Source: Caballeronia sordidicola
GTDB lineage: Bacteria; Pseudomonadota; Gammaproteobacteria; Burkholderiales; Burkholderiaceae
NCBI RefSeq assembly: GCF_001544455.2
Contig: NZ_FCOC02000003.1
Location: 248,001 to 312,000, forward strand
Length of the DNA stretch: 64,000 bases
Reading direction: 5' to 3'
The notes under the pieces were generated by a model, which ran no database searches, was not told where the DNA came from, and worked only from the letters and a program-made list of their open reading frames with translations. Below are positions 1-64,000 of the stretch, in pieces (positions within the stretch are counted from its first letter, which is position 1; the number at the start of each line of letters is the position of its first letter). Position numbers and translations under genes: made by a program.

Positions 1-279
1 GTTGGCGGCCCGGCGGTATCGAAGGTGCTGAACACGAAGGAGTTTGGCGCGATGAAAGGCAAGCTGGAAGTCCTCGCGTTCGACGATCTTCCCGACACAC
101 TCAAGGCGCTCAAGGACGGCTCCATTCAAGGGATCATGGTCCAGCGGCCGGTCACCATGGGCTCGCTTGCGGTCGATCACCTGGTCGCCCAAATTCAAGG
201 TAAGGGCGAAGCGCCCAAGGATATCGACACAGGCGTGACAGTGGTGACCAAGGACAATATTGGCAGCTACACGAAATAA
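1..279 (+). CDS. Sugar ABC transporter periplasmic binding protein, C-terminal end (partial)
   Basis: Only the last 92 residues are in the window; the frame is open from base 1 to the TAA at 277-279, so the gene starts upstream. The segment has the character of the C-terminal lobe of RbsB-type sugar-binding proteins, with a stretch (KALKDGSIQGIMVQRP) that fits the hinge region where ligand-dependent ABC binding proteins read out bound sugar. It ends 23 bases before a double-ATPase gene, so the two belong to one importer. A permease gene is not seen downstream and presumably lies upstream of the window. The substrate cannot be read from this fragment. Confidence 0.8.
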   Translation, partial: VGGPAVSKVLNTKEFGAMKGKLEVLAFDDLPDTLKALKDGSIQGIMVQRPVTMGSLAVDHLVAQIQGKGEAPKDIDTGVTVVTKDNIGSYTK

Positions 280-302
280 GCAACATTACTCAAGGGAGCG
301 TC

Positions 303-1811
303 ATGGCAACGCCATTCCTGGAAATGCGCGCTATTTCCAAAACCTTTCCCGGCGTGAGAGCACTGGACGGCGTGCACCTTCAAATCCGGCAAGGCGAAGT
401 GCTCGCGCTCGCCGGGGAGAACGGCGCAGGCAAGAGCACGCTCATGAAAATCCTGACGGGCATCTATGCGCCCGATCCGGGCGGAAAGATACTGATAGAA
501 GGCAACGAGATCGAGATGCGCGACGGCAATCACGCGCGCGCTTTGGGTATAGGCATCATTTACCAGGAACTGTCTGTCGTAGAGAATCTCAGCGTGGCGG
601 AAAATCTTTTCCTTGCACGAGAGCCGCTCAATCGCCTGGGTTTGCTCGACCGGCCAAGCATGGAGCACGAGGCCCGCGCGATGCTCCACACCATCGAACT
701 GGATGTCGATCCATCCACGCGTGTCAGCGAACTGAGCGTGGGGCAGCAGCAAATGGTCGAGATTGCGAAGGCGCTCGCGCATCAGTCGAAGGTCATCATC
801 ATGGACGAACCGACTGCATCGCTCAGCCATCACGAGACACGAACGCTGCTGCGGCTGATCAAGCGGCTGCGCGAACGCAACATTGCGGTGGTCTATATCT
901 CGCACCGGCTCGAGGAGATATTCGAACTGGCGGATTACGTAAGCGTTTTGCGCGACGGCCGTACCGTCGCTACCTCGCCCATAGCCGAGGTTACGCGTGA
1001 TTCGCTGGTTCGCATGATGGTCGATCGTGAACTGAGCGACCTGTATCCTGGCTCAACCCGTTCTCATGCAAGCACGGTTCCCGTGCTTGAGGTTCGCGAT
1101 CTGTCGCTGCGCGCGGCCAAGGGCGCCGAGGCGCGAATCAGGGATATCAACTTCACGCTGCATCGCGGAGAAATTCTCGGGGTTGCGGGGCTGGTTGGAT
1201 CGGGGCGCACGGAGATCATGGAAATGATTTTTGGCATTCGACCATGCACGGGAAGCATTGCCGTCGATGGCAAACGCCTGAGCATTCGTAATCCTCACGA
1301 TGCCATTGAGCATGGCATTGGGTTCGTGACTGAGGACCGCAAGGCTCAAGGGCTGATACTGGGAATGAGCGTGCGCGAGAACTTCAGCCTTACGCATTTG
1401 AAACGCTATTCGCCTTTTCAGTTTTTGCAACGCGCCAAGGAAGAAGAGAGCTGCAAGCAATTCGTGCGAAGTCTCGGGATCAAGACGCCGGGTACGGAGC
1501 AGAAAGTCGTCAATTTGAGCGGTGGCAATCAGCAGAAGATTGTCATTGCCAAATGGGTGGCGCGAAATCCGAAGGTGCTGATTGTCGATGAACCCACACG
1601 CGGTATCGATATCGGTGCGAAAGCGGAAGTGCATGCACTGCTGGCGCGGCTGGCCTCGCAAGGTATCGGGATCATTGTCATCTCGTCTGATCTGCTTGAA
1701 GTGCTCGCAGTCAGCGACAGGATTCTGGTGGTTCGGGAAGGACGATTGAACGGCGAGATGACGCGCGCCGAGGCCACGCAGGAACGCGTGATGGCGGCAG
1801 CCACCGCATGA
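303..1811 (+). CDS. Sugar ABC transporter ATP-binding protein (RbsA/MglA type, two ATPase domains)
   Basis: This 502-residue protein has the length and layout of the CUT2-family energising subunit. The first domain carries a Walker [10 protein letters not shown] near residue 39, an LSVGQQQ signature near 143 and Walker B VIIMDEP near 163. The second domain has the degenerate P-loop GLVGSGRTE near 300, an LSGGNQQ signature and VLIVDEP, as is normal for RbsA. An AGGGAG ribosome site sits 5 bases before the ATG. It follows the binding protein by 23 bases and precedes an Asp/Glu-racemase-like gene by 28, so it should energise uptake of the same pentose, hexose or polyol. The exact sugar is unknown. 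Confidence 0.93.
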
Positions 1812-1839
1812 ATTTTTTCAACAAACCCAACTCAAGACC

Positions 1840-2496
1840 ATGACAACGATAGCTGTGATTCACACCGGACCCGTGACCGTTTTGCCAATCAAGGAGCAAC
1901 TCAACGAATTGATCGCCGACGCGCGCGTGATCAACATCATGGACGACAGCTTGCTGAACGACGTGCGCGCAGCCGGCCATCTGACGCCGGAAGTCGCGAG
2001 CCGCATTTATAGCTATATGCTGAACGCGCAGGCAATGGGCGCGGACATCATCCTGAACGCGTGTTCGTCCGTGGGCGAGGCATCCGACTCGCTGAAGGCA
2101 TTCATTCGCACGCCTATAGTAAAGATCGACGAGTCGATGGCCGAAGAAGCAAGCGCGATCGGGCGGCGTATCGGCGTGGTCGCAACGGTATCGACAACGC
2201 TGGACCCGACCGTGCGGCTGATCCGGCGCAAGGCCGCCGAACTCGAGCGCACAGTGGAAGTAACGGAGCGGATCGCGGAAGGCGCGTTCGAAGCACTGCT
2301 GGCGGGAGACGGTACGCGCCACGACGCCATACTCAAGCAGACGATCGTCACGCTTGCCGATGAAGTCGACGTCGTGGTGCTCGCGCAGGTTTCCATGGCG
2401 CGTCTCGTGCCCGCGCTTGGAGACTTGCGCGTACCTGTGCTGTCCAGTCCGCGCAGCGGCGTGGCAGCGGTCAAGCGCGCGCTAGAGGCGCTTTGA
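1840..2496 (+). CDS. Asp/Glu/hydantoin racemase superfamily protein lacking the second catalytic cysteine
   Basis: The 218-residue protein fits the Asp/Glu racemase fold: the first active-site block NACSSVGEA is at residues 73-81 with Cys75. The mirror-image block where the family usually has GCT/GCTGM reads LAQVSMARL near residues 181-189, so the second cysteine is replaced by glutamine (Gln183). Two-base racemisation needs both cysteines, so a single-cysteine isomerase, lyase or binding role is more likely than an amino-acid racemase. It is the last gene of a sugar-ABC operon (28 bases after the ATPase), which suggests a step on the imported sugar or its derivative. Its 3' end overlaps the convergent Crp/Fnr gene by 26 bases. 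Confidence 0.75.
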   Translation: MTTIAVIHTGPVTVLPIKEQLNELIADARVINIMDDSLLNDVRAAGHLTPEVASRIYSYMLNAQAMGADIILNACSSVGEASDSLKAFIRTPIVKIDESMAEEASAIGRRIGVVATVSTTLDPTVRLIRRKAAELERTVEVTERIAEGAFEALLAGDGTRHDAILKQTIVTLADEVDVVVLAQVSMARLVPALGDLRVPVLSSPRSGVAAVKRALEAL

Positions 2497-3256
2497 CATA
2501 GTGGGTGCTGAATGGTGAAGGCGGCGCCGTGAACGTCGCCGGCAAGATCCGTTGCGCAGGCGCTGTCTTGTGCGGCAAGTAGCGGGTTACGAAAAGGGGC
2601 GTCAGCACGATCTTGCGTTCATGCATGGCAGTCAACCCTTCAGCCTTCAGGTCGTTGAAGTGCCGGTTGACGGATTCGCGCGATGTTCCAATGAATTCGG
2701 CAAGCTTGTCTTGCGGGATCGACAGGTCGATCAGTACGGAGTCGCCTCTATCCGCATAGTCGAATTCCACTCCAATCTGGTTCGCGAACATCACCAGGAT
2801 GTTTGTGAGCCGCTTGCGAACGTCGTGCAGGGAAAGGTTTTCTATGAGTTGTTGCGCTTCCTGCCACCGGCGGTAATGGCTCTTCAAGACGAACTGATTG
2901 ATGACGTCATAGCGCTCGAGCAGCTGCTTGAAATCCGCCTTGCGGATATAGCAGATCATGCTTGGCGCAAGCGTCTGCGCATTGTGCGAATAATTGGCCT
3001 CGTTCAGCACGTCGCCATCTCCGAACAACATGCCGGCTTTAATGAACGACAACGTGATTTCCTGCCCGTCTTCAGTCAACCTGAACAGGCGTACACTGCC
3101 GCTCTTCAGCAAATAGACATGATTGCTCGAATCTTCCGGCCGATAAATTGTCGTGTTTTTCCTGACGGTCCGATGTTCGCTGAATGCAGGCATGACCTCA
3201 TCGAGGCAATGACGTTCGATGAGCGAAAGCAGCTCGCTTTTTCCGACAAACCACAT
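2471..3256 (-). CDS. Crp/Fnr-family transcriptional regulator
   Basis: A 261-residue regulator beginning MWFVGKSELLSLIERH. I chose this ATG because AAGGAG lies 7 bases upstream; a longer in-frame start 75 bases earlier has no such site. An N-terminal cyclic-nucleotide-binding-like beta-barrel covers about residues 20-120 (KSGSVRLFRLTEDGQEITL) and a C-terminal winged helix about 165-230, with the recognition region FIGTSRESVNRHFNDLKAEG. It lacks the clustered N-terminal cysteines of FNR, so the effector is unknown. It is convergent with the racemase-like gene and overlaps it by 26 bases. Its target could be the neighbouring dehydrogenase or a remote gene; nothing local decides it. Confidence 0.85.
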   Translation of the reverse strand: MWFVGKSELLSLIERHCLDEVMPAFSEHRTVRKNTTIYRPEDSSNHVYLLKSGSVRLFRLTEDGQEITLSFIKAGMLFGDGDVLNEANYSHNAQTLAPSMICYIRKADFKQLLERYDVINQFVLKSHYRRWQEAQQLIENLSLHDVRKRLTNILVMFANQIGVEFDYADRGDSVLIDLSIPQDKLAEFIGTSRESVNRHFNDLKAEGLTAMHERKIVLTPLFVTRYLPHKTAPAQRILPATFTAPPSPFSTHYVKAPLARA

Positions 3257-3405
3257 TGGGTGTCTCCTTGAACTTTGCCTCGAAAACCGTGGACGGTCAT
3301 GAGGTGTTTGTATGCAGGCGGTCGCTGTCATTTTATCGACTCATCAAGTCTACACAGGGCTTGCGATTCTTGTGCGCAAGGGCTCAAGCCTGCGCATCCG
3401 CAAGT

Positions 3406-4500
3406 TCACATTGTTTGTGGCGTATTCGCCTCATGCGATGCAAGCAACGCACAGACGGCATCGGTCACTTGCCGCGTCGTGGCCTTGCCCCCGAGATCGC
3501 TGGTATGCAAGGAAGGGTCTGCCATGACGCGTTCGATTGTGTTCATCAGCGTGCCGGCCGCGTCCATTTCACCGAGATGTTCGAGCATCATCACCACAGA
3601 CCAGAAGGTACCGATGGGATTTGCAAGACCTGATCCCATGATGTCGAATGCGGAGCCATGGATTGGCTCGAACATCGACGGATAGCGGCGTTCCGGATCG
3701 AGATTGGCGGTCGGCGCAATACCAAGACTGCCGGCGAGCGCGGCAGCTAGGTCGCTCAGGATATCCGCGTGGAGATTGGTGGCGACGATGGTGTCGAGCG
3801 TCGCCGGGCGATTCACCATGCGTGCGGTGGCGGCATCGACGAGTTCCTTGTCCCACGTTACTTGCGGGAATTCCGCTGAGATCTGCACCGCGATCTCGTC
3901 CCACATCACCATGGCGTGGCGTTGCGCATTGCTCTTGGTAATGACGGTCAATTGCTTGCGAGGACGCGACGCCGCAAGTCGAAACGCAAATCGCAGGATG
4001 CGTTCTACGCCGGCCCGCGTCATCATGGAAACATCAGTGGCGACTTCTATTGGATGCCCTTGATGCGCGCGCCCTCCAATGCCTGCGTATTCGCCCTCGG
4101 AGTTTTCCCTGACGATCACCCAGTCGAGATCGCGCGCGCCGCAGCGTTTAAGTGGTGTATCGATGCCGGCAAGGATGCGGGTGGGACGCACGTTTGCATA
4201 TTGATCGAAGCCCTGGCAAATCTTGAGACGAAGACCCCAGAGCGTGACATGGTCGGGTATATCCGGATCTCCAGCCGAACCGAAGAGGATGGCATCCTTG
4301 TCCCGCAGCGCATCAAGGCCGTCGGCCGGCATCATTACGCCATGCGCGCGATAGTAATCTCCACCCCATCCAAAGTTCTCGAATTCGAATTTGAATTTGC
4401 TGGTGTGCGCTGCAAGTACTTCAAGCACTTCTTGCCCAGCGGGAACGACTTCCTTGCCAATTCCATCTCCAGGAATGGTTGCAATGCGGTAATTCTTCAT
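3406..4500 (-). CDS. dmlA: Tartrate / D-malate dehydrogenase (decarboxylating), isopropylmalate dehydrogenase family
   Basis: A 364-residue beta-decarboxylating dehydrogenase. It starts with the family hallmark IPGDGIGKEVV and carries VRENSEGEYAGIGG in the substrate loop and FEPIHGSAFDIMG near the C-terminus, where the cofactor and metal bind. The WGLRLKICQGFDQYANVRP segment is characteristic of TtuC/DmlA rather than LeuB or Icd. Such enzymes oxidise and decarboxylate D-malate or tartrate to pyruvate or related products with NAD and a divalent metal. An AAGAGAC ribosome site precedes the ATG. It is divergent from a LysR gene, the same arrangement as dmlA/dmlR in Escherichia coli. D-malate versus tartrate preference cannot be told from sequence. 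Confidence 0.88.
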   Translation of the reverse strand: MKNYRIATIPGDGIGKEVVPAGQEVLEVLAAHTSKFKFEFENFGWGGDYYRAHGVMMPADGLDALRDKDAILFGSAGDPDIPDHVTLWGLRLKICQGFDQYANVRPTRILAGIDTPLKRCGARDLDWVIVRENSEGEYAGIGGRAHQGHPIEVATDVSMMTRAGVERILRFAFRLAASRPRKQLTVITKSNAQRHAMVMWDEIAVQISAEFPQVTWDKELVDAATARMVNRPATLDTIVATNLHADILSDLAAALAGSLGIAPTANLDPERRYPSMFEPIHGSAFDIMGSGLANPIGTFWSVVMMLEHLGEMDAAGTLMNTIERVMADPSLHTSDLGGKATTRQVTDAVCALLASHEANTPQTM

Positions 4501-4579
4501 GTCGAGTCTCTTGGCGATTAAACATCTAACGCATCCTAAGGCGCAAATGGTGCCGGCAAACGCTGCTAGACTTAAATCG

Positions 4580-4600
4580 TTCTTAACTTGAGGTTAAGAA
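4580..4600. promoter_or_regulatory. Perfect palindrome between dehydrogenase and LysR genes, probable LysR operator
   Basis: TTCTTAAC and GTTAAGAA form an exact 8-base inverted repeat around a 5-base spacer TTGAG. It contains the T-N11-A form expected for LysR-type regulators, is AT-rich in a GC-rich setting, and lies 80 bases from the dehydrogenase start and 48 from the LysR start. Confidence 0.7.
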
Positions 4601-4648
4601 TTCTGATCGCCTGGCAGTGCGCCCAAGCGACTCAAAATAAATGACTCG

Positions 4649-5563
4649 ATGACATCTCCCATTCAGGCGGAAGACCTAAGCTTTTTTTCGATCCTCGCGG
4701 GTAGCGGCAGCTTGACTGCGGCCGCCCGCGAATTGGGACTGAGCACTGCGGCCGTCAGTAAACATCTCGCGCAAATGGAGGCTCGCGCGGGCGTTGCGCT
4801 GGTAAGCCGGACCACGCGGCGCATGAGCCTTACACCCGAGGGCGAAATCTATGTTGCGCGAGCGCGGCGCATCCTGAGCGACTTGGACGAGCTTGCGCAA
4901 CTTCTAGGCGGTGCTTGCGCTGCGCCAAGTGGTCTTTTACGTGTGAACGCAACGCTGGGTTTTGGCCGGAGTCATATCGCGCCGGCAATATCGCGATTCG
5001 TGAAGAAGTTTCCCGAGGTCGATGTTCAATTGCAGTTATCGGTCGATCCGCCGCCGCTTAGCGAAAATTCCTTCGATGTTTGCGTGCGTTTTGGCGAGCC
5101 GCCGGACGCTCGCGTCATTGCCCGGCAAGTTGCGCCGAACCGGCGGCTCCTTTGCGCCGCGCCCGCCTATTTCGCGGATCGTCCTTTTCCGCTGACGCCT
5201 GATGATCTGGCGCAGCACAATTGCATCGGCATACGCCAGGGTGACGACGGCTACGGTATCTGGCGGCTGATAAGCGGACACGGTGCGGCCGAGAAGACCG
5301 AAAGCGTTCGCGTGCGCGGCAACCTGACCACGAACGACGGAGAGATCGCAGTGAAGTGGGCGCTTGACGGACATGGCATCTTGCTGCGTGCGGAATGGGA
5401 TATTACTGAATACTTGCGCGATGGCCGGCTTGTGCACGTGCTGCCGGAATACCGCACGCCGGGTGCGGACATTTATGCGGTCATTCCGCAGCACCTGCAA
5501 ACCACGGCGCGAGTGAAGGCGTTTATTGATTTCCTGGTACTTGCCTTGCACGACGACGCTTAA
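4649..5563 (+). CDS. LysR-family transcriptional regulator (DmlR-like)
   Basis: A 304-residue protein with an N-terminal winged helix (about residues 8-65; SLTAAARELGLSTAAVSKHL is the helix-turn-helix) and a C-terminal effector domain of the periplasmic-binding type (about 92-295). It is divergent from the tartrate/D-malate dehydrogenase over 148 bases that contain a perfect palindrome, so by analogy with DmlR it probably activates that gene when the hydroxy-acid is present and limits its own expression. The last 4 bases overlap the convergent GyrI-like gene. Family assignment is secure; the inducer is inferred from the neighbour. Confidence 0.9.
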   Translation: MTSPIQAEDLSFFSILAGSGSLTAAARELGLSTAAVSKHLAQMEARAGVALVSRTTRRMSLTPEGEIYVARARRILSDLDELAQLLGGACAAPSGLLRVNATLGFGRSHIAPAISRFVKKFPEVDVQLQLSVDPPPLSENSFDVCVRFGEPPDARVIARQVAPNRRLLCAAPAYFADRPFPLTPDDLAQHNCIGIRQGDDGYGIWRLISGHGAAEKTESVRVRGNLTTNDGEIAVKWALDGHGILLRAEWDITEYLRDGRLVHVLPEYRTPGADIYAVIPQHLQTTARVKAFIDFLVLALHDDA

Positions 5564-6030
5564 GCGAGCGGCAAGCAAATTTCCGTGAGCAGATCAGCAG
5601 GCGCTGTTTCTTTCGGGTTGTTCAGATATTCCTCGAAGGCCGGTGCATCGGCGGCTTCGCGACCCGACTGCACGAGCCAGGTTCCATAAAGCCATTCATA
5701 AGTCGCGTGCAGGTCGCTATAAGGGCCGGCGTGGCGCAATACCGCATATTCACCGCCGCGTATCTGCGTCAGGCTCAGCGGCGGAACGATTTCGATGTCA
5801 CGCGGCAGCATTGCGCCTGCCTTCGATCGTAATTCCGCTTCGGGAACGATGCCCGGATCGTCGTAATAGATCCCCACCATCCGGGTCCCCGGCGAAAGCA
5901 GGCCGCGGCTTGCCAGCCCGCCGATGAGCAAGTCGAACGCCTTGCCAATCTGCATATAGGGTCCGGTGTGATCGACGCATGCCACGGTCATTGCCGCAAT
6001 GTCGCGAATGACGACCTCATGTGCTGTCAT
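5560..6030 (-). CDS. GyrI-like / AraC effector-binding-domain protein
   Basis: A 156-residue single-domain protein matching the GyrI-like small-molecule-binding fold: an N-terminal strand VVIRDIAAMTVACVDHTGPY and the typical GIYYDDP and GGEYAVLRHAGPYSDL segments of the duplicated alpha/beta SHS2 unit. Stand-alone members include SbmC/GyrI, which protects DNA gyrase in E. coli, and drug-binding or hydrolase-type relatives. No DNA-binding domain is present. It lies 15 bases downstream of a small acidic gene on the same strand and may be co-transcribed. Its ligand is unknown. Confidence 0.8.
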   Translation of the reverse strand: MTAHEVVIRDIAAMTVACVDHTGPYMQIGKAFDLLIGGLASRGLLSPGTRMVGIYYDDPGIVPEAELRSKAGAMLPRDIEIVPPLSLTQIRGGEYAVLRHAGPYSDLHATYEWLYGTWLVQSGREAADAPAFEEYLNNPKETAPADLLTEICLPLA

Positions 6031-6045
6031 TTCATTGGCTCTAAG

Positions 6046-6330
6046 TCATTCATCCATTTCGTTCACTCGCCCGATCAGCCTTGCGGGATCGGTCAGGCAA
6101 TCTTCGATTGTTCCTTCGTCCTCGAACAGCATGCGCAGCACACACGCTTCATCTTCTGTCAGGCCGGAGTCTTCGAGTTCCCCATCTTGGACAATAGTGT
6201 CGCAGTCGTCGAGCGTCAATTCTGCGATCACCGCCGACGACAATGCTACCGGCCACTTCTCGCTGAACGCGACAGTGATTACTTTGCGTGCTTCGTCGTA
6301 GGCCCTGATCTCGACGCTGATGTAGGACAT
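6046..6330 (-). CDS. Small acidic hypothetical protein
   Basis: A 94-residue protein I do not recognise. It is strongly acidic in its second half (LTLDDCDTIVQDGELED and a DEGTIEDC segment) and starts with a short beta-rich stretch. GAGGG lies upstream of the ATG. It ends 15 bases before the GyrI-like gene on the same strand, which supports a two-gene unit. The opposite-strand frame over the same bases is longer but has no recognisable domain or ribosome site, so I prefer this strand. Confidence 0.5.
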   Translation of the reverse strand: MSYISVEIRAYDEARKVITVAFSEKWPVALSSAVIAELTLDDCDTIVQDGELEDSGLTEDEACVLRMLFEDEGTIEDCLTDPARLIGRVNEMDE

Positions 6331-6609
6331 GATGTCGAACCCTCGGGTGAATAGACCGGAGTGGGAAGTCTTAAGGGTCAGCAGGATCAGGAAACGCGAT
6401 GGATGACATCGGTCAGCTCAAGTGTAGCAACACACAATCTCTCGCGTAAACCGGTGGGATCAAGAAAGGTAATAGTCCTATGGAATGCCAGACGTTCTGA
6501 TCGGTGCCAAGCTTTTTATGCACCAGCGAAAGGCATTCAATCGCACCGGAATGAGGCAAAATTGTCGGCTTTCTCGTAAGATTGGTTTGAATTCAATTTG
6601 GTTAAGAAC
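6331..6609. promoter_or_regulatory. Intergenic region with a candidate palindrome upstream of kynB
   Basis: This 279-base divergent gap has no convincing gene. The one notable site is the palindrome TTGAATTCAA at 6587-6596, 13 bases before the kynB ATG, where a repressor or Lrp-type regulator could act. No clear promoter hexamers were identified. Confidence 0.35.
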
Positions 6610-7251
6610 ATGCCCCAAAAACTTTTCGACATCAGCGCCCCCATCGACTCGAATACGCCCGTCTGGCCCGGCGATACACCCGTTATGCTCGAACGGGTCT
6701 GGAAAATGGAGGCGGGTTCCCCAGTGAATGTCGGGCGCATGACGCTGTCGCCGCACACGGGGACTCATGCGGATGCGCCGTTGCATTATGACGAGCAGGG
6801 AGACGCGATCGGCGCGGCCGATCTCAATGTTTATATAGGCGAGTGCGTGGTTGTTTCGATCAGCCCCGCGGGTTCGCATGTCAGCGTTGAAGAGCTCGAA
6901 TCGGCTTTGCGTCACGCGCAATTGCCACTGGCTGCGCGCGTGCTGATTCGAACTTACGCCAAGGCGCCGACCACCGAATGGGATAGCGGGTTTGCCGCTA
7001 TCTCAGCCCATGCAATCGACTGGCTCGCGGAGCGAGGTGTCGGGCTTATCGGTGTCGATACACCATCGCTCGATCCGCAGGAGTCGAAAACAATGGACGC
7101 ACATCGTCGCGTGCGCGCGCACAACATGGCAATTCTCGAAGGCTTGATTCTCGACGACGTGCCCGATGGAATCTACGAGCTGATCGCGCTGCCATTGAAG
7201 TTGACCACGCTCGACGCCAGTCCGGTCCGGGCAGTCTTGCGGACGTATTGA
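6610..7251 (+). CDS. kynB: Kynurenine formamidase (cyclase family)
   Basis: A 213-residue metal-dependent cyclase-fold enzyme that hydrolyses N-formyl-L-kynurenine in tryptophan catabolism. The signature [11 protein letters not shown] begins at His49, giving the zinc ligands His49, His53, Asp55 and the catalytic-region His59; [11 protein letters not shown] near the N-terminus is also typical. I used the ATG at 6610; an in-frame TTG at 6598 is possible but adds only four residues. The usual partners, tryptophan dioxygenase and kynureninase, are not adjacent, so this may be a second copy or a cyclase acting on another cyclic or formylated substrate. Confidence 0.82.
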
Positions 7252-7308
7252 CGACCGATTGCCAGGAGCCGGACCGTTGCCTTTTTCTATGAATGCGGCG
7301 AGCGATCT

Positions 7309-8154
7309 TCACGCACTGAAGTCGGTCGAAAGCGACAGCGCTTCCCACTGCTGTAGTTCTTCCTGCAGCGCCGCCAGCTTGTTTTTGACCAACTGCACTG
7401 CGTCGCTTCCAAGTAACAAATGCACCGGCGGATTAGGTGCTTCAACGATCCGCAAAAGCGCTTGCGCCGCCTTTGCGGGGTCGCCCAGCTGATTGCCGCT
7501 TTTTTCTTCTCGTGCCCGGCGAATGGGATCAAAAAGCGCGTCGTAATCAGCGATTGTCCGGTCTGTGCGCGTCATGGAACGGCCTGCCCAGTCTGTGCGG
7601 AACGAACCCGGTGCCATCGACGTCACCTTGACGCCAAGGTCCTTCACTTCTTTGGCAAGCGCCTCGGATATGCCTTCGAGCGCGAACTTGCTGCCGCAAT
7701 AATAGGCGACACCCGGCATGGTGACAAAGCCGCCCATTGATGTGACGTTGATGATGTGACCACTGCGCCGTTGCCGCATTTCCGGCAAGACTGCTTTGAT
7801 CATGGCGACCGCGCCGAATACATTGACGTCGAATTGGCGTTGTATTTCCTCCAGCGGCGATTCTTCAAGGATCCCTTCGTGGCCATAGCCAGCGTTGTTT
7901 ACCAGAACGTCAATCGGTTTGTTATCTTGAACAAGCTTATCGATGCACGGCCTGATCGCGGAGAAATCGGTGACATCCAGCTGGACCGCGCGAGCGCGGG
8001 CCGTATCGAGCGACCGGAACTCCGCGGCTGCCTGTTCATTGCGGACAGTGCCAAATACAAGGTGGCCTGCATCGAGTGCGGCGCGCGCAAACGCACGGCC
8101 AAAGCCGGAACTGACACCGGTGATCAAAAAAGTCTTGCGGGTGGAATCGCTCAT
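7309..8154 (-). CDS. Short-chain dehydrogenase/reductase
   Basis: A 281-residue classical SDR. The cofactor loop TGVSSGFG is near residue 13, NNAGYGHEG near 86, the catalytic serine in NVTSMGG and the YYCGSK catalytic tyrosine-lysine pair follow. The 3' end faces the end of kynB. It is divergent from an AraC-family gene, a very common pairing in which the AraC protein controls the oxidoreductase. The cofactor and substrate cannot be assigned; relatives are usually annotated simply as oxidoreductases. Confidence 0.88.
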   Translation of the reverse strand: MSDSTRKTFLITGVSSGFGRAFARAALDAGHLVFGTVRNEQAAAEFRSLDTARARAVQLDVTDFSAIRPCIDKLVQDNKPIDVLVNNAGYGHEGILEESPLEEIQRQFDVNVFGAVAMIKAVLPEMRQRRSGHIINVTSMGGFVTMPGVAYYCGSKFALEGISEALAKEVKDLGVKVTSMAPGSFRTDWAGRSMTRTDRTIADYDALFDPIRRAREEKSGNQLGDPAKAAQALLRIVEAPNPPVHLLLGSDAVQLVKNKLAALQEELQQWEALSLSTDFSA

Positions 8155-8386
8155 GACGCGTGGCTCCTGGACGGTTGGCCGCGACGATGCGCGGCATGGT
8201 GTGAAATATCGAACACTGTGATGGCGTTCTTTTCGTCACGGAGGGAAGTCTAGAGGCGAAGCGTTGTTCCAGAAATGTCGGTTCGTCCGCGATGGTTGCC
8301 TAATCCTCTGGCCGAGTAGAAATCGTGTTCGCCCGATTCCTGTCTCATGTGACACTGGCGGTTATCGAAGACAGCATGTTGATGCC

Positions 8387-9337
8387 ATGGAATCCGACCT
8401 CAAAGTCTTGACACGGCTTCGCCGTGAGACGGTTGCGCTGCTATATGAGCTTGCGCCAATTGAAGGCTATAACTTGTCCGCACTGCCGGATGTGCGCTTC
8501 GTGCGCTCGAATCGTCCGTTGACACGCACGCCGGTGCTCTACGATCCTGGCATCGTGATCGTCTGTCAGGGGCGCAAGCGCGGTTACCTTGGCGAAGAGG
8601 TTTATCTGTACGACGCCGATCACTATCTGGTTGTGTCCGTGCCGTTGCCGTTTGCAATGGAAACGGATGCGACCGAACGAGAACCCATGCTCGCGATCTA
8701 TTTACGGCTCGACTTCAATGTAGCGGCTGATCTGATGCTGCAACTCGATGAACGCGATGCACTGAGCCGTGCAAAACCGAGGGGCATGGCAACAACGCGA
8801 CTCGATGTTCGCCTGAGCGAAACGGTGCTGCGCTTGTTGCAGGCGGTGAGCGATCCGCTTGAGGCGCAGATTCTCGGGCCGGCGCTGGTGCGGGAAATAT
8901 ACTTCCGTGTGTTCATGGGCGACCAGGGCGGGTCGATGCGCGCGGCGTTGAACCGGCAGGGGCATTTCGGAAGCGTCTCGCGGGCGCTTAGAAAGATTCA
9001 TCAGGCGTTTGCGCAACCCCTGACGGTGGAAGAACTGGCGGCGGAAGCCAACATGAGTGTGTCGACATTCCACGCTCACTTCAAGGACGTGACGGATACA
9101 TCGCCGATCCAGTACATCAAATCGACGCGGCTACATCAGGCGCGCCTGCTGATGGCGCGCAGCGGTCTTACTGCAGCCGCCGCGGCCGCTAATGTAGGTT
9201 ATGAAAGTTCCTCGCAGTTCAGCCGCGAGTTCAAGCGTTTGTTCGGCAGCAGCCCGATAGAAGAAGTGCAAAGAATGCAGCGTTATTTCGCGGTGCCGGC
9301 GCCTGCGCCAGATTCAATCTATGTGTCCTCGCACTGA
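8387..9337 (+). CDS. AraC-family transcriptional regulator
   Basis: A 316-residue regulator with an AraC N-terminal ligand domain of the AraC_N type (about residues 25-175, PVLYDPGIVIVCQGRKRGYLG) and two C-terminal helix-turn-helix units (about 205-300, ending in the YESSSQFSREFKRLFGSSP block). I start at the ATG MESDLKVLTR; an upstream in-frame extension to 8264 covers the divergent promoter region and has no homologous character. It is divergent from the SDR gene over 232 bases and probably regulates it. Confidence 0.88.
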   Translation: MESDLKVLTRLRRETVALLYELAPIEGYNLSALPDVRFVRSNRPLTRTPVLYDPGIVIVCQGRKRGYLGEEVYLYDADHYLVVSVPLPFAMETDATEREPMLAIYLRLDFNVAADLMLQLDERDALSRAKPRGMATTRLDVRLSETVLRLLQAVSDPLEAQILGPALVREIYFRVFMGDQGGSMRAALNRQGHFGSVSRALRKIHQAFAQPLTVEELAAEANMSVSTFHAHFKDVTDTSPIQYIKSTRLHQARLLMARSGLTAAAAAANVGYESSSQFSREFKRLFGSSPIEEVQRMQRYFAVPAPAPDSIYVSSH

Positions 9338-9426
9338 ACGCCTATCGAACGCCCGTGCAAGATCGGGATTATGATTAGCGCGGCATTTTCGCCGTCACTT
9401 GCCTTAATTCATTTGGAGAGCATCGG

Positions 9427-9735
9427 ATGATCCATGTCATTGCCACTATCACTGCGAAACCCGGTCAACGTAGCACGGTGCTTGCATTGTTCAGTCAGAA
9501 CCGGCCCGCAGTCCTGGCAGAAGCGGGATGCATCAGCTACGAAGCCGTGATCGATGTGCCTGGTGCTGGCGCAATCCAGACGCCTCTTGGCGACGATACA
9601 TTCGCGGTCATCGAACAATGGGAAAGCATTGACGCCCTGAAAGCGCACGCCGCATCTCCCCATATGGCGGAATACGGCAAGCAGACCGCGCCGCTGGTCG
9701 CCGCGCGTGCAATCAACGTACTGCAGGCGGTCTAG
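9427..9735 (+). CDS. Antibiotic biosynthesis monooxygenase (YgiN-like quinol monooxygenase)
   Basis: A 102-residue ABM-domain protein. It begins MIHVIATITAKPGQR and has CISYEAVID, FAVIEQWES and ALKAHAASPHM, the standard landmarks of this dimeric ferredoxin-like fold. Members oxidise quinols or polyketide-like phenols without cofactor, or simply scavenge. A GGAGAG ribosome site lies 7 bases before the ATG. It follows the AraC gene by 89 bases and could be controlled by it. The substrate is not known. Confidence 0.83.
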   Translation: MIHVIATITAKPGQRSTVLALFSQNRPAVLAEAGCISYEAVIDVPGAGAIQTPLGDDTFAVIEQWESIDALKAHAASPHMAEYGKQTAPLVAARAINVLQAV

Positions 9736-9815
9736 CCGAACGACTGCACATGGCGGCTATGGTCTTTTCGTCTGGCAGCCTGTACGCGCGTATGGCTGTT
9801 CCAGGCTGCCGCGCT

Positions 9816-10487
9816 TTACGCTGCCGGAAGCGCCATCACTTGTCCGCTTCGATTCTTTACACTGGGGCGCTCTGACATCTTTGCCTGCCACGCAAGGAGT
9901 GCGGTGCAATCGTCGGGAATCACAACCCCTGCTGCACCTGCGTGCATGAGCGCCGCATAGACTGTGATGTCGGCCATCGAAAAATCGTTGCCTGCTACGT
10001 GGGCATTTGATTTCAGCACGCTATCGAAGTACTGCATGCCGCGCACGAACTTCTCAAGATAGCGTTCTCCCCATTCCTTCCTGTGCGCCCACTCTGGACT
10101 TTTATAGGCCTCCAAGCGAGCGCCGAGTCCCGGCGTGGCGTGGTGAAAGTAAATGCCGATGGCATCAATCAGTTGATCGTCAGCACGCTTTTGCATCATA
10201 TGAATGACGGCCTTCTGCTTGGGCGTCTTGCCGGTAAGCGTAGGATTGCCGTCCAGGTTGTCGAGATATTCCGTGATCGCAACGCATTCCGAAATGAATG
10301 TGCCGTCGTCGAGTTCGAGGACCGGGACTGTACCGGTCGGGTTGATCGCGAGAAAGGCATCCTGCTTGTGCTCGGCGGCAAACAGATCCACTTTGACGAA
10401 TTCAATTTGTGCATCCAGGCCTTTCTCCGCCAGGACAATGCGAATGCGCGCCGGATTGGGAAAACCCGAAATGTCGTATATTTTCAT
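9816..10487 (-). CDS. Glutathione S-transferase
   Basis: A 223-residue soluble GST. The thioredoxin-like N-terminal domain (about 1-80) begins MKIYDISGFPNPARIRIVL; NPTGTVPVLELDDG provides the cis-proline glutathione contact and SECVAITEYL the Ser that binds the gamma-glutamyl group. The helical C-terminal domain follows, with the N-capping FSMADITVYAAL. AAGGA precedes the ATG. It is divergent from a TetR gene, and three identical operator cores lie between and over both promoters, so it is probably derepressed by an electrophile or xenobiotic. Its physiological substrate is unknown. Confidence 0.92.
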   Translation of the reverse strand: MKIYDISGFPNPARIRIVLAEKGLDAQIEFVKVDLFAAEHKQDAFLAINPTGTVPVLELDDGTFISECVAITEYLDNLDGNPTLTGKTPKQKAVIHMMQKRADDQLIDAIGIYFHHATPGLGARLEAYKSPEWAHRKEWGERYLEKFVRGMQYFDSVLKSNAHVAGNDFSMADITVYAALMHAGAAGVVIPDDCTALLAWQAKMSERPSVKNRSGQVMALPAA

Positions 10488-10500
10488 GACCGATCCTTAT

Positions 10501-10510
10501 CTATCGATAG
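10501..10510. promoter_or_regulatory. TetR operator copy 1
   Basis: CTATCGATAG, an exact palindrome, with TTAT before it. It lies between the GST promoter and the GST ATG, 14 bases from the start codon, where bound repressor would block transcription or translation start. Confidence 0.8.
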
Positions 10511-10528
10511 GTTAATGGAGCGAAACGA

Positions 10529-10557
10529 AGATTAGGACGCGGCGGCAGAACTGTCAA
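10529..10557 (-). promoter_or_regulatory. Candidate promoter of the GST gene
   Basis: On the minus strand a perfect TTGACA (10552-10557) is followed after 17 bases by TAATCT (10529-10534), a moderate -10. Operator copy 2 sits just upstream of the -35 and copy 1 downstream of the -10. Confidence 0.55.
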
Positions 10558-10564
10558 CAACAAT

Positions 10565-10574
10565 CTATCGATAG
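10565..10574. promoter_or_regulatory. TetR operator copy 2
   Basis: A second CTATCGATAG, here followed by ATAA. Its distance from copy 1 is 64 bases and from copy 3 is 32 bases, so all three lie on about the same face of the helix. Confidence 0.8.
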
Positions 10575-10596
10575 ATAAGGAGACAATTCGAGTTAT

Positions 10597-10606
10597 CTAT
10601 CGATAG
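10597..10606. promoter_or_regulatory. TetR operator copy 3
   Basis: A third CTATCGATAG preceded by TTAT, immediately upstream of a perfect TATAAT (10610-10615) facing the TetR gene. It therefore occupies the -35/-10 spacer of that promoter, a classic autorepression position. Confidence 0.8.
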
Positions 10607-10666
10607 GGTTATAATTCCGTGGTAGTTGCTTGACAACGCATGTTTAATGGAAAGAGGAAATTCTTG

Positions 10667-11233
10667 ATGGTCACTACCGACACCCGGGAAAAAATCATGA
10701 GCGTTGGCCGGCTCATGGTGCAGGGTCATGGCTATAACGCGCTGAGCTTTCGGGAGATCGGCAAGGAAGTCGGTGTGTCCAGTGCGAGTATCCACCATCA
10801 CTTTCCTACCAAGGGCGATCTTGGCGCGGCGCTTGCACAGCGCTACACGGAGGACGGCATTGAGGCGCTTGGGCAAATAATCGCGTCGTCCAGGACGGCC
10901 CGCGATTGCATCGACAGTTATGCGGGGATATTTCGGGCGGCGTTATTGAACGACAACAGAATGTGTCTTGTCGGGCTGATGGCTGCCGAACATGATGACT
11001 TGCCTGTGGAGGTGCGCGCGGAGGTGGATCGCTTCATCAATGTCAACGTGGAATGGCTCGTTGAAGTGCTCTCGCGTAGAAGAACCAGGGCAGGGAAAGA
11101 AGCAAACCGCCAACAAGCGCTGGCGATTTTCGCGGCAATGGAAGGTGCTCAGCTTGTGGCGAGAGGGCGAGGAAATATCGCCTTGTTTGATCAGGCGGTG
11201 GCTGCCTACCGGGCCGCCGGCCTGTTTCCGTGA
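10667..11233 (+). CDS. TetR-family repressor divergent from GST
   Basis: A 188-residue TetR protein beginning MVTTDTREKIMSVGRLMVQG. I chose this ATG because GAGGAA lies 8 bases upstream; an in-frame ATG at 10640 is an alternative. The N-terminal helix-turn-helix (about residues 25-50) reads SFREIGKEVGVSSASIHHHF, followed by the FPTKGDL connector and a ligand-binding helical domain. Three CTATCGATAG palindromes between it and the GST, one inside its own promoter, make it the probable repressor of both genes. The inducer is unknown. Confidence 0.92.
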   Translation: MVTTDTREKIMSVGRLMVQGHGYNALSFREIGKEVGVSSASIHHHFPTKGDLGAALAQRYTEDGIEALGQIIASSRTARDCIDSYAGIFRAALLNDNRMCLVGLMAAEHDDLPVEVRAEVDRFINVNVEWLVEVLSRRRTRAGKEANRQQALAIFAAMEGAQLVARGRGNIALFDQAVAAYRAAGLFP

Positions 11234-11258
11234 GAAATGCGTCGCACCGCAAGGCGCT

Positions 11259-12881
11259 TCAGGCATGTCCGCGAAATAACGCGCACATTCTGAAGGCCTC
11301 TTCGGAAAGCGGAATCTCTTTGGCGCGACAATAGCGCGTTGTGAGCTTGAGGAGTTCCTTGACGTCTCGTCCGCTTGCGTTCGGATAAGTTCGTGACAGC
11401 GCTTCAATTAGATCGTTATTGAGATCCGCGCCCAACTGCTCGCCAAGCAATTTCCAAAGCAGAATCGCGTCCGGTGGCGACGGCGTTTCATACTGTATTT
11501 TCGCAATGCAACGAGACAGGATGGCGTCGTCTACATCGTCCACACGATTGGTCGTCATGAAAAGCAGACCATTAAAATATTCGAGCGTACGCAGGAATTC
11601 CGCCACGATAGCGTTGTGTTCCAGATCGTTGTCCCGGCGCCGGATATAGACGTCGGCCTCATCCAGAAGCAGGATGGAATCCCAGCGTACCGCGCGCTGC
11701 AGAATGCCGGACAAGGACGCGCCGACCGACGCCGCCGAAGTGCCCAACTGCCCGGAATGCACACGGTACAGCGGCTTGCCCACCACTTCCGAATAGACCT
11801 CCGCAGTCAGCGTCTTGCCAAGCCCTGGCGCTCCCTGGCAAAGAATCGTCGTGCCGCTCGACTTGCCCGGCACAAAGTCCTGTACGAACACGCGATTTTT
11901 CGAAGTCAGAATGTCGATCAGATCGCGATGATGTTTTGGCAGCACCAGCTTGTCGCGCAATTCAGGCTGATACCGATATTCGGTGATGTGCTGCACATGT
12001 ACCCATATATTTCGATGCCACTCGAGATGAAACAGGTACACGTAGCAATGCAGCGGCACTTTCTCGAATCCCGTCTCGACGTTCGCGCTGCGCCAGAAGG
12101 CGGCGTCGGCCATCATCTGGAAGCGGCGTTCAAGCATTTCTTCGTCATTGATGCACTTCGCGCTGACGCCTTCGACAATACGCGCGAGTTGCGCAACACC
12201 CTTTGCATCGACTGTGAACGCGGCCTTCGAAATGACGAACTGCGCGCCAAAACGCGGCTGAATTTTAAGGAAGCGCTGCGCATGTTGCTCGTATTCACGC
12301 TTGAATTCCGGGCATTCCTTATAAAATCCAAACTCGGCCAGCAGTTCCGGAATGGTGCGGTTGACTATGTCGTGACGGTTGATAACCAGTGAAGTTGTCA
12401 TGCCCGAAAGACGCATCTGCGGATCGGTACGTTCCGAGTTGGCCGACTGCATGGTGTTGGCCATCATGTCGACAACCACATAGGGGGCGCCCTGCTCGGG
12501 TTCGACATATCGCATGCGGTGCACGAGCCATGGCAAGAGCGTGCCGTCCTTGGCGCGACGGTATAACCAGCCATCGATCACGTCGCGGGAAAGATACGCG
12601 ATAAGACCCGGCACGGTTTGATCGAGTGCGGGAATTGTGCGAGCGTGCGGCGCGTTATAGATGTTGTCGAGCGCAAGCATCTGGAACATCAGCGCGCTTT
12701 CGTTATTCGCCTTGCTCAGAGAATAAAGCGTATTCAGCGACTTCGAATCGAACAGCTTGCTCGACACAAGCATGTTGCCATGACATACACCGTGCTCGTT
12801 CAATTGTCTTGCTAGCGGCGACTCGGATTCGATCATTGCAAGCAAGGGGTGAACCAGTGATTCGGGTATTTCGAAGTCCAT
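11259..12881 (-). CDS. AAA+ ATPase with a long unrecognised N-terminal region
   Basis: A 540-residue protein. The C-terminal AAA+ module is complete: Walker A GAPGLGKT at 350-357, Walker B ILLLDEAD at 403-410, sensor-1 Asn445 in FMTTNR, an arginine-finger candidate Arg457 in LSRCIAKIQY and a sensor-2 GRDVKEL near 504. The first 330 residues match no domain I recognise; they have no signal peptide or membrane segment and are rich in His/Met/aromatic patches (LHCYVYLFHLEWHRNIWVHV). A GGGAG site precedes the ATG. It lies 51 bases downstream of an alpha/beta hydrolase on the same strand. A remodelling or disassembly role on a partner protein is likely but unproved. Confidence 0.8.
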   Translation of the reverse strand: MDFEIPESLVHPLLAMIESESPLARQLNEHGVCHGNMLVSSKLFDSKSLNTLYSLSKANNESALMFQMLALDNIYNAPHARTIPALDQTVPGLIAYLSRDVIDGWLYRRAKDGTLLPWLVHRMRYVEPEQGAPYVVVDMMANTMQSANSERTDPQMRLSGMTTSLVINRHDIVNRTIPELLAEFGFYKECPEFKREYEQHAQRFLKIQPRFGAQFVISKAAFTVDAKGVAQLARIVEGVSAKCINDEEMLERRFQMMADAAFWRSANVETGFEKVPLHCYVYLFHLEWHRNIWVHVQHITEYRYQPELRDKLVLPKHHRDLIDILTSKNRVFVQDFVPGKSSGTTILCQGAPGLGKTLTAEVYSEVVGKPLYRVHSGQLGTSAASVGASLSGILQRAVRWDSILLLDEADVYIRRRDNDLEHNAIVAEFLRTLEYFNGLLFMTTNRVDDVDDAILSRCIAKIQYETPSPPDAILLWKLLGEQLGADLNNDLIEALSRTYPNASGRDVKELLKLTTRYCRAKEIPLSEEAFRMCALFRGHA

Positions 12882-12932
12882 CAGTACACTCCCGTTGCGT
12901 TTGTCCGTAACCGGCCAACACCGGTGCGCTCG

Positions 12933-13634
12933 CTATTTGAGGAAGATTTGGATCGCCATGTTCACAACTGCCGGCTGGATTGCGTGCAAGCCGTTGAACT
13001 CGATGTACTGCACGTCGTAGCCCGCCGCCCTTAGCTTGGCGGCATTCGCGCGGCCGCTGGTTTCAATGGGCAATTGCTCGTCGCTCAAGCCATGCGCTAT
13101 AAAGACTTCCGGCGCGCCTTCCTGCATGAAGACCGACATGAAGCCACCGGAAAATGCGATCACGTGACTCGCAATATCGCCATTCGTAATGCCAATCGAC
13201 AAAGCGTAACTCGCGCCGTCAGAAAACCCCCCAAAGGCGAGATGACGACGATCGATCCGGTAATGCGACGCGACTTCCTCGAGTGCTTGTTGCAGGCGCT
13301 CGAGGTCCGGACCGCTGCCGCCAATCACGATGTCCCACGTTGCAAACATGGAATGAGGTGCGAGGATCAGGAATTTGTCGCGCTCGGCATGCTCTTCGAT
13401 GAAAGGCAGCACCTTCTCCGGGAAGCCGCCCGCTCCATGGAACATGATGAACAGCGGGACTTCCTGAAGCGCGTCGAGCCCGGTTGGCACGAACAATACG
13501 GCATCGCGCTCGCCGGATATCTGAAGCCGGTTGCGGCCCGGCGGCAACGGGTCTTTGCCGGGCTCGGCAGGCGAGAACGAGAGACGGCCGAACAACGAAG
13601 GATCGAGCATTGCGAGACCTGATGACGTCCTCAT
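12933..13634 (-). CDS. Alpha/beta hydrolase (PHB-depolymerase/carboxylesterase-like)
   Basis: A 233-residue predicted serine hydrolase. The oxyanion segment FIMFHGAGGFP is near residue 62, the nucleophile elbow GFSDGAS near 135, an acid candidate in HGLSDEQLP and the catalytic His in FNGLHAIQP near the end. The GFSDG elbow (GxSxG) resembles phospholipase/carboxylesterase and extracellular PHB-depolymerase relatives, but no signal peptide is evident, so it is probably cytosolic. No strong ribosome site was seen before either candidate ATG (13634 or 13610). It is followed after 51 bases by the AAA+ ATPase, suggesting a joint function. Confidence 0.8.
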   Translation of the reverse strand: MRTSSGLAMLDPSLFGRLSFSPAEPGKDPLPPGRNRLQISGERDAVLFVPTGLDALQEVPLFIMFHGAGGFPEKVLPFIEEHAERDKFLILAPHSMFATWDIVIGGSGPDLERLQQALEEVASHYRIDRRHLAFGGFSDGASYALSIGITNGDIASHVIAFSGGFMSVFMQEGAPEVFIAHGLSDEQLPIETSGRANAAKLRAAGYDVQYIEFNGLHAIQPAVVNMAIQIFLK

Positions 13635-13650
13635 GAAAAATCGAAAGCAC

Positions 13651-13667
13651 TGATATGTAATATATCA
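13651..13667. promoter_or_regulatory. AT-rich inverted repeat upstream of the hydrolase, candidate operator
   Basis: TGATAT and ATATCA flank a 5-base spacer GTAAT, 17 bases upstream of the hydrolase ATG. The AT-richness stands out and a -10-like TATATT overlaps it on the minus strand. The cognate regulator is not known. Confidence 0.45.
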
Positions 13668-13731
13668 CCAATGCATTTCGATCGACAAGCGTGACATCGC
13701 ACCGGAAAGGGTCGGTGCTGAAGTTGTCGGA

Positions 13732-14469
13732 TCAGGTAGTGAGTGGACGTAACGCCTGGCCGCGTTCCGTGATCAGCGAATCGAAGTCGCTGAGTTGTGA
13801 GAAACGCACGGCCTTGACCTTGCCCATCTTGCTGGTATCGATGACCAGATGCTTTTCTACCGCGCTCGCCATCGCGGCTTGCTTGATCGCCACTTCGTGA
13901 AAATTCCAGCACGTCACACCGCGCATTTCGTCAACGCCACCCGCAGACATGAACGCCTTGTTGATGCCCATGCGCCTGACCGTCTCGATGCTTTCCTCGC
14001 TCGCGAACGAATCCGACGACGGGGCATAGACGCCGCCAAGCAGGATCATCCGCACATTGGACTTTCGCCGCAGGATCTCGGCGACGTTGAGTGAATAGCA
14101 GACCACGGTGAGATGCAATTCGGCCGGGATCATGCGCGCGAAAGAGGTCAGCGTCGTGCCGCAATCGATGAAAATTGTTTCGTTGTCCGTTACAAGCCGA
14201 ACCGCCGTTGCGGAAGCTTCCACTTTCGCCTGAGCGAAGTGGTCCTTCTCCTCGTCAATGGTATAGCCCGGATTGATCGTATGATTCGGTACGTCCGAAG
14301 TCCGCACGATGTAACCACCGAGGTACGTGAACACGCCGGGGCTCGCGGCAATATCGCGACGCACTGTCATCTCCGACACATCCAGCAGCGTCGCCGCTTC
14401 GCGCAGACGCAACACGCTTTGCTCGCGCAGCGTCTCGGCAAGCATACGCAGTCGTTCGTTCTTGGTCAT
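13732..14469 (-). CDS. DeoR-family transcriptional regulator
   Basis: A 245-residue DeoR protein with the N-terminal winged helix (about 1-55; REAATLLDVSEMTVRRDI contains the helix-turn-helix) and a C-terminal sugar-phosphate sensor domain (DCGTTLTSFARMIP near 108, LLGGVYAPSSDSF near 150). Such proteins usually repress sugar catabolic operons and respond to a phosphorylated intermediate. It is the last gene after ATPase, permease and binding-protein genes on the same strand, 125 bases beyond the binding protein, and most likely controls that importer. Confidence 0.9.
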   Translation of the reverse strand: MTKNERLRMLAETLREQSVLRLREAATLLDVSEMTVRRDIAASPGVFTYLGGYIVRTSDVPNHTINPGYTIDEEKDHFAQAKVEASATAVRLVTDNETIFIDCGTTLTSFARMIPAELHLTVVCYSLNVAEILRRKSNVRMILLGGVYAPSSDSFASEESIETVRRMGINKAFMSAGGVDEMRGVTCWNFHEVAIKQAAMASAVEKHLVIDTSKMGKVKAVRFSQLSDFDSLITERGQALRPLTT

Positions 14470-14536
14470 GCGTGGATCATGCGTGAGTCATGCCTGAAAG
14501 AAGACGCGTCAGTCGCTGGCTGGTTGGACCATCGTG

Positions 14537-14565
14537 CCCGGCAGCACGCGAGACGTGCCGTCGGG
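14537..14565 (-). other. Strong RNA hairpin between binding-protein and DeoR genes
   Basis: CCCGGCAGCACG pairs with CGTGCCGTCGGG (11 of 12 positions, one G-U) around a 5-base loop. No T-run follows on the minus strand, so it is more likely a 3' stabiliser or processing point that keeps the binding protein abundant relative to DeoR than a complete terminator. Confidence 0.45.
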
Positions 14566-14594
14566 CCGCTCTTGCAGGAAGGGTCAAGCGTGCG

Positions 14595-15731
14595 TCAGCC
14601 GCACGCGGGCGCTGCCTTCTTGCATGCGTCCGCGAGCGGCGCCGGCGGATCTTTCTTGAAGACGGTCTTGTAGGACTCGAGCACATTCGACTGGACAACC
14701 GGCAAGGATTGCACACCGATCCACGCAGGCGGTGTCTGGCCGAGAATTGCCTTCATCATCGCCATGGCTTCGGCTACGCCCTGATCGTAGGGACGTTGCG
14801 AGCCAGTTGCCTTGAGCGGGCCGCCCTTTGCAATTTCGATAGCCGATTCAAGACCAAGATCGACCGTGGTCATGGGAATGGTCACGCCCTGCGCGCGCAT
14901 GGATGTGAGCGTGTCGAGCGCCGGCTGGTCCCACACGGCGAACAGCCCCTTGACGTCCGGATTGCCGGTCAGGAAGTCGCCCGCAACTTGCCCGACCTTG
15001 GACGGGTCGGTGAACGCAACCTGCTTGATCTTGATGTCCGGACGGTTCTTCTTCATCCAGTCGTTGACGGCTTTCGTGCGTTCCGTCGTGCTGAAATAGT
15101 CGACACCGAAATTCACCAGCCCGATAGTCGCGCCCTTCGCCACGCACGAGGCCAGTACCTTGGCCGCGATCTGGCCGTTGCCTTCGCTGTCGGCCGACAC
15201 CATGGCGGCATATTGTTCGGGATGCTTGAGACCCGTGGGCACGTTGTCCATGAACACCAGCTTGATGCCTGCCTGGGAGACCTTTTTGTAAGTGGCGGCG
15301 GTCGCGGTGCCATCCACGGGAATGGAAATGATGCCGTCGGGATGACGTTGAATGGTGTTTTCGATATCCGCAATCTGCTTGTCGACCTGATACTCAGCCG
15401 ACGCCACGCCGATCACTTCCACGTTGTATTTCTTGAGCGTGTCCGTGATGCCCGCCACCTGCAGTTGCGCCCAGTCGAGGTTCATGGTCTGCATGGAAAT
15501 GCCGACCTTGTATTTGCCCGCCTTGATCTTGTCGGCTTCGGCGGCGCTCAGCTTCACCGAATCGACGGATGCGGCTTTTTCTCCATTCGGTCCCTGGCCC
15601 ACGATAGTCGCCGGCCCGATCGATCCCGCGGGCAGGCTGGTTACGCATTGCGCGCTCGCGTAAGTGGCACACAGCGCCGCGACGACACCGGTTAGCGCAG
15701 TCGCGAAAGTTGAATGACGACGATGATCCAT
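14595..15731 (-). CDS. Sugar ABC transporter periplasmic binding protein
   Basis: A 378-residue exported protein. I start at MDHRRHSTFATALTG, which has GGAGAC 6 bases upstream and a clear signal peptide ending near ATYASAQ. The mature protein is a type I periplasmic-binding fold with duplicated Rossmann lobes (VGISMQTMNLDWAQLQVAG; IGLVNFGVDYFSTTERTKAV; GLFAVWDQPALDTL). Cysteines near both mature ends (CVTSLPAG and DACKKAAPACG) and a C-terminal extension are unusual and may form a disulfide. It belongs to the operon with the ATPase and permease upstream. The ligand is unknown. Confidence 0.88.
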   Translation of the reverse strand: MDHRRHSTFATALTGVVAALCATYASAQCVTSLPAGSIGPATIVGQGPNGEKAASVDSVKLSAAEADKIKAGKYKVGISMQTMNLDWAQLQVAGITDTLKKYNVEVIGVASAEYQVDKQIADIENTIQRHPDGIISIPVDGTATAATYKKVSQAGIKLVFMDNVPTGLKHPEQYAAMVSADSEGNGQIAAKVLASCVAKGATIGLVNFGVDYFSTTERTKAVNDWMKKNRPDIKIKQVAFTDPSKVGQVAGDFLTGNPDVKGLFAVWDQPALDTLTSMRAQGVTIPMTTVDLGLESAIEIAKGGPLKATGSQRPYDQGVAEAMAMMKAILGQTPPAWIGVQSLPVVQSNVLESYKTVFKKDPPAPLADACKKAAPACG

Positions 15732-15846
15732 GATTTGTCTCCGTTGATTTCGTGTACTAAGTATTACCCACACCACCAAGGAACCTTGCGTCACGTGCAC
15801 TCACGCTTTGCATGATTCCCACATCACGAGTCATCGGTGCGCCTCG

Positions 15847-16845
15847 TTATTTCCGGGTGAACGCCACTGCCGCCACGATGATCGCGCCCTTGATCACGAG
15901 CTGAAGCGACGAACTGACGCCAAGCAGTACGAGCCCGTTGTTGAGTGTGCCGATGATCAGGCTGCCCAGCAACGTCCCGAGCACGAACCCGCGCCCGCCG
16001 AACAGGCTGCAGCCGCCGAGCGTCACGGAGGCGATCACATCGAGTTCGAGTCCTTGCACCACGTCGGGCCGCGCAGCGTGCGAACGCGCGGCGAGCACGA
16101 GCGCGGCGAGCCCCGCGAGTGCGCCGGTGAGAATGAACGCAAGCGTCGTCACGCGCCGAATGTTGATGCCTGAATAAAGCGCTGCGGTCGGATTGCCGCC
16201 GGCGGCATACACCTGCCGCCCGAAGACGCTGTAGTGCAGCAGCAGGACGCCTCCGACGACCGCGAGCAGCGTCCACAGGATCGGTACGGGCACGCCGAAG
16301 ATATCGCCTTCACCGAAGATCGCGACGAAGGCGTCGTTCGTGATGATGACCGGCTTCGTGGTGGTGACGAGAAGCGCCAGTCCGCGCGCGGCGCTGAGCG
16401 TGCCGAGCGTCACGAGAAACGACGGAATGTTCAGCCGCGTGACCACAATGCCGTTGATGGCTCCGACTATCGCGCCGGTCCCTATCCCTGCAATCGCGCC
16501 AATGATCCAGTTGTCGCCGAGATGCGCCATCGCGAGCGCGGCCGACATGCCCGATAGCGCGAGCGTTGAGCCCACGGACAGATCGATCTGCCGCGCGATG
16601 ATCACGAACGTCATGCCGATTGCGATGATCGAGACGAGCGCGGTCTGCCGGCCAATGTTGAGAAAGTTGTCGATGGAGAGAAACCACGGCGACGCGAAGC
16701 TGAACACGACCAGCAGGATCGCAAAGGCCACGTACAGCATGTACGGCCGTTCGCCCTGCAGCAGTAGCCGCGCGAGGCGCATCGCGCGGCTTGGCGGCTG
16801 GCTTGCGATCGGATCGGCCGCGAGCGGTGTAACGGAGTCGTTCAT
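15847..16845 (-). CDS. Sugar ABC transporter permease (RbsC type)
   Basis: A 332-residue inner-membrane permease of the CUT2 family with about eight to ten hydrophobic segments. It carries the standard ISIDNFLNI-like start of the fold, the conserved IDLSVGSTLALSG segment and GxxLFGGRGFVLGT near the C-terminus. Its ATG overlaps the stop of the ATPase gene (ATGA), showing translational coupling. It should form a homodimeric channel energised by that ATPase and fed by the binding protein downstream. Confidence 0.92.
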   Translation of the reverse strand: MNDSVTPLAADPIASQPPSRAMRLARLLLQGERPYMLYVAFAILLVVFSFASPWFLSIDNFLNIGRQTALVSIIAIGMTFVIIARQIDLSVGSTLALSGMSAALAMAHLGDNWIIGAIAGIGTGAIVGAINGIVVTRLNIPSFLVTLGTLSAARGLALLVTTTKPVIITNDAFVAIFGEGDIFGVPVPILWTLLAVVGGVLLLHYSVFGRQVYAAGGNPTAALYSGINIRRVTTLAFILTGALAGLAALVLAARSHAARPDVVQGLELDVIASVTLGGCSLFGGRGFVLGTLLGSLIIGTLNNGLVLLGVSSSLQLVIKGAIIVAAVAFTRK

Positions 16846-18431
16846 GTTGCGTGCTCATCCTCAAAGCGTGGGAGTTGGATCAGGTGATGCAGTGCTTCCG
16901 CGTTGCTTATGCTGTCGCGATCGACCGTGTTGACGACCGCGCCGTCCACAACGATTGAAATGCGGTCGCACAGGCGCAGCAGTTCGTCCAGATCGGACGA
17001 CACAATGAGCACGCCCGTGCCCGCGCGCGCGGCGTCGTGGACCACGGCGTAGAGTTCCTCGCGTGCGCCAACATCTACGCCGACCGTGGGTTCGTCGAGC
17101 AGAAGAAGCGAGGGCCTCGGATGACTCCACTTCGCGAAAACGACCTTCTGCTGATTGCCGCCCGAGAGAAATTTCACCTGCGTGGCGGGGCCGGGCGCTT
17201 TCACGGCGAGCGTTTTCATCGCGCTCCTCGCCTGTTGCGCGGCGGCGCGGCTTTGCAGCCAGCCCGCGCGTGAAAAGAGGGCGAGCCACGGCAACGTCAG
17301 ATTGCGTTCAATCGAATGATCCAGCACCAGACCTTCCACATGCCGGTCTTCCGGGACGAGTGCAACGCCAAGGCCTATGGCTGCGGCAGGCGTCAGGCGT
17401 TCGACCCGGTGCCCGTTGATTGCGAGCGTGCCGTGGTCGACCTGCCTAAGCCCGAACAGCGTCTGCAGGATCTCGGTGCGGCCGCTGCCGATCAGGCCGG
17501 CAAGTCCGTGGATTTCGCCTTTGCGCACCTGCAGGCTGACATCGCGCAGACGGTCGTTGCTGACATTGGACATGGCAAGGACGGGCGCGCTTTGATCCTT
17601 CGCACCGAGGCCGCCACCAAGCTCGCGCGGCGTCCCCATCGCGACTTCCCGTGCATGCAGCGCGGCGTGTCCCGATCCGACAATCGCGGCGACCAATTCC
17701 TTCATGCTGGTGTCAGCGGTGATGTAGGAACCCGCATTCGCGCCGTCGCGAAACACCGTGACGCGCTGTGAAATGCGGAACACCTCGTTGAGCCGATGTG
17801 TCACGTAAATCACGCCAACACCACGGTCGGTCACCGTGCGGATCGCCTTGAAGAGGATTTCCCCCTCGCCGCCGGTGAGCGCGGACGTGGGTTCATCGAG
17901 GATGAGAACGCGCACGTCGCCCATCAGCGCCTTGCAGATTTCCGTCATTTGCCGATACGCGAACGGGAGCGAGCCGACCATCGCGCGCGGGTCGAGCGGA
18001 ATGCCATGCGCGGTGAGGAATTCGCCGACGCGCGCCATGAGTTCGCGCTTCTTGACGAAGCCCACGCGCGTGCGCGGTTCGCGGCCGAGCATCAAATTTG
18101 CGCCGACCGACATCGATTCGACGAGGCTCAGATCCTGGTACACCACGGCAATGCCCGCATCGCGCGATTTGGCGGGGGAATCGAATGCCACGCGCGCACC
18201 GTCGATTTCGATCACGCCCTGGTCGCAGGCGTGCACGCCGCTCAATATCTTGATGAGCGTGGATTTTCCGGCGCCGTTTTCGCCCAGCAGCGCATGCACT
18301 TCGCCGGGAAGCACGTCGAGATTCACGCCGCGAAGCGCCTGGACGCCGCCAAACCGCTTGGTGACGCCGGCTACGCGAATCAAAGGCGCAACGGTGTTGG
18401 GCGATGAAGCGGCCACGCGTGGCTCACTCAT
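16842..18431 (-). CDS. Sugar ABC transporter ATP-binding protein (RbsA/MglA type)
   Basis: A 529-residue double ATPase. I start at MSEPRVAASSPN, which has AAGGAG 9 bases upstream, rather than an upstream in-frame ATG 108 bases earlier. Domain one has GENGAGKST near 53, the signature replaced by LPFAYRQM rather than LSGGQ, and VLILDEPTSAL. Domain two has the degenerate [17 protein letters not shown] and LLLLDEPTVGVDVG. The weak first signature is seen in other members of this family. It is the first gene of the ATPase-permease-binding protein-DeoR unit and overlaps the permease by 4 bases. Confidence 0.92.
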   Translation of the reverse strand: MSEPRVAASSPNTVAPLIRVAGVTKRFGGVQALRGVNLDVLPGEVHALLGENGAGKSTLIKILSGVHACDQGVIEIDGARVAFDSPAKSRDAGIAVVYQDLSLVESMSVGANLMLGREPRTRVGFVKKRELMARVGEFLTAHGIPLDPRAMVGSLPFAYRQMTEICKALMGDVRVLILDEPTSALTGGEGEILFKAIRTVTDRGVGVIYVTHRLNEVFRISQRVTVFRDGANAGSYITADTSMKELVAAIVGSGHAALHAREVAMGTPRELGGGLGAKDQSAPVLAMSNVSNDRLRDVSLQVRKGEIHGLAGLIGSGRTEILQTLFGLRQVDHGTLAINGHRVERLTPAAAIGLGVALVPEDRHVEGLVLDHSIERNLTLPWLALFSRAGWLQSRAAAQQARSAMKTLAVKAPGPATQVKFLSGGNQQKVVFAKWSHPRPSLLLLDEPTVGVDVGAREELYAVVHDAARAGTGVLIVSSDLDELLRLCDRISIVVDGAVVNTVDRDSISNAEALHHLIQLPRFEDEHAT

Positions 18432-18745
18432 GTCGCATGTCTCCTTCGCCCGATTTAAAGTCGGCGATTTTTGTGCGTTGCGAGAAAATGCACGTTTTGT
18501 TGTTACGTTTCCATCGTGTAAATGGTGGTTCAGTAACATTTCTCATGCGTATCTTGGGCTTCCGACACTTCCGATGTAATACGTGCATCTTCTAATGTGA
18601 AGATCCTGACTTTCCTGTTAGCTTGCAAAGCTCCCTCCGCGCAACGGTTGGCGGAGCATTGCGAAATGATTGGTAACCATTGAGTAACCATTTCAGGCCT
18701 GAATTGCTCTAACTTCGTAACTTCAGCACTTCGGATTTTCGCGAT
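18432..18745. promoter_or_regulatory. Divergent intergenic region with repeated GTAACCATT
   Basis: This 314-base gap separates the sugar-ABC operon from the lipoprotein gene. It holds two direct copies of GTAACCATT (18673-18681 and 18684-18692), 11 bases apart, one helical turn. Further towards the ABC operon are GTTAC (18510s) and GTAAC (18530s) elements in opposite orientation. These could be binding sites of the DeoR regulator; the promoters themselves are not clear to me. Confidence 0.4.
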
Positions 18746-19288
18746 ATGAACTCAGGCAAGTTACTCAGTGTGGCCGCGCTCGGCGGCGTGATCCTGCTCG
18801 GCGGATGTGCGGTCGTGCCGCCAAGCGGTCCGAGCATCGTGGCGTTGCCGCGTTCTGGCGAACCGCTTGCCACTTTTCGGGCGGACGACTATGAATGTCG
18901 TAACTACGCGTTTCAGGCGGGCAATCCGCAAGGCGCGGCGCAGGCGGCCACCACGAACAGTGTCAATAGCAGCGTGCTTGGGACGCTGGGTGGCGCGGCG
19001 GCGGGCGCCCTGATTGGGGCGGCGGCTGGAAATGCCGGTGCGGGTGCGGCTATTGGCGCAGGCAGCGGTCTGCTGCTTGGCAGCGCGGCGGGCGCGAATG
19101 GCGCTCAGTATTCGGCAGCGGGTCTGCAAAGCCAATATGACGCGGCTTATGCGCAATGCATGACATCGAAGGGCAATACGATTCAACAGCCTCAAGTCTA
19201 TGCACCGCAGCCGGTGTATTACGCACCGCCGCCGCAGTACTACGCGCCGCCGCCTCCGGTCTATTACGCGCCTTATCCGTATTATTGA
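18746..19288 (+). CDS. Glycine-zipper outer-membrane lipoprotein with Pro/Tyr-rich tail
   Basis: A 180-residue lipoprotein: the lipobox LLGGC puts the lipidated cysteine at residue 21, followed by a polar region. A glycine-zipper hydrophobic block (about 75-120: repeated GxxxG and GAAAG units) should form a tight helical hairpin in or at the outer membrane. The C-terminus is a low-complexity Pro/Tyr tail (YYAPPPQ-like units). Two cysteines (YECRNYAF and YAQCMTS) fall in the periplasmic part. The family is common in Burkholderia; function is not established. A strong bidirectional terminator follows. Confidence 0.8.
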   Translation: MNSGKLLSVAALGGVILLGGCAVVPPSGPSIVALPRSGEPLATFRADDYECRNYAFQAGNPQGAAQAATTNSVNSSVLGTLGGAAAGALIGAAAGNAGAGAAIGAGSGLLLGSAAGANGAQYSAAGLQSQYDAAYAQCMTSKGNTIQQPQVYAPQPVYYAPPPQYYAPPPPVYYAPYPYY

Positions 19289-19336
19289 TTGGCGTTGTGG
19301 CGGCCCACGTGGAGCGGGTCGTGATCCTGGCAAGGA

Positions 19337-19363
19337 AAAAGCCGGCTTCGGAGGCCGGCTTTT
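19337..19363. terminator. Bidirectional rho-independent terminator
   Basis: AAAAGCCGGC and GCCGGCTTTT form an exact 10-base stem with a 7-base loop, ending in T-runs on both strands. It sits between two convergent genes, the lipoprotein and the EgtB-like gene, and serves both. Confidence 0.9.
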
Positions 19364-19373
19364 GATTTATCGG

Positions 19374-20696
19374 TCAGGATGCGCGTGCGCAGCGGAACCC
19401 GGCGTACACGTATTGATAATGCGCCTGGAACCAGTTGCGAAAGCTCGGTCTGAGCATGCATGCGGCCGTGCGTGGTGAACCGCCCTTGAGCACGTAATGC
19501 TGGTCGTCGTAGAAGTTCGCCGAGTAGCCGAGGTAAAACGGAAATGGCTCGAATCCTGGCAACGGACCGAACGGGGTCGATGTCCATTCCCAGCCATTGC
19601 CAAACTGGCCCGCGACGCCTGCGGCACTGCGATTTTCCGGATGTCCCTGCACGGGCGAGGGTTCCCATCGGCGGAAGTCGAAGTTGCCTCCTTCCGCGTG
19701 CGGCGCGCCAATGGACGCACGTTGCCATTGCGCTTCGGTCGGCAGCGACTTACCCGCCCACTTCGCGTACGCGCTGGCTTCGGCGTGGCTCACATACACC
19801 GGCCAGTCGGCCGGCAGCGCGATCTCGTCGAACATGGTTCGCAGTTTCCACGCGTCCGGGTTGGACGGATCGCGTACCCAGAACGCGGGCTTGTCGATGC
19901 CTTCACGCTCTAACCACGCCCAGTCGACGTCGCGCCAGAGATCGCGGTTCGAATAACCGCCAGCTTGCATGAAGTCGAGCCAATCTGAATTCGTGACCAT
20001 GTAGCGATCCATCTCGAAGGCCGGCACGTCCACCTTGTGTTCACCAAATTCGTTGTCCCAGCCGAATGTTTCACTTTCGCGCGCGAGACCGAGCGTTGCC
20101 ACGCCCGCCGGCACATGGACCATTTCGCGTGCCGCGTGGGGATCGAGCGGATGCGGGGCTTCCTTCTCGGTTACGCCGGGCCCGGTTTTCTGATGTAGCG
20201 GCAACTGATGCAGCATGTACGCGAGCGTCTCGGCATGCATCAGCCGATGCTCGATGGCTACCTCCAGCAGCGTCTCGGGTTTATCGTCCGACGTGACCGC
20301 ATTGCCGTTCCTATCAGCACGGCTTGTAATTTCGACGGGGTCGAAGCGCGTGTCGATGTCATCGCGGATACGCTGAACGTACGCCCGAATTATTTCGAGC
20401 GTTGGCCAGTCATGCGGCTGATCGGTCGGCAGGCCGCCATCCACCGGATCGATACCGAACGCAAACAACTGGTCGAATTCCACATTGGGACTGGGCAGGT
20501 CGAAGAGCCGCTGATCGAAAAGATTACGGTCGAACGCTTCCAGATGGCCGATGTAAAACACGATCCGATGCCGCTCGGCAATCGGCCGCTCATACAGGAA
20601 CTCAGGCTTGACGATGTCGAACAGCGCGTCCGTTGTTTGACGCGCCTCGCGCAGGCGGGCGAGCAGCGGGTGCAGCGGGGTAGGTTCGCGATTCAT
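19374..20696 (-). CDS. egtB: EgtB-like iron-dependent sulfoxide synthase family protein
   Basis: A 440-residue protein starting MNREPTPLHPLL, with GGAGA upstream of the ATG. The N-terminal DinB-like four-helix domain carries the expected non-heme iron triad: His51 (IGHLEAF), His150 and His154 (EHRLMHAETL). The C-terminal formylglycine-generating-enzyme-like domain starts near 190 (MVHVPAG; SLPTEAQWQRA; GNGWEWTSTPF; LKGGSPRTAACM; YAGFRCARA). EgtB joins cysteine or glutamylcysteine to trimethylhistidine in ergothioneine synthesis. No EgtD methyltransferase is adjacent, so SenA-type or OvoA-related substrates remain possible. FNR lies immediately upstream on the same strand. Confidence 0.8.
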   Translation of the reverse strand: MNREPTPLHPLLARLREARQTTDALFDIVKPEFLYERPIAERHRIVFYIGHLEAFDRNLFDQRLFDLPSPNVEFDQLFAFGIDPVDGGLPTDQPHDWPTLEIIRAYVQRIRDDIDTRFDPVEITSRADRNGNAVTSDDKPETLLEVAIEHRLMHAETLAYMLHQLPLHQKTGPGVTEKEAPHPLDPHAAREMVHVPAGVATLGLARESETFGWDNEFGEHKVDVPAFEMDRYMVTNSDWLDFMQAGGYSNRDLWRDVDWAWLEREGIDKPAFWVRDPSNPDAWKLRTMFDEIALPADWPVYVSHAEASAYAKWAGKSLPTEAQWQRASIGAPHAEGGNFDFRRWEPSPVQGHPENRSAAGVAGQFGNGWEWTSTPFGPLPGFEPFPFYLGYSANFYDDQHYVLKGGSPRTAACMLRPSFRNWFQAHYQYVYAGFRCARAS

Positions 20697-20785
20697 CGCT
20701 CTGTTCTCCGGGCAGGGGCCGTGCAAAACGATAAATCGTAGCAGAGGGCATGCCAAGCGCGCTTGAACCGCTGGGAACGTTGTGG

Positions 20786-21520
20786 TCAGACGGCGCGCAG
20801 GCCGTCGAAATCAAGGATATGGATCAGTTTGCCGTCTGCCTGAAGCAGGCCTTTTGCCTGAAAACGCGACAGCGTCCTGCTGACGGTTTCAAGCGTGATG
20901 CCGAGAAAGCTGCCCATGTCGTCGCGCGTGAAGCGCAGGTTGAATTCGTTGCCCGCATAGCCGCGGCACGTCAGCCGGGAAGAAATATCCAGCAGCAGCG
21001 CCGCGACACGCTCGTCGGCGCGCAAGGTGCCGAGAATCATGGTTTGTGTCGATTTCCGGACGACTTCGCGGCTCAGCAACTGCAGCAGGCGGCGATGAAT
21101 CGCGATGGTCTCGCGGCAAGCGCGCTCGAAGGTGGACAAGGGGATCACGCAGACCGAGCTGTCTTCCAGCGCCACAGCGCGGCAAGCGTGTGTGCCGTCG
21201 TCGAAGCCCTCCAGGCCCAGCGCGTCCCCGCCGAGATGCAGGCCCATGACCTGATCGCGGCCATTTGCGCTTGTCACAACGGTCTTGATCGAGCCCGAAC
21301 GGATGGCGTAGAGCGCGTCGAAAGTGTCGCCGACCCGGAACAAGGTCTCGCCGCGCCTGATCGCGCGTGCATTGACGATGACGGACTGCAGCTTGTCGGT
21401 GTCGGTATTGGACAAGCCTTGTGGTACGCAATACTGCCGCAACGCGCAGGTCGAGCACTGCCCGGCGTGGCGTGAGCAGGCGGAGGGGGCTAGGGCGGAA
21501 GTCTCGTGCAGGGTCTGCAT
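20786..21520 (-). CDS. fnr: FNR-type oxygen-sensing transcriptional regulator
   Basis: A 244-residue regulator beginning MQTLHETSALAPS. The [4Fe-4S]-ligand cysteines are in place: Cys22, Cys25 and Cys31 (spacing C-x2-C-x5-C) and the distal Cys113 (GTHACRAVA), as in E. coli FNR. The effector barrel covers about 45-150; the recognition helix LGITLETVSRTLSRFQAKG near 200 has the ExxSR pattern that reads TTGAT half-sites. Upstream on the same strand is UspA and downstream an EgtB-like gene. An FNR-box-like site 35 bases before the ATG suggests autoregulation. Confidence 0.93.
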   Translation of the reverse strand: MQTLHETSALAPSACSRHAGQCSTCALRQYCVPQGLSNTDTDKLQSVIVNARAIRRGETLFRVGDTFDALYAIRSGSIKTVVTSANGRDQVMGLHLGGDALGLEGFDDGTHACRAVALEDSSVCVIPLSTFERACRETIAIHRRLLQLLSREVVRKSTQTMILGTLRADERVAALLLDISSRLTCRGYAGNEFNLRFTRDDMGSFLGITLETVSRTLSRFQAKGLLQADGKLIHILDFDGLRAV

Positions 21521-21554
21521 GGCGGGCTCGGTTATCTGGTTTCTGTGTAAAACC

Positions 21555-21568
21555 TTGATCTGGAACAA
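21555..21568. promoter_or_regulatory. FNR box upstream of fnr
   Basis: TTGAT-N4-AACAA matches the TTGAT-N4-ATCAA consensus with one mismatch. It is centred about 42 bases before the fnr ATG and 116 bases from the UspA stop, so it most likely controls fnr itself. Confidence 0.6.
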
Positions 21569-21677
21569 GGAAATTGTCCCATTGATACTCCACGGAAACC
21601 GGGTGTCAAAAGGTCACGGACAATTTATTGCATTCGTGCGTGTTCACCGATTTCCGCATGGCGGCCACCCGTAACAC

Positions 21678-22145
21678 CTATTCCGCTACGTCTTGAGCAC
21701 CCGCCGCCGATGGAATCAGCAGTACCGGCAAGGTTGCATGCCTCAAGCAACGCTCCGCGACGCTGCCAAGAATCACGCGCTGGAAGCCTTTGCGCCCGTG
21801 CGTGCCCATGACGAGCAAGTCGGCGTTGAACGCGCTCGCCGCCTTGAGCACGAGTTCCGCGACGTCTTCCACCGACGACGCTTCGCTCACCGCGACCTGA
21901 CCTTCCACGCCGCGCTGTTTCATTGCCGCGTTGGTTTCGGCGGCGAGCGTCGCACCCTGGTCTGCAAGCTGGGTGCGCAGAATCGACGGATCGTAGCCTG
22001 GGACGTCGAAGTAAATAGGCGCTTCTTCAATCACGTAGAACGGCTGCAGCACCGCGTGATGCGTGGCGGCGAGTTCGAGCGCGGCGTTGAATGCGCGGGC
22101 GGACGTGCGGCTACCGTCTATGGCGACAAGGATTCGATTGAACAT
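21678..22145 (-). CDS. Universal stress protein, UspA family
   Basis: A 155-residue UspA-fold protein beginning MFNRILVAIDGSRTS. The nucleotide-binding motif G-x2-G-x9-G(S/T) appears as GTHGRKGFQRVILGSVAE near residue 116. Such ATP-binding members usually respond to oxygen limitation, starvation or stress. GGAG precedes the ATG (revcomp GAAGGAGAATCGC). It shares strand and neighbourhood with fnr, which often controls usp genes in proteobacteria, but no FNR box was found upstream of this gene. Confidence 0.9.
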   Translation of the reverse strand: MFNRILVAIDGSRTSARAFNAALELAATHHAVLQPFYVIEEAPIYFDVPGYDPSILRTQLADQGATLAAETNAAMKQRGVEGQVAVSEASSVEDVAELVLKAASAFNADLLVMGTHGRKGFQRVILGSVAERCLRHATLPVLLIPSAAGAQDVAE

Positions 22146-22315
22146 GCGATTCTCCTTCAGCGGTTAGGCCATGCGATCCGCGATGTGATTGCCGGATTTC
22201 AATTGTCCGACTGTATAAATTGCCGATCGTTCCGTAAGTTGCGGGCACGCCGGCCGATGAATTAATGGCGTCATACAATTGCGCTTCCGCCTTTTCATCT
22301 TCCATTCTTTAGCCC

Positions 22316-23893
22316 GTGTCTCAAGCCACCGCCAGCACCGATCCGCATATCGCTTCCCCGCTCCCCTTTCGTCACGCCCTCATGGCGATGCTCGGCATCG
22401 GCCTCGTCAACATGCTGGTCGCACTGGATCAGACCGTCGTGAGCACGGCCTTGCCGTCCATCGTCGCGGAACTGCATGGCTTCGAGTATTACGCGTGGAT
22501 TGCGAGCGCATATTTGCTGGCTTCGGTGGTGACGGTGCCGGTGTTCGGACGTCTCGGCGATTATTTCGGCCGCAAGCGTTTCGTGATTGCCGCTGTCATC
22601 ACGTTCACGGTGGCGTCCGTACTGTGCGGCGTGGCCAACGACATGCTGTTCCTGGTCATTGCGCGCGGCTTGCAGGGCGTCGGCGGCGGAATGATGGTGG
22701 GGACCGCGTTTGCATCGATTCCCGATCTCTTCCCTGATCCACGGCTGCGCGTGCGCTGGCAAGTGGTGATGGCCGCGTCATACGGCATTGGCACCGCCGC
22801 GGGTCCGTCGCTTGGCGGCTGGATGAGCGAACACTGGGGCTGGCGCTCGACGTTTCTTATCAACTTGCCGGTGGGTATTGCGGCGTTTTATTTCATCTGG
22901 GCGCATTTGCCGAACTATCGGCGGCCGCGCGAGGGCGCGGTGAAAATCGACTGGATGGGCGCGGCGCTGGTCGCGCTGGTTCTGGGTGGCCTGCAGGCGT
23001 TCATTGAAGGCGTGCCCAAGCACGGGTTGACGACCGGCAACGTGGTGCTTGCGCTGTGCGTGGCGATCGGGGCCGTCGCCTTGTTGATGTGCGAGCGTCG
23101 CGCCACGCACCCGATCATTCCGCTCGATCTGTTCAAGGATCCGCAGCTTGTGACCCTGTTCACGTTGTCCGTATTGTCCGGCTTCGTGATGTTTTCGCTG
23201 ATCTTCTTCGCGCCGTTATTGTTGCAGGGCGGCTTTGGATTGTCGCCGCAGGAAGCCGGTTTGCTCGCCACGCCGATTGCGATGTTTATCGCCATTGGCA
23301 GCTTTATCAATACGCGGATCGTGATTCATCTGCGCAAACCGACGCTGATCCTGTCCATCGGATTCACGCTGCTGCTGTTCGCGTGCATTGCGCTTTCGTT
23401 CGCGAATGCGTCGACGCCGCATGTCTGGATCGAGATACCCATGGCCGGAATTGGTATTGGCCTGGGCTTCATTTTGAACAACCTGAATGTGTTCGGGCAG
23501 GAGATTGCAGGGCGGGAGCGCTTCGGCATTACCACGGCATTGTTGCAATCCACGCGCATGGTGGGCGGCATGCTCGGGACCAGCGTGGTCGCGACGATCG
23601 TTCAGCATCATTATCGCGATGTCATCACGCGCACGCTTCGCGTACTCGGCGAACCCGCAAGTACCGCGTGGCTGCCGCGCTTCGACGATCCGCGCATCCT
23701 GATCGATTCCGCCTTGCGCTCGAAGCTGCTTGCCGATCTCGCGCCCGTTGGACTGGACGGTCCTGCGCTGATCGAAAGCGCGCGCGAGGTGCTCGTGCAA
23801 TCGATCCACATTGGCGTGTTGCTGACGGCGGTAGCGGCGCTGTCGGCCGTGCTGATGGTGCGGCGCGTGTCGCACATCACGTTCCGGAAGTGA
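22316..23893 (+). CDS. MFS multidrug transporter, DHA2 (14-TM, EmrB/QacA) family
   Basis: A 525-residue membrane protein starting at GTG, because no ATG precedes the first helix. It has about 14 hydrophobic helices. Family landmarks are LDQTVVSTALPSI in helix 1 (motif D1), the loop GRLGDYFGRKRF (motif A) and the GTAAGPSLGGWMSE segment of helix 5 (motif C), which marks proton-driven exporters. It is divergent from UspA and convergent, with 21 bases between, to a second DHA2 gene. Its drug or metabolite substrate is unknown. Confidence 0.9.
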   Translation: MSQATASTDPHIASPLPFRHALMAMLGIGLVNMLVALDQTVVSTALPSIVAELHGFEYYAWIASAYLLASVVTVPVFGRLGDYFGRKRFVIAAVITFTVASVLCGVANDMLFLVIARGLQGVGGGMMVGTAFASIPDLFPDPRLRVRWQVVMAASYGIGTAAGPSLGGWMSEHWGWRSTFLINLPVGIAAFYFIWAHLPNYRRPREGAVKIDWMGAALVALVLGGLQAFIEGVPKHGLTTGNVVLALCVAIGAVALLMCERRATHPIIPLDLFKDPQLVTLFTLSVLSGFVMFSLIFFAPLLLQGGFGLSPQEAGLLATPIAMFIAIGSFINTRIVIHLRKPTLILSIGFTLLLFACIALSFANASTPHVWIEIPMAGIGIGLGFILNNLNVFGQEIAGRERFGITTALLQSTRMVGGMLGTSVVATIVQHHYRDVITRTLRVLGEPASTAWLPRFDDPRILIDSALRSKLLADLAPVGLDGPALIESAREVLVQSIHIGVLLTAVAALSAVLMVRRVSHITFRK

Positions 23894-23914
23894 TGCGCGC
23901 CGCGCCCAACTACC

Positions 23915-25486
23915 TCAATGCGCGCCCGCCGCCGCGCCGCCGCCGCCGCCTTTCGCGCGCTTGGTGATCCAGATCAGTGGAATGATCAGGATGAAGATCA
24001 CGGCGGACGCGAAGAAAATATCGTTGAGTCCCATCATCGCGGCTTGCGTGCTCACGGTGAAATCGAATAAGCCGCGCGCCTGGGCTTCGTTGACGTGCAA
24101 GGTACTCTGCGAAGCCTGCAGCGACGCCATGAAGGCCGGATTGTTGGCGTTCGCCTGTTCCGTCAGCCGTTCATGATGAAGCGCAATCCGGTCGGTCCAC
24201 GCGTTGCCGCAGAGCGACGTGCCCACGGCGCCGCAAAAGACCCGGGCGAAATTCGACAGACCCGCCGCCGCCGGAATCTTCGCGGGCGGCAATCCCGACA
24301 GGATGATCGACGTCAGCGGCACGAAGAACAGCGCCATGGGAATGCCCTGCAAAAGCGTGGGCAGGACCAGATGCCATGTATCGATTTCGATCACGTATTT
24401 CGAGCGCATGTAGAACACGATCGCGAAGCCGACAAACGCCAGGGTCGCGACTACGCGAGCGTCCGTGCGCGGCAATACCTTGCCCATCACCGGCGCGAGA
24501 ATTACCGCGAAGATGCCAAGCGGCGCGGTCACGAGGCCGGCATCGACGGAACGGTAATTGAGGTATTGCTGCATCCATTGCGGCAACAGCACGAGGTTCC
24601 CGAAGAACACGCCATACGCCACGGAAATGGCGACGGTGCCGCCAAAGAAATTGCGTCCCGCGAACAGGCGCAAATCCACCACGGGATTCTTTTCGGTCAG
24701 TTCCCAGACCACGAAGAACGCAAAGGCAATCAACGCGATAATACCGAGCCACACGATCAGCGGCGACGAAAACCAGTCGAGGTCGCGGCCTTTGTCGAGC
24801 ATGATCTGCAGCGACGCCACCCACGCAATCAGCAACATGAGTCCGACCGTATCGATTGGCGCCTTGCGTGTAGCCGATTCCCGTTTCCGGTAGATGAACC
24901 ACGTCACGCTCGCGGCGAATAATCCGACCGGAATGTTGATGTAGAAGATCCACGACCACGAATAGCTGTCGGTGATCCAGCCGCCCAGGGCCGGACCCGC
25001 AATCGGCCCGACGACCGCGGTCATCGCCCATAAGGAAAGCGCCATCGACGCTTTCTCCTTCGGATAGGAACCGAGCAAAATGGCTTGTGAAAGCGGGATC
25101 AACGGCCCGGCAACCGCCCCTTGCAACACGCGCGCCGCGAGCAGCACAGGCAAGGTGGGCGCGAGGCCGCACAGCCACGAAGAAATCACGAACAAAAGAA
25201 TCGCGCCAACGAACAACTTGATCTGCCCGATCCGCTGCGTCAGCCAGCCGGTCAGCGGAATGGACACGGCGTTGGCCGCGGCGAACACGGTGACGACCCA
25301 CGTGCCTTCGTCGACGGATACGCCGAGATTGCCGGAAATGGTCGGAATGGCGACGTTCGCAATCGATGAATCGAGCACGTTCATGAACGTGGCGAGCGCC
25401 ACGGCGACGGTCGCGAGAACGAGTTGCCCGCCTTTGAGGGGCGCGGGCGGCGTTGGCGCGGCAGGTGCGGCGGGCGCGGTGCTCAT
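23915..25486 (-). CDS. emrB: MFS multidrug efflux transporter, EmrB type
   Basis: A 523-residue DHA2 transporter with about 14 helices: LDSSIANVAIPTI in helix 1, GWLTQRIGQIK in the motif-A loop and VGPIAGPALGGW in helix 5. The C-terminus is an unusual glycine/alanine-rich tail (AKGGGGGAAAGAH), and the N-terminal Ala/Pro stretch is similar in style. EmrB normally works with an EmrA adaptor and an outer-membrane channel, but neither lies next to it here, so partners may be elsewhere. Its start faces an amino-acid-binding-protein gene in the same direction, over a 163-base gap. Confidence 0.88.
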   Translation of the reverse strand: MSTAPAAPAAPTPPAPLKGGQLVLATVAVALATFMNVLDSSIANVAIPTISGNLGVSVDEGTWVVTVFAAANAVSIPLTGWLTQRIGQIKLFVGAILLFVISSWLCGLAPTLPVLLAARVLQGAVAGPLIPLSQAILLGSYPKEKASMALSLWAMTAVVGPIAGPALGGWITDSYSWSWIFYINIPVGLFAASVTWFIYRKRESATRKAPIDTVGLMLLIAWVASLQIMLDKGRDLDWFSSPLIVWLGIIALIAFAFFVVWELTEKNPVVDLRLFAGRNFFGGTVAISVAYGVFFGNLVLLPQWMQQYLNYRSVDAGLVTAPLGIFAVILAPVMGKVLPRTDARVVATLAFVGFAIVFYMRSKYVIEIDTWHLVLPTLLQGIPMALFFVPLTSIILSGLPPAKIPAAAGLSNFARVFCGAVGTSLCGNAWTDRIALHHERLTEQANANNPAFMASLQASQSTLHVNEAQARGLFDFTVSTQAAMMGLNDIFFASAVIFILIIPLIWITKRAKGGGGGAAAGAH

Positions 25487-25649
25487 GAAAGATCCGGATG
25501 AACCGGCCGCGTAGTTAATTCAGCGGCCGATTGAAGTGAAGATAATGTCTGCCGCGACAATGACTGTCGTGGCAACAAAAGTTCACAGTGTGCCAGCGTT
25601 CAAAATTCCGCGCTGACCGCACTCGCCTTCATCCGAATCTGAAACGCTT
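25487..25649. promoter_or_regulatory. Upstream region of the EmrB gene with an inverted repeat
   Basis: TGCCGCGACA (25550-25559) and TGTCGTGGCA (25565-25574) pair with one mismatch around a 5-base spacer. As the repeat lies about 65 bases before the EmrB start on the minus strand, it is a candidate repressor site. I see no gene here. Confidence 0.4.
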
Positions 25650-26447
25650 TCATTTAACCGACACGTCGATATCGCCGAGATGTTTCTTTGCGAATCCGGC
25701 AATCGTTCCGTCCGCCTGAAGCTTGGCAATCGCTGTGTTCAGGCGTTGTTTCAGCGCGTTGTCACCCTTGCGGATACCGAATGCAATGCCGCTGCCGAGG
25801 ATCTTGTCATCGTGGACCGGACCGCCGGCAAACGCGTAACCCGCGCCATCGGGCTTCGACAAAAAGCCCGATTGTCCCGCCGCCGACATCACGAGCGTGC
25901 CGTCCAGACGTCCCGCTTTCAGGTCGGTATAAGCCTGGTTCTGATCCTGATACGCCACCACGTTCACGCCCGCGTTGGCCCAGTGCGCCTTTGCAAAAGT
26001 CTCCTGCACCGAACCCGCCAGCACGCCGACGTTCTTGCCCTTGAGCGACGTCGCCGTAGGCGCGAGCCCGCTGCTGGTTTTGGCGATCAGTTGCGTCGGC
26101 ACGTGATACACGACGTTCGTGAAGTCGATAGCCTGGCGGCGCTGGTCGGTGGCGTTCATCGCGGAGTTGATCGCGTCGAACTTGCGGCCCTGCAGCGCGG
26201 GAATCAGGCCGTCGAACGAGGTCTCGACCCACGCGCATTTCATTTTGGCCGTGGCGCAAACCGCGTTGCCGATATCGATGTCAAGGCCCTGCAATTCGCC
26301 CGATGCCGACTTCGATTCAAACGGCGGATACTGCGCTTCGATACCGTAGCGCAGCGTGTCGGAGTCGGCGGCGAAAGCGGCGGTCGCCGTGCACAACGAT
26401 GCGGCCAGCAGCACGGCGGCGGTCAATGCGTGGAACGGTTTTTTCAT
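25650..26447 (-). CDS. Polar amino-acid ABC transporter binding protein (HisJ/ArgT type)
   Basis: A 265-residue exported binding protein starting MKKPFHALTAAVLLA with a signal peptide ending near AAFAAD. The mature part shows YGIEAQYPPFESK, the LQGLDIDIGNAVC ligand loop, WVETSFDGLIPALQGRKFDAI and a type II periplasmic fold. It lies 38 bases downstream of an aminotransferase on the same strand. The permease and ATPase are not adjacent, so it either uses a shared transporter or is a stand-alone sensor of an amino acid handled by the aminotransferase. Upstream ATGs at 26468 and 26498 exist but lack the signal context. Confidence 0.85.
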   Translation of the reverse strand: MKKPFHALTAAVLLAASLCTATAAFAADSDTLRYGIEAQYPPFESKSASGELQGLDIDIGNAVCATAKMKCAWVETSFDGLIPALQGRKFDAINSAMNATDQRRQAIDFTNVVYHVPTQLIAKTSSGLAPTATSLKGKNVGVLAGSVQETFAKAHWANAGVNVVAYQDQNQAYTDLKAGRLDGTLVMSAAGQSGFLSKPDGAGYAFAGGPVHDDKILGSGIAFGIRKGDNALKQRLNTAIAKLQADGTIAGFAKKHLGDIDVSVK

Positions 26448-26485
26448 GGAGCGGATCTCGTGTCTCATGGTGAATATCGGTTGGT

Positions 26486-27640
26486 TCAAACCGCGCACAG
26501 GCGGCGCGCACCTTCGCGCAATGTGTCGTCGTCCTTCGCAAAGCTCAGGCGAATGATGCGGTTGTCGGTGCCGTCGGTGTAGAACGCGGACAGCGGGATT
26601 GTAGCGACCCGCGTTTCACGGATCAGCCGCAGCACGAAATCGCTGTCGCTTTCGCCCGAAAATGCGCCGAAGCGCGCCAGCATGAAGAAGCTGCCCGCGC
26701 TTGGCAGCAGTTCGAAGCGCGAACCGGCGAGCGCCGCGGCCAGCAGGTCGCGCTTGTCCTGATAGAACGCGCCGAGGCCGAGATAGCTCGACTCGTCGCC
26801 GAGCGCTTCGGCGAATGCGATCTGCATGGGGGTATCGGCGGAGAATGTCATGAACTGATGGACCTTGCGGATCTCGTTGGTCAACTCGGCTGGCGCGAGC
26901 GTGAAGCCGACACGCCAGCCGGTCACGTGATACGACTTGCCAAACGAGGACACGATCACGCTGCGCTCGGCCAGCGCCGGATACCGCGCCATGCTGTGAT
27001 GCAGGGCGCCGTCGAAGACCACGTGCTCGTACACTTCGTCCGACAAAACGATGATCTTCGAATCGCGTGTGAGCGCCGTGAGCCGGTCGATATCGCCGCG
27101 CGTGAACGCGCTGCCCGAAGGATTGTGCGGCGAATTCACGATGATCATGCGCGTGCGGGGCGTGACGGCGGCCTGAACCTCGTCCCAGTCGATGTGAAAA
27201 TCCACCGGCGAAAGCTTGATGGCGATCGGCGTTGCGCCTTGCAACTGGACGATCGGGCCGTAGCTGTCGAAGGACGGTTCGAAGTAGATCACCTCGTCGC
27301 CGGGATGGACGAGCGCGCTGATGGTCGCGTACAAACCCTCGCTCGCGCTCGCGACCACCGTGATCTCGCTCACCGGGTCGTAGGTCGCGCCGTAGAGCTT
27401 TTGGGTTTTTAGCGCCAGCGCTTCCCGCAGCGCGTGGACCCCCGACATGGGCGCGTACTGGTTATGCCCTGCGCGCATGGCTCGGGCGGCGCTTTCCACG
27501 AGTTTCGGGTCGGGCGCGAAGTTCGGCGCGCCTTGCGAGAGATTGAGCGCGTGATGTTCCTCGGCAAGCTGGCCGATCACGGTAAAAATAGTCGTGCCGA
27601 CATCCGGCAGCTTCGACGCGGGGGTCCAGGCACTTTTCAC
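26486..27640 (-). CDS. PLP-dependent aminotransferase (YbdL/methionine aminotransferase-like)
   Basis: A 384-residue fold-type I aminotransferase. I start at the GTG giving MKSAWTPASKLPDVGTT, because GGAG lies 8 bases before it; a longer start (27655) is less favoured. Landmarks: LNLSQGAPNFAPDP, the NSPHNPSGSAF loop with the PLP-binding Asn, SDEVYEHVVFD, and the catalytic lysine in SSFGKSYHVTGWRVG. It resembles KAT/MtnE-type enzymes that transaminate methionine or aromatic/kynurenine substrates. It is followed by an amino-acid-binding protein, and is divergent from a LysR gene with a palindrome between. Confidence 0.87.
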   Translation of the reverse strand: MKSAWTPASKLPDVGTTIFTVIGQLAEEHHALNLSQGAPNFAPDPKLVESAARAMRAGHNQYAPMSGVHALREALALKTQKLYGATYDPVSEITVVASASEGLYATISALVHPGDEVIYFEPSFDSYGPIVQLQGATPIAIKLSPVDFHIDWDEVQAAVTPRTRMIIVNSPHNPSGSAFTRGDIDRLTALTRDSKIIVLSDEVYEHVVFDGALHHSMARYPALAERSVIVSSFGKSYHVTGWRVGFTLAPAELTNEIRKVHQFMTFSADTPMQIAFAEALGDESSYLGLGAFYQDKRDLLAAALAGSRFELLPSAGSFFMLARFGAFSGESDSDFVLRLIRETRVATIPLSAFYTDGTDNRIIRLSFAKDDDTLREGARRLCAV

Positions 27641-27728
27641 AACAAGAGTCTCCACAAGACTGAATTCGGGTAATCGAAGGTCATTCGACCGCAGCCATTA
27701 ACCGCCGACAATCGAAAGTTTGTCATAC

Positions 27729-27753
27729 TAGCCATGAACGCCGCTCATGGCTA
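27729..27753. promoter_or_regulatory. Palindrome between aminotransferase and LysR genes
   Basis: TAGCCATGA and TCATGGCTA form a perfect 9-base inverted repeat around a 7-base spacer, 14 bases before the LysR ATG and 89 from the aminotransferase start. It is the probable site of the adjacent LysR protein. Confidence 0.6.
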
Positions 27754-27766
27754 ACGAGGTTACCCG

Positions 27767-28681
27767 ATGAAACCGCTGCCTTCACTTGATGTGCTCAAGA
27801 CCTTCGCCGTGGTCGCGCAGCGCCTTAACTTTACCCGCGCCGCCGAGTTGCTCAACGTCACGCAAGGCGCTGTCAGCCGGCAGATATCCGGACTGGAAGC
27901 GCATCTGGGTTATGCGCTGTTCGTGCGTCAGCCGCGCGGGCTGGCGCTCACGCCCAATGGCGCCATGCTGCTCGCGCCCGTACAGCAGGCGCTCGCGCAG
28001 ATCGCCGAGGCGCTCGAGCGCAGCGACGCGCAGTCCGGCACCTTGCGCGTGAAATGTCCGACGTGCGCCATGCGCTGGATCTTGCCGCGCGTGATTCGCC
28101 TGCAAAACGAGCGGCCGGAACTCGTGATCGAGGTGACGGCGGCGGTGTCGCACGGCGTCGAATTCAATGCCGAGCAATTCGACGCCGCCGTTGTGTTCGG
28201 CCAGCCATCGCTAAAAGGCGTGAGTGTTCACCATCTCTTCGATGAAGTCCTGACACCGGTTTGCGCGCCGGGCTTGCTTGCGGATTCGGCCCGCGACATC
28301 ACGCCCGACGATCTTGCCGACCAGACCTTGCTGCATCCCACGCGCGACCGGCGGGACTGGTTGAGATGGCTTGCGGCCTATGGATATCGCGGATTGCCGT
28401 CCGCGAAAGCGCAGCACTTCGATACGCTGGATCTCGCAATTTCTTCGGCCATGCAGGGTTTAGGCGTGACGATAGGCGATTTGTCCCTGATCGAAGAAGA
28501 TCTGGCGGCGCACAGGATCGTGACGCCGTTTTCGCTTTGTGTGCCGAGCGGCGCTTCGTATTACCTGATCTATCCGGAACGGCCGGCGCCTTCGAAAGTA
28601 TTGAGCGAGTTTGCCGACTGGATGGAAGGCGAGGCCGCGCGGACGCGGGCGGGGCTTTCGAGGTATCTGGAACAGGCTTAG
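27767..28681 (+). CDS. LysR-family transcriptional regulator (GcvA-like)
   Basis: A 304-residue protein with an N-terminal winged helix (residues 6-65: FTRAAELLNVTQGAVSRQI) and an effector-binding domain from about 90. Its sequence shape (LNFTRAAELL, QISGLEAHLG) is like the GcvA/AmpR branch. A GAGG site precedes the ATG. It is divergent from the aminotransferase/binding-protein pair across 127 bases with a perfect palindrome, so it likely regulates those genes in response to an amino acid or keto-acid. Family is secure; ligand is inferred. Confidence 0.9.
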   Translation: MKPLPSLDVLKTFAVVAQRLNFTRAAELLNVTQGAVSRQISGLEAHLGYALFVRQPRGLALTPNGAMLLAPVQQALAQIAEALERSDAQSGTLRVKCPTCAMRWILPRVIRLQNERPELVIEVTAAVSHGVEFNAEQFDAAVVFGQPSLKGVSVHHLFDEVLTPVCAPGLLADSARDITPDDLADQTLLHPTRDRRDWLRWLAAYGYRGLPSAKAQHFDTLDLAISSAMQGLGVTIGDLSLIEEDLAAHRIVTPFSLCVPSGASYYLIYPERPAPSKVLSEFADWMEGEAARTRAGLSRYLEQA

Positions 28682-28725
28682 ATAGCTCGCTGGAATACCT
28701 CGCCGCCGCGCCCGTTGTTTTCCTC

Positions 28726-29883
28726 TTACGTCCCGCTCTTCGTGACAATCGGCACCCAGGCGCCGCTCTTGACCTGGTACATCGTCGACGATGCGTTCTT
28801 CAAGGCTCCCTTGTCATCGAAGGCGATGGTCCCGGTAATTCCGGGAAACGAGATGGTCTTCAATACCGGCCGATACACCTTCGGATCGATGGAACCCGCC
28901 TTTTGCATGGCGTTGACCGCCGCCCACGCCGCGTCGTAGCCAAACGGCGCATACGAAAGAATCGCGACGCCAAAGCGTTTCTGGAACTTGTCGGCGAAGG
29001 CCTTGCCCTGCGGCATCTTCTCAAGCGGACTGCCGTATTCCCACGCCATCACGCCTTCCGCCGTGTCGCCCGCGAGCTTCAGGAAGTCGGCGTCCATCAC
29101 GCCGCCGCCGCCTACGAGTTGCGCGTTGACGCCCAGTTGCTTCATCCGTTTGGCCACGGCGGCGGCTTGCCGGTCAAGGCCGCCGAAGAAGATCAGGTCC
29201 GCGCCCGCGCCCTTGAGCGCCGTTAGCTGCGCCGAGAAATCGACGGTCTGGTTGTCGCTGTACTGACGCGCGACGATCGAGCCGCCTGCCGCTTTCACCG
29301 CCTTTTCGAACTCGTCGGCTTCGCCCTGGCCGAAAGCCGTGCGGTCATCGATGATCGCAATCTTCTTCGCCTTCGTGACCTTCACCGCGTACGTGCCCGC
29401 GTTGCCGGCGTTCTGGGCGTCGCTGGAAATCACGGTGAAGACATTTTCGAAACCGCGCTCGGTGATGCTCGGATTGGTCGCTGCCGGATCGATCACCGGA
29501 ATGCCCGCGTTCTGATAGACCTGCGACGCTGGAATCGTGGTGCCCGAATTGAAGTGGCCAACCACCACCGCGACACCGCCATCCACGAGTTTTTGCGCTG
29601 CTTGCACGCCCACGCGCGGATCGGCTTGATCGTCTTCCGCCTGGATCGTGAAGTTGGCCGTCTTGCCGCCAATCTGGATTTTCCTGGCATTGGCTTCATC
29701 GAGTGCAAGCTGCACGCCGTTCTGCAGGTCTTTTCCGTAACCCGCATTCGCTCCCGTCAGCGGCGCGGCGAAACCGACTTTCACATCGATGGTGTCAGCG
29801 GCCGCGGACAGCGGCAACGCGCCGACGGCGGCAGCACACGCGATGATCCAGGCAAGCGGTTTGAGGCTTGTTCGAAGATGCAT
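28726..29883 (-). CDS. Branched-chain amino-acid ABC binding protein (LivK-like)
   Basis: A 385-residue exported type I binding protein beginning MHLRTSLKPLAWI with a signal peptide ending near LSAAAD. The mature start DTIDVKVGFAAPLTGANAGYGKDLQNG is typical, and the lobes carry VVVGHFNSGTTIPASQ and DRTAFGQGEADEFEKA. AAGGAG lies upstream of the ATG. No permease or ATPase lies nearby, so it is an orphan solute receptor. It ends 44 bases from the end of the convergent LysR gene. Actual ligand could be leucine, an aromatic acid or a related compound. Confidence 0.9.
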   Translation of the reverse strand: MHLRTSLKPLAWIIACAAAVGALPLSAAADTIDVKVGFAAPLTGANAGYGKDLQNGVQLALDEANARKIQIGGKTANFTIQAEDDQADPRVGVQAAQKLVDGGVAVVVGHFNSGTTIPASQVYQNAGIPVIDPAATNPSITERGFENVFTVISSDAQNAGNAGTYAVKVTKAKKIAIIDDRTAFGQGEADEFEKAVKAAGGSIVARQYSDNQTVDFSAQLTALKGAGADLIFFGGLDRQAAAVAKRMKQLGVNAQLVGGGGVMDADFLKLAGDTAEGVMAWEYGSPLEKMPQGKAFADKFQKRFGVAILSYAPFGYDAAWAAVNAMQKAGSIDPKVYRPVLKTISFPGITGTIAFDDKGALKNASSTMYQVKSGAWVPIVTKSGT

Positions 29884-30422
29884 TTTTCTTCTCCTTCGGG
29901 TTGGACAGGTCGAGCGAGCAGTTCTTTTCGTTGTTGCTTACAGGCTCCGTGCGGATTGGCGGAAAACACGGGAAACGTTTTCAGTACCACGACTGAAACA
30001 TGGCCGATATACGCCAACAAGGCGGATTTCCCCGTGCAATCACGGCGGATCCAGCGGAGCGTTCCTCCGGGCCGCCTGGATCGCCGCCAACAGCAATTTA
30101 GGAAACCAAATTAGCGGCGTCTTGGCAGTTCGTCGCATTGGGGATGCGCATTTCGGCACAGCATGGCTCGGCCGCCTGAAAGTCACGTTTGGGATGAAAT
30201 GCCCGTCCGCGTTGATGGGATCTTGCGCAACGTCAATGCGAACACGCGCGCGGTTGGCCGATGATTGAAGATTGCGGCACAACGTGGTGGCGTTGCTGAA
30301 GAATCCGTAACGCCGCGCAAAATCGTCGTATCTATCTAAAGCATTACGGATTTATTTCACCCCATCCGCCATGGATTTTGAGAAGAACGGATTCTGTAAT
30401 GTGCATATCGACCGCATGTAAT
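29884..30422. other. Intergenic stretch between LivK and the porin operon
   Basis: About 540 bases upstream of the porin promoter. Three short frames overlap here but none has a ribosome site, codon usage or motif that I can support. Apart from the LivK leader on the minus strand, no gene or repeat stands out. Confidence 0.5.
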
Positions 30423-30428
30423 TACAAT
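30423..30428 (+). promoter_or_regulatory. Candidate -10 of the porin/iron operon
   Basis: TACAAT matches TATAAT at five of six positions. A weak -35 (TGTGCA at 30400-30405) lies 17 bases upstream. The Fur box overlaps its 3' edge, so a repressor here would cover the start of transcription. Confidence 0.5.
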
Positions 30429-30444
30429 GAGAATCGTTCTCGTT
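30426..30444. promoter_or_regulatory. Fur box (ferric uptake regulator site)
   Basis: AATGAGAATCGTTCTCGTT contains the exact GAGAA-N3-TTCTC core and resembles the AATGAGAATNATTCTCATT form of Fur sites. It lies 128 bases before the porin ATG and overlaps its -10. This is the strongest regulator site in the window. Confidence 0.85.
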
Positions 30445-30571
30445 TATGTTGACGACAGCATGCGGGGTCGATACGATTTGCTCGCCGGCGCCGTATGGCT
30501 GAGAACAATCAATGCGGCGCCCGCGCCCGTCAAGAGTCGCAACGGCGTCCGCAACAAGCAAGAGGATTCCG

Positions 30572-32071
30572 ATGCAACCCGTCCAACCCGACACGCGCGA
30601 TTACAACGCGCCACTGCGCTTGGCCTCCAGATGCCCCGCGCCTTTGCGGCGCGCCTTGTTGGGCGCATGGCTTGCACTGGCTTCATCGGCGGCAATGGCG
30701 GCTGGCGCGCCCGTCAATCCGGATGCCACGCCCACGGACGCGCCCGAGGCCGACCTGAACATCCAGGCGCAGCCGGCCGGGCAGTGGACGGGCGTGTGGA
30801 CCCGTTCGACCTTGCTTGGCGACATGGGCGGCATCCGCTCGTTTCTGGGTAAATACGGCGTGTCGCTGCAGGCGACCGAAACGTCGGAATACCTGGCGAA
30901 CGTGCGCGGCGGGCTCAAGACCGGAGGCACCTACGATGGCCTGACCACGGTCACGCTCGGCCTCGATACCCAAAAGGCCATCGGCTGGGAAGGCGGCACG
31001 TTCAACGCGAGCGCGCTGCAGATTCATGGCCGCAACCTGAGCCAGTACAACCTGGGAACGCTCAACACGGCGAGCGGCATTGAAGCGCAGGACACCACGC
31101 GTCTCTGGGAACTCTGGTATCAGCAGTCGTTCTTGAACAAGCGCGTGGACGTGAAGATCGGGCAGCAGAGCATCGACCAGGAATTCATGGTCAGTTCGTA
31201 CGCAGCTACCTTCGTGAACACCATGTTCGGCTGGCCCGGCTTGCCGTCCTACGACATGCCTTCGGGCGGTCCCGCGTATCCGCTGTCCGCGCTCGGCGTG
31301 CGGGTGCGCGGACAGATCACGCCGTCCCTGACTGCGCTGGCCGGCGTGTTCGACGGCGATCCGCTCGGCAACAACCCGAACAATCTCAGCGGCACGAATT
31401 TCAACCTGCATAACGGCGCGCTGTACATAGGCGAATTGCAATATGCAATCAACCAGCCGTCCGATGGCGAAATGGTCGGCGTGCCGCAAAGCGGTTTGCC
31501 GGGCACGTACAAGATTGGCGTCTGGTACAACAACGAACGTTTCGACGATCAGGGTATCGACAACACCGGCCTCTCGCTCGCCGATCCAGCCAGCAGCGGG
31601 ACGGCGCAATCGCATCGAGGCAACTACAGCTTCTATGCCGTCGCCGACCAGATGATCTGGCGTCCGGACCCCGACGAACCACGCAGCATTGGCGTGTTCG
31701 CGCGCGTGATGGGCGCGCCCGGCGACCGCAATCTCGTGAGTCTTTCCGCGAACGCGGGCATCGTGACGAAAGCGCCGTTCAAGGGCCGTGATTACGACAG
31801 CGTCGGCATTGGCCTCGCGTATATCAAGGTCGGCAATCACGTGCATGACCTCGACGCGCAGAGCGCGGCTTTCAGCGGCGGCCCCTACGGTGTGCGCACC
31901 AGCGAAACGGCGCTCGAAGCCACCTATCAGTATCAGGTCACGCCGTGGTGGGTTCTGCAGGGCGACCTGCAATACACCTTCAATGCAGGCGCGGGCCAGA
32001 ATCCGAACGACCCCACCGCGCCCTTGCGCAATACCTTCGTGGTCGGCGTGCGCACCACCATTACTTTCTGA
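30572..32071 (+). CDS. OprB-family carbohydrate-selective porin
   Basis: A 499-residue outer-membrane porin. I start at MQPVQPDTRDYNAPL with AGAGGA upstream; a 20-residue longer ATG (30572-60) has no such site. After a long n-region, the signal segment LLGAWLALASSAAMA leads to a beta-barrel with the usual landmarks: GDMGGIRSFLGKYGVSLQ, DTTRLWELWYQQ, VDVKIGQQSIDQEF and the C-terminal aromatic VVGVRTTITF. OprB porins normally pass glucose-like sugars. Here the gene is Fur-controlled and first in an iron operon, so a chelate or reducing compound may be its cargo. It is 18 bases ahead of the next gene. Confidence 0.9.
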   Translation: MQPVQPDTRDYNAPLRLASRCPAPLRRALLGAWLALASSAAMAAGAPVNPDATPTDAPEADLNIQAQPAGQWTGVWTRSTLLGDMGGIRSFLGKYGVSLQATETSEYLANVRGGLKTGGTYDGLTTVTLGLDTQKAIGWEGGTFNASALQIHGRNLSQYNLGTLNTASGIEAQDTTRLWELWYQQSFLNKRVDVKIGQQSIDQEFMVSSYAATFVNTMFGWPGLPSYDMPSGGPAYPLSALGVRVRGQITPSLTALAGVFDGDPLGNNPNNLSGTNFNLHNGALYIGELQYAINQPSDGEMVGVPQSGLPGTYKIGVWYNNERFDDQGIDNTGLSLADPASSGTAQSHRGNYSFYAVADQMIWRPDPDEPRSIGVFARVMGAPGDRNLVSLSANAGIVTKAPFKGRDYDSVGIGLAYIKVGNHVHDLDAQSAAFSGGPYGVRTSETALEATYQYQVTPWWVLQGDLQYTFNAGAGQNPNDPTAPLRNTFVVGVRTTITF

Positions 32072-32089
32072 TCGACGGGACTCGTGAAC

Positions 32090-33250
32090 ATGAACTTCAA
32101 TGCACGCACCCGGAACACTCGCATGAAAACACTTATTGGCGCGATCGCGCTTGCGGGCGCGGTTGTTGGCTCGATTGCAGGCTCTGTCGCGCATGCGGCG
32201 CCTATCGGATTTCTCGAAACGCTGCACAGGAACACCACGCTCATCAACACGGTGCCGTCCAACGGCGACCAGAATCCCTACGCGGTCGTGGTCGCGCCGG
32301 TCTCGAGCGGGACCGTGAAGCAGGGCGACGTGCTAGTCGGCAACTTCAATAACGCCGCGAACCTGCAGGGCACCGGCAGCACCATCGTCAACTATCACCC
32401 GGACACCAAGGAACTGAGCTTGTTCGCGACCGTGCCGCGCGACCTGAAGGGTTGCCCGGGCGGAATCGGCCTGTCCACCGCAATGACCATGCTGAAGTCG
32501 GGCTGGGTAATCGTTGGCAGCACGCCGAGCAACGACGGCACGACCAATACCAAGGGCGCGGGCTGCCTGATCGTGCTGGATAACCAGGGCAAGGTCGCAT
32601 CGACCATCGTGAGTCCTAACATCAACGATCCATGGGGCAACATGGCGGTCGTCGACAACGGCGACCACGCCACGCTCTTCGTGAGCAACGCGGGCTTCGG
32701 CGTGGGCGGCGCGGACGGCACGCCGCCGCCGGTCTTCAAGCAGGCGACCATCCTGCGTCTCGACCTCGATATTCCCGAAGGCCGCGCGCCGGTCGTCAAG
32801 CAGGAAACGGTGATTGCAAGCGGCTTCGGCGCGCAGGCCGATAAAGGCGTGTTCCTGATCGGGCCGACAGGACTGGCCTTGTCGCAGGATCAGAAGTTGT
32901 TGTACGCGTCGGACGCAATCGGCAACCGCGTGACGGAAATAGATGACCCCATGACACGCGATACCAGCGCAGGCGTTGGCCGCCAGTTGACCGCCGATGG
33001 TTTCCTGCATCGTCCGCTCGCCATGGTGACCGCGCCCAACGGGCATTTGCTCGTCACGAACGCGTTGAACGGGCAGGTGGTCGAGATCGATCCGTCGACG
33101 GGCAAGCAACTGTACGCGCGCTGGATCGATACCGACAAAGCGCAATCGCCGCCGGGCAACGGTGACTTGTTCGGCATTGCGCTGACACCGGAGGGCGACG
33201 GTTTCTATTACGTGCAGGACGACGTGAACACGCTGGTTCTGGCGAAATAA
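32090..33250 (+). CDS. Secreted beta-propeller (NHL/WD40-like) protein
   Basis: About 386 residues, exported through a signal peptide ending near SVAHAAPIG. No domain name is certain, but the mature protein shows propeller blades: repeated strand units ending in xxIDP or xxLDL, for example GLALSQDQKLLYASDAIGN and AMVTAPNGHLLVTNALNGQ, together with VVDNGDHATLFVSNAGFG. I used the ATG at 32090; a GTG at 32084 or ATG at 32123 is also possible. It is 38 bases ahead of the peroxidase and in the Fur-controlled operon, so it may hold or present an iron complex or the peroxidase. Function is unknown. Confidence 0.78.
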   Translation: MNFNARTRNTRMKTLIGAIALAGAVVGSIAGSVAHAAPIGFLETLHRNTTLINTVPSNGDQNPYAVVVAPVSSGTVKQGDVLVGNFNNAANLQGTGSTIVNYHPDTKELSLFATVPRDLKGCPGGIGLSTAMTMLKSGWVIVGSTPSNDGTTNTKGAGCLIVLDNQGKVASTIVSPNINDPWGNMAVVDNGDHATLFVSNAGFGVGGADGTPPPVFKQATILRLDLDIPEGRAPVVKQETVIASGFGAQADKGVFLIGPTGLALSQDQKLLYASDAIGNRVTEIDDPMTRDTSAGVGRQLTADGFLHRPLAMVTAPNGHLLVTNALNGQVVEIDPSTGKQLYARWIDTDKAQSPPGNGDLFGIALTPEGDGFYYVQDDVNTLVLAK

Positions 33251-33288
33251 CGAGCAACGGGTAACAAGCAACAAGGCAGGGCGACATC

Positions 33289-34560
33289 ATGGCAAACGAT
33301 CAGGATCCACCACGCCGGCGCTTCTTGAAAGCGGGCGTTGCAGCGGGCGCGGCATTGGGCGCGGGTTCGGTCGCACACGCGGCGACCAAGGCGCAGTTCA
33401 GGCAACCCATCGACCCGATGACCGTGGTCGAGCCGTTTTTTGGCGAGCATCAGGCGGGTATCGTGACGCCGCAGCAGAGCCACACTTACGTGGCCGCGCT
33501 CGATCTCACGACCGACAAGCGCGACGACGTCATCAACCTACTCAAGCAATGGACCGATGCGGCGGCCCGCATGTCGCGCGGCGAGACGGCAAAACCGCTG
33601 CCCGCCGACGATAAATCCGCGCCCGATTCCGGCGATATCCTCGGCATCGGCGCGGCTGGCCTGACAATCACGTTTGGCTTCGGCCCGGGCATGTTCGAAC
33701 ACGAAGGCCGCGATCGCTACGGCATTGCAAAGCATCGGCCGGCCGCGCTCGTCGATCTGCCGCGCTTCAACGGGGATCAGTTGCTGCCGCAGAAAACCGG
33801 CGGCGACATTCTTATTCAGGCTTGCGCGAACGACGCACAAGTCGCGTTCCACGCGGTGCGGCAACTTGCACGCATGGGTTACGGCGCGGTCGCGATGCGT
33901 TGGGGGCAGGCCGGTTTTCTCTCGGGACCGCGCGGACAAACGCCGCGCAACCTGATGGGTTTCAAGGATGGCACGAACAATCCGTCGACGGCGCAGCCCG
34001 CGTTGATGAACCAGTTCGTCTGGGCCAATGCGCCCGACGCACCATGGATGAACGGCGGCACGTACACGGTCGTGCGGCGTATCCGCATCACCATCGAGCA
34101 CTGGGACCAGATGGAGCGCGGGTTTCAGGAGCAGGTCATGGGCCGGGAGAAATACAGCGGCGCGCCGATTGGCAAGAAGAACGAATTCGACGCGCTCGAT
34201 CTCGACGCCGCCGATAAGGACGGCAACCCCGTGATCCCTGACAACTCGCACGTGCGCTTGTCGAATCAGGCAACGAACAAGGGTGCGCAGATCCTGCGCC
34301 GCTCGTATTCGTACAACGACGGTACGGATTTTTATATAGAACGCTGGCCGCCGTGGCGTCAGGAAACCGAGTACGACGCGGGGCTGATTTTCATCGCGCA
34401 CCAGAGCGATCCGCGCACCGGCTTTATTCCGATCAACGACCGGCTCGCGAAGTTCGACATGATGAATCAGTTCACCACACACGTAGGCAGCGGCGTGTTC
34501 GCGTGCCCGCCAGGCGCGCGGCCGGGATCGTTTATTGGTGCTGGATTGTTTGAAGCCTAG
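33289..34560 (+). CDS. DyP-type heme peroxidase with Tat signal (EfeB-like)
   Basis: A 423-residue peroxidase. The N-terminal RRRFLKAG at residues 9-16 is a Tat signal, so folded, heme-loaded protein would reach the periplasm. The DyP hallmark GFKDGTNNP is at 224-232 with Asp227; proximal heme ligand His321 (DNSHVRLSN) and distal-side arginine (ILRRSYSYNDG) follow. EfeB, its closest functional relative, oxidises Fe(II) or frees iron from heme in E. coli. Position directly before a ferric-iron binding protein and downstream of a Fur box supports an iron role. Oxidation of dyes or phenols is an alternative. Confidence 0.88.
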   Translation: MANDQDPPRRRFLKAGVAAGAALGAGSVAHAATKAQFRQPIDPMTVVEPFFGEHQAGIVTPQQSHTYVAALDLTTDKRDDVINLLKQWTDAAARMSRGETAKPLPADDKSAPDSGDILGIGAAGLTITFGFGPGMFEHEGRDRYGIAKHRPAALVDLPRFNGDQLLPQKTGGDILIQACANDAQVAFHAVRQLARMGYGAVAMRWGQAGFLSGPRGQTPRNLMGFKDGTNNPSTAQPALMNQFVWANAPDAPWMNGGTYTVVRRIRITIEHWDQMERGFQEQVMGREKYSGAPIGKKNEFDALDLDAADKDGNPVIPDNSHVRLSNQATNKGAQILRRSYSYNDGTDFYIERWPPWRQETEYDAGLIFIAHQSDPRTGFIPINDRLAKFDMMNQFTTHVGSGVFACPPGARPGSFIGAGLFEA

Positions 34561-34632
34561 TCGTCAGCAACGGGCAATGCCGCTCGAATGCGACGCCGCT
34601 CAACGTCAAAAAACATAACAGGAACGAATGCA

Positions 34633-35658
34633 ATGAAGACCACACGCTCCATGACCGCACTGCGTGCGCTATGCGGCCTCGCGGTGCTGTCCGCGTCCGC
34701 CGCGCTGCCGCTCAGTTCGGCCGCCGCCACGCTGACCTTGTACAACGCGCAGCACGAACAGGTCGTGGCGGCGCTTGCCAGGGACTTCGAGGCCCAAAGC
34801 GGCGTGTCTGTGAAGATCCGCAACGGCGAAGGCCCGGCAATGGCCGCGCAACTCGTTGCCGAAGGATCGGCTTCTCCCGCCGATGTCTATTTCACCGAGA
34901 ACTCGCCCGAACTCGTGCTGCTCGACGAAAAGGGCTTGCTCGCGAAAACGGATGCGTCCACGCTCGCCGTGATCCCTTCACGCTTCAACTCGCCGCAGGG
35001 CGACTGGGTCGGCGTGCTCGCGCGTGAGAACGTGCTGGCCTACAACACGAAGAAGGTCGATGCGGCGCAACTGCCGGCGTCGCTGATGGATCTTGCCAAG
35101 CCCGAGTGGAAGGGCCGGGTCGGCATTGCGCCGAGCGACGGCGATTTCCTGCCGGTCGTGAGTGCGGTCATCGCCATGAAGGGTGACGAACAAGCGCTGC
35201 AATGGCTCAAGGGCCTGAAGAAAAACGCGCAGATCTTCGATGACGACGAAGGTGTGGTCGCGGCCGTGAATCGCGGCGGCGTGGCGACGGGCGTGGTCAA
35301 CAACTACTACTGGGCGCGCCTGCACACGCAACTCGGCGACAGCGCCACGCGCAGCGCCATCTATCACTTTGGCAATGGCGATGTGGGCGCGCTCGTGAAC
35401 GTATCGGGCGCGGCGGTGTTGAAGTCGAGCAAGAACCAGCAGGCCGCGCAGCAGTTTCTGGCTTATCTTGTCAGCGAGCGGGCGCAGGAACTGATTGCGA
35501 AGGGCAAGATTGCCTATGAATATCCGCTGCATGCAGGCGTTGCGCCGGACCCGATGCTCAAGCCTTTTGAGCAGTTGAGCCCGCCGTCGCTGAGCATTGA
35601 ACAACTCGGCGACGACAGCAAGGCTGCAAAGCTGATGCGTCAGGCCGGCTTGCTGTAA
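34633..35658 (+). CDS. fbpA: Ferric-iron periplasmic binding protein (FbpA/SfuA/FutA type)
   Basis: A 341-residue exported binding protein starting MKTTRSMTALRALC; the signal ends near SSAAATL. Iron-binding features of transferrin-like FbpA are visible: a histidine in LTLYNAQHEQVV (His41), and the paired tyrosines Tyr225/Tyr226 in VVNNYYWARL, which coordinate Fe(III). AGGA lies upstream of the ATG; an upstream in-frame ATG (34588) is out of place. It is 72 bases after the peroxidase and 4 bases before the permease. It should carry Fe(III) freed in the periplasm to FbpBC. Confidence 0.92.
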   Translation: MKTTRSMTALRALCGLAVLSASAALPLSSAAATLTLYNAQHEQVVAALARDFEAQSGVSVKIRNGEGPAMAAQLVAEGSASPADVYFTENSPELVLLDEKGLLAKTDASTLAVIPSRFNSPQGDWVGVLARENVLAYNTKKVDAAQLPASLMDLAKPEWKGRVGIAPSDGDFLPVVSAVIAMKGDEQALQWLKGLKKNAQIFDDDEGVVAAVNRGGVATGVVNNYYWARLHTQLGDSATRSAIYHFGNGDVGALVNVSGAAVLKSSKNQQAAQQFLAYLVSERAQELIAKGKIAYEYPLHAGVAPDPMLKPFEQLSPPSLSIEQLGDDSKAAKLMRQAGLL

Positions 35659-35662
35659 GCGC

Positions 35663-37315
35663 ATGAGCGATGCCGTGAACGCCGCTGCAATGCCGGCGTT
35701 GCCCGCGCGCCTTGGCCGCAAACGTGCGCCACGGGGTTTGCTTGTTGCGGCGGGAGCCTGCGCGTTGCTCGTGCTGATGCCGCTTGCGTTCACGGTCTAT
35801 CGTGCGGTGACGTTTGGCTGGGACGACGCGCTTGAACTGATCTTCAGGCCGCTCGTTGGCGAGTTGCTGATCAATACGTTATCCATAACAATTTGCGCGA
35901 CGCTGGTCTCGGCGATTGTTGGCACGGCGGCGGCATGGTTTATAGAACGAACGCGCGTGCCTGGAAGACGGATCTGGGCCGTGCTCACTGTTGCTCCGCT
36001 TGCCATGCCCGCGTTTATCACAAGTTATGCGTGGGTGTCGTTGAGTCTGGATCTGCAGGACTTTGCGGGTGCGCTGCTCGTGATATCGACGGCATATTTT
36101 CCTTTGGTTTATTTGCCCGTTGCTGCGGCACTGCGCGGCATGGACCCGGCGCTCGAAGAAAGCGCGCGATCGCTCGGATGCGGACGTGCAGGCGTTTTCT
36201 TGCGCGTGGTGCTGCCGCAATTGCGGCCCGCGCTGCTTGGCGGCATGCTGCTTGTCGCGCTCGGCGTGCTGTCGGAATTCGGCGCGTTCACATTGCTGCG
36301 CTTTCGTACCTTCACCACGCAGATCTACGCTGAATATCGCACGAGCTTCGATAGCAGCGGCGCTTCGGTTTTCGCCTGCATCCTCATAGCGATGTGCCTG
36401 CTCTGTCTCACGCTCGAAATGCGCGTGCGCGGCGGCGCGCGTTATGAACGGGTGGATCGCGGGGTTCGCCGCGCGGCCTTGCGTTACGAACTTGGCCGCG
36501 GGCGATGGATTGTCGCGTCAGGTTTCGCCGCGCTGGCCGTGGTCACGCTGGGCGTGCCTATCGGCATGATTGGATTCTGGCTGACGCAAAGCGGCGCTGC
36601 CGCGATCACGCCGGCCGAAGTCTCTCCGGAATTGTTGCTGGAGTCGACGTTGGCGTCGCTAAGTTACGGGTTTGCTGCGGCTATCGTCACCACGCTCGCG
36701 TGCGTGCCGCTGGCGTTTTTGCTCGTGCGCTTTCCGAGTCGTCTCGCAACCCTGTTCGAGCGCACCGTGTTCCTCGCGCAAGGCTTGCCAAGCCTCGTGG
36801 TCGCGTTGGCAATCGTGTCGCTGGCGGTTCATGCTTTGCGGCCGCTGTATCAAAGCGCGACCTTGCTGGTCGTGGCGTATGCCATCCTGTTTTTGCCGCT
36901 GGCGCTGGTGAGCGTGCGCGCCGCGTTCACGCAGGCGCAGCCGCGGCTGGAAGACACTGCGCGCTCGCTTGGCCTGAACTGGCGAGAAACCGTGCGGCGC
37001 GTGCTGCTGCCGCTCGCCGGTCCAGGCCTGGGCGCGGGCGCGACGATGGTCTTCATCTCGGTCGTCACCGAACTCAACTCCACGCTGCTGTTATCGCCAA
37101 TTGGCACGCGCACGCTCGCCACGCAAGTCTGGATCGATACCTCCACGCTCGCGTTCGCCGCCGCCGCGCCGTATGCCGCGTTGCTGGTCGGAATCTCGCT
37201 GCTGGCGTCGGGAACGTTGTTCGCCTTGCTCGGACGATCCGCCGTCGCGGGCCGTGCCACCGGCATCAAGGCAGGCGTCCAGTTCAATTCGCAGGCCGGT
37301 TCGCCGTCAGATTAG
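35663..37315 (+). CDS. fbpB: Ferric-iron ABC transporter permease (fused duplicated FbpB)
   Basis: A 550-residue inner-membrane permease made of two homologous halves, as in FbpB/SfuB. Each half has about six helices and an EAA loop: ALEESARSLGCGRAGVFLRV near residue 165 and RLEDTARSLGLNWRETVRR near 435, which contact the ATPase. It lies 4 bases after fbpA and 9 before fbpC. It should form the channel for ferric ion. The fused length is normal for this family. Confidence 0.93.
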   Translation: MSDAVNAAAMPALPARLGRKRAPRGLLVAAGACALLVLMPLAFTVYRAVTFGWDDALELIFRPLVGELLINTLSITICATLVSAIVGTAAAWFIERTRVPGRRIWAVLTVAPLAMPAFITSYAWVSLSLDLQDFAGALLVISTAYFPLVYLPVAAALRGMDPALEESARSLGCGRAGVFLRVVLPQLRPALLGGMLLVALGVLSEFGAFTLLRFRTFTTQIYAEYRTSFDSSGASVFACILIAMCLLCLTLEMRVRGGARYERVDRGVRRAALRYELGRGRWIVASGFAALAVVTLGVPIGMIGFWLTQSGAAAITPAEVSPELLLESTLASLSYGFAAAIVTTLACVPLAFLLVRFPSRLATLFERTVFLAQGLPSLVVALAIVSLAVHALRPLYQSATLLVVAYAILFLPLALVSVRAAFTQAQPRLEDTARSLGLNWRETVRRVLLPLAGPGLGAGATMVFISVVTELNSTLLLSPIGTRTLATQVWIDTSTLAFAAAAPYAALLVGISLLASGTLFALLGRSAVAGRATGIKAGVQFNSQAGSPSD

Positions 37316-37324
37316 TAAAACTCC

Positions 37325-38365
37325 ATGAGCGAACTCCGCGTCACGAGCCTCACCAAATCATTCGATGGTCAACCCGTGCTCCACGGCGTGGATTTATCGG
37401 TGGAAAAGGGGACGTTGCTGGCCCTGCTCGGACCTTCGGGCAGCGGCAAAACCACCTTGCTGCGCGTGCTGTGCGGTTTCGAACGCGCCGATGGCGGCAC
37501 GGTGGAAATCGATGGCGTGCGCGTCGCCGGGCCGGGCGTGCATGTACCGTCCGAAGCGCGCCGCATTGGCTACGTGCCACAGGAAGGCGCGCTTTTTCCG
37601 CATCTTTCGGTCGCCGATAACATCGTCTTCGGTTTGCCGCGTGCGCAGCGGCGGGCGCGGTATCGCGTGGACGAGCTGTTGGCGCTGGTCGGTCTGCCCG
37701 CCGCGTATGGCGAGCGCGCGCCGCAGGCTTTGTCGGGTGGCCAGCAGCAGCGCGTTGCGCTGGCGCGCGCATTGGCGCCGTCGCCGTCGCTTGTGATGCT
37801 CGACGAGCCGTTTTCCTCGCTCGACGCCGCGTTGCGTATCGAGACACGCGAGGCCGTGGCAACCGCGCTTGCCGCGACCGGCGCAACCGCCGTGCTGGTC
37901 ACGCACGATCAGTCCGAGGCGTTGTCGCTCGGGCGCGAGGTCGCTGTGTTATGGCAGGGGCGGCTCGTGCAGATGGACACGCCGGAAGCGGTGTATCGGC
38001 GGCCGGTGTCGCGGGAGCTGGCGAGTTTTGTCGGCGATGCGGTGATCGTGCCGGGATCGGTCATTCCCGGCGACTCGACGCATGTGCGCTGCCAATTCGG
38101 AACGTTGCCCATTGCGTGCTCAATCGACGCAGGCGCGGTGGACGTGATGATTCGCCCGGAGCAAATCCGTATCACGGACGATGGCGAGGTCCATGCGAGC
38201 GTCGAAAAAGTCGTGTTCTACGGACACGATGCCAGCGTCATGCTGCGTTCCGACGCGGGTTCGCACGTGCTGCAGATTCGCGTGGCGGGGCATTCGTATC
38301 CGCGCGTGGGCGAGCGCGTGGCGCTTTCGGTAGAAGGCGATGTGGTGGTTTATCCGGGGATTTAG
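37325..38365 (+). CDS. fbpC: Ferric-iron ABC transporter ATP-binding protein
   Basis: A 346-residue ATPase: Walker A GPSGSGKTTL near residue 37, signature LSGGQQQRVALARAL near 137, Walker B LVMLDEPFSSLD near 158 and H-loop LVTHDQSEA. A C-terminal TOBE-like regulatory domain (about 245-346: VDVMIRPEQIRI, then a second beta region) is characteristic of FbpC and can serve as an iron or metabolite brake. It is the last gene of the Fur-controlled operon; the next promoter, for the MarR gene, starts 35 bases on. Confidence 0.92.
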   Translation: MSELRVTSLTKSFDGQPVLHGVDLSVEKGTLLALLGPSGSGKTTLLRVLCGFERADGGTVEIDGVRVAGPGVHVPSEARRIGYVPQEGALFPHLSVADNIVFGLPRAQRRARYRVDELLALVGLPAAYGERAPQALSGGQQQRVALARALAPSPSLVMLDEPFSSLDAALRIETREAVATALAATGATAVLVTHDQSEALSLGREVAVLWQGRLVQMDTPEAVYRRPVSRELASFVGDAVIVPGSVIPGDSTHVRCQFGTLPIACSIDAGAVDVMIRPEQIRITDDGEVHASVEKVVFYGHDASVMLRSDAGSHVLQIRVAGHSYPRVGERVALSVEGDVVVYPGI

Positions 38366-38400
38366 CCGAGATCAGAACCACCATTTGAAATAGTGCCAGC

Positions 38401-38406
38401 TTGACA
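38401..38406 (+). promoter_or_regulatory. -35 hexamer of the MarR promoter
   Basis: TTGACA, perfect. The following 17 bases include the palindrome at 38409, so bound MarR would block polymerase. The -10 (TTAACC, 38424-38429) is weak. Confidence 0.5.
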
Positions 38407-38408
38407 AA

Positions 38409-38420
38409 GTGCATATGCAC
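38409..38420. promoter_or_regulatory. MarR operator copy 1
   Basis: GTGCATATGCAC is an exact palindrome between the -35 and -10 of the MarR promoter. A near-identical site precedes the SDR gene downstream, so both genes probably answer to this MarR protein. Confidence 0.7.
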
Positions 38421-38436
38421 AAATTAACCTGTGGAC

Positions 38437-38868
38437 ATGACTTCATCTGAACCGACCTATCTCGACTGCAACTGTTTTGCCATTCGCCAGGCGGCGCGTT
38501 TTGTCTCGCAACTGTATGAGCGGCACGTCGGGCAGGCGGGCGTGACTGCCGCGCAATTCACGTTGCTCGCGGCAATTCACCGGCGGCCCGGCACGACCAT
38601 GGCCGAACTCGCAGACGCAATGGTGATGGAACGCACCACGCTCGTTCGCGCGTTGAAGCCTTTGCAGCGCGACGGTCTGGTCACGGCTGAACAGCAAGAC
38701 GCGAGCACGCGCGCGGTTGCGCTTAACCTGTCGGATGCCGGCAGGACAACGCTTCATGAGGCCTCGTTGCGGTGGATCGAGGCGCAAAAGGAATTCGAAG
38801 AGAAGTTTGGCCGAGAACGCGCCGCCGAACTGAGGAAGTCGCTGCTGGAACTGACATCGATGGAATGA
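38437..38868 (+). CDS. MarR-family transcriptional regulator
   Basis: A 143-residue winged-helix regulator (MTSSEPTYLDCNCFAIR), the ATG being 6 bases downstream of an in-frame GTG. The DNA-binding part is around residues 50-90: TTMAELADAMVMERTTLVRALKPL, followed by the wing RDGLVTAEQQDASTRAVAL. The two cysteines at the start (DCNC) could be redox switches as in OhrR-type MarR proteins, but that is an inference. It autoregulates through a perfect palindrome and likely controls the next gene. Confidence 0.88.
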   Translation: MTSSEPTYLDCNCFAIRQAARFVSQLYERHVGQAGVTAAQFTLLAAIHRRPGTTMAELADAMVMERTTLVRALKPLQRDGLVTAEQQDASTRAVALNLSDAGRTTLHEASLRWIEAQKEFEEKFGRERAAELRKSLLELTSME

Positions 38869-38875
38869 AGGCGCG

Positions 38876-38902
38876 CCCGGCATGTCGCCGGGTGTTTTTT
38901 TA
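38876..38902 (+). terminator. Rho-independent terminator after the MarR gene
   Basis: CCCGGC and GCCGGG pair around ATGTC and are followed by TGTTTTTTT. It separates MarR from the SDR gene, so the latter needs its own promoter. Confidence 0.8.
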
Positions 38903-38911
38903 ATCCAGATA

Positions 38912-38923
38912 GTGCATATACAC
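38912..38923. promoter_or_regulatory. MarR operator copy 2 (upstream of SDR)
   Basis: GTGCATATACAC differs from copy 1 at one base. It lies 14 bases before the SDR ATG and shares the flanking AGT...AAA context. A promoter for the SDR gene was not resolved beyond this. Confidence 0.65.
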
Positions 38924-38937
38924 AAACGGAGTTTGAC

Positions 38938-39642
38938 ATGGAAATCAAAGGCAAGGTGGTTCTTGTAACGGGCGCGAATCGCGGCCTGGGCGAGCAGTTC
39001 GCGAAGTCGCTGCTGGCAGCGGGCGCATCGAAGGTCTATGCAACTGCGCGGGATCAGTCCGCCGTCAAGATTCCCGGCGTGGAAGCGGTTCAACTCGATG
39101 TGACCAACGCAGCGAGCATTGCTGCGGCAGCCGACCGGCTGACCGACGTGCAGATCGTCATCAACAATGCAGGCGTGATTGTCGGCGGTTCGCTGCTGGA
39201 CGCAGGCGCGGCCGATGCCGTGCGCGCTCTTGTCGAAACCAATGTAATCGGCCCGCTCGCCGTCACGCAGGCATTTGCGCCGGCTTTGAAGCGCAATGGC
39301 GGCGGCGCGGTGGTGAATATTTTGTCCGTGCTGAGCTGGCTGACTATCGATGGAACGGGGCCTTACAGCGCGTCCAAATCCGCCGCGTGGGCGATCACGA
39401 ACGGTTTGCGCACCGAATTGCGCGGTCAGAACACGCTGGTGGTCGGCGTGCATCCGGCTTTTATCGATACCGACATGACCGCTGGCATCGATGCGCCGAA
39501 AACCACGCCGCAAGAAGTCGTGCGTCAGGTGCTGGAAGGGCTGGAACAGGGCAAGGAAGAAATTCTCGTCGATGGCGTTGGCCGCAACGTCAAGCAGTCG
39601 CTGTCGTCGGCAACGCCTGCTTATCTGGCGCCAGCCCATTGA
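38938..39642 (+). CDS. Short-chain dehydrogenase controlled by MarR
   Basis: A 234-residue classical SDR. The Rossmann loop TGANRGLG near residue 12, NNAGVIVGGS near 76, serine in ILSVLSW and catalytic YSASKSAAW near 141 are all present, so it should be an active NAD(P)-dependent oxidoreductase. It is shorter than many SDRs but normal for the compact members. A GGAG-like site precedes the ATG. The adjacent MarR gene shares its operator. Its substrate may be the inducer of MarR or a product of it, possibly a quinone or aldehyde. Confidence 0.9.
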   Translation: MEIKGKVVLVTGANRGLGEQFAKSLLAAGASKVYATARDQSAVKIPGVEAVQLDVTNAASIAAAADRLTDVQIVINNAGVIVGGSLLDAGAADAVRALVETNVIGPLAVTQAFAPALKRNGGGAVVNILSVLSWLTIDGTGPYSASKSAAWAITNGLRTELRGQNTLVVGVHPAFIDTDMTAGIDAPKTTPQEVVRQVLEGLEQGKEEILVDGVGRNVKQSLSSATPAYLAPAH

Positions 39643-39962
39643 TCGGGAGCCGTGAGCTTGGCCGCATGACGGGTACGAACTTCAACGCGCGCTGTATGCT
39701 GCCAGATCAGGAATGCATCGATTTCACGCGAGCGAAGTTTCCTTCCCCCTAGGGTTTCCACGCAATGGACCGTCGAGAAAGATGCGTGGAAAAGCGGTCC
39801 AGCACTCCAAAATGGACATAAACGCGAAGACTTGGCGGATTATTGCGATAGTCTTTCGCACGAGCCCAGCGCACCAACAGTATGGTGAAAGCTCGTTTGA
39901 TTGCGCCCGCAACCGCTATTCGGCCCGGGCGTAGCCGATCCCGTTTTCGGAGTGCAATAGCT
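39643..39962. other. Intergenic region after the SDR gene
   Basis: 320 bases between the SDR and the secreted-protein gene. Short frames exist on both strands but none shows a ribosome site plus a recognisable domain. A CCCCCTAGGG stretch around 39746 is notable only by composition. No promoter was resolved. Confidence 0.4.
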
Positions 39963-40520
39963 ATGAGAATTCCCCTGTCTGCCGGTGTTGCCATGCTGTG
40001 CGTGAGCGCAAGCGCGCTCGCCCAGCAGCCGCCTGCGTTTCCAATGCGCAGCCAAAATCCGGCGCAAATGAGTATCGACAACGCCATGTGCTACAGCTAC
40101 GCCAATCAACACACGGGCGTGATCATGGCGAAGCAGTCGCAAGTGCCTCAAAAACCGCAGGCCACGAAGCCCGGCGCGGTGCACCCGGTTGCAGTGGCGG
40201 CGCCGTTGCCGTCGGCAATGTCGCCCGGGTCCGGGCCGGTTGGGGCGTCGGCTGCCTACGCGGCTTCTGCCGCTTACCCTGCTTCCGCCGCTTCCGGCAC
40301 AGCGAAGTCGATGGCTTCCACGCCGGCCTCCGCTTCTGTATCTCCCGCAGCCTCCGCCGCAAGGCCGGGCGTCGCCTCCGATGCACGCGCGGTCGCCAGT
40401 GCGAGTTCCTCATCCACCGACGCACCCATGCCTGCGCTGCCTCCGCCCGAACCGCCGATGGTTCAGTACTGGCGCGCGTATAGCGAGTGCATGACCGAGC
40501 GTGGGTACATGGTCAAGTAA
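39963..40520 (+). CDS. Secreted Ala/Ser/Pro-rich hypothetical protein
   Basis: A 185-residue protein with a signal peptide ending near SASALAQQ. A short conserved-looking head (IDNAMCYSYANQHTG) and tail (YWRAYSECMTERGYMVK) flank about 100 residues of Ala/Ser/Pro low-complexity sequence that is probably disordered. One cysteine in each end region could pair. The ATG at 39963 has GGAG upstream; the in-frame extension to 39882 is not needed. I do not recognise the family. A strong terminator follows. Confidence 0.65.
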   Translation: MRIPLSAGVAMLCVSASALAQQPPAFPMRSQNPAQMSIDNAMCYSYANQHTGVIMAKQSQVPQKPQATKPGAVHPVAVAAPLPSAMSPGSGPVGASAAYAASAAYPASAASGTAKSMASTPASASVSPAASAARPGVASDARAVASASSSSTDAPMPALPPPEPPMVQYWRAYSECMTERGYMVK

Positions 40521-40556
40521 GCAGTGGTATAAAACCTGGGTTCTCGAATGCCTTTC

Positions 40557-40587
40557 ATTGCGCCCGTCTCCGGGCGCAATTCATTTT
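40557..40587 (+). terminator. Rho-independent terminator after the secreted protein
   Basis: ATTGCGCCCG and CGGGCGCAAT make an exact 10-base stem with a TCTC loop and a following TCATTTT tract. It ends the transcript of the secreted protein. Confidence 0.8.
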
Positions 40588-40634
40588 CCCCCACTCATTT
40601 CCCGTCATTAAGCACTTCACTTCGCCTGATCACG

Positions 40635-40668
40635 CGTTACGCTATATTTCATAAGATATAGCGTAACG
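40635..40668. repeat. Large perfect inverted repeat, orphan operator
   Basis: CGTTACGCTATAT and ATATAGCGTAACG are exact inverted copies (13 bases each) around an 8-base spacer. The form recalls operators of toxin-antitoxin or other HTH-XRE repressors, but no such gene is next to it. It is 233 bases upstream of the MsrB ATG. Confidence 0.6.
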
Positions 40669-40900
40669 ATCGATAAATTCGATCAGCGTGATGTAACCCG
40701 CCAAGCCTTCACGACGAACTAGCTAATAGAAGCGCTTGAATGCGGTTTTCATGCACAAAAACATTTTCACTCCGCCAGGGATTAAACCCGCGTCAGAGGT
40801 GTTTGCGTGTTTGTTAGCACGTTCGGGTATCCAGATCGACACGAATCCGTCCATAGCCGGACGGGAATGCTTGGCAGTGAGTCTTGTTAAGGAGCACATC

Positions 40901-41416
40901 ATGACCACCAGACGCCGGTTTTTATTTGCAGGCAGCGTGTTGGCCGCTGCTACGTTCGCCACGCTGAGGCAACGCAACGTGCTGGGCGCGAGCGCGGCTG
41001 ACGCGGGAAATACAGCCGAATCCTTCGAAGTTGTGCATACCAGCGATCAGTGGCGCGACCTGCTTACATCGGCGCAATACGACGTGCTGCGGCGCGAGGG
41101 CACGGAGCGGCCTTACAGCAGCGCGCTGAATGGCGAGCATCGCAGCGGCATGTTTTCGTGTGCGGGATGCCAGCTCGACGTTTTTTCGTCACGCACGAAG
41201 TTCGAAAGCCACACAGGCTGGCCGAGCTTCTGGGCGCCGCTCGATCATGCGGTCGCGACCCGCGAGGATCTGTCGTTCGGCGTGTCGCGGACGGAAGTTC
41301 ATTGCCAGCGCTGTGGCGGCCATCTTGGCCATGTCTTCGAGGACGGTCCTAAACCTACCGGACTTCGCTATTGCATGAACGGCGTAGCGATGAACTTCAA
41401 ACCGGGTTCTGCCTGA
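40901..41416 (+). CDS. msrB: Exported methionine-R-sulfoxide reductase B
   Basis: A 171-residue MsrB with a Tat-like signal RRRFLFAG at residues 4-11, so it would act on oxidised methionine in the periplasm. The four zinc cysteines Cys87/Cys90 (SCAGC) and Cys135/Cys138 (HCQRC), the HTGWPSFW substrate loop and the catalytic Cys158 in RYCMNGVAMNF are all there. AAGGAG lies 9 bases before the ATG. It ends 69 bases before the DipZ start, in the same orientation; DipZ is the likely electron source. Confidence 0.93.
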   Translation: MTTRRRFLFAGSVLAAATFATLRQRNVLGASAADAGNTAESFEVVHTSDQWRDLLTSAQYDVLRREGTERPYSSALNGEHRSGMFSCAGCQLDVFSSRTKFESHTGWPSFWAPLDHAVATREDLSFGVSRTEVHCQRCGGHLGHVFEDGPKPTGLRYCMNGVAMNFKPGSA

Positions 41417-41485
41417 GTGCTTCGAGCGCGGCCTGATTGCGGCCTGATTGCCGCAAAACCCCTGAACTTCGAGATCCTCCAGCTC

Positions 41486-43288
41486 ATGCTGCTCATCATC
41501 CTTGCTTATCTTGGCGGCGCGCTCACTATCCTGAGCCCGTGTATCTTGCCTGTCTTGCCGTTCGTCTTCTCGCGGGCGGATCAGCCCTTCGTGCGCAGTG
41601 GCCTGCCGTTGCTGGCCGGCATGGCGCTGACTTTCGCGGCCGTGGCAACGCTCGCGGCGGTCGGCGGCGGCTGGGTGACACAAGCCAACCAGTACGGCCG
41701 CTGGCTTGCGGTCGCGTTGCTTGGCGTCTTCGGCCTGACCTTGCTGCTGCCAAGCTTCGCCGAGCGCGTGATGCGCCCCTTCGTGAGCGCGGGCAACCGT
41801 CTCACTGAATTTGCACAGGCCGACGGGCAACAGGTCCGCGCAGGGTCATCGTTCTTGCTTGGCATCGCGACCGGATTGCTGTGGGCGCCCTGTGCCGGCC
41901 CGATTCTCGGACTGGTCCTGACCGGCGCGGCGTTGCGTGGCGCAAGCGTCGGTACGACCTTGCTGCTCGCAGCCTATGCGGCAGGCGCGGCAACGTCGCT
42001 TGCGGTCGCGTTGCTGATCGGCGGCCGCGTGTTCGCCGCCATGAAGCGGTCGCTGGGCGCGGGCGAGTGGATTCGCCGCGGTATCGGCGCTGCGATGCTG
42101 CTTGGCGTGGTCGCTATAACGCTGGGACTCGATACCGGCGTGCTCGCGCGTGTCTCGACCGTCGCAACGGGCGGACTTGAGCAAAAGCTGGTCGATCGTT
42201 TTTCGCCGGCATCGGCAACCAGACCAGCATCCGCCGATACCGACAAATCCGCCGACGCAGCAGGCACGAGCGCAAATCCGCCCGCCATGATGCGCGCAGC
42301 CGCCACGTTCGACGTCCCGCTGCCTGTGGAAGGCCAGTTGCCGCCGCTGTCGGGGGCGGTTCAATGGCTCAACTCGAAGCCGCTTGACGCGCAGGACTTG
42401 CGCGGCAAGGTCGTGCTTGTCGACTTCTGGACGTACTCGTGCATCAACTGCCTGCGTTCGCTGCCGTACGTGAAGGCGTGGGCGCAGAAATACCGCGATA
42501 AGGGGCTCGTCGTGATCGGCGTGCACGCGCCCGAGTTTGCGTTCGAGCGCAACGTCGATAACGTCAAGCGTTCCGTGCATGATCTCGGTATTGACTATCC
42601 GGTGGCTATCGACAACGACTACGCCATCTGGCGCGCGTTTGGCAACCAGTACTGGCCGGCGCATTATTTTATCGATGCAAAAGGGCAGGTCCGCTTCCAC
42701 CACTTTGGCGAAGGCGATTATGCGCACTCCGAAGAAGTGATCCAGCAGCTATTGAAAGAAGCCGGCCATACGGATGTTGGCCCGGCGACAAGCGCGACCG
42801 ACGCCAAAGGCGTGCAGCAAGCCGCCGACAATGCCGACATGAGGTCGCCGGAGACCTACGTGGGTTACGAACGCGCCGAGAATTTCGCCGGGCGCGGTGG
42901 CGAGTCGCATGATGCGGTTCACACCTACGCCGCGCCGGCCACGCTTTCGTTGAATGATTGGGGATTGGGCGGCGCGTGGAAAGTGGGCGCTGAGGAAGCG
43001 TCGCTGGCGGGATCGAAGGGAACGATTGTGTATCGATTCCACGCGCGGGATTTGCATCTCGTGCTGGGACCGGGCAAGGACGGCAAGCCCGTGAAATTCC
43101 GCGTGACGATAGACGGCGCGGCTCCCGGCGATGCGCACGGCACGGATGTCGCCGCCGACGGCACGGGCACGGTGACGGACGAGCGGCTTTATCAGCTCGT
43201 GCGGCAGCCGGGCGACGTGAAAGACCGCACGTTCAGCATCGAATTCCTGGAGCCGGGCGTGCAGGCTTATGCGTTCACGTTCGGTTGA
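41486..43288 (+). CDS. dipZ: DipZ: CcdA-type membrane domain fused to thioredoxin-like domain
   Basis: A 600-residue protein with three parts. Residues 1-220: CcdA/DsbD-like membrane domain with reactive Cys19 (SPCILP) and Cys136 (WAPCAGP). Residues 280-420: periplasmic thioredoxin-like domain with Cys319-x2-Cys322 in WTYSCINCLRS. Residues 455-600: a beta-rich carbohydrate-binding-like domain known from Mycobacterium DipZ. The ATG at 41486 begins the first helix (MLLIILAYLGG); a GTG at 41417 would add a non-membrane stretch. It should move electrons from cytosolic thioredoxin to periplasmic partners, MsrB being the closest candidate. Confidence 0.9.
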   Translation: MLLIILAYLGGALTILSPCILPVLPFVFSRADQPFVRSGLPLLAGMALTFAAVATLAAVGGGWVTQANQYGRWLAVALLGVFGLTLLLPSFAERVMRPFVSAGNRLTEFAQADGQQVRAGSSFLLGIATGLLWAPCAGPILGLVLTGAALRGASVGTTLLLAAYAAGAATSLAVALLIGGRVFAAMKRSLGAGEWIRRGIGAAMLLGVVAITLGLDTGVLARVSTVATGGLEQKLVDRFSPASATRPASADTDKSADAAGTSANPPAMMRAAATFDVPLPVEGQLPPLSGAVQWLNSKPLDAQDLRGKVVLVDFWTYSCINCLRSLPYVKAWAQKYRDKGLVVIGVHAPEFAFERNVDNVKRSVHDLGIDYPVAIDNDYAIWRAFGNQYWPAHYFIDAKGQVRFHHFGEGDYAHSEEVIQQLLKEAGHTDVGPATSATDAKGVQQAADNADMRSPETYVGYERAENFAGRGGESHDAVHTYAAPATLSLNDWGLGGAWKVGAEEASLAGSKGTIVYRFHARDLHLVLGPGKDGKPVKFRVTIDGAAPGDAHGTDVAADGTGTVTDERLYQLVRQPGDVKDRTFSIEFLEPGVQAYAFTFG

Positions 43289-43303
43289 TCGGCGGCGGTT
43301 CGT

Positions 43304-44008
43304 TCAGACTTCGTTGAATCGATAAACCAGCAAACGCCCTTTGTACGCGGCAGTGTCGTCGAACGCAACGCGGTCGAGCCGTTCTTCGCGCATTTGAAAG
43401 CCGCGGTCGCCCATTTGGCGATTGAATGCCGCGCGATTGCCGCGGTCCGGGTCCACAATCCAGACCTCGGCTTCGGGCGACGCGTGCAAGCCGATAAACG
43501 CTGCGAGTGAAGCGTTGGCGTCGCGTTCATAGAGCAGGTCGCTGCCCATGATCAGGTCGTATCGGCCGTTGACGATGCTGCGTCCCGCCGTGTCTTCGAG
43601 CGTGCCTTCCAGTTCCGGGACGGACCAGTTGCCGTGGAGATATTTCATCGGCGGGAGGTCGTTCAGGCGCAGGTTTTCGTCGAGGAACGCCGACGTCAGC
43701 GGATGGCAATCGCTTGCCGTGACATCCGCTCCCCGCCGGTGCCCGACGAGACTCGCAAGCGCCAGGCCGCAGCCGATCTCGAGGATTCGTTCAGTGGCGA
43801 GCACGGGCCGCAGCGCGAGCCGCGCCGCGAGATGCGCGCCCGATGGCCACAGCATGCCGAATAGCGGCCACATGGCGGACGAAATGCCGATGCGTTCGGC
43901 GTCGCCCGAAGGGTCGGAGAATTGCTGCAGGTCGAGCAGTGAACGAATGATGAGATTGTCAACGCCGGTGACGGCGATGTTTTGCTGCTTGGTCAGGTAA
44001 CCGGACAT
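43304..44008 (-). CDS. Class I SAM-dependent methyltransferase (METTL21/lysine-methyltransferase-like)
   Basis: A 234-residue protein. Motif I is ILEIGCGLALASL near residue 75, motif II is DCHPLT near 97, and a DLIMGSDLLYE post-motif near 153 is the D-x-x-Y hallmark of the METTL21/Methyltransf_16 family, which methylates protein lysines in eukaryotes. The bacterial counterparts are largely uncharacterised. It ends 15 bases from the convergent DipZ gene. The target is unknown; a small molecule is also possible. Confidence 0.78.
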   Translation of the reverse strand: MSGYLTKQQNIAVTGVDNLIIRSLLDLQQFSDPSGDAERIGISSAMWPLFGMLWPSGAHLAARLALRPVLATERILEIGCGLALASLVGHRRGADVTASDCHPLTSAFLDENLRLNDLPPMKYLHGNWSVPELEGTLEDTAGRSIVNGRYDLIMGSDLLYERDANASLAAFIGLHASPEAEVWIVDPDRGNRAAFNRQMGDRGFQMREERLDRVAFDDTAAYKGRLLVYRFNEV

Positions 44009-44285
44009 TCAGGCGGCGCGGATTTGATTGCCGCGCGGAGGGGAGGGGGACGTAGTATGCGCCGGTTTCGAGTCCTCGCGTGGTTTGTGCGAGCAAAGGG
44101 TTCGATTAGTCATCAGACATCTTGGTTTTCATAGATCCCTGTATCAGTCCATCAAAAATCCTGTTCGATATCGCCAAGCCGCCGGTCTGCCATAGATAGG
44201 GTAAACGCACCGTTGAGGAAGTCTGGGAAAAAATCGTATAGTGTCGTCAGACAACATACATTAATTTTCCCTGAGTTCCAAGATC
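44009..44285. promoter_or_regulatory. Upstream region of gudD
   Basis: 277 bases with no gene. It contains the operator candidate at 44242. No canonical -35/-10 pair is convincing. Confidence 0.35.
44242..44253. promoter_or_regulatory. GntR/FadR-like operator candidate upstream of gudD
   Basis: TGTC-GTCA-GACA is an inverted repeat; read on the minus strand it is TTGTCTGACGACA, like the TTGTC/GACAA half-sites of FadR-subfamily GntR regulators of sugar-acid genes. It lies 32 bases before the gudD ATG. Confidence 0.4.
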
Positions 44286-45635
44286 ATGCCCATGACGTCA
44301 GTCAAGCCCAACGCCACCCCTACTGTCACGGGATTGCGCGTCGTTCCTGTTGCTGGCCGTGACAGCATGCTGTTGAATCTGAGCGGCGCGCACGGGCCGT
44401 TCTTTACGCGCAATGTCGTGATCCTGACCGATAGCGCGGGCAATACCGGTGTAGGTGAAGTGCCGGGTGGCGAGGCGATCCGCAGGACGATCGATGACGC
44501 CCGCCCGCTGGTGGTTGGCCAATCCATTGGCAATCTGCAGGCGATTCTCAACGGAGCGCGCACGCAATTCGCTGACCGCGATGCAGGTGGCCGTGGTTTG
44601 CAGACCTTTGACTTGCGCACGACCATCCATGCCGTCACGGCGCTCGAGGCTGCGCTTCTTGACCTGCTGGGCCAGCACTTGGGCGTACCGGTTGCGGCGC
44701 TTTTGGGTGAAGGCCAGCAACGTGATGAAGTCGAGATGCTTGGCTATCTGTTTTACATCGGCGATCGCGGGAAGACTGAATTGCCTTACGCGAGTGGCGC
44801 TGGCGGCAACGATGACTGGGAGCGCTTACGTACGGAAGAAGCGCTGACGCCTGAAGCTGTTGTGCGGCTGGCTGAAGCGGCTCAGGCGCATTATGGCTTC
44901 AACGATTTCAAGCTAAAGGGCGGTGTTCTTTCGGGCGATGCGGAAATTGAAGCCGTGACTGCGTTGGCGGAGCGTTTCCCGAAGGCGCGCGTAACGCTAG
45001 ATCCGAACGGCGCGTGGTCATTGGCAGAAGCAATCCGTCTCTGCCGCGATCAGCACCATGTACTAGCTTATGCAGAAGATCCGTGCGGGGCGGAGAACGG
45101 TTATTCGGGGCGTGAGGTCATGGCGGAATTCCGCCGAGCGACTGGCTTGCCAACGGCGACCAACATGATTGCTACGGACTGGCGTCAGATGGGCCATGCC
45201 ATTCAGTTGCAGTCGGTGGACATTCCGTTGGCCGACCCGCATTTCTGGACGATGCAGGGTTCCGTGCGTGTGGCGCAGATGTGCAATGAATGGGGTCTTA
45301 CGTGGGGATCGCACTCGAACAACCACTTCGACATTTCGCTTGCGATGTTTACTCACGTCGCGGCGGCGGCGCCTGGCAGGACTACTGCGATTGATACTCA
45401 TTGGATCTGGCAGGATGGCCAGCGCCTGACTCGTCGGCCGTTACAGATTATTGGTGGAAAGGTGAAGGTGCCGGAGCAGCCGGGTTTGGGCGTAGAGCTT
45501 GATATGGATGAACTGGCGAAGGCGAATGCGCTTTATGAGCAACATGGACTTGGAGCGCGAGATGATGGTGTTGCGATGCAGTTTCTGATTCCGAACTGGA
45601 AATTCGACAACAAGAAACCGAGCCTTGTGCGATAA
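44286..45635 (+). CDS. gudD: D-glucarate dehydratase
   Basis: A 449-residue enolase-superfamily enzyme that dehydrates glucarate or idarate to 5-keto-4-deoxyglucarate with magnesium. With a uniform offset of four from E. coli GudD the active site is complete: Lys209 and Lys211 (FKLKGG), Asp239 (DPNGAW), Glu270, Asn293 (TNM) and His343 ([11 protein letters not shown]). The metal site and both bases are intact, so it should be active. The pathway continues through KdgD and ketoglutarate-semialdehyde dehydrogenase, a homologue of which sits at 57.6 kb. No transporter or KdgD is beside it. Confidence 0.95.
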
Positions 45636-46195
45636 GGAAAAACGATTTCCTTCGTTCGGAACAGCGATACCGGCTGGGCGGCACGATAACTTTAGAAAAG
45701 TAAATAGCAGAGCGCCCCAAAATCAGTACGTTTAACTAACATTTTGTTAGTGCGCGCCGCGCTTTCCGGTTTGAGGCTACTCACACTGGTGGCGAAGCGT
45801 GTGGGTATCTGTGAACGGAGGGGGAGGGTTTCAACTGTCCGAGGTTATGCGCTGAGTGTTCTTTTGAAGTCCCAAGCAGATATACGTGCACGCTCGGGAC
45901 ACTTAAGAACTGGCGGTTGAAAGGCGTTTTCTTTGCTTCGTTTCTTTTTCGCCGTTGGAAAAAGAAATGAAGTCCCGCCACGGACAGTGGCCAACAGTGC
46001 TAAAGAGGAACAACGCACAGGGACCGCGCGCAGGCGCAAAAAGCAGCAAACCCATCCCACTAACCACTCACTCCAAGTGCCAACGACTTCCCTTGGCGTT
46101 TGTCCCTATCGCAAACCCCCACCCCGCGTCCAATAATGTAATCCATTACATCGAATGGCATACGAAACGCCCGACGACCGAGAAAACCAAAACCC
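45636..46195. other. Intergenic region with hairpins, 560 bases
   Basis: No gene supported. It has a small palindrome ACTAAC-N5-GTTAGT at 45735-45751, a large hairpin at 45936-45972 and codon usage that is unlike coding. The short reading frames around the hairpin are best seen as by-products of the repeat. Confidence 0.5.
45936..45972. repeat. Burkholderia-type intergenic hairpin repeat
   Basis: CTTCGTTTCTTTTTC pairs with GAAAAAGAAATGAAG (14 of 15, the rest G-T) around GCCGTTG. The surrounding text (to about 46135) resembles a repeat I recall as scattered through Burkholderia genomes between genes. It is too T/A-rich to be coding. Copy number cannot be judged from this window. Confidence 0.55.
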
Positions 46196-47215
46196 ATGTC
46201 CGAATCGTTTCGCATCCCCGATGAAATATCTATCTCCGATGTCGCACAAACGGCGGGCGTTTCGGTCGCAACCGTTTCCCGCGTTCTCAACGGCCACACC
46301 AACGTCCGCGAACCGACGCGTGAAAAGGTCCTCGCTGCGATCGCGGCTAGTGGCTACCGCGTCAACGAACTTGCGCGCAACTTGCGCACTGCTGAAAGCC
46401 GCTTGCTGCTCACCATGGTCCCTGACTTCGGCAATCCGTTCTACTCGGCGATAGTGCGCGGCATCGACAGTGTCGCGCGTCAGAACGGCTACTTCATGCT
46501 GCTCTGCGACACCGGCGCGGACCCGGGCCGTGAGCGAAGCTACTTCGACCTCTTGCGCGGGCGCCGCGCTGATGGCGCGATCTGCCTGGACCCTGCAGCC
46601 GTACAAAAGGCCCTCGCCGAAGAAGCGTCCGCGCTCCCGTGGGTCGCCTGCTGCGAATTCGATCCAGCGGCGGGCGTCCCCTACGTAGGCATTGATAACC
46701 ACCAGGCAGCCGGTGACGCCGTGCGTCATCTGCTCGGCCGCGGCCACAAGAAGATTGCGCTGATCAATTCAGGCCACGGCTATCTCTACGGCCGGCAGCG
46801 CGCGGAAGGTTATCGCGATGCGTTGAGCGCAGCGGGTATTGAAGCCGATCCGGCGTGGCACATCGATCTCGATACGCTCGATTACGCCGCGGGCGAAGCG
46901 GCCGCGCATACGCTCGCATGTCTGCAAAACAACCGTCCGACGGCCGTGTTCGCCGTGTCCGACACGCTCGCCATTGGCGTTATCAATGGCTTGCGCGGCG
47001 CGGGCCTGCGGGTGCCGGACGAGGTGGCCGTAGTGGGTTTCGATGACATCGCCGTCGCCGCGCAGATCGATCCGCCGTTGACAACCGTCGCACAACCCAT
47101 GCGCGAGCTTGGCGAAACTGCGGCGAATCTGCTGCTCAAGCGCCTGCGCGATCCGCATGCGGAAGTCCCTGGCGTACTGCTGCCGCACAAGCTGATGATA
47201 CGAAGGAGTGCGTGA
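46196..47215 (+). CDS. LacI-family repressor of the third sugar ABC operon
   Basis: A 339-residue LacI/GalR protein: the N-terminal helix-turn-helix ISDVAQTAGVSVATVSRVLN (about 13-32), the hinge near 60, and a periplasmic-binding-like effector domain (about 70-335). It ends two bases before the ATPase ATG, so the two are translated together and it probably represses the operon it heads, responding to the imported sugar. Operators upstream were not resolved. The inducer is unknown. Confidence 0.9.
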   Translation: MSESFRIPDEISISDVAQTAGVSVATVSRVLNGHTNVREPTREKVLAAIAASGYRVNELARNLRTAESRLLLTMVPDFGNPFYSAIVRGIDSVARQNGYFMLLCDTGADPGRERSYFDLLRGRRADGAICLDPAAVQKALAEEASALPWVACCEFDPAAGVPYVGIDNHQAAGDAVRHLLGRGHKKIALINSGHGYLYGRQRAEGYRDALSAAGIEADPAWHIDLDTLDYAAGEAAAHTLACLQNNRPTAVFAVSDTLAIGVINGLRGAGLRVPDEVAVVGFDDIAVAAQIDPPLTTVAQPMRELGETAANLLLKRLRDPHAEVPGVLLPHKLMIRRSA

Positions 47216-47216
47216 C

Positions 47217-48704
47217 ATGAGCCTCGCAGTCGGCTTCGATAATATCGCCAAGCAGTTCGGGCCTGTGCGCGTGCTGCATGGCGTCAGCTTCGATCTCGCG
47301 CCCGGCCGCGTCTACGGCCTCCTCGGCGAGAACGGCGCGGGCAAGTCGACGCTCATGAAGATCCTCGCAGGCTACGAACAGGCAAGCTCCGGCGCGTTAT
47401 CGATCAACGGCGTCGTGCAGTCATTCGATAGTTCTCGCGATGCCGAAGCCGCCGGCATAGTGCTGATCCATCAGGAACTGAATCTCGCGGATCATTTGAG
47501 CATCGTGCAGAACATGTTTCTCGGCCACGAGAAGCGGCGCGGTTTTTTCCTCGATGAACCCGCCATGCGGGATGAAGCCCGCGCACGCTTGACTGATGTC
47601 GGCCTGCATCGGCACCCTGACACGCGCGTGCGCGATCTGATCGTCGCGGAAAAGCAGCTGGTCGAAATTGCGAAGGCCATGCTGCGCGAGACCCGTCTCC
47701 TGATCATGGACGAGCCAACCGCGACGCTCACGCCCGCGGAAACGCAGCGTCTATTTACCTTGATGGCGCGTCTGAAAGAGGACGGCGTGACGATCGTCTA
47801 CATCTCGCACAAGCTCGACGAAGTGGAACGCGTGACGGACGAAGTGATCGTGATGCGCGACGGCCGCTTCGTCACACGCAGTCTGACGGCGCAGACCTCG
47901 CGCCAGCAGATGGCGAACCAGATGGTCGGCCGAGAAGTATCGGACATGTTTCCCGACAAACCCGCGCTTGCAGCGGATGCGCCCGTCGCCTTCAAGGTCG
48001 ATCACGCGTTCGTCCCTGGCTGGGCCGAAAACATCAGCTTCGCGGTGCGTGCGGGAGAGGTATTTGGCTTCGCGGGACTCGTAGGCGCGGGGCGCACGGA
48101 ACTCTTCGAAGGACTCATTGGCTTGCGGGCGCGCACGGCGGGGAACATCGAACTGAACGGCGCTCCGATCAATCCGCGCAGCCCGCGCGCGGCAATGAAA
48201 TACGGCATCACCTACTTGAGCGAAGACCGCAAGGGCCGCGGCCTGCATGTGGACATGGCGCTCAAGGACAACCTCACCATGATGACGCTCGAGCGCTACG
48301 CACATCCCTTGCTCGATGGTCAAGCCGAACGTGACGCGTTGAAAAAAGCCGTGGAGGATTTCGGCATCCGCACGGGCAATCTCGCGAGTCGCGCGCGCAT
48401 GCTGTCGGGTGGCAATCAGCAAAAGCTCGCGCTCGCAAAGTTCCTGCATCCCGATCCGCGTGTAGTCGTGCTCGATGAACCCACGCGCGGCGTGGACGTG
48501 GGTGCTAAACGCGACATCTATTTCCTGATTCATGCGCTCGCCGCCGAGGGCCGCGCCGTGATCGTCATATCTTCCGAACTTATCGAACTGATTGGCCTGT
48601 GTCATCGCGTGGCGGTGATGCGCGGCGGCCAGCTCGTCGCCACGCTTGGGTCCGGGCAACTCACCGAAGAGAGGTTGATCGCGCATGCGACCGGCACACA
48701 CTGA
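47217..48704 (+). CDS. Sugar ABC transporter ATP-binding protein (RbsA/MglA type)
   Basis: A 495-residue double ATPase starting [22 protein letters not shown] precedes this ATG by 8 bases; it begins two bases past the LacI stop. Domain one carries GENGAGKST near 40, signature [11 protein letters not shown] in place of LSGGQ, and [11 protein letters not shown]; domain two has [21 protein letters not shown] and [13 protein letters not shown]. It overlaps the permease start by 20 bases. It energises import of the sugar sensed by LacI. Confidence 0.93.
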
Positions 48705-49707
48705 AGGCGTGGAAGTATCAAAACGCAGTCGCCTGGGCGCACTCGCGCGGCGGCTGCACGGCGTCGGACCGCTACTTGGACTGATCGCGCTGTGTATTGG
48801 CGGGACGCTGCTCAATCCCGATTTCGCCACCTTCGATAACGCCATGAACGTGCTCACGCGAACGTCGTTCATTGGCATCATTGCGGTGGGCATGACGTTC
48901 GTGATCATCTCGGGCGGTATCGATTTGTCGGTTGGATCGATGGCCGCGCTGATTGCCGGCAGCATGATCTGGACCATGAACACGCTTGCGCGCGGCGTGG
49001 GCGGCCATAGCTTCGCACCGCTGACGATAATCGCCATCGGCATTGTTTTAGCCCTTGTTTTAGGGGGTATTTTCGGCTTGGCGCATGGTCTGCTCGTGAC
49101 CAAGGGGCGCATCGAGCCATTCATCGTAACGCTTGGGACACTCGGGATTTTTCGCGCCGTGCTGACGTGGCTTGCGGATGGCGGCGCGCTCACGCTCGAC
49201 AATACCCTGTCCGATCTTTACGGTCCCGTGTATTACGCGAGTCTCTTCGGCATCCCTGTGCCGATATGGGTGTTCCTGATCGTCGCGGCCGGCGGCGCGG
49301 TCGTGCTGAACCGCACCGTGTTCGGCCGCCATGTTCAGGCGATCGGATCGAACGAACAGGTCGCGCGTTATGCGGCCATTCGCGTGGATACCGTAAAGAT
49401 TGTCACGTATGTGCTGCTCGGTTTGTGCGTTGGCGTGGCAACCGTGCTGTATGTGCCGCGCCTGGGTTCCGCGACGCCAACCACCGGTCTTCTCTGGGAA
49501 CTCGAAGCCATCGCGGCCGTGGTTGTAGGCGGGACCGCGTTGAGAGGCGGCGAAGGGCGCGTGATCGGAACGGTGATCGGCGCGATCCTGCTCTCGGTGA
49601 TCGCGAACATACTGAATCTCACCAGCATCATCAGCGTGTATCTCAACGCGGCAGTGCAGGGCGCCGTGATTATTTTCGTAGCGTTTTTACAGCGTGGACG
49701 TCGTTGA
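48685..49707 (+). CDS. Sugar ABC transporter permease (RbsC type)
   Basis: A 340-residue CUT2 permease with about eight to ten helices. The hallmark [15 protein letters not shown] near residue 75 and the [19 protein letters not shown] loop near 285 are present. Its start overlaps the ATPase end, which suggests translational coupling. Several alternative starts (for example the GTG in VEVSKRSR) lie slightly inside; the chosen ATG has GAG upstream. Confidence 0.92.
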
Positions 49708-49770
49708 AGTCTGTTCGCACCGTGCCCTGACATCCGCTCAGGTGACTGTCACAACAATGGAGACACAGCA

Positions 49771-50721
49771 ATGAAAAACATTCTTCGCGCACTCGGCGCA
49801 TTGACGCTGGCGGCAAGCGCGGTCTCGGCCATCGCCGCCGACAAGGTCACGCTCGGCGTCGCCATTCCGACGGCCACGCACGGCTTCACCGGCGGCATTG
49901 TGTGGTGGGCCAACGAAGCGAAAAAGGAGCTGGAAAAAGCGCATCCGGATCTGAAGATCATCGTCAAGACGGCGGGCGGCGCGCCCGAACAAGCTAATCA
50001 ATTGCAGGATCTGGTGACCGTGAACAAGATCAATGCACTGGTGATTTTCCCGTTCGAATCGGCGTCGTTGACGCAACCCGTGGCGCAGGTCAAAAAGAAG
50101 GGCGTATATGTGACAGTGGTGGATCGAGGTCTGACCGATACCAGCGCTCAGGATGCCTATGTAGCCGGCGACAACACCGCGTTCGGCAAGCTGCCCGCCG
50201 AATATCTGGCGAAGACGCTGGATGGCAAAGGCGACATTGTCGCGTTGCGCGGCATTCCGACCACGCTCGATAACGAACGCTGGACCGCGTTTGAATCGGT
50301 GATCAAGCAGCATCCGGACATGAAGGTGCTGGACGCCAAGTACGCCAACTGGAATCGCGACGACGCGTTCAAGGTGATGCAGGATTACCTCACGCGCTTC
50401 AAGCATATCGATGCAGTCTGGGCCGCCGACGACGACATGATGGTCGGCGTGCTGAAGGCCATCGATCAGGCGAAGCGCACGGACATCAAGGAAGTGTTCG
50501 GCGGCGCGGGATCGAAGGAAGCGGTCAAGCGGATCATCGATGGCGACAAGCTGGTGAAGGCCGACGTTTCATACTCGCCCAAGTTCATCTACGACGCGAT
50601 CAAGCTCACCGCCGAAGCACGTTTGAAGGGTGAAAAGCTGCCCGCGACAACCATCATTCCCTCGGTGCTGATCACGAAGGACAACGCCAAGCAGTTCTAC
50701 TATCCGAACTCGCCGTTCTGA
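49771..50721 (+). CDS. Sugar ABC transporter periplasmic binding protein
   Basis: A 316-residue exported type I binding protein starting [16 protein letters not shown]; the signal ends near SAIAAD. The mature protein begins [19 protein letters not shown], the strand-1 motif of RbsB-like receptors, with [20 protein letters not shown] and [16 protein letters not shown] in the hinge area. GGAGA precedes the ATG. It follows the permease by 63 bases and ends 39 bases before the isomerase-like gene, in the same operon. The sugar is unknown. Confidence 0.9.
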
Positions 50722-50760
50722 GTTTATCGATGATGAACAGACGTCTGTGGATCCACGATC

Positions 50761-51825
50761 ATGAAAACCATCAAAGGCCCGGCGATTTTCCTGGCGCAGT
50801 TTCTTGGCGATGAATTGCCTTTTGACAATCTCGCGCATCTTGCAGGCTGGGCGAAGGGGCTGGGTTATGAAGGCATTCAGGTTCCGTGTGATCCGCGGCT
50901 GATCGATCTCGAACAGGCGGCGAAAAGCGACGCCTATTGCGACGACCTGCGCCGCGTCGTGGAGGATGCGGGTGTATGCATCACGGAATTATCGACGCAT
51001 CTGCAAGGGCAACTCGTGGCGGTTCATCCCGCCTACGACACGCTTTTCGATGGCTTCGCCGCGGCGCACGTTCGCGGCGATCCGCGGGCACGCACCGCGT
51101 GGGCGGTCGAGCAAGTGGGATTCGCCGCGGCCGCGTCCAGGCGTTTGGGTTTGAGCGCGCATGTCACCTTTTCGGGCGCTCTGGCGTGGCCATATGTGTA
51201 TCCATGGCCGCAGCGCCCGCAAGGGTTGATCGAAACGGCGTTCGATGAACTGGCTCAACGCTGGCGTCCGCTGCTAGACGCCTTCGATCAGGCAGGCGTG
51301 GACGTGTGCTACGAATTGCATCCGGGCGAAGACTTGCATGACGGCGTAACGTTCGATCGTTTTCTCGATGCCGTCGATCATCATCCGCGCGCCAACATTC
51401 TCTTCGATCCGAGCCACTTCCTGCTGCAGCAGCTGGACTATCTTCAGTTCGTCGATATCTATCACGACCGTATCAAGGCGTTTCACGTCAAGGACGCGGA
51501 GTTCCGGCCCAACGGTCGACAGGGCGTGTACGGCGGGTACTCGGGCTGGGTGGACCGGGCGGGGCGCTTCCGGTCTCTTGGCGACGGGCAGATCGACTTC
51601 GGCGCGATCTTCTCGAAGATGGCGCAATATAATTTTCCCGGCTGGGCGGTGCTTGAATGGGAATGCGCATTGAAGCACCCGGAAGACGGCGCGCGTGAAG
51701 GCGCGGGTTTTATCCGCGAGCATATTATCCGCGTGGCGGATCGTGCCTTCGATGACTTCGCCGGAAGCGGCGTGAACGGTGAGGCTTTACGGGAAGTGTT
51801 GGGGATTCGTGGACAACAGCCATAA
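50761..51825 (+). CDS. Sugar phosphate isomerase/epimerase-like TIM-barrel protein
   Basis: A 354-residue AP-endonuclease-2/xylose-isomerase-like barrel. Metal-ligand candidates are Glu in YELHPGED near 180, Asp and His in LFDPSHF near 218, His in FHVKDAEF near 244 and Glu in LEWECAL near 301. Such proteins isomerise or epimerise sugars or act on oxidised (3-keto) sugars. It is the last gene of the LacI/ABC operon, so it likely handles the imported sugar as it enters. The convergent gnd gene follows after a hairpin terminator. Confidence 0.83.
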   Translation: MKTIKGPAIFLAQFLGDELPFDNLAHLAGWAKGLGYEGIQVPCDPRLIDLEQAAKSDAYCDDLRRVVEDAGVCITELSTHLQGQLVAVHPAYDTLFDGFAAAHVRGDPRARTAWAVEQVGFAAAASRRLGLSAHVTFSGALAWPYVYPWPQRPQGLIETAFDELAQRWRPLLDAFDQAGVDVCYELHPGEDLHDGVTFDRFLDAVDHHPRANILFDPSHFLLQQLDYLQFVDIYHDRIKAFHVKDAEFRPNGRQGVYGGYSGWVDRAGRFRSLGDGQIDFGAIFSKMAQYNFPGWAVLEWECALKHPEDGAREGAGFIREHIIRVADRAFDDFAGSGVNGEALREVLGIRGQQP

Positions 51826-51847
51826 TCGCGCGGGATCGTAAAAGAAA

Positions 51848-51887
51848 GCGCCGTTGCCGATCACCGAAAATGATCGTGCAACGGCGC
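51848..51887 (-). terminator. Terminator of gnd (minus strand), long hairpin
   Basis: GCGCCGTTGC/GCAACGGCGC form a 10-base outer stem and CGATCA/TGATCG an inner one with a single bulged base and a 7-base loop. On the minus strand it is followed by TTTCTTTTA. It also lies just past the end of the plus-strand isomerase gene and may stop that transcript too. Confidence 0.8.
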
Positions 51888-51938
51888 AGTCAATCACAAC
51901 GTTTCCTGCTTCGGCGTCAGGTCATGACGCCTTGAAGC

Positions 51939-53345
51939 TTACGCCCAATCCGCGTGAAAACTCCCCTTCTTGTCCACGCGCTCGAACGTATGCGCGCCGA
52001 AGAAGTCGCGTTGCGCCTGCACCAGGTTCGCCGGCAGCGTTTCGGAGCGGTAGCTGTCGTAATAAGCCACCGCCGATGAAAACGCCGGTACCGGCACGCC
52101 TGCCTTCACCGCGGCGACCACGACCTCGCGCAACGCGTCCTGATACTTCGCTGCAATGTCGCTGAAGTACGGATCGAGCAGCAGGTTGTGCAAGTCTGCG
52201 TTGGTCTTGTAGGCGTCCGTGATCTTCTGCAGGAACCCCGCTCGGATAATGCAGCCGGCCCGGAAGATTTTCGCGATCTGACCGTATTGCAGATCCCACT
52301 TGTACTCTTCCGAAGCCGCGCGCAACTGCGCGAAGCCCTGTGCATACGAAACAATCTTGCTCAGGAACAAGGCGCGCCGCACGGATTCCACGAACGCGTT
52401 ACGGTCGCCGTCGAACTTGGGCGACGGTCCCTTCAGTTGCTTGCTCGCTTCCACGCGCTGATCCTTGAGCGACGACAGCACGCGCGCAAACACGGCCTCG
52501 GTGATCAGCGGTAGCGGCGCGCCGAGATCGAGCGCATTCTGGCTTGTCCACTTGCCCGTGCCCTTTTGCGCGGCGCGGTCAAGAATCACATCGACGAGAT
52601 CCTTGCCTGTTTCTTCGTCTTTCTTCGAGAAGATCTTCGAGGTGATTTCAATCAGGTAGCTATCCAGCTCGCCCTTGTTCCACTCGACATAAACCTTGCC
52701 CAGTTCTTCATTCGACAAACCCGCCACGCGCTTCAGCACGTCGTAGCTTTCGGCGATCAGTTGCATGTCGCCATACTCGATCCCGTTGTGCACCATCTTC
52801 ACGTAGTGCCCCGCGCCGTCCGGACCCATGTACGCCACGCACGGCTCGCCGTCCGGCGCCTTCGCGGCGATCTCGGTAAGGATCGGAGCCACGAGGTCAT
52901 ACGCTTCCTTCTGGCCGCCGGGCATGATCGACGGGCCCTTGAGCGCGCCTTCCTCGCCGCCCGATACACCCGTGCCGATGAAATGCAGGCCCGACTTCGC
53001 CAGATCCGTGTTGCGGCGGATGGTATCGGTGAAATGGGTGTTGCCGCCGTCGATCAGGATGTCGCCTTTTTCAAGCAGCGGGCGCAGCGAGTCGATGGTG
53101 GCGTCGGTGCCCTGGCCGGCCTTGACCATGAGCAGGATGCGGCGCGGCTTTTCCAGCGACCCGACGAATTCTTCCAGCGTGTAAGAGGGGACGAGCTTCT
53201 TGTCGGGATGCTCGGCCATCAGGTCGTCGGTTTTTTCGCGGCTGCGGTTATAGACCGATACTGCGTGCCCGCGGCTCTCGATATTCAATGCCAGATTGCG
53301 TCCCATGACGGCGAGGCCGACAACGCCGATTGCTTGTTTGCTCAT
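51939..53345 (-). CDS. gnd: 6-phosphogluconate dehydrogenase (decarboxylating)
   Basis: A 468-residue enzyme that oxidises 6-phosphogluconate to ribulose 5-phosphate with NADP. It shows [18 protein letters not shown] at the N-terminal Rossmann loop with the Arg (YNRS) that selects [22 protein letters not shown], and the catalytic Lys/Glu pair in [25 protein letters not shown] precedes the ATG. It is convergent with the sugar ABC/isomerase operon rather than part of it. Length and motifs are normal, so it should be active in the pentose phosphate pathway. Confidence 0.96.
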
Positions 53346-53728
53346 GTTTCTCTCCGAATGACCGGAGCGCTTGCGGTTCGTGGCCGCGCACGCTGCGGAT
53401 ACGTTTGTGTCAATGGGGGCGGTGTCCGCGATGGCGTTCGGCCGGGTTTTCGCGCCATCTAGCGCGTCGCGCCGGAGCGAGACGCGCGGGATGTGCCGCC
53501 CAACGCGGCCCCGCGCCGCCGAACGCCGCGCGGAACGCGCAGACCGAGCGAGATTACCACTTTGACACGCAACCGGCAGACATCGCGCGCGGCGCAGGCA
53601 TGGCGCGCGGGGCGTGCGCGGGTCGAAAACGGGCCAGCAAGCGCCCCTTTCGGCGGCGGTCTAGAATGAGCGTCCCAGCCCGTTCCAGGACCGATCCGCG
53701 CGCCGGAAAAAGCGCACAAGGCAAATGC
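53346..53728. other. Intergenic region between gnd and the GIY-YIG-like gene
   Basis: 383 GC-rich bases. A TTGACA near 53564 on the plus strand is a possible -35, but no -10 is clear. The long open frame from 53330 has no plausible product before the GIY-YIG-like segment. Nothing else was identified. Confidence 0.35.
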
Positions 53729-54064
53729 ATGGCCCTTAGAAGGAAGGCTCACCACTACCACGTCTACGTGATCGAACTCGCCGATACGGTGTGGAACGAA
53801 GCGCGGTTCCGGCGCGCCAATCCGGATTATGTGCTGGGCAAGCCGTTTGTTTATGTAGGCATGACGGGCATCGACCCGGACGTTCGTTTCGATAAACACA
53901 AGGCCGGCATCCAGTCGAACCGGTATGTGCGCGAGTTCGGGCTGCGCCTGTTGCCACAACTGTACGAGTTGTACAACCCCATGCCGTACGAAGGCGCGCG
54001 AGAGATGGAAGTGGAACTGGCAATCGGCTTGCGGGAAGCGGGATACGGCGTATGGCAGGCGTGA
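53729..54064 (+). CDS. GIY-YIG-like nuclease-domain protein
   Basis: A 111-residue protein starting MALRRKAHHYHVYVIEL. The first block HVYVIELAD plays the GIY role and FVYVGMTGIDPDVRFDKHKAG plays the YIG block with the conserved Arg53 and His57; the acidic MEVELAIGL near the end may hold the metal-binding glutamate. The spacing between the two blocks is larger than usual (about 30). The ATG at 53729 is preferred over an upstream in-frame ATG. It may be a small DNA endonuclease or a repurposed fold; no mobile-element context is present. Confidence 0.7.
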   Translation: MALRRKAHHYHVYVIELADTVWNEARFRRANPDYVLGKPFVYVGMTGIDPDVRFDKHKAGIQSNRYVREFGLRLLPQLYELYNPMPYEGAREMEVELAIGLREAGYGVWQA

Positions 54065-54117
54065 AGACAGCGCGCGGATTCCGGGCGCATCGATCAGACT
54101 AATCGGGAGCAGCACAT

Positions 54118-55062
54118 ATGCGGATACTGGTGGTGGGCGCAGGCGCAATTGGCGGATATTTTGGCGGACGGCTGCTCAATGCCGGACGCGACGTAACGTT
54201 TCTCGTGCGCGGACGGCGCGCCGCGCAACTGGCGCGAACGGGTCTCAACCTGCGCAGCCCGAACGGCGATTTATCGATACCCAATCCGCCCGTCGTGCTG
54301 GCAAAAGACGTCGCCGAGCCCTTCGACCTGATCCTGCTGAGCTGCAAGGCTTACGACCTCGACGGTGCCATCGAGTCGATCAAGACCTCGGTGGGTCCGG
54401 ACACTGCCATCCTGCCGCTGCTCAACGGCATGCGGCATCTGGACGTGCTCGAAACGCAGTTTGGTCCCGACCATGTACTCGGCGGCCAGTGCGTCGCTGC
54501 CGTGACGCTCGACGCCGAGGGGACCATCGTGCATTTGAACAAGATGCATTCGATGACCTTCGGCGAGCTTGCAGGCGGCACATCGGCGCGTATCGAGGCC
54601 ATCGCCGCCGAATTCTCGGGCGCGCAATTCGACGCCGCCGCGAGCCCGAATATCCTTCAGTCCATGTGGGAAAAATGGACTTTCCTCGCGACGCTCGCGG
54701 CCGGCACGTGCTTGATGCGCGCACCCGTTGGCGACATCATCGCGGCGCCGGGCGGTCAGAAACTGCTGCTCGATCTCTTCGATGAAGCCCGCGCCATTGC
54801 CGCGGCAAACGGCTTTGCGCCCGGCGAGGCCGCGGTCACCCGCACGCATTCCATGTTGACCGAAGCGGGTTCCGGCATCACCGCGTCGATGCTGCGCGAC
54901 CTGGAAAATGGCGCGCGCATCGAGGCGGATCACGTGGTGGGCGATCTGATCGCGCGTGGGAATGTGCCCGGGCACGAGCAGCACTCGCCGATTTTCTCGA
55001 CCGCGTACACCCACCTGAAGGCATACGAATCGCGCCGGGACCGAAGCGCGAAAGCCTTGTAA
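54118..55062 (+). CDS. panE: 2-dehydropantoate 2-reductase (PanE/ApbA family)
   Basis: A 314-residue reductase. The Rossmann loop GAGAIGGYFGGRL is at residues 7-19, NADP-selective basic residues follow, LLSCKAYDLD holds the catalytic lysine near 72 and SMWEKW near 181 a second one; FLATLAAGTCLMRAP is typical. It would reduce ketopantoate in pantothenate synthesis, though many homologues reduce other 2-keto acids. GGGAG precedes the ATG. It stands alone between the GIY-YIG-like gene and the chromate pair, so it may not be the only copy in the genome. Confidence 0.83.
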   Translation: MRILVVGAGAIGGYFGGRLLNAGRDVTFLVRGRRAAQLARTGLNLRSPNGDLSIPNPPVVLAKDVAEPFDLILLSCKAYDLDGAIESIKTSVGPDTAILPLLNGMRHLDVLETQFGPDHVLGGQCVAAVTLDAEGTIVHLNKMHSMTFGELAGGTSARIEAIAAEFSGAQFDAAASPNILQSMWEKWTFLATLAAGTCLMRAPVGDIIAAPGGQKLLLDLFDEARAIAAANGFAPGEAAVTRTHSMLTEAGSGITASMLRDLENGARIEADHVVGDLIARGNVPGHEQHSPIFSTAYTHLKAYESRRDRSAKAL

Positions 55063-55171
55063 GGCATGCGGTGAAAACACGGGAAATTCGTCAGTTGTCC
55101 GCGTCAGTGCTTTGAATCCGCGCAAATAAAGCGTTACCCTCTGCGCTTTTCCAAAGCACTTATCGCCATCA

Positions 55172-55756
55172 ATGCACGAAGACGCTCACGATCAGCCACT
55201 CGCGCCGCCGACCATCGCGGAAATTTTCATCGGCTTCCTGACGCTTGGGCTGACCGCCTTCGGCGGTGCACTGCCGCTTGCACGCCGCGAAGTGGTCGAG
55301 CGCCGCAAATGGCTCAACGCCGATGAATTCACGGATCTGCTCGGGCTGTGCCAGTTTCTCCCCGGCGGCAATGTCATCAATTTATCGGTGGCGATCGGAA
55401 TGAAGTTTCGCGGCGTTCCCGGTGCGCTCGCGGGCCTGCTTGGCTTGATTGTGGGACCGTCGCTGATCGTGATCGCGCTCGGCGTGCTCTATCAGCGCAC
55501 GCACAACGACGCGCACATTCGCCATCTCTTCGCGGGATTGGCTGCGGCTGCGGCGGGTCTGCTGGTATCGATGGCCGTCAAAGTCGCGTGGCCATTGCGC
55601 AGGAAATTGTCGATGGCGGTCATCGCCGTGCTGGCCTTCGCGGCAATCGCATTGGTGCGCTTGCCGCTGTTGCCCGTGATGCTCGTCCTCACGCCGATAT
55701 CGATTTTCATCGCGTCGAAATTCAGCGGTGAGACGAACCGCGGGGCTAACCAATGA
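55172..55756 (+). CDS. chrA: Chromate transporter, N-terminal half (short-chain ChrA)
   Basis: A 194-residue six-helix protein. It carries the FGG and PGG/PGP marks of the CHR family: TAFGGALPLARRE at 31 and CQFLPGGNVINLSV at 68. Short-chain CHR proteins work as pairs of oppositely inserted halves, and the next gene is the other half (overlap ATGA at 55753-55756). The pair should export chromate, or import/export sulfate-like anions. A regulator such as ChrB was not seen. Confidence 0.85.
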   Translation: MHEDAHDQPLAPPTIAEIFIGFLTLGLTAFGGALPLARREVVERRKWLNADEFTDLLGLCQFLPGGNVINLSVAIGMKFRGVPGALAGLLGLIVGPSLIVIALGVLYQRTHNDAHIRHLFAGLAAAAAGLLVSMAVKVAWPLRRKLSMAVIAVLAFAAIALVRLPLLPVMLVLTPISIFIASKFSGETNRGANQ

Positions 55757-56283
55757 ATCACGATCTCGTCTCGCTCGCCGCGATTTTCAGCCAGCTTTCG
55801 TTGCTCGCGTTCGGCGGCGGCAATTCCATCCTGCCCGAGATGCAGCGGCAAGTGGTCGAGGTGCATCAGTGGATGTCGAAGGCGGATTTTTCCGCGCTGT
55901 TCGCGCTCGCGCAAGCCGCGCCGGGACCGAACATGATGGTCGTGACGCTGGTCGGCTGGCACGTGGCGGGTTGGCCGGGAGTGATCGTGACATCGATTGC
56001 GAAGTTCGGGCCGTCGTCATTCGTCACTGTCGCCGCCATGCATGCGTGGGAGCGCTTCAAGCACCATTCGTGGCGCCGCTACGTGCAACTCGGCCTCGTG
56101 CCTATGACGGCGGGGTTGCTGGCAGCAAGCGCCGCGCTGATTGCGGAGGCGTCGGATACGCAATGGGTGCTGGGCGGGATTACGGCGGCGGTCGCGCTGT
56201 TGTCGTTCAAGACAAAGGTGCATCCGCTATGGTTGCTGGCTTTGGGAAGTCTGGTCGGGCTGACGGGATTCGGGCAGTTCTAG
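55753..56283 (+). CDS. Chromate transporter, C-terminal half
   Basis: A 176-residue six-helix partner of the gene before it. It shows SLLAFGGGNSILPEMQRQ near 15 and LAQAAPGPNMMVVTLVGW near 52, the second CHR signature. Translational coupling through the ATGA overlap argues for 1:1 assembly. In longer ChrA proteins these halves are one chain, so this is a split version. Chromate specificity is a family inference. Confidence 0.85.
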   Translation: MNHDLVSLAAIFSQLSLLAFGGGNSILPEMQRQVVEVHQWMSKADFSALFALAQAAPGPNMMVVTLVGWHVAGWPGVIVTSIAKFGPSSFVTVAAMHAWERFKHHSWRRYVQLGLVPMTAGLLAASAALIAEASDTQWVLGGITAAVALLSFKTKVHPLWLLALGSLVGLTGFGQF

Positions 56284-56334
56284 GCCGCGCTGGGTCGCGG
56301 GTGGGGAACGTGCCTGATATGTATGCGCCAAGCC

Positions 56335-56883
56335 TTAAGCGGCATCGATGAGTTCGGCAATATCGTCAACATCGATGGTGCGGCCATGTTTGTTCTTCAC
56401 GCCGCGGCCCCACGCCTGAACAAACGCGCCCGGACTCAGATAGCGGGCAAGTTCGGCAGCGGCGTGAGGCGGCATGCGCAGCGACGTGCCTTCGTCCAGC
56501 AGCGCGCCGCGCAATTCGCCCCTTGGACCATACAACGACATGGTCACTTCTCCCTGTACATCCATTGGCTTGCCTTCAAGTCTTGCAGTACCTGGCACAT
56601 GATGTTGCGGCCCTTCGTCGATGATCTCGACGCCGTTCTGGCTCGCCAAGGAAACAGCCGCAATGACGTTGGCGGTACGCGGTTTCACGCCGCGCACGCG
56701 AATGGTATTGCCGGGCGCAATGTGCTTCGTCACTTGCCTTGTCATATGCGGCGGGAAGTGAACTTGCAGCGTGCTGCCCGGCGTGTTCAGGATCAGGCCG
56801 TCAAGCTCACCGTGGGGATTCAACAGGAATTGCGTTACCTTGCCGCGCGTTTCCGGCAGGCAGGCGGGATCGATCCAATGCAT
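56335..56883 (-). CDS. Hypothetical protein made of two tandem repeats
   Basis: A 182-residue protein starting MHWIDPACLPETRG; GGAG is 6 bases before this ATG, and a longer start (56976) is less likely. The sequence is an internal duplication: RGKVTQFLLNPHGELDGLIL plus STLQVHFPPHMTRQV and, near residue 108, QGEVTMSLYGPRGELRGALL plus TSLRMPPHAAAEL, each followed by a G-rich turn (KHIAPGNTIRVRG; RYLSPGAFVQAWGRG). Each unit looks like a small beta-barrel, possibly OB-like. No signal peptide. Function is unknown; it is divergent from a thioredoxin-like gene. Confidence 0.6.
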   Translation of the reverse strand: MHWIDPACLPETRGKVTQFLLNPHGELDGLILNTPGSTLQVHFPPHMTRQVTKHIAPGNTIRVRGVKPRTANVIAAVSLASQNGVEIIDEGPQHHVPGTARLEGKPMDVQGEVTMSLYGPRGELRGALLDEGTSLRMPPHAAAELARYLSPGAFVQAWGRGVKNKHGRTIDVDDIAELIDAA

Positions 56884-57050
56884 GAGCGCTCCAATAAAGT
56901 CAGTCGCCGTTCGCGAACGGCGGAGAACGAGATGCATCGGTTCAGCAAGAAACCTGCCTCGCGGCCCTCCCGCCATAAAAGAGCGGCTGCAAGCGGGCTG
57001 GATCGTTGCTCACTAGAATGTACGATGATCCGATAAAAGGAGCACCCTTC

Positions 57051-57389
57051 ATGGCGATGACAACCGATTACGCAACAGCCGAGCCGCCGCGTGCGGATAT
57101 CGATGATCTTGCGGGGCCAACGGTGGTTGAGTTCGGCACCGCGTGGTGCGGTTATTGCAAGGCGGCCCAGCCGCTGATTGCACAGGCGTTCAACAATCAC
57201 CCTGGCGTGCGGCATCTGAAGATCGAAGATGGCAGCGGCAGGCCGCTTGGCCGGTCTTTTCGCGTCAAGCTCTGGCCGACGCTGATTTTCATGGACAGCG
57301 GACGGGAAGTCGCGCGGCTGGTTCGGCCAAGGGACGTGACGGAAATACGCGATGCGTTTGCGCTCATCGACAAAACGCTTTCCACTTGA
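57051..57389 (+). CDS. Thioredoxin-like protein
   Basis: A 112-residue thioredoxin-fold protein starting MAMTTDYATAEPP with AAGGAG 8 bases upstream. The active site is WCGYC (about 33-37) rather than the usual WCGPC, with the cis-proline loop LWPTLIF later in the chain. No signal peptide, so it should be cytosolic. The changed dipeptide alters redox potential, so it may serve as a selective reductase. The partner is unknown. Confidence 0.82.
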   Translation: MAMTTDYATAEPPRADIDDLAGPTVVEFGTAWCGYCKAAQPLIAQAFNNHPGVRHLKIEDGSGRPLGRSFRVKLWPTLIFMDSGREVARLVRPRDVTEIRDAFALIDKTLST

Positions 57390-57599
57390 AGCGCCTTCTT
57401 GCGAGGGGTTTTGCCGGCCGTCACCAGTGCGATGGCGAGGGCGAGGAATATCATCGGTGGAAGCAGAGGGCTGGAACGAGCGTTTCTGCAGGATAACGGC
57501 GCAGCGAACTTTCCGCGCGACGGCGCGGTCCACCGTCGAGTGGGCGGTTCCCTAACTTTCCAACATAACGTGCCATTCGCGGTTATCAGGAGAATTGAC
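57390..57599. other. Gap between thioredoxin-like and ketoglutarate semialdehyde dehydrogenase genes
   Basis: 210 bases. An open frame continues upstream of the dehydrogenase start, but its residues do not resemble the family, so I start the gene at 57600. No clear promoter, though AGGAG precedes the ATG. Confidence 0.4.
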
Positions 57600-59177
57600 A
57601 TGCAGATCACGGGTGAAATGCTGATCGGTAAAACGGCCGTGCGCGGAACAGATGCAACGCTGCACGCCTTCGATCCCGCGCGCAATCTCAAGCTCGAGCC
57701 GGCGTTCGGCGGCGGCGGCGCGAAGGAAGTCGCGCGCGCGGCGGAGCTGGCCGAACAGGCCTTCGATACCTACCGCCTCGCGCCGCTCGAAACACGCGCG
57801 CAGTTTCTCGAAGCGATTGCGGACAACATCGTGGAAATCGGCGATGCGCTTATCGATCGCGCGCACGCCGAATCCGCTCTGCCGAAAGCGCGTCTCGAAG
57901 GCGAGCGCGCCCGTACGGTTGGGCAGTTGAAGCTGTTTGCCTCGCTCGTGCGGGAAGGGCGATGGTTGAGCGCCACGCTCGATTCGCCGCAGCCCGATCG
58001 CAAGCCGTTGCCACGTCCCGATCTGCGCCTGCAGAAGATACCGGTCGGCCCGGTTGCGGTGTTCGGCGCGAGTAATTTTCCGCTGGCGTTTTCGGTAGCC
58101 GGGGGCGATACCGCCGCAGCGCTTGCCGCCGGTTGTCCGGTTGTCGTCAAGTCGCATCCTGCGCATCTGGGAACGTCCGAAATGGTCGGACGCGCGATCC
58201 AGAAAGCGGTATCGGACATGGGCTTGCCCGAGGGCGTGTTCTCGCTCGTGGTGGGCGAGGGCAACGGGATCGGCGAGGCGCTGGTCGCGCATCCGGCCAT
58301 CAAGTCGGTCGGCTTCACGGGTTCCCGGCGTGGCGGCCTTGCCTTGATGGAGATTGCATCGAAACGGCGCGAGCCGATTCCCGTGTTCGCCGAAATGAGC
58401 AGCATCAATCCGTTCTTCGTGCTGCCGGGCGCGCTGGCCGCGCGCGCTGAAACGCTTGCAAGCGGATTCGTGGATTCGCTCACCCTTGGCGTCGGCCAGT
58501 TCTGCACGAATCCGGGTCTCGTACTCGCGCTGGAAGGGCCGCATTTGCAGGGGTTTATCGACTATGCGGTGAGCGCGCTGGAGAAGAAGAGCGCTCAGAC
58601 CATGCTGACGTCAGGGATTGCCGCGGCCTATCAGAAAGGGATCGCGCAACGCGATCAATCCGGTGTCGAGCGCGTTGCAACCGGCGCCGAAACCGATGTG
58701 CCTTTCGCCGCGCTGCCAGCGCTTTTTACCGTCAGCGCCGAGCGTTTTGCGGACACGCCGCATCTCGCGGACGAGATTTTCGGTCCGGCGGCGCTGATCG
58801 TGATTTGCCGCGACGAGGACGAGATGCTGGACCTCGCGCGGCGTATCGAAGGTCAGTTGACCGCCACGCTTCAGCTTGAAAACGATGACGTGCCGTTCGC
58901 CCGCCGCCTCATGCCGATCCTCGAGCGCAAGGCCGGGCGGATTCTCGCGAACGGCTTTCCAACGGGCGTCGAAGTATCGTATGCCATGGTGCATGGCGGC
59001 CCATATCCGGCGACCTCCGACAGCCGCGCGACTTCGGTGGGCGCAATGGCTATCGAGCGGTTCCTGCGGCCGGTGTGCTATCAGGATCTGCCGGCGGCCT
59101 TGTTGCCGCTCGCGCTTCAGGACGACAATCCGCTGAGCCTGTGGCGTCTGCGCGATGGCGAGCTTGGACCCAATTGA
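57600..59177 (+). CDS. Alpha-ketoglutarate semialdehyde dehydrogenase
   Basis: A 525-residue aldehyde dehydrogenase. Catalytic Cys302 (GQFCTNPG), general base Glu265 (PVFAEMSS) and oxyanion Asn159 (GASNFPLAF) are present; FTGSRRGG covers the cofactor loop. The chain pattern matches KGSADH enzymes that finish oxidative sugar pathways (arabinose, glucarate, hydroxyproline) by making 2-oxoglutarate. AGGAG precedes the ATG. It is followed after 31 bases by an SMP-30 lactonase, consistent with sugar-acid or aldose oxidation. GudD at 44 kb provides an upstream step of such a pathway. Confidence 0.88.
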
Positions 59178-59208
59178 CCCAACCACACAGCAAGGAGACC
59201 TTATCTTG

Positions 59209-60138
59209 ATGGAGCGCCGTTATCCCGATCCTGCCGTCCGCGTACTGGACGAGCGATTCAACGCGCTGCGCGTGACGGCGGCATCGGTGGAATGTCTGTA
59301 CCAAGGCGCTCGATGGTCGGAAGGACCAGTCTGGTTCGGCGACACGCGCTCGCTTCTGTGGAGCGACATTCCAAACAACCGCATGCTCCGATGGGACGAG
59401 GAAACCGGCGTCGTCAGCACGTTCCGGAAGCCCTCGAACAACGCGAACGGCAACACGCGCGACCGCGAAGGGCGGCTTGTGACATGCGAGCATCTGACGC
59501 GCCGCGTGACGCGCACGGAATACGACGGGTCGATCACGGTGATCGCCGATCAATACCAGGGCAAGCCGCTCAATTCTCCCAACGACGTGATCGTCAAATC
59601 CGATGGCTCCATCTGGTTCAGCGATCCAACATTCGGCATCGATGGATTCTACGAAGGCGAGCAGAAGCCGCCGGAATTGACGCCGGGTGTGTATCGGGTC
59701 GATGCGAAAAGCGGCGAGATCACGTTGATGATTTCCGATCTGGCCGGTCCGAACGGACTCGCATTTTCGCCGGATGAATCCGTGCTTTATGTAGTCGATT
59801 CGCGCGCGTCGCCGCGTGAAATCCTTGCATACGAAATGGCGCCGGATGGCTGTTCGTTCAACGATTCGCGCGTGGTGATCGACGCTCGCGATGGCACGCC
59901 GGATGGTTTTCGCGTCGATATCCACGGCAACCTCTGGTGCGGCTGGGGCATGGGGAGCGACGAGCTTGACGGGGTGCGCATATTTACGCCGCGCGGTGAA
60001 GCGATCGGGCATATCGCGTTGCCCGAACGCTGCGCGAACGTGTGTTTTGGCGGCCGGCACCGCAACCGCTTGTTCATGGCCGCGAGTCACGGGCTCTACG
60101 CGCTGTACGTCAATACACAAGGCGTGAAGGGCGGCTGA
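59209..60138 (+). CDS. SMP-30/gluconolactonase-family lactonase
   Basis: A 309-residue six-bladed beta-propeller hydrolase starting MERRYPDPAVRVLD, with AAGGAG upstream. Metal-ligand candidates: Glu in SEGPVWF near 44, Asn in NSPNDVIVKSDG near 126, Asn in GPNGLAFSPDE near 176 and Asp in YVVDSRASP near 195. It should open aldonolactones (arabinono-, xylono- or gluconolactone) formed by a sugar dehydrogenase. It shares an operon with the dehydrogenase before it. Substrate sugar is not determined. Confidence 0.88.
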   Translation: MERRYPDPAVRVLDERFNALRVTAASVECLYQGARWSEGPVWFGDTRSLLWSDIPNNRMLRWDEETGVVSTFRKPSNNANGNTRDREGRLVTCEHLTRRVTRTEYDGSITVIADQYQGKPLNSPNDVIVKSDGSIWFSDPTFGIDGFYEGEQKPPELTPGVYRVDAKSGEITLMISDLAGPNGLAFSPDESVLYVVDSRASPREILAYEMAPDGCSFNDSRVVIDARDGTPDGFRVDIHGNLWCGWGMGSDELDGVRIFTPRGEAIGHIALPERCANVCFGGRHRNRLFMAASHGLYALYVNTQGVKGG

Positions 60139-60153
60139 AGAGTGCCTGGGGAT

Positions 60154-60585
60154 TTATCCGGCCGCGCGCTTTTCCATCAGCTTGGCCGGTTCCGCTGGGG
60201 CCGCAAACCCGAAGCGCGCGTACAGCGTGTGTGCGCTCGACGTAGTCAGCATCATCTTTCGCAAACCCTGCAAATCCGGATGCGTCAGTACGCATCGCAC
60301 GAGCCAGACGCCGAGGCCGTTGCCCTGATGTTCGGGCAGCACGAAGACATCGGCGAGATACGCGAAGCTCACCGTGTCCGTGATCGCGCGTGCATAACCA
60401 ATCTGGACGCCGCGATGAAACAGCCCGAACGCGAGCGAATGGCGCGCCGCGCGTTCGACCTTCTCGCGCGAGATCCCCGGCGACCAGTACGCGACTTCGC
60501 TCAAGTACCGATGCACGACATCGAAGTCGAATTCGGCAATATCCGTTGTTACGCGATAATCGTCGCGCAGCCATTCGATCGCCAT
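60154..60585 (-). CDS. GNAT-family N-acetyltransferase
   Basis: A 143-residue GNAT protein. The acetyl-CoA-binding motif A is near 80-97: VFVLPEHQGNGLGVWLVR (Q/R-x2-G-x-G/A form), followed by LTTSSAHTLYARFGF, the usual motif B. The start lies directly after the stop of the SDR gene before it on the minus strand, so they form one unit. Acceptor unknown (amine, amino acid or peptide). Confidence 0.87.
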   Translation of the reverse strand: MAIEWLRDDYRVTTDIAEFDFDVVHRYLSEVAYWSPGISREKVERAARHSLAFGLFHRGVQIGYARAITDTVSFAYLADVFVLPEHQGNGLGVWLVRCVLTHPDLQGLRKMMLTTSSAHTLYARFGFAAPAEPAKLMEKRAAG

Positions 60586-61185
60586 TCAACGCACCTTGTA
60601 GACGCGGCCGGTTTCGAGTCCTTCCACGCTGCGGCTGTAAGCCAGCGCCACGCGTGCGCCGGATGCCGCTTCAAAGCCGCGGAAGTACGGGCCGAACGCT
60701 TCGCGCGCTTCTTCCAGCATGGTTGCATTGACCACGTTGATGCGCAGTCCGCGCGGTAGCTCGATCGCGGCGCCCCGTACAAAACCTTCTATTGCGCCGT
60801 TCACCGCTGCGGCGCTCGCGCCATACTTGATCGGTTCGTCTCCAACGATTCCGCTTGTCAGCGTGAACGAGCCGCCATCGTTTAGATAACGCTGCGCATG
60901 AAGCACGAGATTGACCTGGCCCATGAGCTTGTCATCTAGGCCGATACGGAACTGTTCCGAGGTCATTTGCGAGAGTTCGCCGAAATGCACATGGCCGGCG
61001 GTGGCCACAATGGCATCGACCTGGCCAATCGATTTGAAAAGCGCATGAACGCTGTTGAGATCGGTCAGGTCCACGCGATGCGTGCCGCGCGTCGCGCCGA
61101 TCTCGAACACTTCGTGACGTGGCGCGAACTCGGCCAGAACGGCCCGGCCGACTGTGCCCGTGGCACCGATAACGGCAATTTTCAT
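60586..61185 (-). CDS. SDR-fold protein lacking the catalytic lysine (Lin1944-like)
   Basis: A 199-residue short-chain dehydrogenase-like protein. The NAD(P) loop GATGTVGRAV is at residues 7-16, but the active site reads KYGASAAAVNG where YxxxK should give lysine, so the catalytic lysine is alanine. This matches the Lin1944-type subgroup of classical SDRs that lacks the usual tetrad. It may bind a cofactor without reducing a substrate, or use another residue. It sits immediately upstream of the GNAT gene on the same strand; co-transcription is likely. Confidence 0.78.
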   Translation of the reverse strand: MKIAVIGATGTVGRAVLAEFAPRHEVFEIGATRGTHRVDLTDLNSVHALFKSIGQVDAIVATAGHVHFGELSQMTSEQFRIGLDDKLMGQVNLVLHAQRYLNDGGSFTLTSGIVGDEPIKYGASAAAVNGAIEGFVRGAAIELPRGLRINVVNATMLEEAREAFGPYFRGFEAASGARVALAYSRSVEGLETGRVYKVR

Positions 61186-61267
61186 GAGGAACTCATCGAA
61201 GAGGAAATGGGCCCTCATTGTGCGTTTTCACCGCCGCTTGAACAAGATGCGGCGTTTGACGGCGGCT

Positions 61268-61708
61268 TTATTTCCGCTGCAAATTTTGCTCGTGCGATGC
61301 ATCCGGCGACAGCAGGAAGATCGCCGCTGCCAGCTTGCTCACCAGCACAATGCCGGTCACGATTGCGGCCGTTGGGAACATTCTCCACTCCACGCCGAGC
61401 ATGGGACCGACCAGCACGACTGACGCTACGCCAAGCGCGACGGTGAGCCAGCGCGCCCATTGCAGCCGCAGCGCGACGCAGACGTACAGGCCGCCGATTA
61501 ATACCCGCGACGCGATCAGCGGTGCAAGAGGCTCGTTCGGTCCCACCATCAATGCAAGGCCCATTTCAGCCCACGAGAGGACGTAGGCGACACCCAGGCA
61601 TGCGATAGCAGTCGAAAGCGCCTGTGTTGTCCAGGGCGCGCGCAGATCGAACGAACGTGACGTGCCTTGTGTTGCAGCTTCGTTCGTATAGGTATTGGTC
61701 GTTGTCAT
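61268..61708 (-). CDS. Small multi-pass membrane protein
   Basis: A 146-residue protein with a polar N-terminus (about 1-30) then about four hydrophobic helices (residues 31-55, 65-85, 87-105, 112-132). It has no motif that I recognise and no signal peptide, and the C-tail is polar. It is separate from the GNAT/SDR unit by 82 bases on the same strand. Function unknown. Confidence 0.6.
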   Translation of the reverse strand: MTTTNTYTNEAATQGTSRSFDLRAPWTTQALSTAIACLGVAYVLSWAEMGLALMVGPNEPLAPLIASRVLIGGLYVCVALRLQWARWLTVALGVASVVLVGPMLGVEWRMFPTAAIVTGIVLVSKLAAAIFLLSPDASHEQNLQRK

Positions 61709-62039
61709 TTCTGGTCCCGTGGCTTACTTTTTTCTGGATCCGTACGTTCTGCATTCCCGCTGGATTCCTGATGCTTTTGTCTGACTGGCAACCCGCCCGG
61801 CAACCTTTTATGCACGAGACGTGCCAGGCCATGCCAAATGCTGGGAACATCGCTTGCTTTCAAACTCTTCAGGCCCGCTGGACGCGGATTTGCCTGAAGA
61901 AAGCGTGGCGCCGTTGAGGTTTTATCGACGAGAAACCGCCAGTGGCGGCGCGGCTGCATTGCAAGGGTCTCTCTTCGCGATGGCAGGCTTTACACGTTGA
62001 CCGACTGACTATCCGGATCAAACGAAAAAAGGAACCCTT
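61709..62039. other. Intergenic region upstream of the small acidic protein
   Basis: 331 bases, no gene supported. An AAAAAAGG tract just before the ATG at 62040 serves as the ribosome site. A small CCGCC-AGT-GGCGG hairpin occurs near 61936. No clear promoter. Confidence 0.4.
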
Positions 62040-62213
62040 ATGAGCGCGACGCAAGGTAATGAACCCAAAGAACAACGCCCACACTCGGAACGCGGGGAAG
62101 ACGACGTCGATAAAGCCGTGGAAGACACGTTTCCGGCAAGCGATCCGCCGTCGACAGGCGGTGTGACGCGGATCGAATCAGACGAAGACAAGGAAAAGTC
62201 GAAAGCTAAATAA
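62040..62213 (+). CDS. Small acidic protein with FPASDPPS motif
   Basis: A 57-residue protein too short to be found by usual length cut-offs. It starts MSATQGNEPKEQRPHSE and has DVDKAVEDTFPASDPPS (near residues 22-38) and a charged tail ending DKEKSKAK. Short proteins with a D-x-FPASDPP element recur in proteobacteria as unnamed hypothetical proteins. It has a GGAACC ribosome site and a strong terminator one base after its stop, both supporting a real single-gene transcript. Probably disordered; function unknown. Confidence 0.7.
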   Translation: MSATQGNEPKEQRPHSERGEDDVDKAVEDTFPASDPPSTGGVTRIESDEDKEKSKAK

Positions 62214-62214
62214 G

Positions 62215-62242
62215 AAAAACCGCGCTGAGCAGCGCGGTTTTT
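62215..62242. terminator. Rho-independent terminator after the small acidic protein
   Basis: AAAAACCGCGCT and AGCGCGGTTTTT form an exact 12-base stem with a GAGC loop and T-runs on both strands. It ends the transcript of the small protein and could also stop the convergent acidic gene. Confidence 0.9.
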
Positions 62243-62268
62243 CCATGATCAGCCGAATTGTGCCGCGC

Positions 62269-62883
62269 TCAGGATTTGTCGCGCCGCTGAATTTCGATCA
62301 GCCTCGAAGGGCGCACGTGGTTGACCGCATAATGTTTGCGTCCGCGCAGCGTATCGCCGCGTGCGTCGCGATCCACGAAGTCGTATTGCCGCTCCACCTC
62401 TTCCGCATCAGGTGCGATCATGCCTTTGTCGACTACGCTGAAGCCGCTTGCCAGCTTCAGCGCCAGGCCATTACGCGCGGGACGGCTGTCGAAACCGCCG
62501 AGGCCGTCGCCTTGTTCGAAGCGTGAATTGACAAGCGATGCGTTCACGCCAACAAACGCATCCGGATTCTGTCCGATCAGGAATTCGTCCTTTGCCGCGT
62601 CGTGGCTTTTGCTGTCGGCGTCGACGGTATCGTCCAGTGTGTCGTCGTTGAGTACGTCGATTGCTTGATGTGTGAGATCGAGTTGCTCGATCGGTCCGCC
62701 TTCTTCCTTCGATGCACCCCGCGCCTCGCCGTCGCTGCGCGGCCCCGCCTGATTACTGTCCGCTGCGGCAGCCACGTCACCCGTCTTGGCGTGCGCGGTC
62801 TCCGTCTCCGGCTTTTTCAGTGGGCTGTCCGCGGCGCGCTGGGTTTGCTTGTCCTGCGACTCATTGTTCTGTGCGTTGTTCAT
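62269..62883 (-). CDS. Acidic, probably disordered hypothetical protein
   Basis: A 204-residue protein starting MNNAQNNESQDKQTQ with GGAG upstream. The N-terminal 120 residues are rich in Asp/Glu/Gln/Ala/Lys with no hydrophobic core; the C-terminal part is more regular (FSVVDKGMIAPDAEEVERQYDFVDRDARGDTL). I do not recognise a domain. It is convergent with the small acidic protein across a terminator, and both share an Asp/Glu-rich style. A role in stress or desiccation would be guesswork. Confidence 0.55.
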   Translation of the reverse strand: MNNAQNNESQDKQTQRAADSPLKKPETETAHAKTGDVAAAADSNQAGPRSDGEARGASKEEGGPIEQLDLTHQAIDVLNDDTLDDTVDADSKSHDAAKDEFLIGQNPDAFVGVNASLVNSRFEQGDGLGGFDSRPARNGLALKLASGFSVVDKGMIAPDAEEVERQYDFVDRDARGDTLRGRKHYAVNHVRPSRLIEIQRRDKS

Positions 62884-63190
62884 GTTTCGCTCCGCCTCGA
62901 ATTGATTAACCCGAGTATAGGACGCAAGAAGTATTCCGGAAGCCTCGTAATGTGCCGCGCCAGAGCGCTGATTATCGCGGGGAATAAACAACGGGATAAA
63001 TCATCAGTAAATGTTCTAAGCCTGATCGATTTTTTTCAGTCGAACATGCCATTTCGCAAGAGTATGATTTGTTGTTCGCCGGGCCAGCGCGCGTTTCCGG
63101 ACGGCCACCGCCGTAACGGCTTGTGCGCATGAGCGAGCAGGAGACGACCATCGCGAATCCAGCGGGGCATTTAAAAGATGGGGGTGATTC
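62884..63190. promoter_or_regulatory. Divergent upstream region of two hypothetical genes
   Basis: 307 bases. On the minus strand, TATACT (62914-62919 on plus as AGTATA) is a fair -10 for the acidic gene; its -35 is poor. A GGGGG ribosome site precedes the small plus-strand gene. No other feature is clear. Confidence 0.4.
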
Positions 63191-63436
63191 ATGCAATATG
63201 ACGATGCATTTTCACATCGTGGATATCTACTCAATTGCGCGCCGGCCCGCCAGGGCGACGGTTGTTTTCAGCCGTACGTCGTCATCTCCCGGTCAAGCGA
63301 TGGCGAACTCGTCGCGAACCGTTTTTTTCCAGCGGATCTGCGCTTTGGCAATGCCGATGAAGCCATCGCCCATGCCCGCGACTGGGCCGTCCGATGGATC
63401 GACGCCAGTCACGTAAAAGTGGACCCGCCGTCCTGA
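63191..63436 (+). CDS. Small conserved-looking hypothetical protein
   Basis: An 81-residue protein starting MQYDDAFSHRGYLLN with GGGGG upstream. It has PYVVISRSSDGELVANRFFP and ADEAIAHARDWAVRWID, an alpha/beta arrangement that recurs in small Burkholderia proteins with no known function. No signal peptide or membrane segment. It is 134 bases from the serine acetyltransferase gene in the same direction. Confidence 0.6.
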   Translation: MQYDDAFSHRGYLLNCAPARQGDGCFQPYVVISRSSDGELVANRFFPADLRFGNADEAIAHARDWAVRWIDASHVKVDPPS

Positions 63437-63570
63437 ACGTGCGGGACAGACCGGCCCGTTGTGGCGGAATTCCGCGTGCCGCAGGTCCGGCGTATTGGCG
63501 AAAAAACGGTTAATCTCGGGGCATTCATTAGAACGTGCCGTCATGGCGTACTCCGCTCAAGCCCCAAGAC

Positions 63571-64000
63571 ATGCCCAAAACCGTTTCCCCCGAAGCCTTG
63601 GCTTCTTCCCACGAATGGGGCCTCGACAAGATCGTGGCCGACTTGCGCGCGTCGCGCGAACAATTGCATCGCACGCGGCATCCGCTTGGCATTCGCGAAT
63701 TGCCTTCGCGTGAAGCCATTGTCAAGATTGTCAACGGCTTGCGCTCCGCGCTGTTTCCGACGCATTACGGAGCCGCCGACCTGACCGCGGAAAGCGTGGA
63801 TTACTACGTCGGGCATACGCTTGAAAGCACCTTGCGCCTGCTTGCCGAACAGATCCGGCGCGCATTGCGTTTCCTGCCTGAAAATCACGACCTCAGCGAC
63901 GCCGAGCTTGGCACGCACGCGTTCGAACTCGCGCGCGAATTCGGCACGCAGTTGCCCGGCATCCGTGCGCTGCTCGTGAGCGACATCCAGGCGGCGTTCA
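63571..64000 (+). CDS. cysE: Serine O-acetyltransferase, N-terminal part (partial)
   Basis: The first 143 residues of a longer protein, cut by the window end. They start MPKTVSPEALASSHEWG and are helical with DKIVADLRASREQ, LPSREAIVKIVNGLRSALFP, VDYYVGHTLESTLRLLAEQIRRAL, the N-terminal helical domain of EpsC-type serine acetyltransferases. The left-handed beta-helix that binds acetyl-CoA would follow outside. It catalyses the first step of cysteine synthesis from serine. EpsC-type versus CysE cannot be settled from this part. Confidence 0.8.
   Translation, partial: MPKTVSPEALASSHEWGLDKIVADLRASREQLHRTRHPLGIRELPSREAIVKIVNGLRSALFPTHYGAADLTAESVDYYVGHTLESTLRLLAEQIRRALRFLPENHDLSDAELGTHAFELAREFGTQLPGIRALLVSDIQAAF

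Follow-up and report, generated by a model that had tools for sequence, protein, structure and literature searches.

A conserved porin, β-propeller, peroxidase and FbpABC gene set in Caballeronia sordidicola as a candidate iron importer

What might a bacterium gain by joining the genes of a ferric ABC transporter to those of an outer-membrane porin, a β-propeller and a peroxidase, and could such a set provide a TonB-independent route for iron? The window, by which we mean the whole stretch of 64,000 nucleotides of C. sordidicola DNA analysed here, contains six ORFs on the + strand that encode, in this order, an OprB porin, a β-propeller, a DyP peroxidase, FbpA, a fused two-domain permease and an ATPase. 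The ORF coordinates give intergenic gaps of 18, 38, 72, 4 and 9 bases, identical to those given in an earlier sequence-only reading of this DNA, whose family assignments (OprB, β-propeller, Tat-exported DyP and FbpABC) are backed by profile matches or predicted fold. Rfam at gathering thresholds gave zero matches within the window.

Gene products of the operon

The first gene (30572..32071, +) encodes an outer-membrane porin of 499 aa with a Sec-type signal discerned by eye. It matches PF04966 at 346.6 bits (cut-off 22.9), which places it in the OprB family, is the only PF04966 match found in its own genome, and also matches Porin B (4gey, E 3.6e-26). A Burkholderia stagnalis OprB that is 72% identical stands without the other five genes, indicating that this type of porin is not tied to iron. 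The second gene (32084..33250, +; start ATG 32090 or GTG 32084) encodes a predicted secreted protein that matches no family above cut-off. Its predicted structure has a propeller fold (mean pLDDT 76.9, pTM 0.80), and cysteines 124 and 161 are invariant. Foldseek matched the model to Drp35 and SMP30; since the score against SMP-30 (PF08450) is 23.1 bits, under the cut-off of 26.3, the likeness to SMP30 is one of general fold and we did not adopt an assignment as an SMP-30 lactonase. From residue 262 onward the protein also resembles regucalcin, but with an E-value of 0.32 this match was too weak for use.

The third gene (33289..34560, +) encodes a DyP protein with a twin-arginine signal (RRRFLK) and matches to both the N and C Dyp_perox domains. 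It passes the EfeB (deferrochelatase/peroxidase) model TIGR01412 at 434.7 bits against a cut-off of 428, and residues D227, H321, R337 and R338 are kept in 81/81 aligned rows. A second DyP in the same genome (contig C14) scores 59 bits against the same cut-off of 428, and was therefore rejected as EfeB-class; inspection by eye found no iron gene beside it.

The last three genes are matched by the SBP, BPD_transp_1 and ABC_tran profiles, respectively. FbpA (34588..35658, +; probable start ATG 34633, alternative 34588) matches HitA (6iwf) with an E-value of 7e-86, and H56, E104, Y240 and Y241, aligned to HitA and taken by us to be ligand positions, are kept in all 79 rows, a count that leaves out two loci with a stop in the matched segment. 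These features support the assignment of FbpA to the ferric type. The FbpB-type permease (35663..37315, +; 550 aa) carries two BPD_transp_1 stretches in a single protein. The FbpC-type ATPase (37325..38365, +) has ABC_tran and TOBE_2 domains and fails the NCBIfam ferric ABC model NF008513 (220.6 bits against 496).

The promoter and its Fur box

A candidate Fur box, AATGAGAATCGTTCTCGTT, lies at 30426..30444 (+), with its core at 30429-30441. An overlapping 19-mer at 30423 agrees with the E. coli consensus at 14/19 positions; scores of at least 14/19 were seen twice, where 0.3 per 64 kb were expected (mean of 100 first-order simulations). Weaker scores exceed expectation too, with 31 sites at 12/19 or better in the window against 16.3 simulated, so that the window alone provides modest evidence, and a stringent scan for the E. 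coli Fur consensus, in which up to three mismatches were allowed, found no match there. As the 14/19 match is modest by itself, conservation across related loci was used instead. The core pattern occurs in 70/80 regions upstream of oprB and gives six matches in the remaining 1,585,371 bp of those loci. When a matrix built from these 70 loci was used for scanning, eight of the other ten scored above all 1,888 null stretches, and a Fur box thus precedes the operon in 78/80 loci. By the same matrix, one locus with the porin, propeller and peroxidase genes but without FbpABC (L024) has no box, and L020 and L021 have weak ones.

Alignment of 70 promoters (the window and 69 loci) shows TTGAC in its expected position in 66 rows, and in all 66 the best −10 matches at 4/6 positions. 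In the window this corresponds to a −35 element, TTGACG (30449..30454, +), and a −10 element, TACGAT (30472..30477, +; columns +43 to +48 counted from the box core, which are conserved), separated by a spacer of 17 bases. The box had previously been placed over the −10; the box itself is conserved, but given the position of the conserved promoter it lies directly against the −35 and leaves the −10 uncovered.

Elsewhere in the genome, the motif with up to three mismatches gave 19 matches at 15 distinct sites, and the reversed control gave none. Among the 14 sites other than the operon's own, five share their 3-kb locus with a gene for a TonB receptor or with tonB and four with a PepSY_TM-type gene, one is at FtrABCD and another directly precedes hemP, a gene reported to be Fur-regulated in Burkholderia (PMC7377471); no iron gene was seen at three. 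With a conserved Fur-box motif at its promoter, the operon is likely to be under iron control.

Conservation of the gene order

The search for the same six-gene order across genomes, proposed in the sequence-only reading, found all six genes in line in each of the 80 loci fetched as a sample of close relatives, out of 305 relatives of the propeller. Confinement of the order to a single strain had been named as a refutation of the iron route; this refutation fails, and the six-gene set is conserved among soil and plant-associated bacteria. Paraburkholderia xenovorans LB400, a laboratory strain, has the six genes in the same order (L065). The divergence of four of the proteins is correlated over 78 loci (r 0.76-0.86), a value uncorrected for the species tree to which we gave no weight.

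A sample taken across the whole order gives a different picture. OprB and DyP adjoin the propeller in 11/11 loci outside the window, whereas FbpABC is adjacent in 5/11, which rules out the six genes as an invariant unit and identifies OprB-propeller-DyP as the stable one. Hence the unit as first described holds for its first three members and not for FbpABC as a constant partner: porin, propeller and peroxidase make up a three-gene core, to which FbpABC is added in some lineages. FbpABC may have been gained once, which would be compatible with the trees of the propeller and DyP (support 75/81 and 88/92); the OprB tree needs two changes because the lone B. stagnalis OprB falls inside.

The surroundings of the core vary where FbpABC is not adjacent. 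The five genomes that hold the six such loci gave no match in an FbpA search, and two of these five (G078 and G033) gave no match to FbpA, FTR1 or FeoB. In a genome of another class the three-gene core is present and FbpABC lies on a different contig (FbpA 62%, FbpB 59%). Where the core stands without FbpABC it can adjoin other iron or metal genes, in keeping with a role in iron uptake: BFD and ferritin-like genes precede it at L024, and an Nramp gene follows it at L028. FeoB is present in one genome with the core (G160). Nramp and FeoB are divalent-metal importers, and their occurrence next to one core and in one core genome fits poorly with an obligatory hand-off of Fe3+. FeoB was found in none of the three Burkholderiaceae genomes searched (G000, G119 and G255), that of C. 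sordidicola included, and a review reports Feo to be missing in most pathogenic Burkholderia (PMC5681537). The one FTR1 of the C. sordidicola genome lies on contig C5, within a separate FtrABCD-like cluster.

A possible iron route and its alternatives

By gene content, the operon is neither EfeUOB nor a plain FbpABC locus. It resembles EfeUOB (YwbLMN; S. aureus FepABC), as reported, in having a Tat-exported EfeB-class DyP under apparent iron regulation, accompanied by a partner protein in the periplasm and an importer of iron in the inner membrane (PMC9174327, PMC3577903). Pfam searches of the six operon proteins found neither the FTR1 permease EfeU (PF03239) nor the M75 (imelysin) domain of EfeO, ruling out both partners within the operon; FbpABC and the propeller replace them, and the porin is extra. 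FbpABC loci hold three transporter genes, and although the operon shares with FbpABC/HitABC the H, E, Y, Y positions of FbpA, the two-domain permease and the TOBE ATPase, it adds porin, propeller and peroxidase. The Synechocystis Fut transporter is of the FbpABC type. That cell combines this ferric transporter with Slr1908, an OprB-domain porin reported to be important for iron uptake and suggested to be iron-selective; Slr1908 is, however, an SLH-OprB cyanobacterial porin, and the available part of the report describes no propeller or DyP alongside (PMC8707739). FtrABCD of Burkholderia and Bordetella takes up iron independently of siderophores (PMC5681537), as the operon would, but uses FTR1, P19-type and cupredoxin proteins. 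A literature search aimed at the six-gene set, thin in its coverage of subscription journals, found no description or name for it, in agreement with the earlier reading, which knew of no named system with these genes.

The operon very probably serves iron uptake, and we favour, with somewhat less assurance, its function as a Fur-repressed, TonB-independent importer that employs porin, peroxidase and FbpABC. Such a route had been suggested before; likely iron control, a ferric-type FbpA, an EfeB-class DyP and the conserved order speak for it, and the inconstancy of FbpABC speaks against. We infer all of its transport and redox steps. The porin would admit iron in some small form, as Fe2+ or as a weak ferric chelate, across the outer membrane. 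The peroxidase would oxidise Fe2+ or free iron in the periplasm, probably with help from the propeller, which would fill the position of EfeO in EfeUOB. FbpA would bind the Fe3+ so produced, which the fused FbpB permease and FbpC would then carry inward. For the peroxidase, Fe2+ oxidation and the release of iron from heme or another ligand are possibilities to which we give equal and tentative weight, and some other role is only slightly less likely. More speculatively, and unlikely as matters stand, the three-gene core might be a portable, unnamed iron-release module coupled to differing importers by lineage (FbpABC, Nramp or unlinked ones), in which the propeller would act as an EfeB partner of a novel type; peroxide would break iron-chelate complexes, so that neither TonB energy nor a siderophore receptor would be needed.

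Should heme be the source, a separate TonB-dependent receptor would bring it, DyP would strip its iron by deferrochelation for import by FbpABC, and the porin would serve small by-products only. DyP does belong to the deferrochelatase family (TIGR01412), but no heme receptor is present among the six genes, and OprB channels pass sugars, which are much smaller than heme; a small iron species thus seems the likelier source through this porin. Although EfeB and S. aureus FepB are reported to bind heme and, with a partner protein, to drive heme-iron use (PMC3577903), we regard this route as improbable.

Iron might instead be held by phenolic or catecholate ligands of plant, humus or microbial origin, which DyP would oxidise with H2O2, freeing Fe3+ for FbpA. 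DyPs have a broad activity and oxidise phenolics, yet large chelates may not fit through a small porin, and we rate this explanation lower still. A signal-bearing DyP is reported among the oxidative enzymes of the phenolic-acid degrader Paraburkholderia madseniana RP11 (PMC9723775); an RP11 contig has the six-gene order (L058), and the reported DyP may or may not be that copy. An alternative in which DyP chiefly serves defence against H2O2 or the breakdown of aromatics, and only shares its regulation with an ordinary FbpABC, is highly improbable: its broad activity and a porin that could admit organic substrates would suit such a role, but the conserved Fur-type promoter, the fixed place of DyP in 80/80 loci and its match to the EfeB-class model all argue against it.

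If the favoured reading of a TonB-independent importer is correct, it would add such an iron route to the Burkholderiaceae and provide a proteobacterial counterpart of the cyanobacterial idea of an iron porin supplying a ferric ABC transporter. An EfeB-class peroxidase would then be paired with FbpABC and not FTR1, which bears on whether EfeB oxidises iron or releases it from heme. In soil Paraburkholderia, DyPs that carry a signal and have been interpreted as enzymes of phenol or lignin breakdown may likewise belong to iron uptake.

Gene order and protein families of the six-gene set

The window forms part of a 6.87-Mb genome assembled into 72 contigs (G000, contig C3, positions 248001-312000), and the six ORFs encoding OprB, the propeller, DyP and FbpABC occupy positions 30572-38365 on the + strand. 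Their positions bear out the six same-strand genes and the gaps of 18, 38, 72, 4 and 9 bases reported in the sequence-only reading. Pfam and NCBIfam identify the porin as OprB, the ATPase as an ABC protein with TOBE, the permease as carrying two BPD stretches and fbpA as encoding an SBP. The DyP is EfeB-class (TIGR01412, 434.7 bits against a cut-off of 428; NCBIfam), with D227, H321, R337 and R338 conserved in 81/81 aligned rows and the twin-arginine pair present in all 59 rows extending that far. The closest solved relatives of the SBP are HitA and further ferric-binding proteins. FbpA binds Fe3+, and its residues H56, E104, Y240 and Y241 (aligned to HitA), which we take to be the iron ligands, are invariant in 79/79 rows, comprising the window and 78 loci after two with a stop in the matched segment were left out. 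The unfamiliar secreted protein is predicted to fold as a beta-propeller (mean pLDDT 76.9, pTM 0.80), and the top Foldseek matches of the model include Drp35 and SMP30 (TM-score about 0.5-0.6 when normalised to the query, rmsd 5-6).

Conservation was assessed in the best 80 of 305 relatives of the propeller, a sample of close kin that includes contigs of at least two sampled genomes (G119 and G255). Judged by best tblastn segments, OprB-propeller-DyP-FbpA-FbpB-FbpC is colinear on one strand in 80/80 loci, so the order is not limited to this strain. Some copies lack an end-to-end match: FbpC is matched over just 79 residues in at least one locus, and in seven loci an in-frame stop interrupts the FbpA or FbpB match, usually close to one end but in L099 at FbpB codon 238. 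In Candidatus Burkholderia crenata (L036:253-1592) oprB is matched in pieces, part of its interior is missing and the frame shifts; the remaining five genes are matched at nearly full length. The LysR, MarR and SDR genes flanking the set in the window are present in 8, 10 and 8 of the 80 loci, respectively; since 71 of these loci span 19 kb or more, few of the absences are due to contig ends.

The Fur box and its promoter context

The Fur box (AATGAGAATCGTTCTCGTT, 30426-30444) agrees with the E. coli consensus at 14/19 positions, which by itself provides modest evidence of a Fur site. An excerpt of PMC4786211 considers a 13/19 match possibly functional, and AAATCATTCTC, similar to the window's box, ends a Burkholderia Fur box reported there. 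The core pattern of the box lies upstream of oprB in 70/80 loci, with six occurrences in the remaining 1,585,371 bp of those loci. In 8 of the other 10, the matrix site scores higher than all 1,888 null stretches, which is not an independent test because the matrix was derived from the 70 related loci. Neither pattern nor matrix detects a box upstream in L036 or L058. In L058 the region is replaced by foreign-looking sequence at the contig start, presumably library adaptor, and TTGAC and TACGAT are still present.

Aligned promoters from the window and 69 loci (L077 was too short) read GTAA-N6-TGMGAATCRTTCTCATTTRTRTTGACN-N17-TACGAT, and the box therefore abuts the -35 element. The sequence-only reading had placed it over the -10; its observation stands with this one correction. 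The GTAA (window:30418-30421), conserved in most aligned rows six bases ahead of the TG of the box core, may be a second Fur unit or an element of another factor.

The window's genome as a whole offers an independent look at the motif: allowing ≤3 mismatches, 19 matches occur at 15 distinct sites, against none for the reversed control. Among the other 14 sites, a TonB receptor or tonB gene lies within the 3-kb locus at five, a PepSY_TM-type gene at four and an FtrABCD-like cluster at one; no iron gene was seen in the loci of three (L117, L118 and L119). At one site hemP starts ~40 bases downstream, the only gene-start distance given. An excerpt of PMC7377471 reports a Fur box for B. cenocepacia hemP and Fur binding at B. 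multivorans hemP, making this site a further control for the motif. The gene itself (L139:1686-1943, contig C5), with the Fur-box-like site just upstream, stands beside the FtrABCD-like cluster.

A three-gene core beyond close kin

Searching 300 genomes of the order for the propeller matched 13: the window's own, two with short weak matches (E about 1e-4) and 10 others holding 11 full-length loci. OprB and DyP accompany the propeller in 11/11, with FbpABC next in five (L018-L022) and absent in six (L023-L028). The five genomes holding these six loci gave no FbpA match; FTR1 is found in two of them and FeoB in one (G160), and G078 and G033 gave no match to FbpA, FTR1 or FeoB. At E 1e-20, the window's genome alone matched among 369 in the class sample, as did 4/398 in the phylum sample, including G969, of another class, which has the core plus an FbpABC set on a different contig (FbpA 62%, FbpB 59%, FbpC 52%). 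The porin-propeller-peroxidase core is thus the stable unit, and FbpABC a partner in part of the lineages. The iron route proposed in the sequence-only reading is retained in outline as interpretation, its fixed unit narrowed from six genes to three.

Matrix scores, taken over 570-base stretches from nominal starts as against 410 bases in the null (99% at 4.4), are 28.2-35.5 bits in the in-family loci L016-L019. FbpABC loci outside the family reach 5.2 (L020), 11.6 (L021) and 18.9 (L022), and cores lacking FbpABC 17.2 (L025), 27.6 (L026), 23.4 (L027), 21.9 (L028) and -5.2 (L024); L023, whose contig ends inside oprB, was left out. L132 scores 13.0 bits at a position inside the nominal gene.

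BFD-like ferredoxin and ferritin-like genes lie immediately ahead of one core (L024:1440-2316), and an Nramp-type transporter gene follows another lacking FbpABC (L028:12512-13789). Distant propellers (34-36%) in Burkholderia arboris (L134:7001-7933) and B. stagnalis (L135:7001-7966) have no porin, DyP or FbpABC match within 7 kb. B. stagnalis also has a lone OprB (L136:6820-8259, 72% identity to the window's), the other five genes not being nearby.

A possible role in iron uptake

The window's genome contains one OprB match, no FeoB match, and one FTR1 match, in an FtrABCD-like cluster with Iron_transport (P19-type), cupredoxin and 4Fe-4S genes. Since only the window's copy of its two DyPs passes the EfeB model, the EfeB-class DyP is uncoupled from FTR1; two plasmids viewed for comparison have the standard efeU-efeO-DyP order. 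The second DyP (L133:4197-5144, contig C14) scores 59 bits against the cut-off of 428.

EfeB-class peroxidases are assigned a role in iron transport or in releasing iron from heme (PMC9174327, in part), and in an E. coli test functioned solely with their own periplasmic partner (PMC3577903, in part). Joining these roles and the partner need to Fe3+ binding by FbpA, we consider iron import the most likely role of the operon: OprB would admit small iron species across the outer membrane, DyP, perhaps partnered by the propeller, would convert them to free Fe3+ in the periplasm, and FbpABC would import the Fe3+. A strict Fe2+-to-Fe3+ hand-off fits poorly with the presence of the core beside Nramp (L028) and in FeoB-bearing G160. 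For the porin step, the closest precedent is Slr1908, a cyanobacterial OprB-domain porin described in an excerpt of PMC8707739 as important for iron uptake. Searches aimed at the six-gene set in a mostly open-access literature yielded no description of it among the matches listed or the extracts consulted.

Paraburkholderia madseniana RP11 (L058) has the six-gene order, and a signal-bearing DyP from this strain, listed in an excerpt of PMC9723775 among the oxidative enzymes of a phenolic-acid degrader, may be the one encoded there and so belong to iron uptake. Elsewhere in the window (40736-43288), a SelR-type methionine sulfoxide reductase gene is directly followed by one whose thioredoxin-like product includes a DsbD-type membrane part that scores below threshold.
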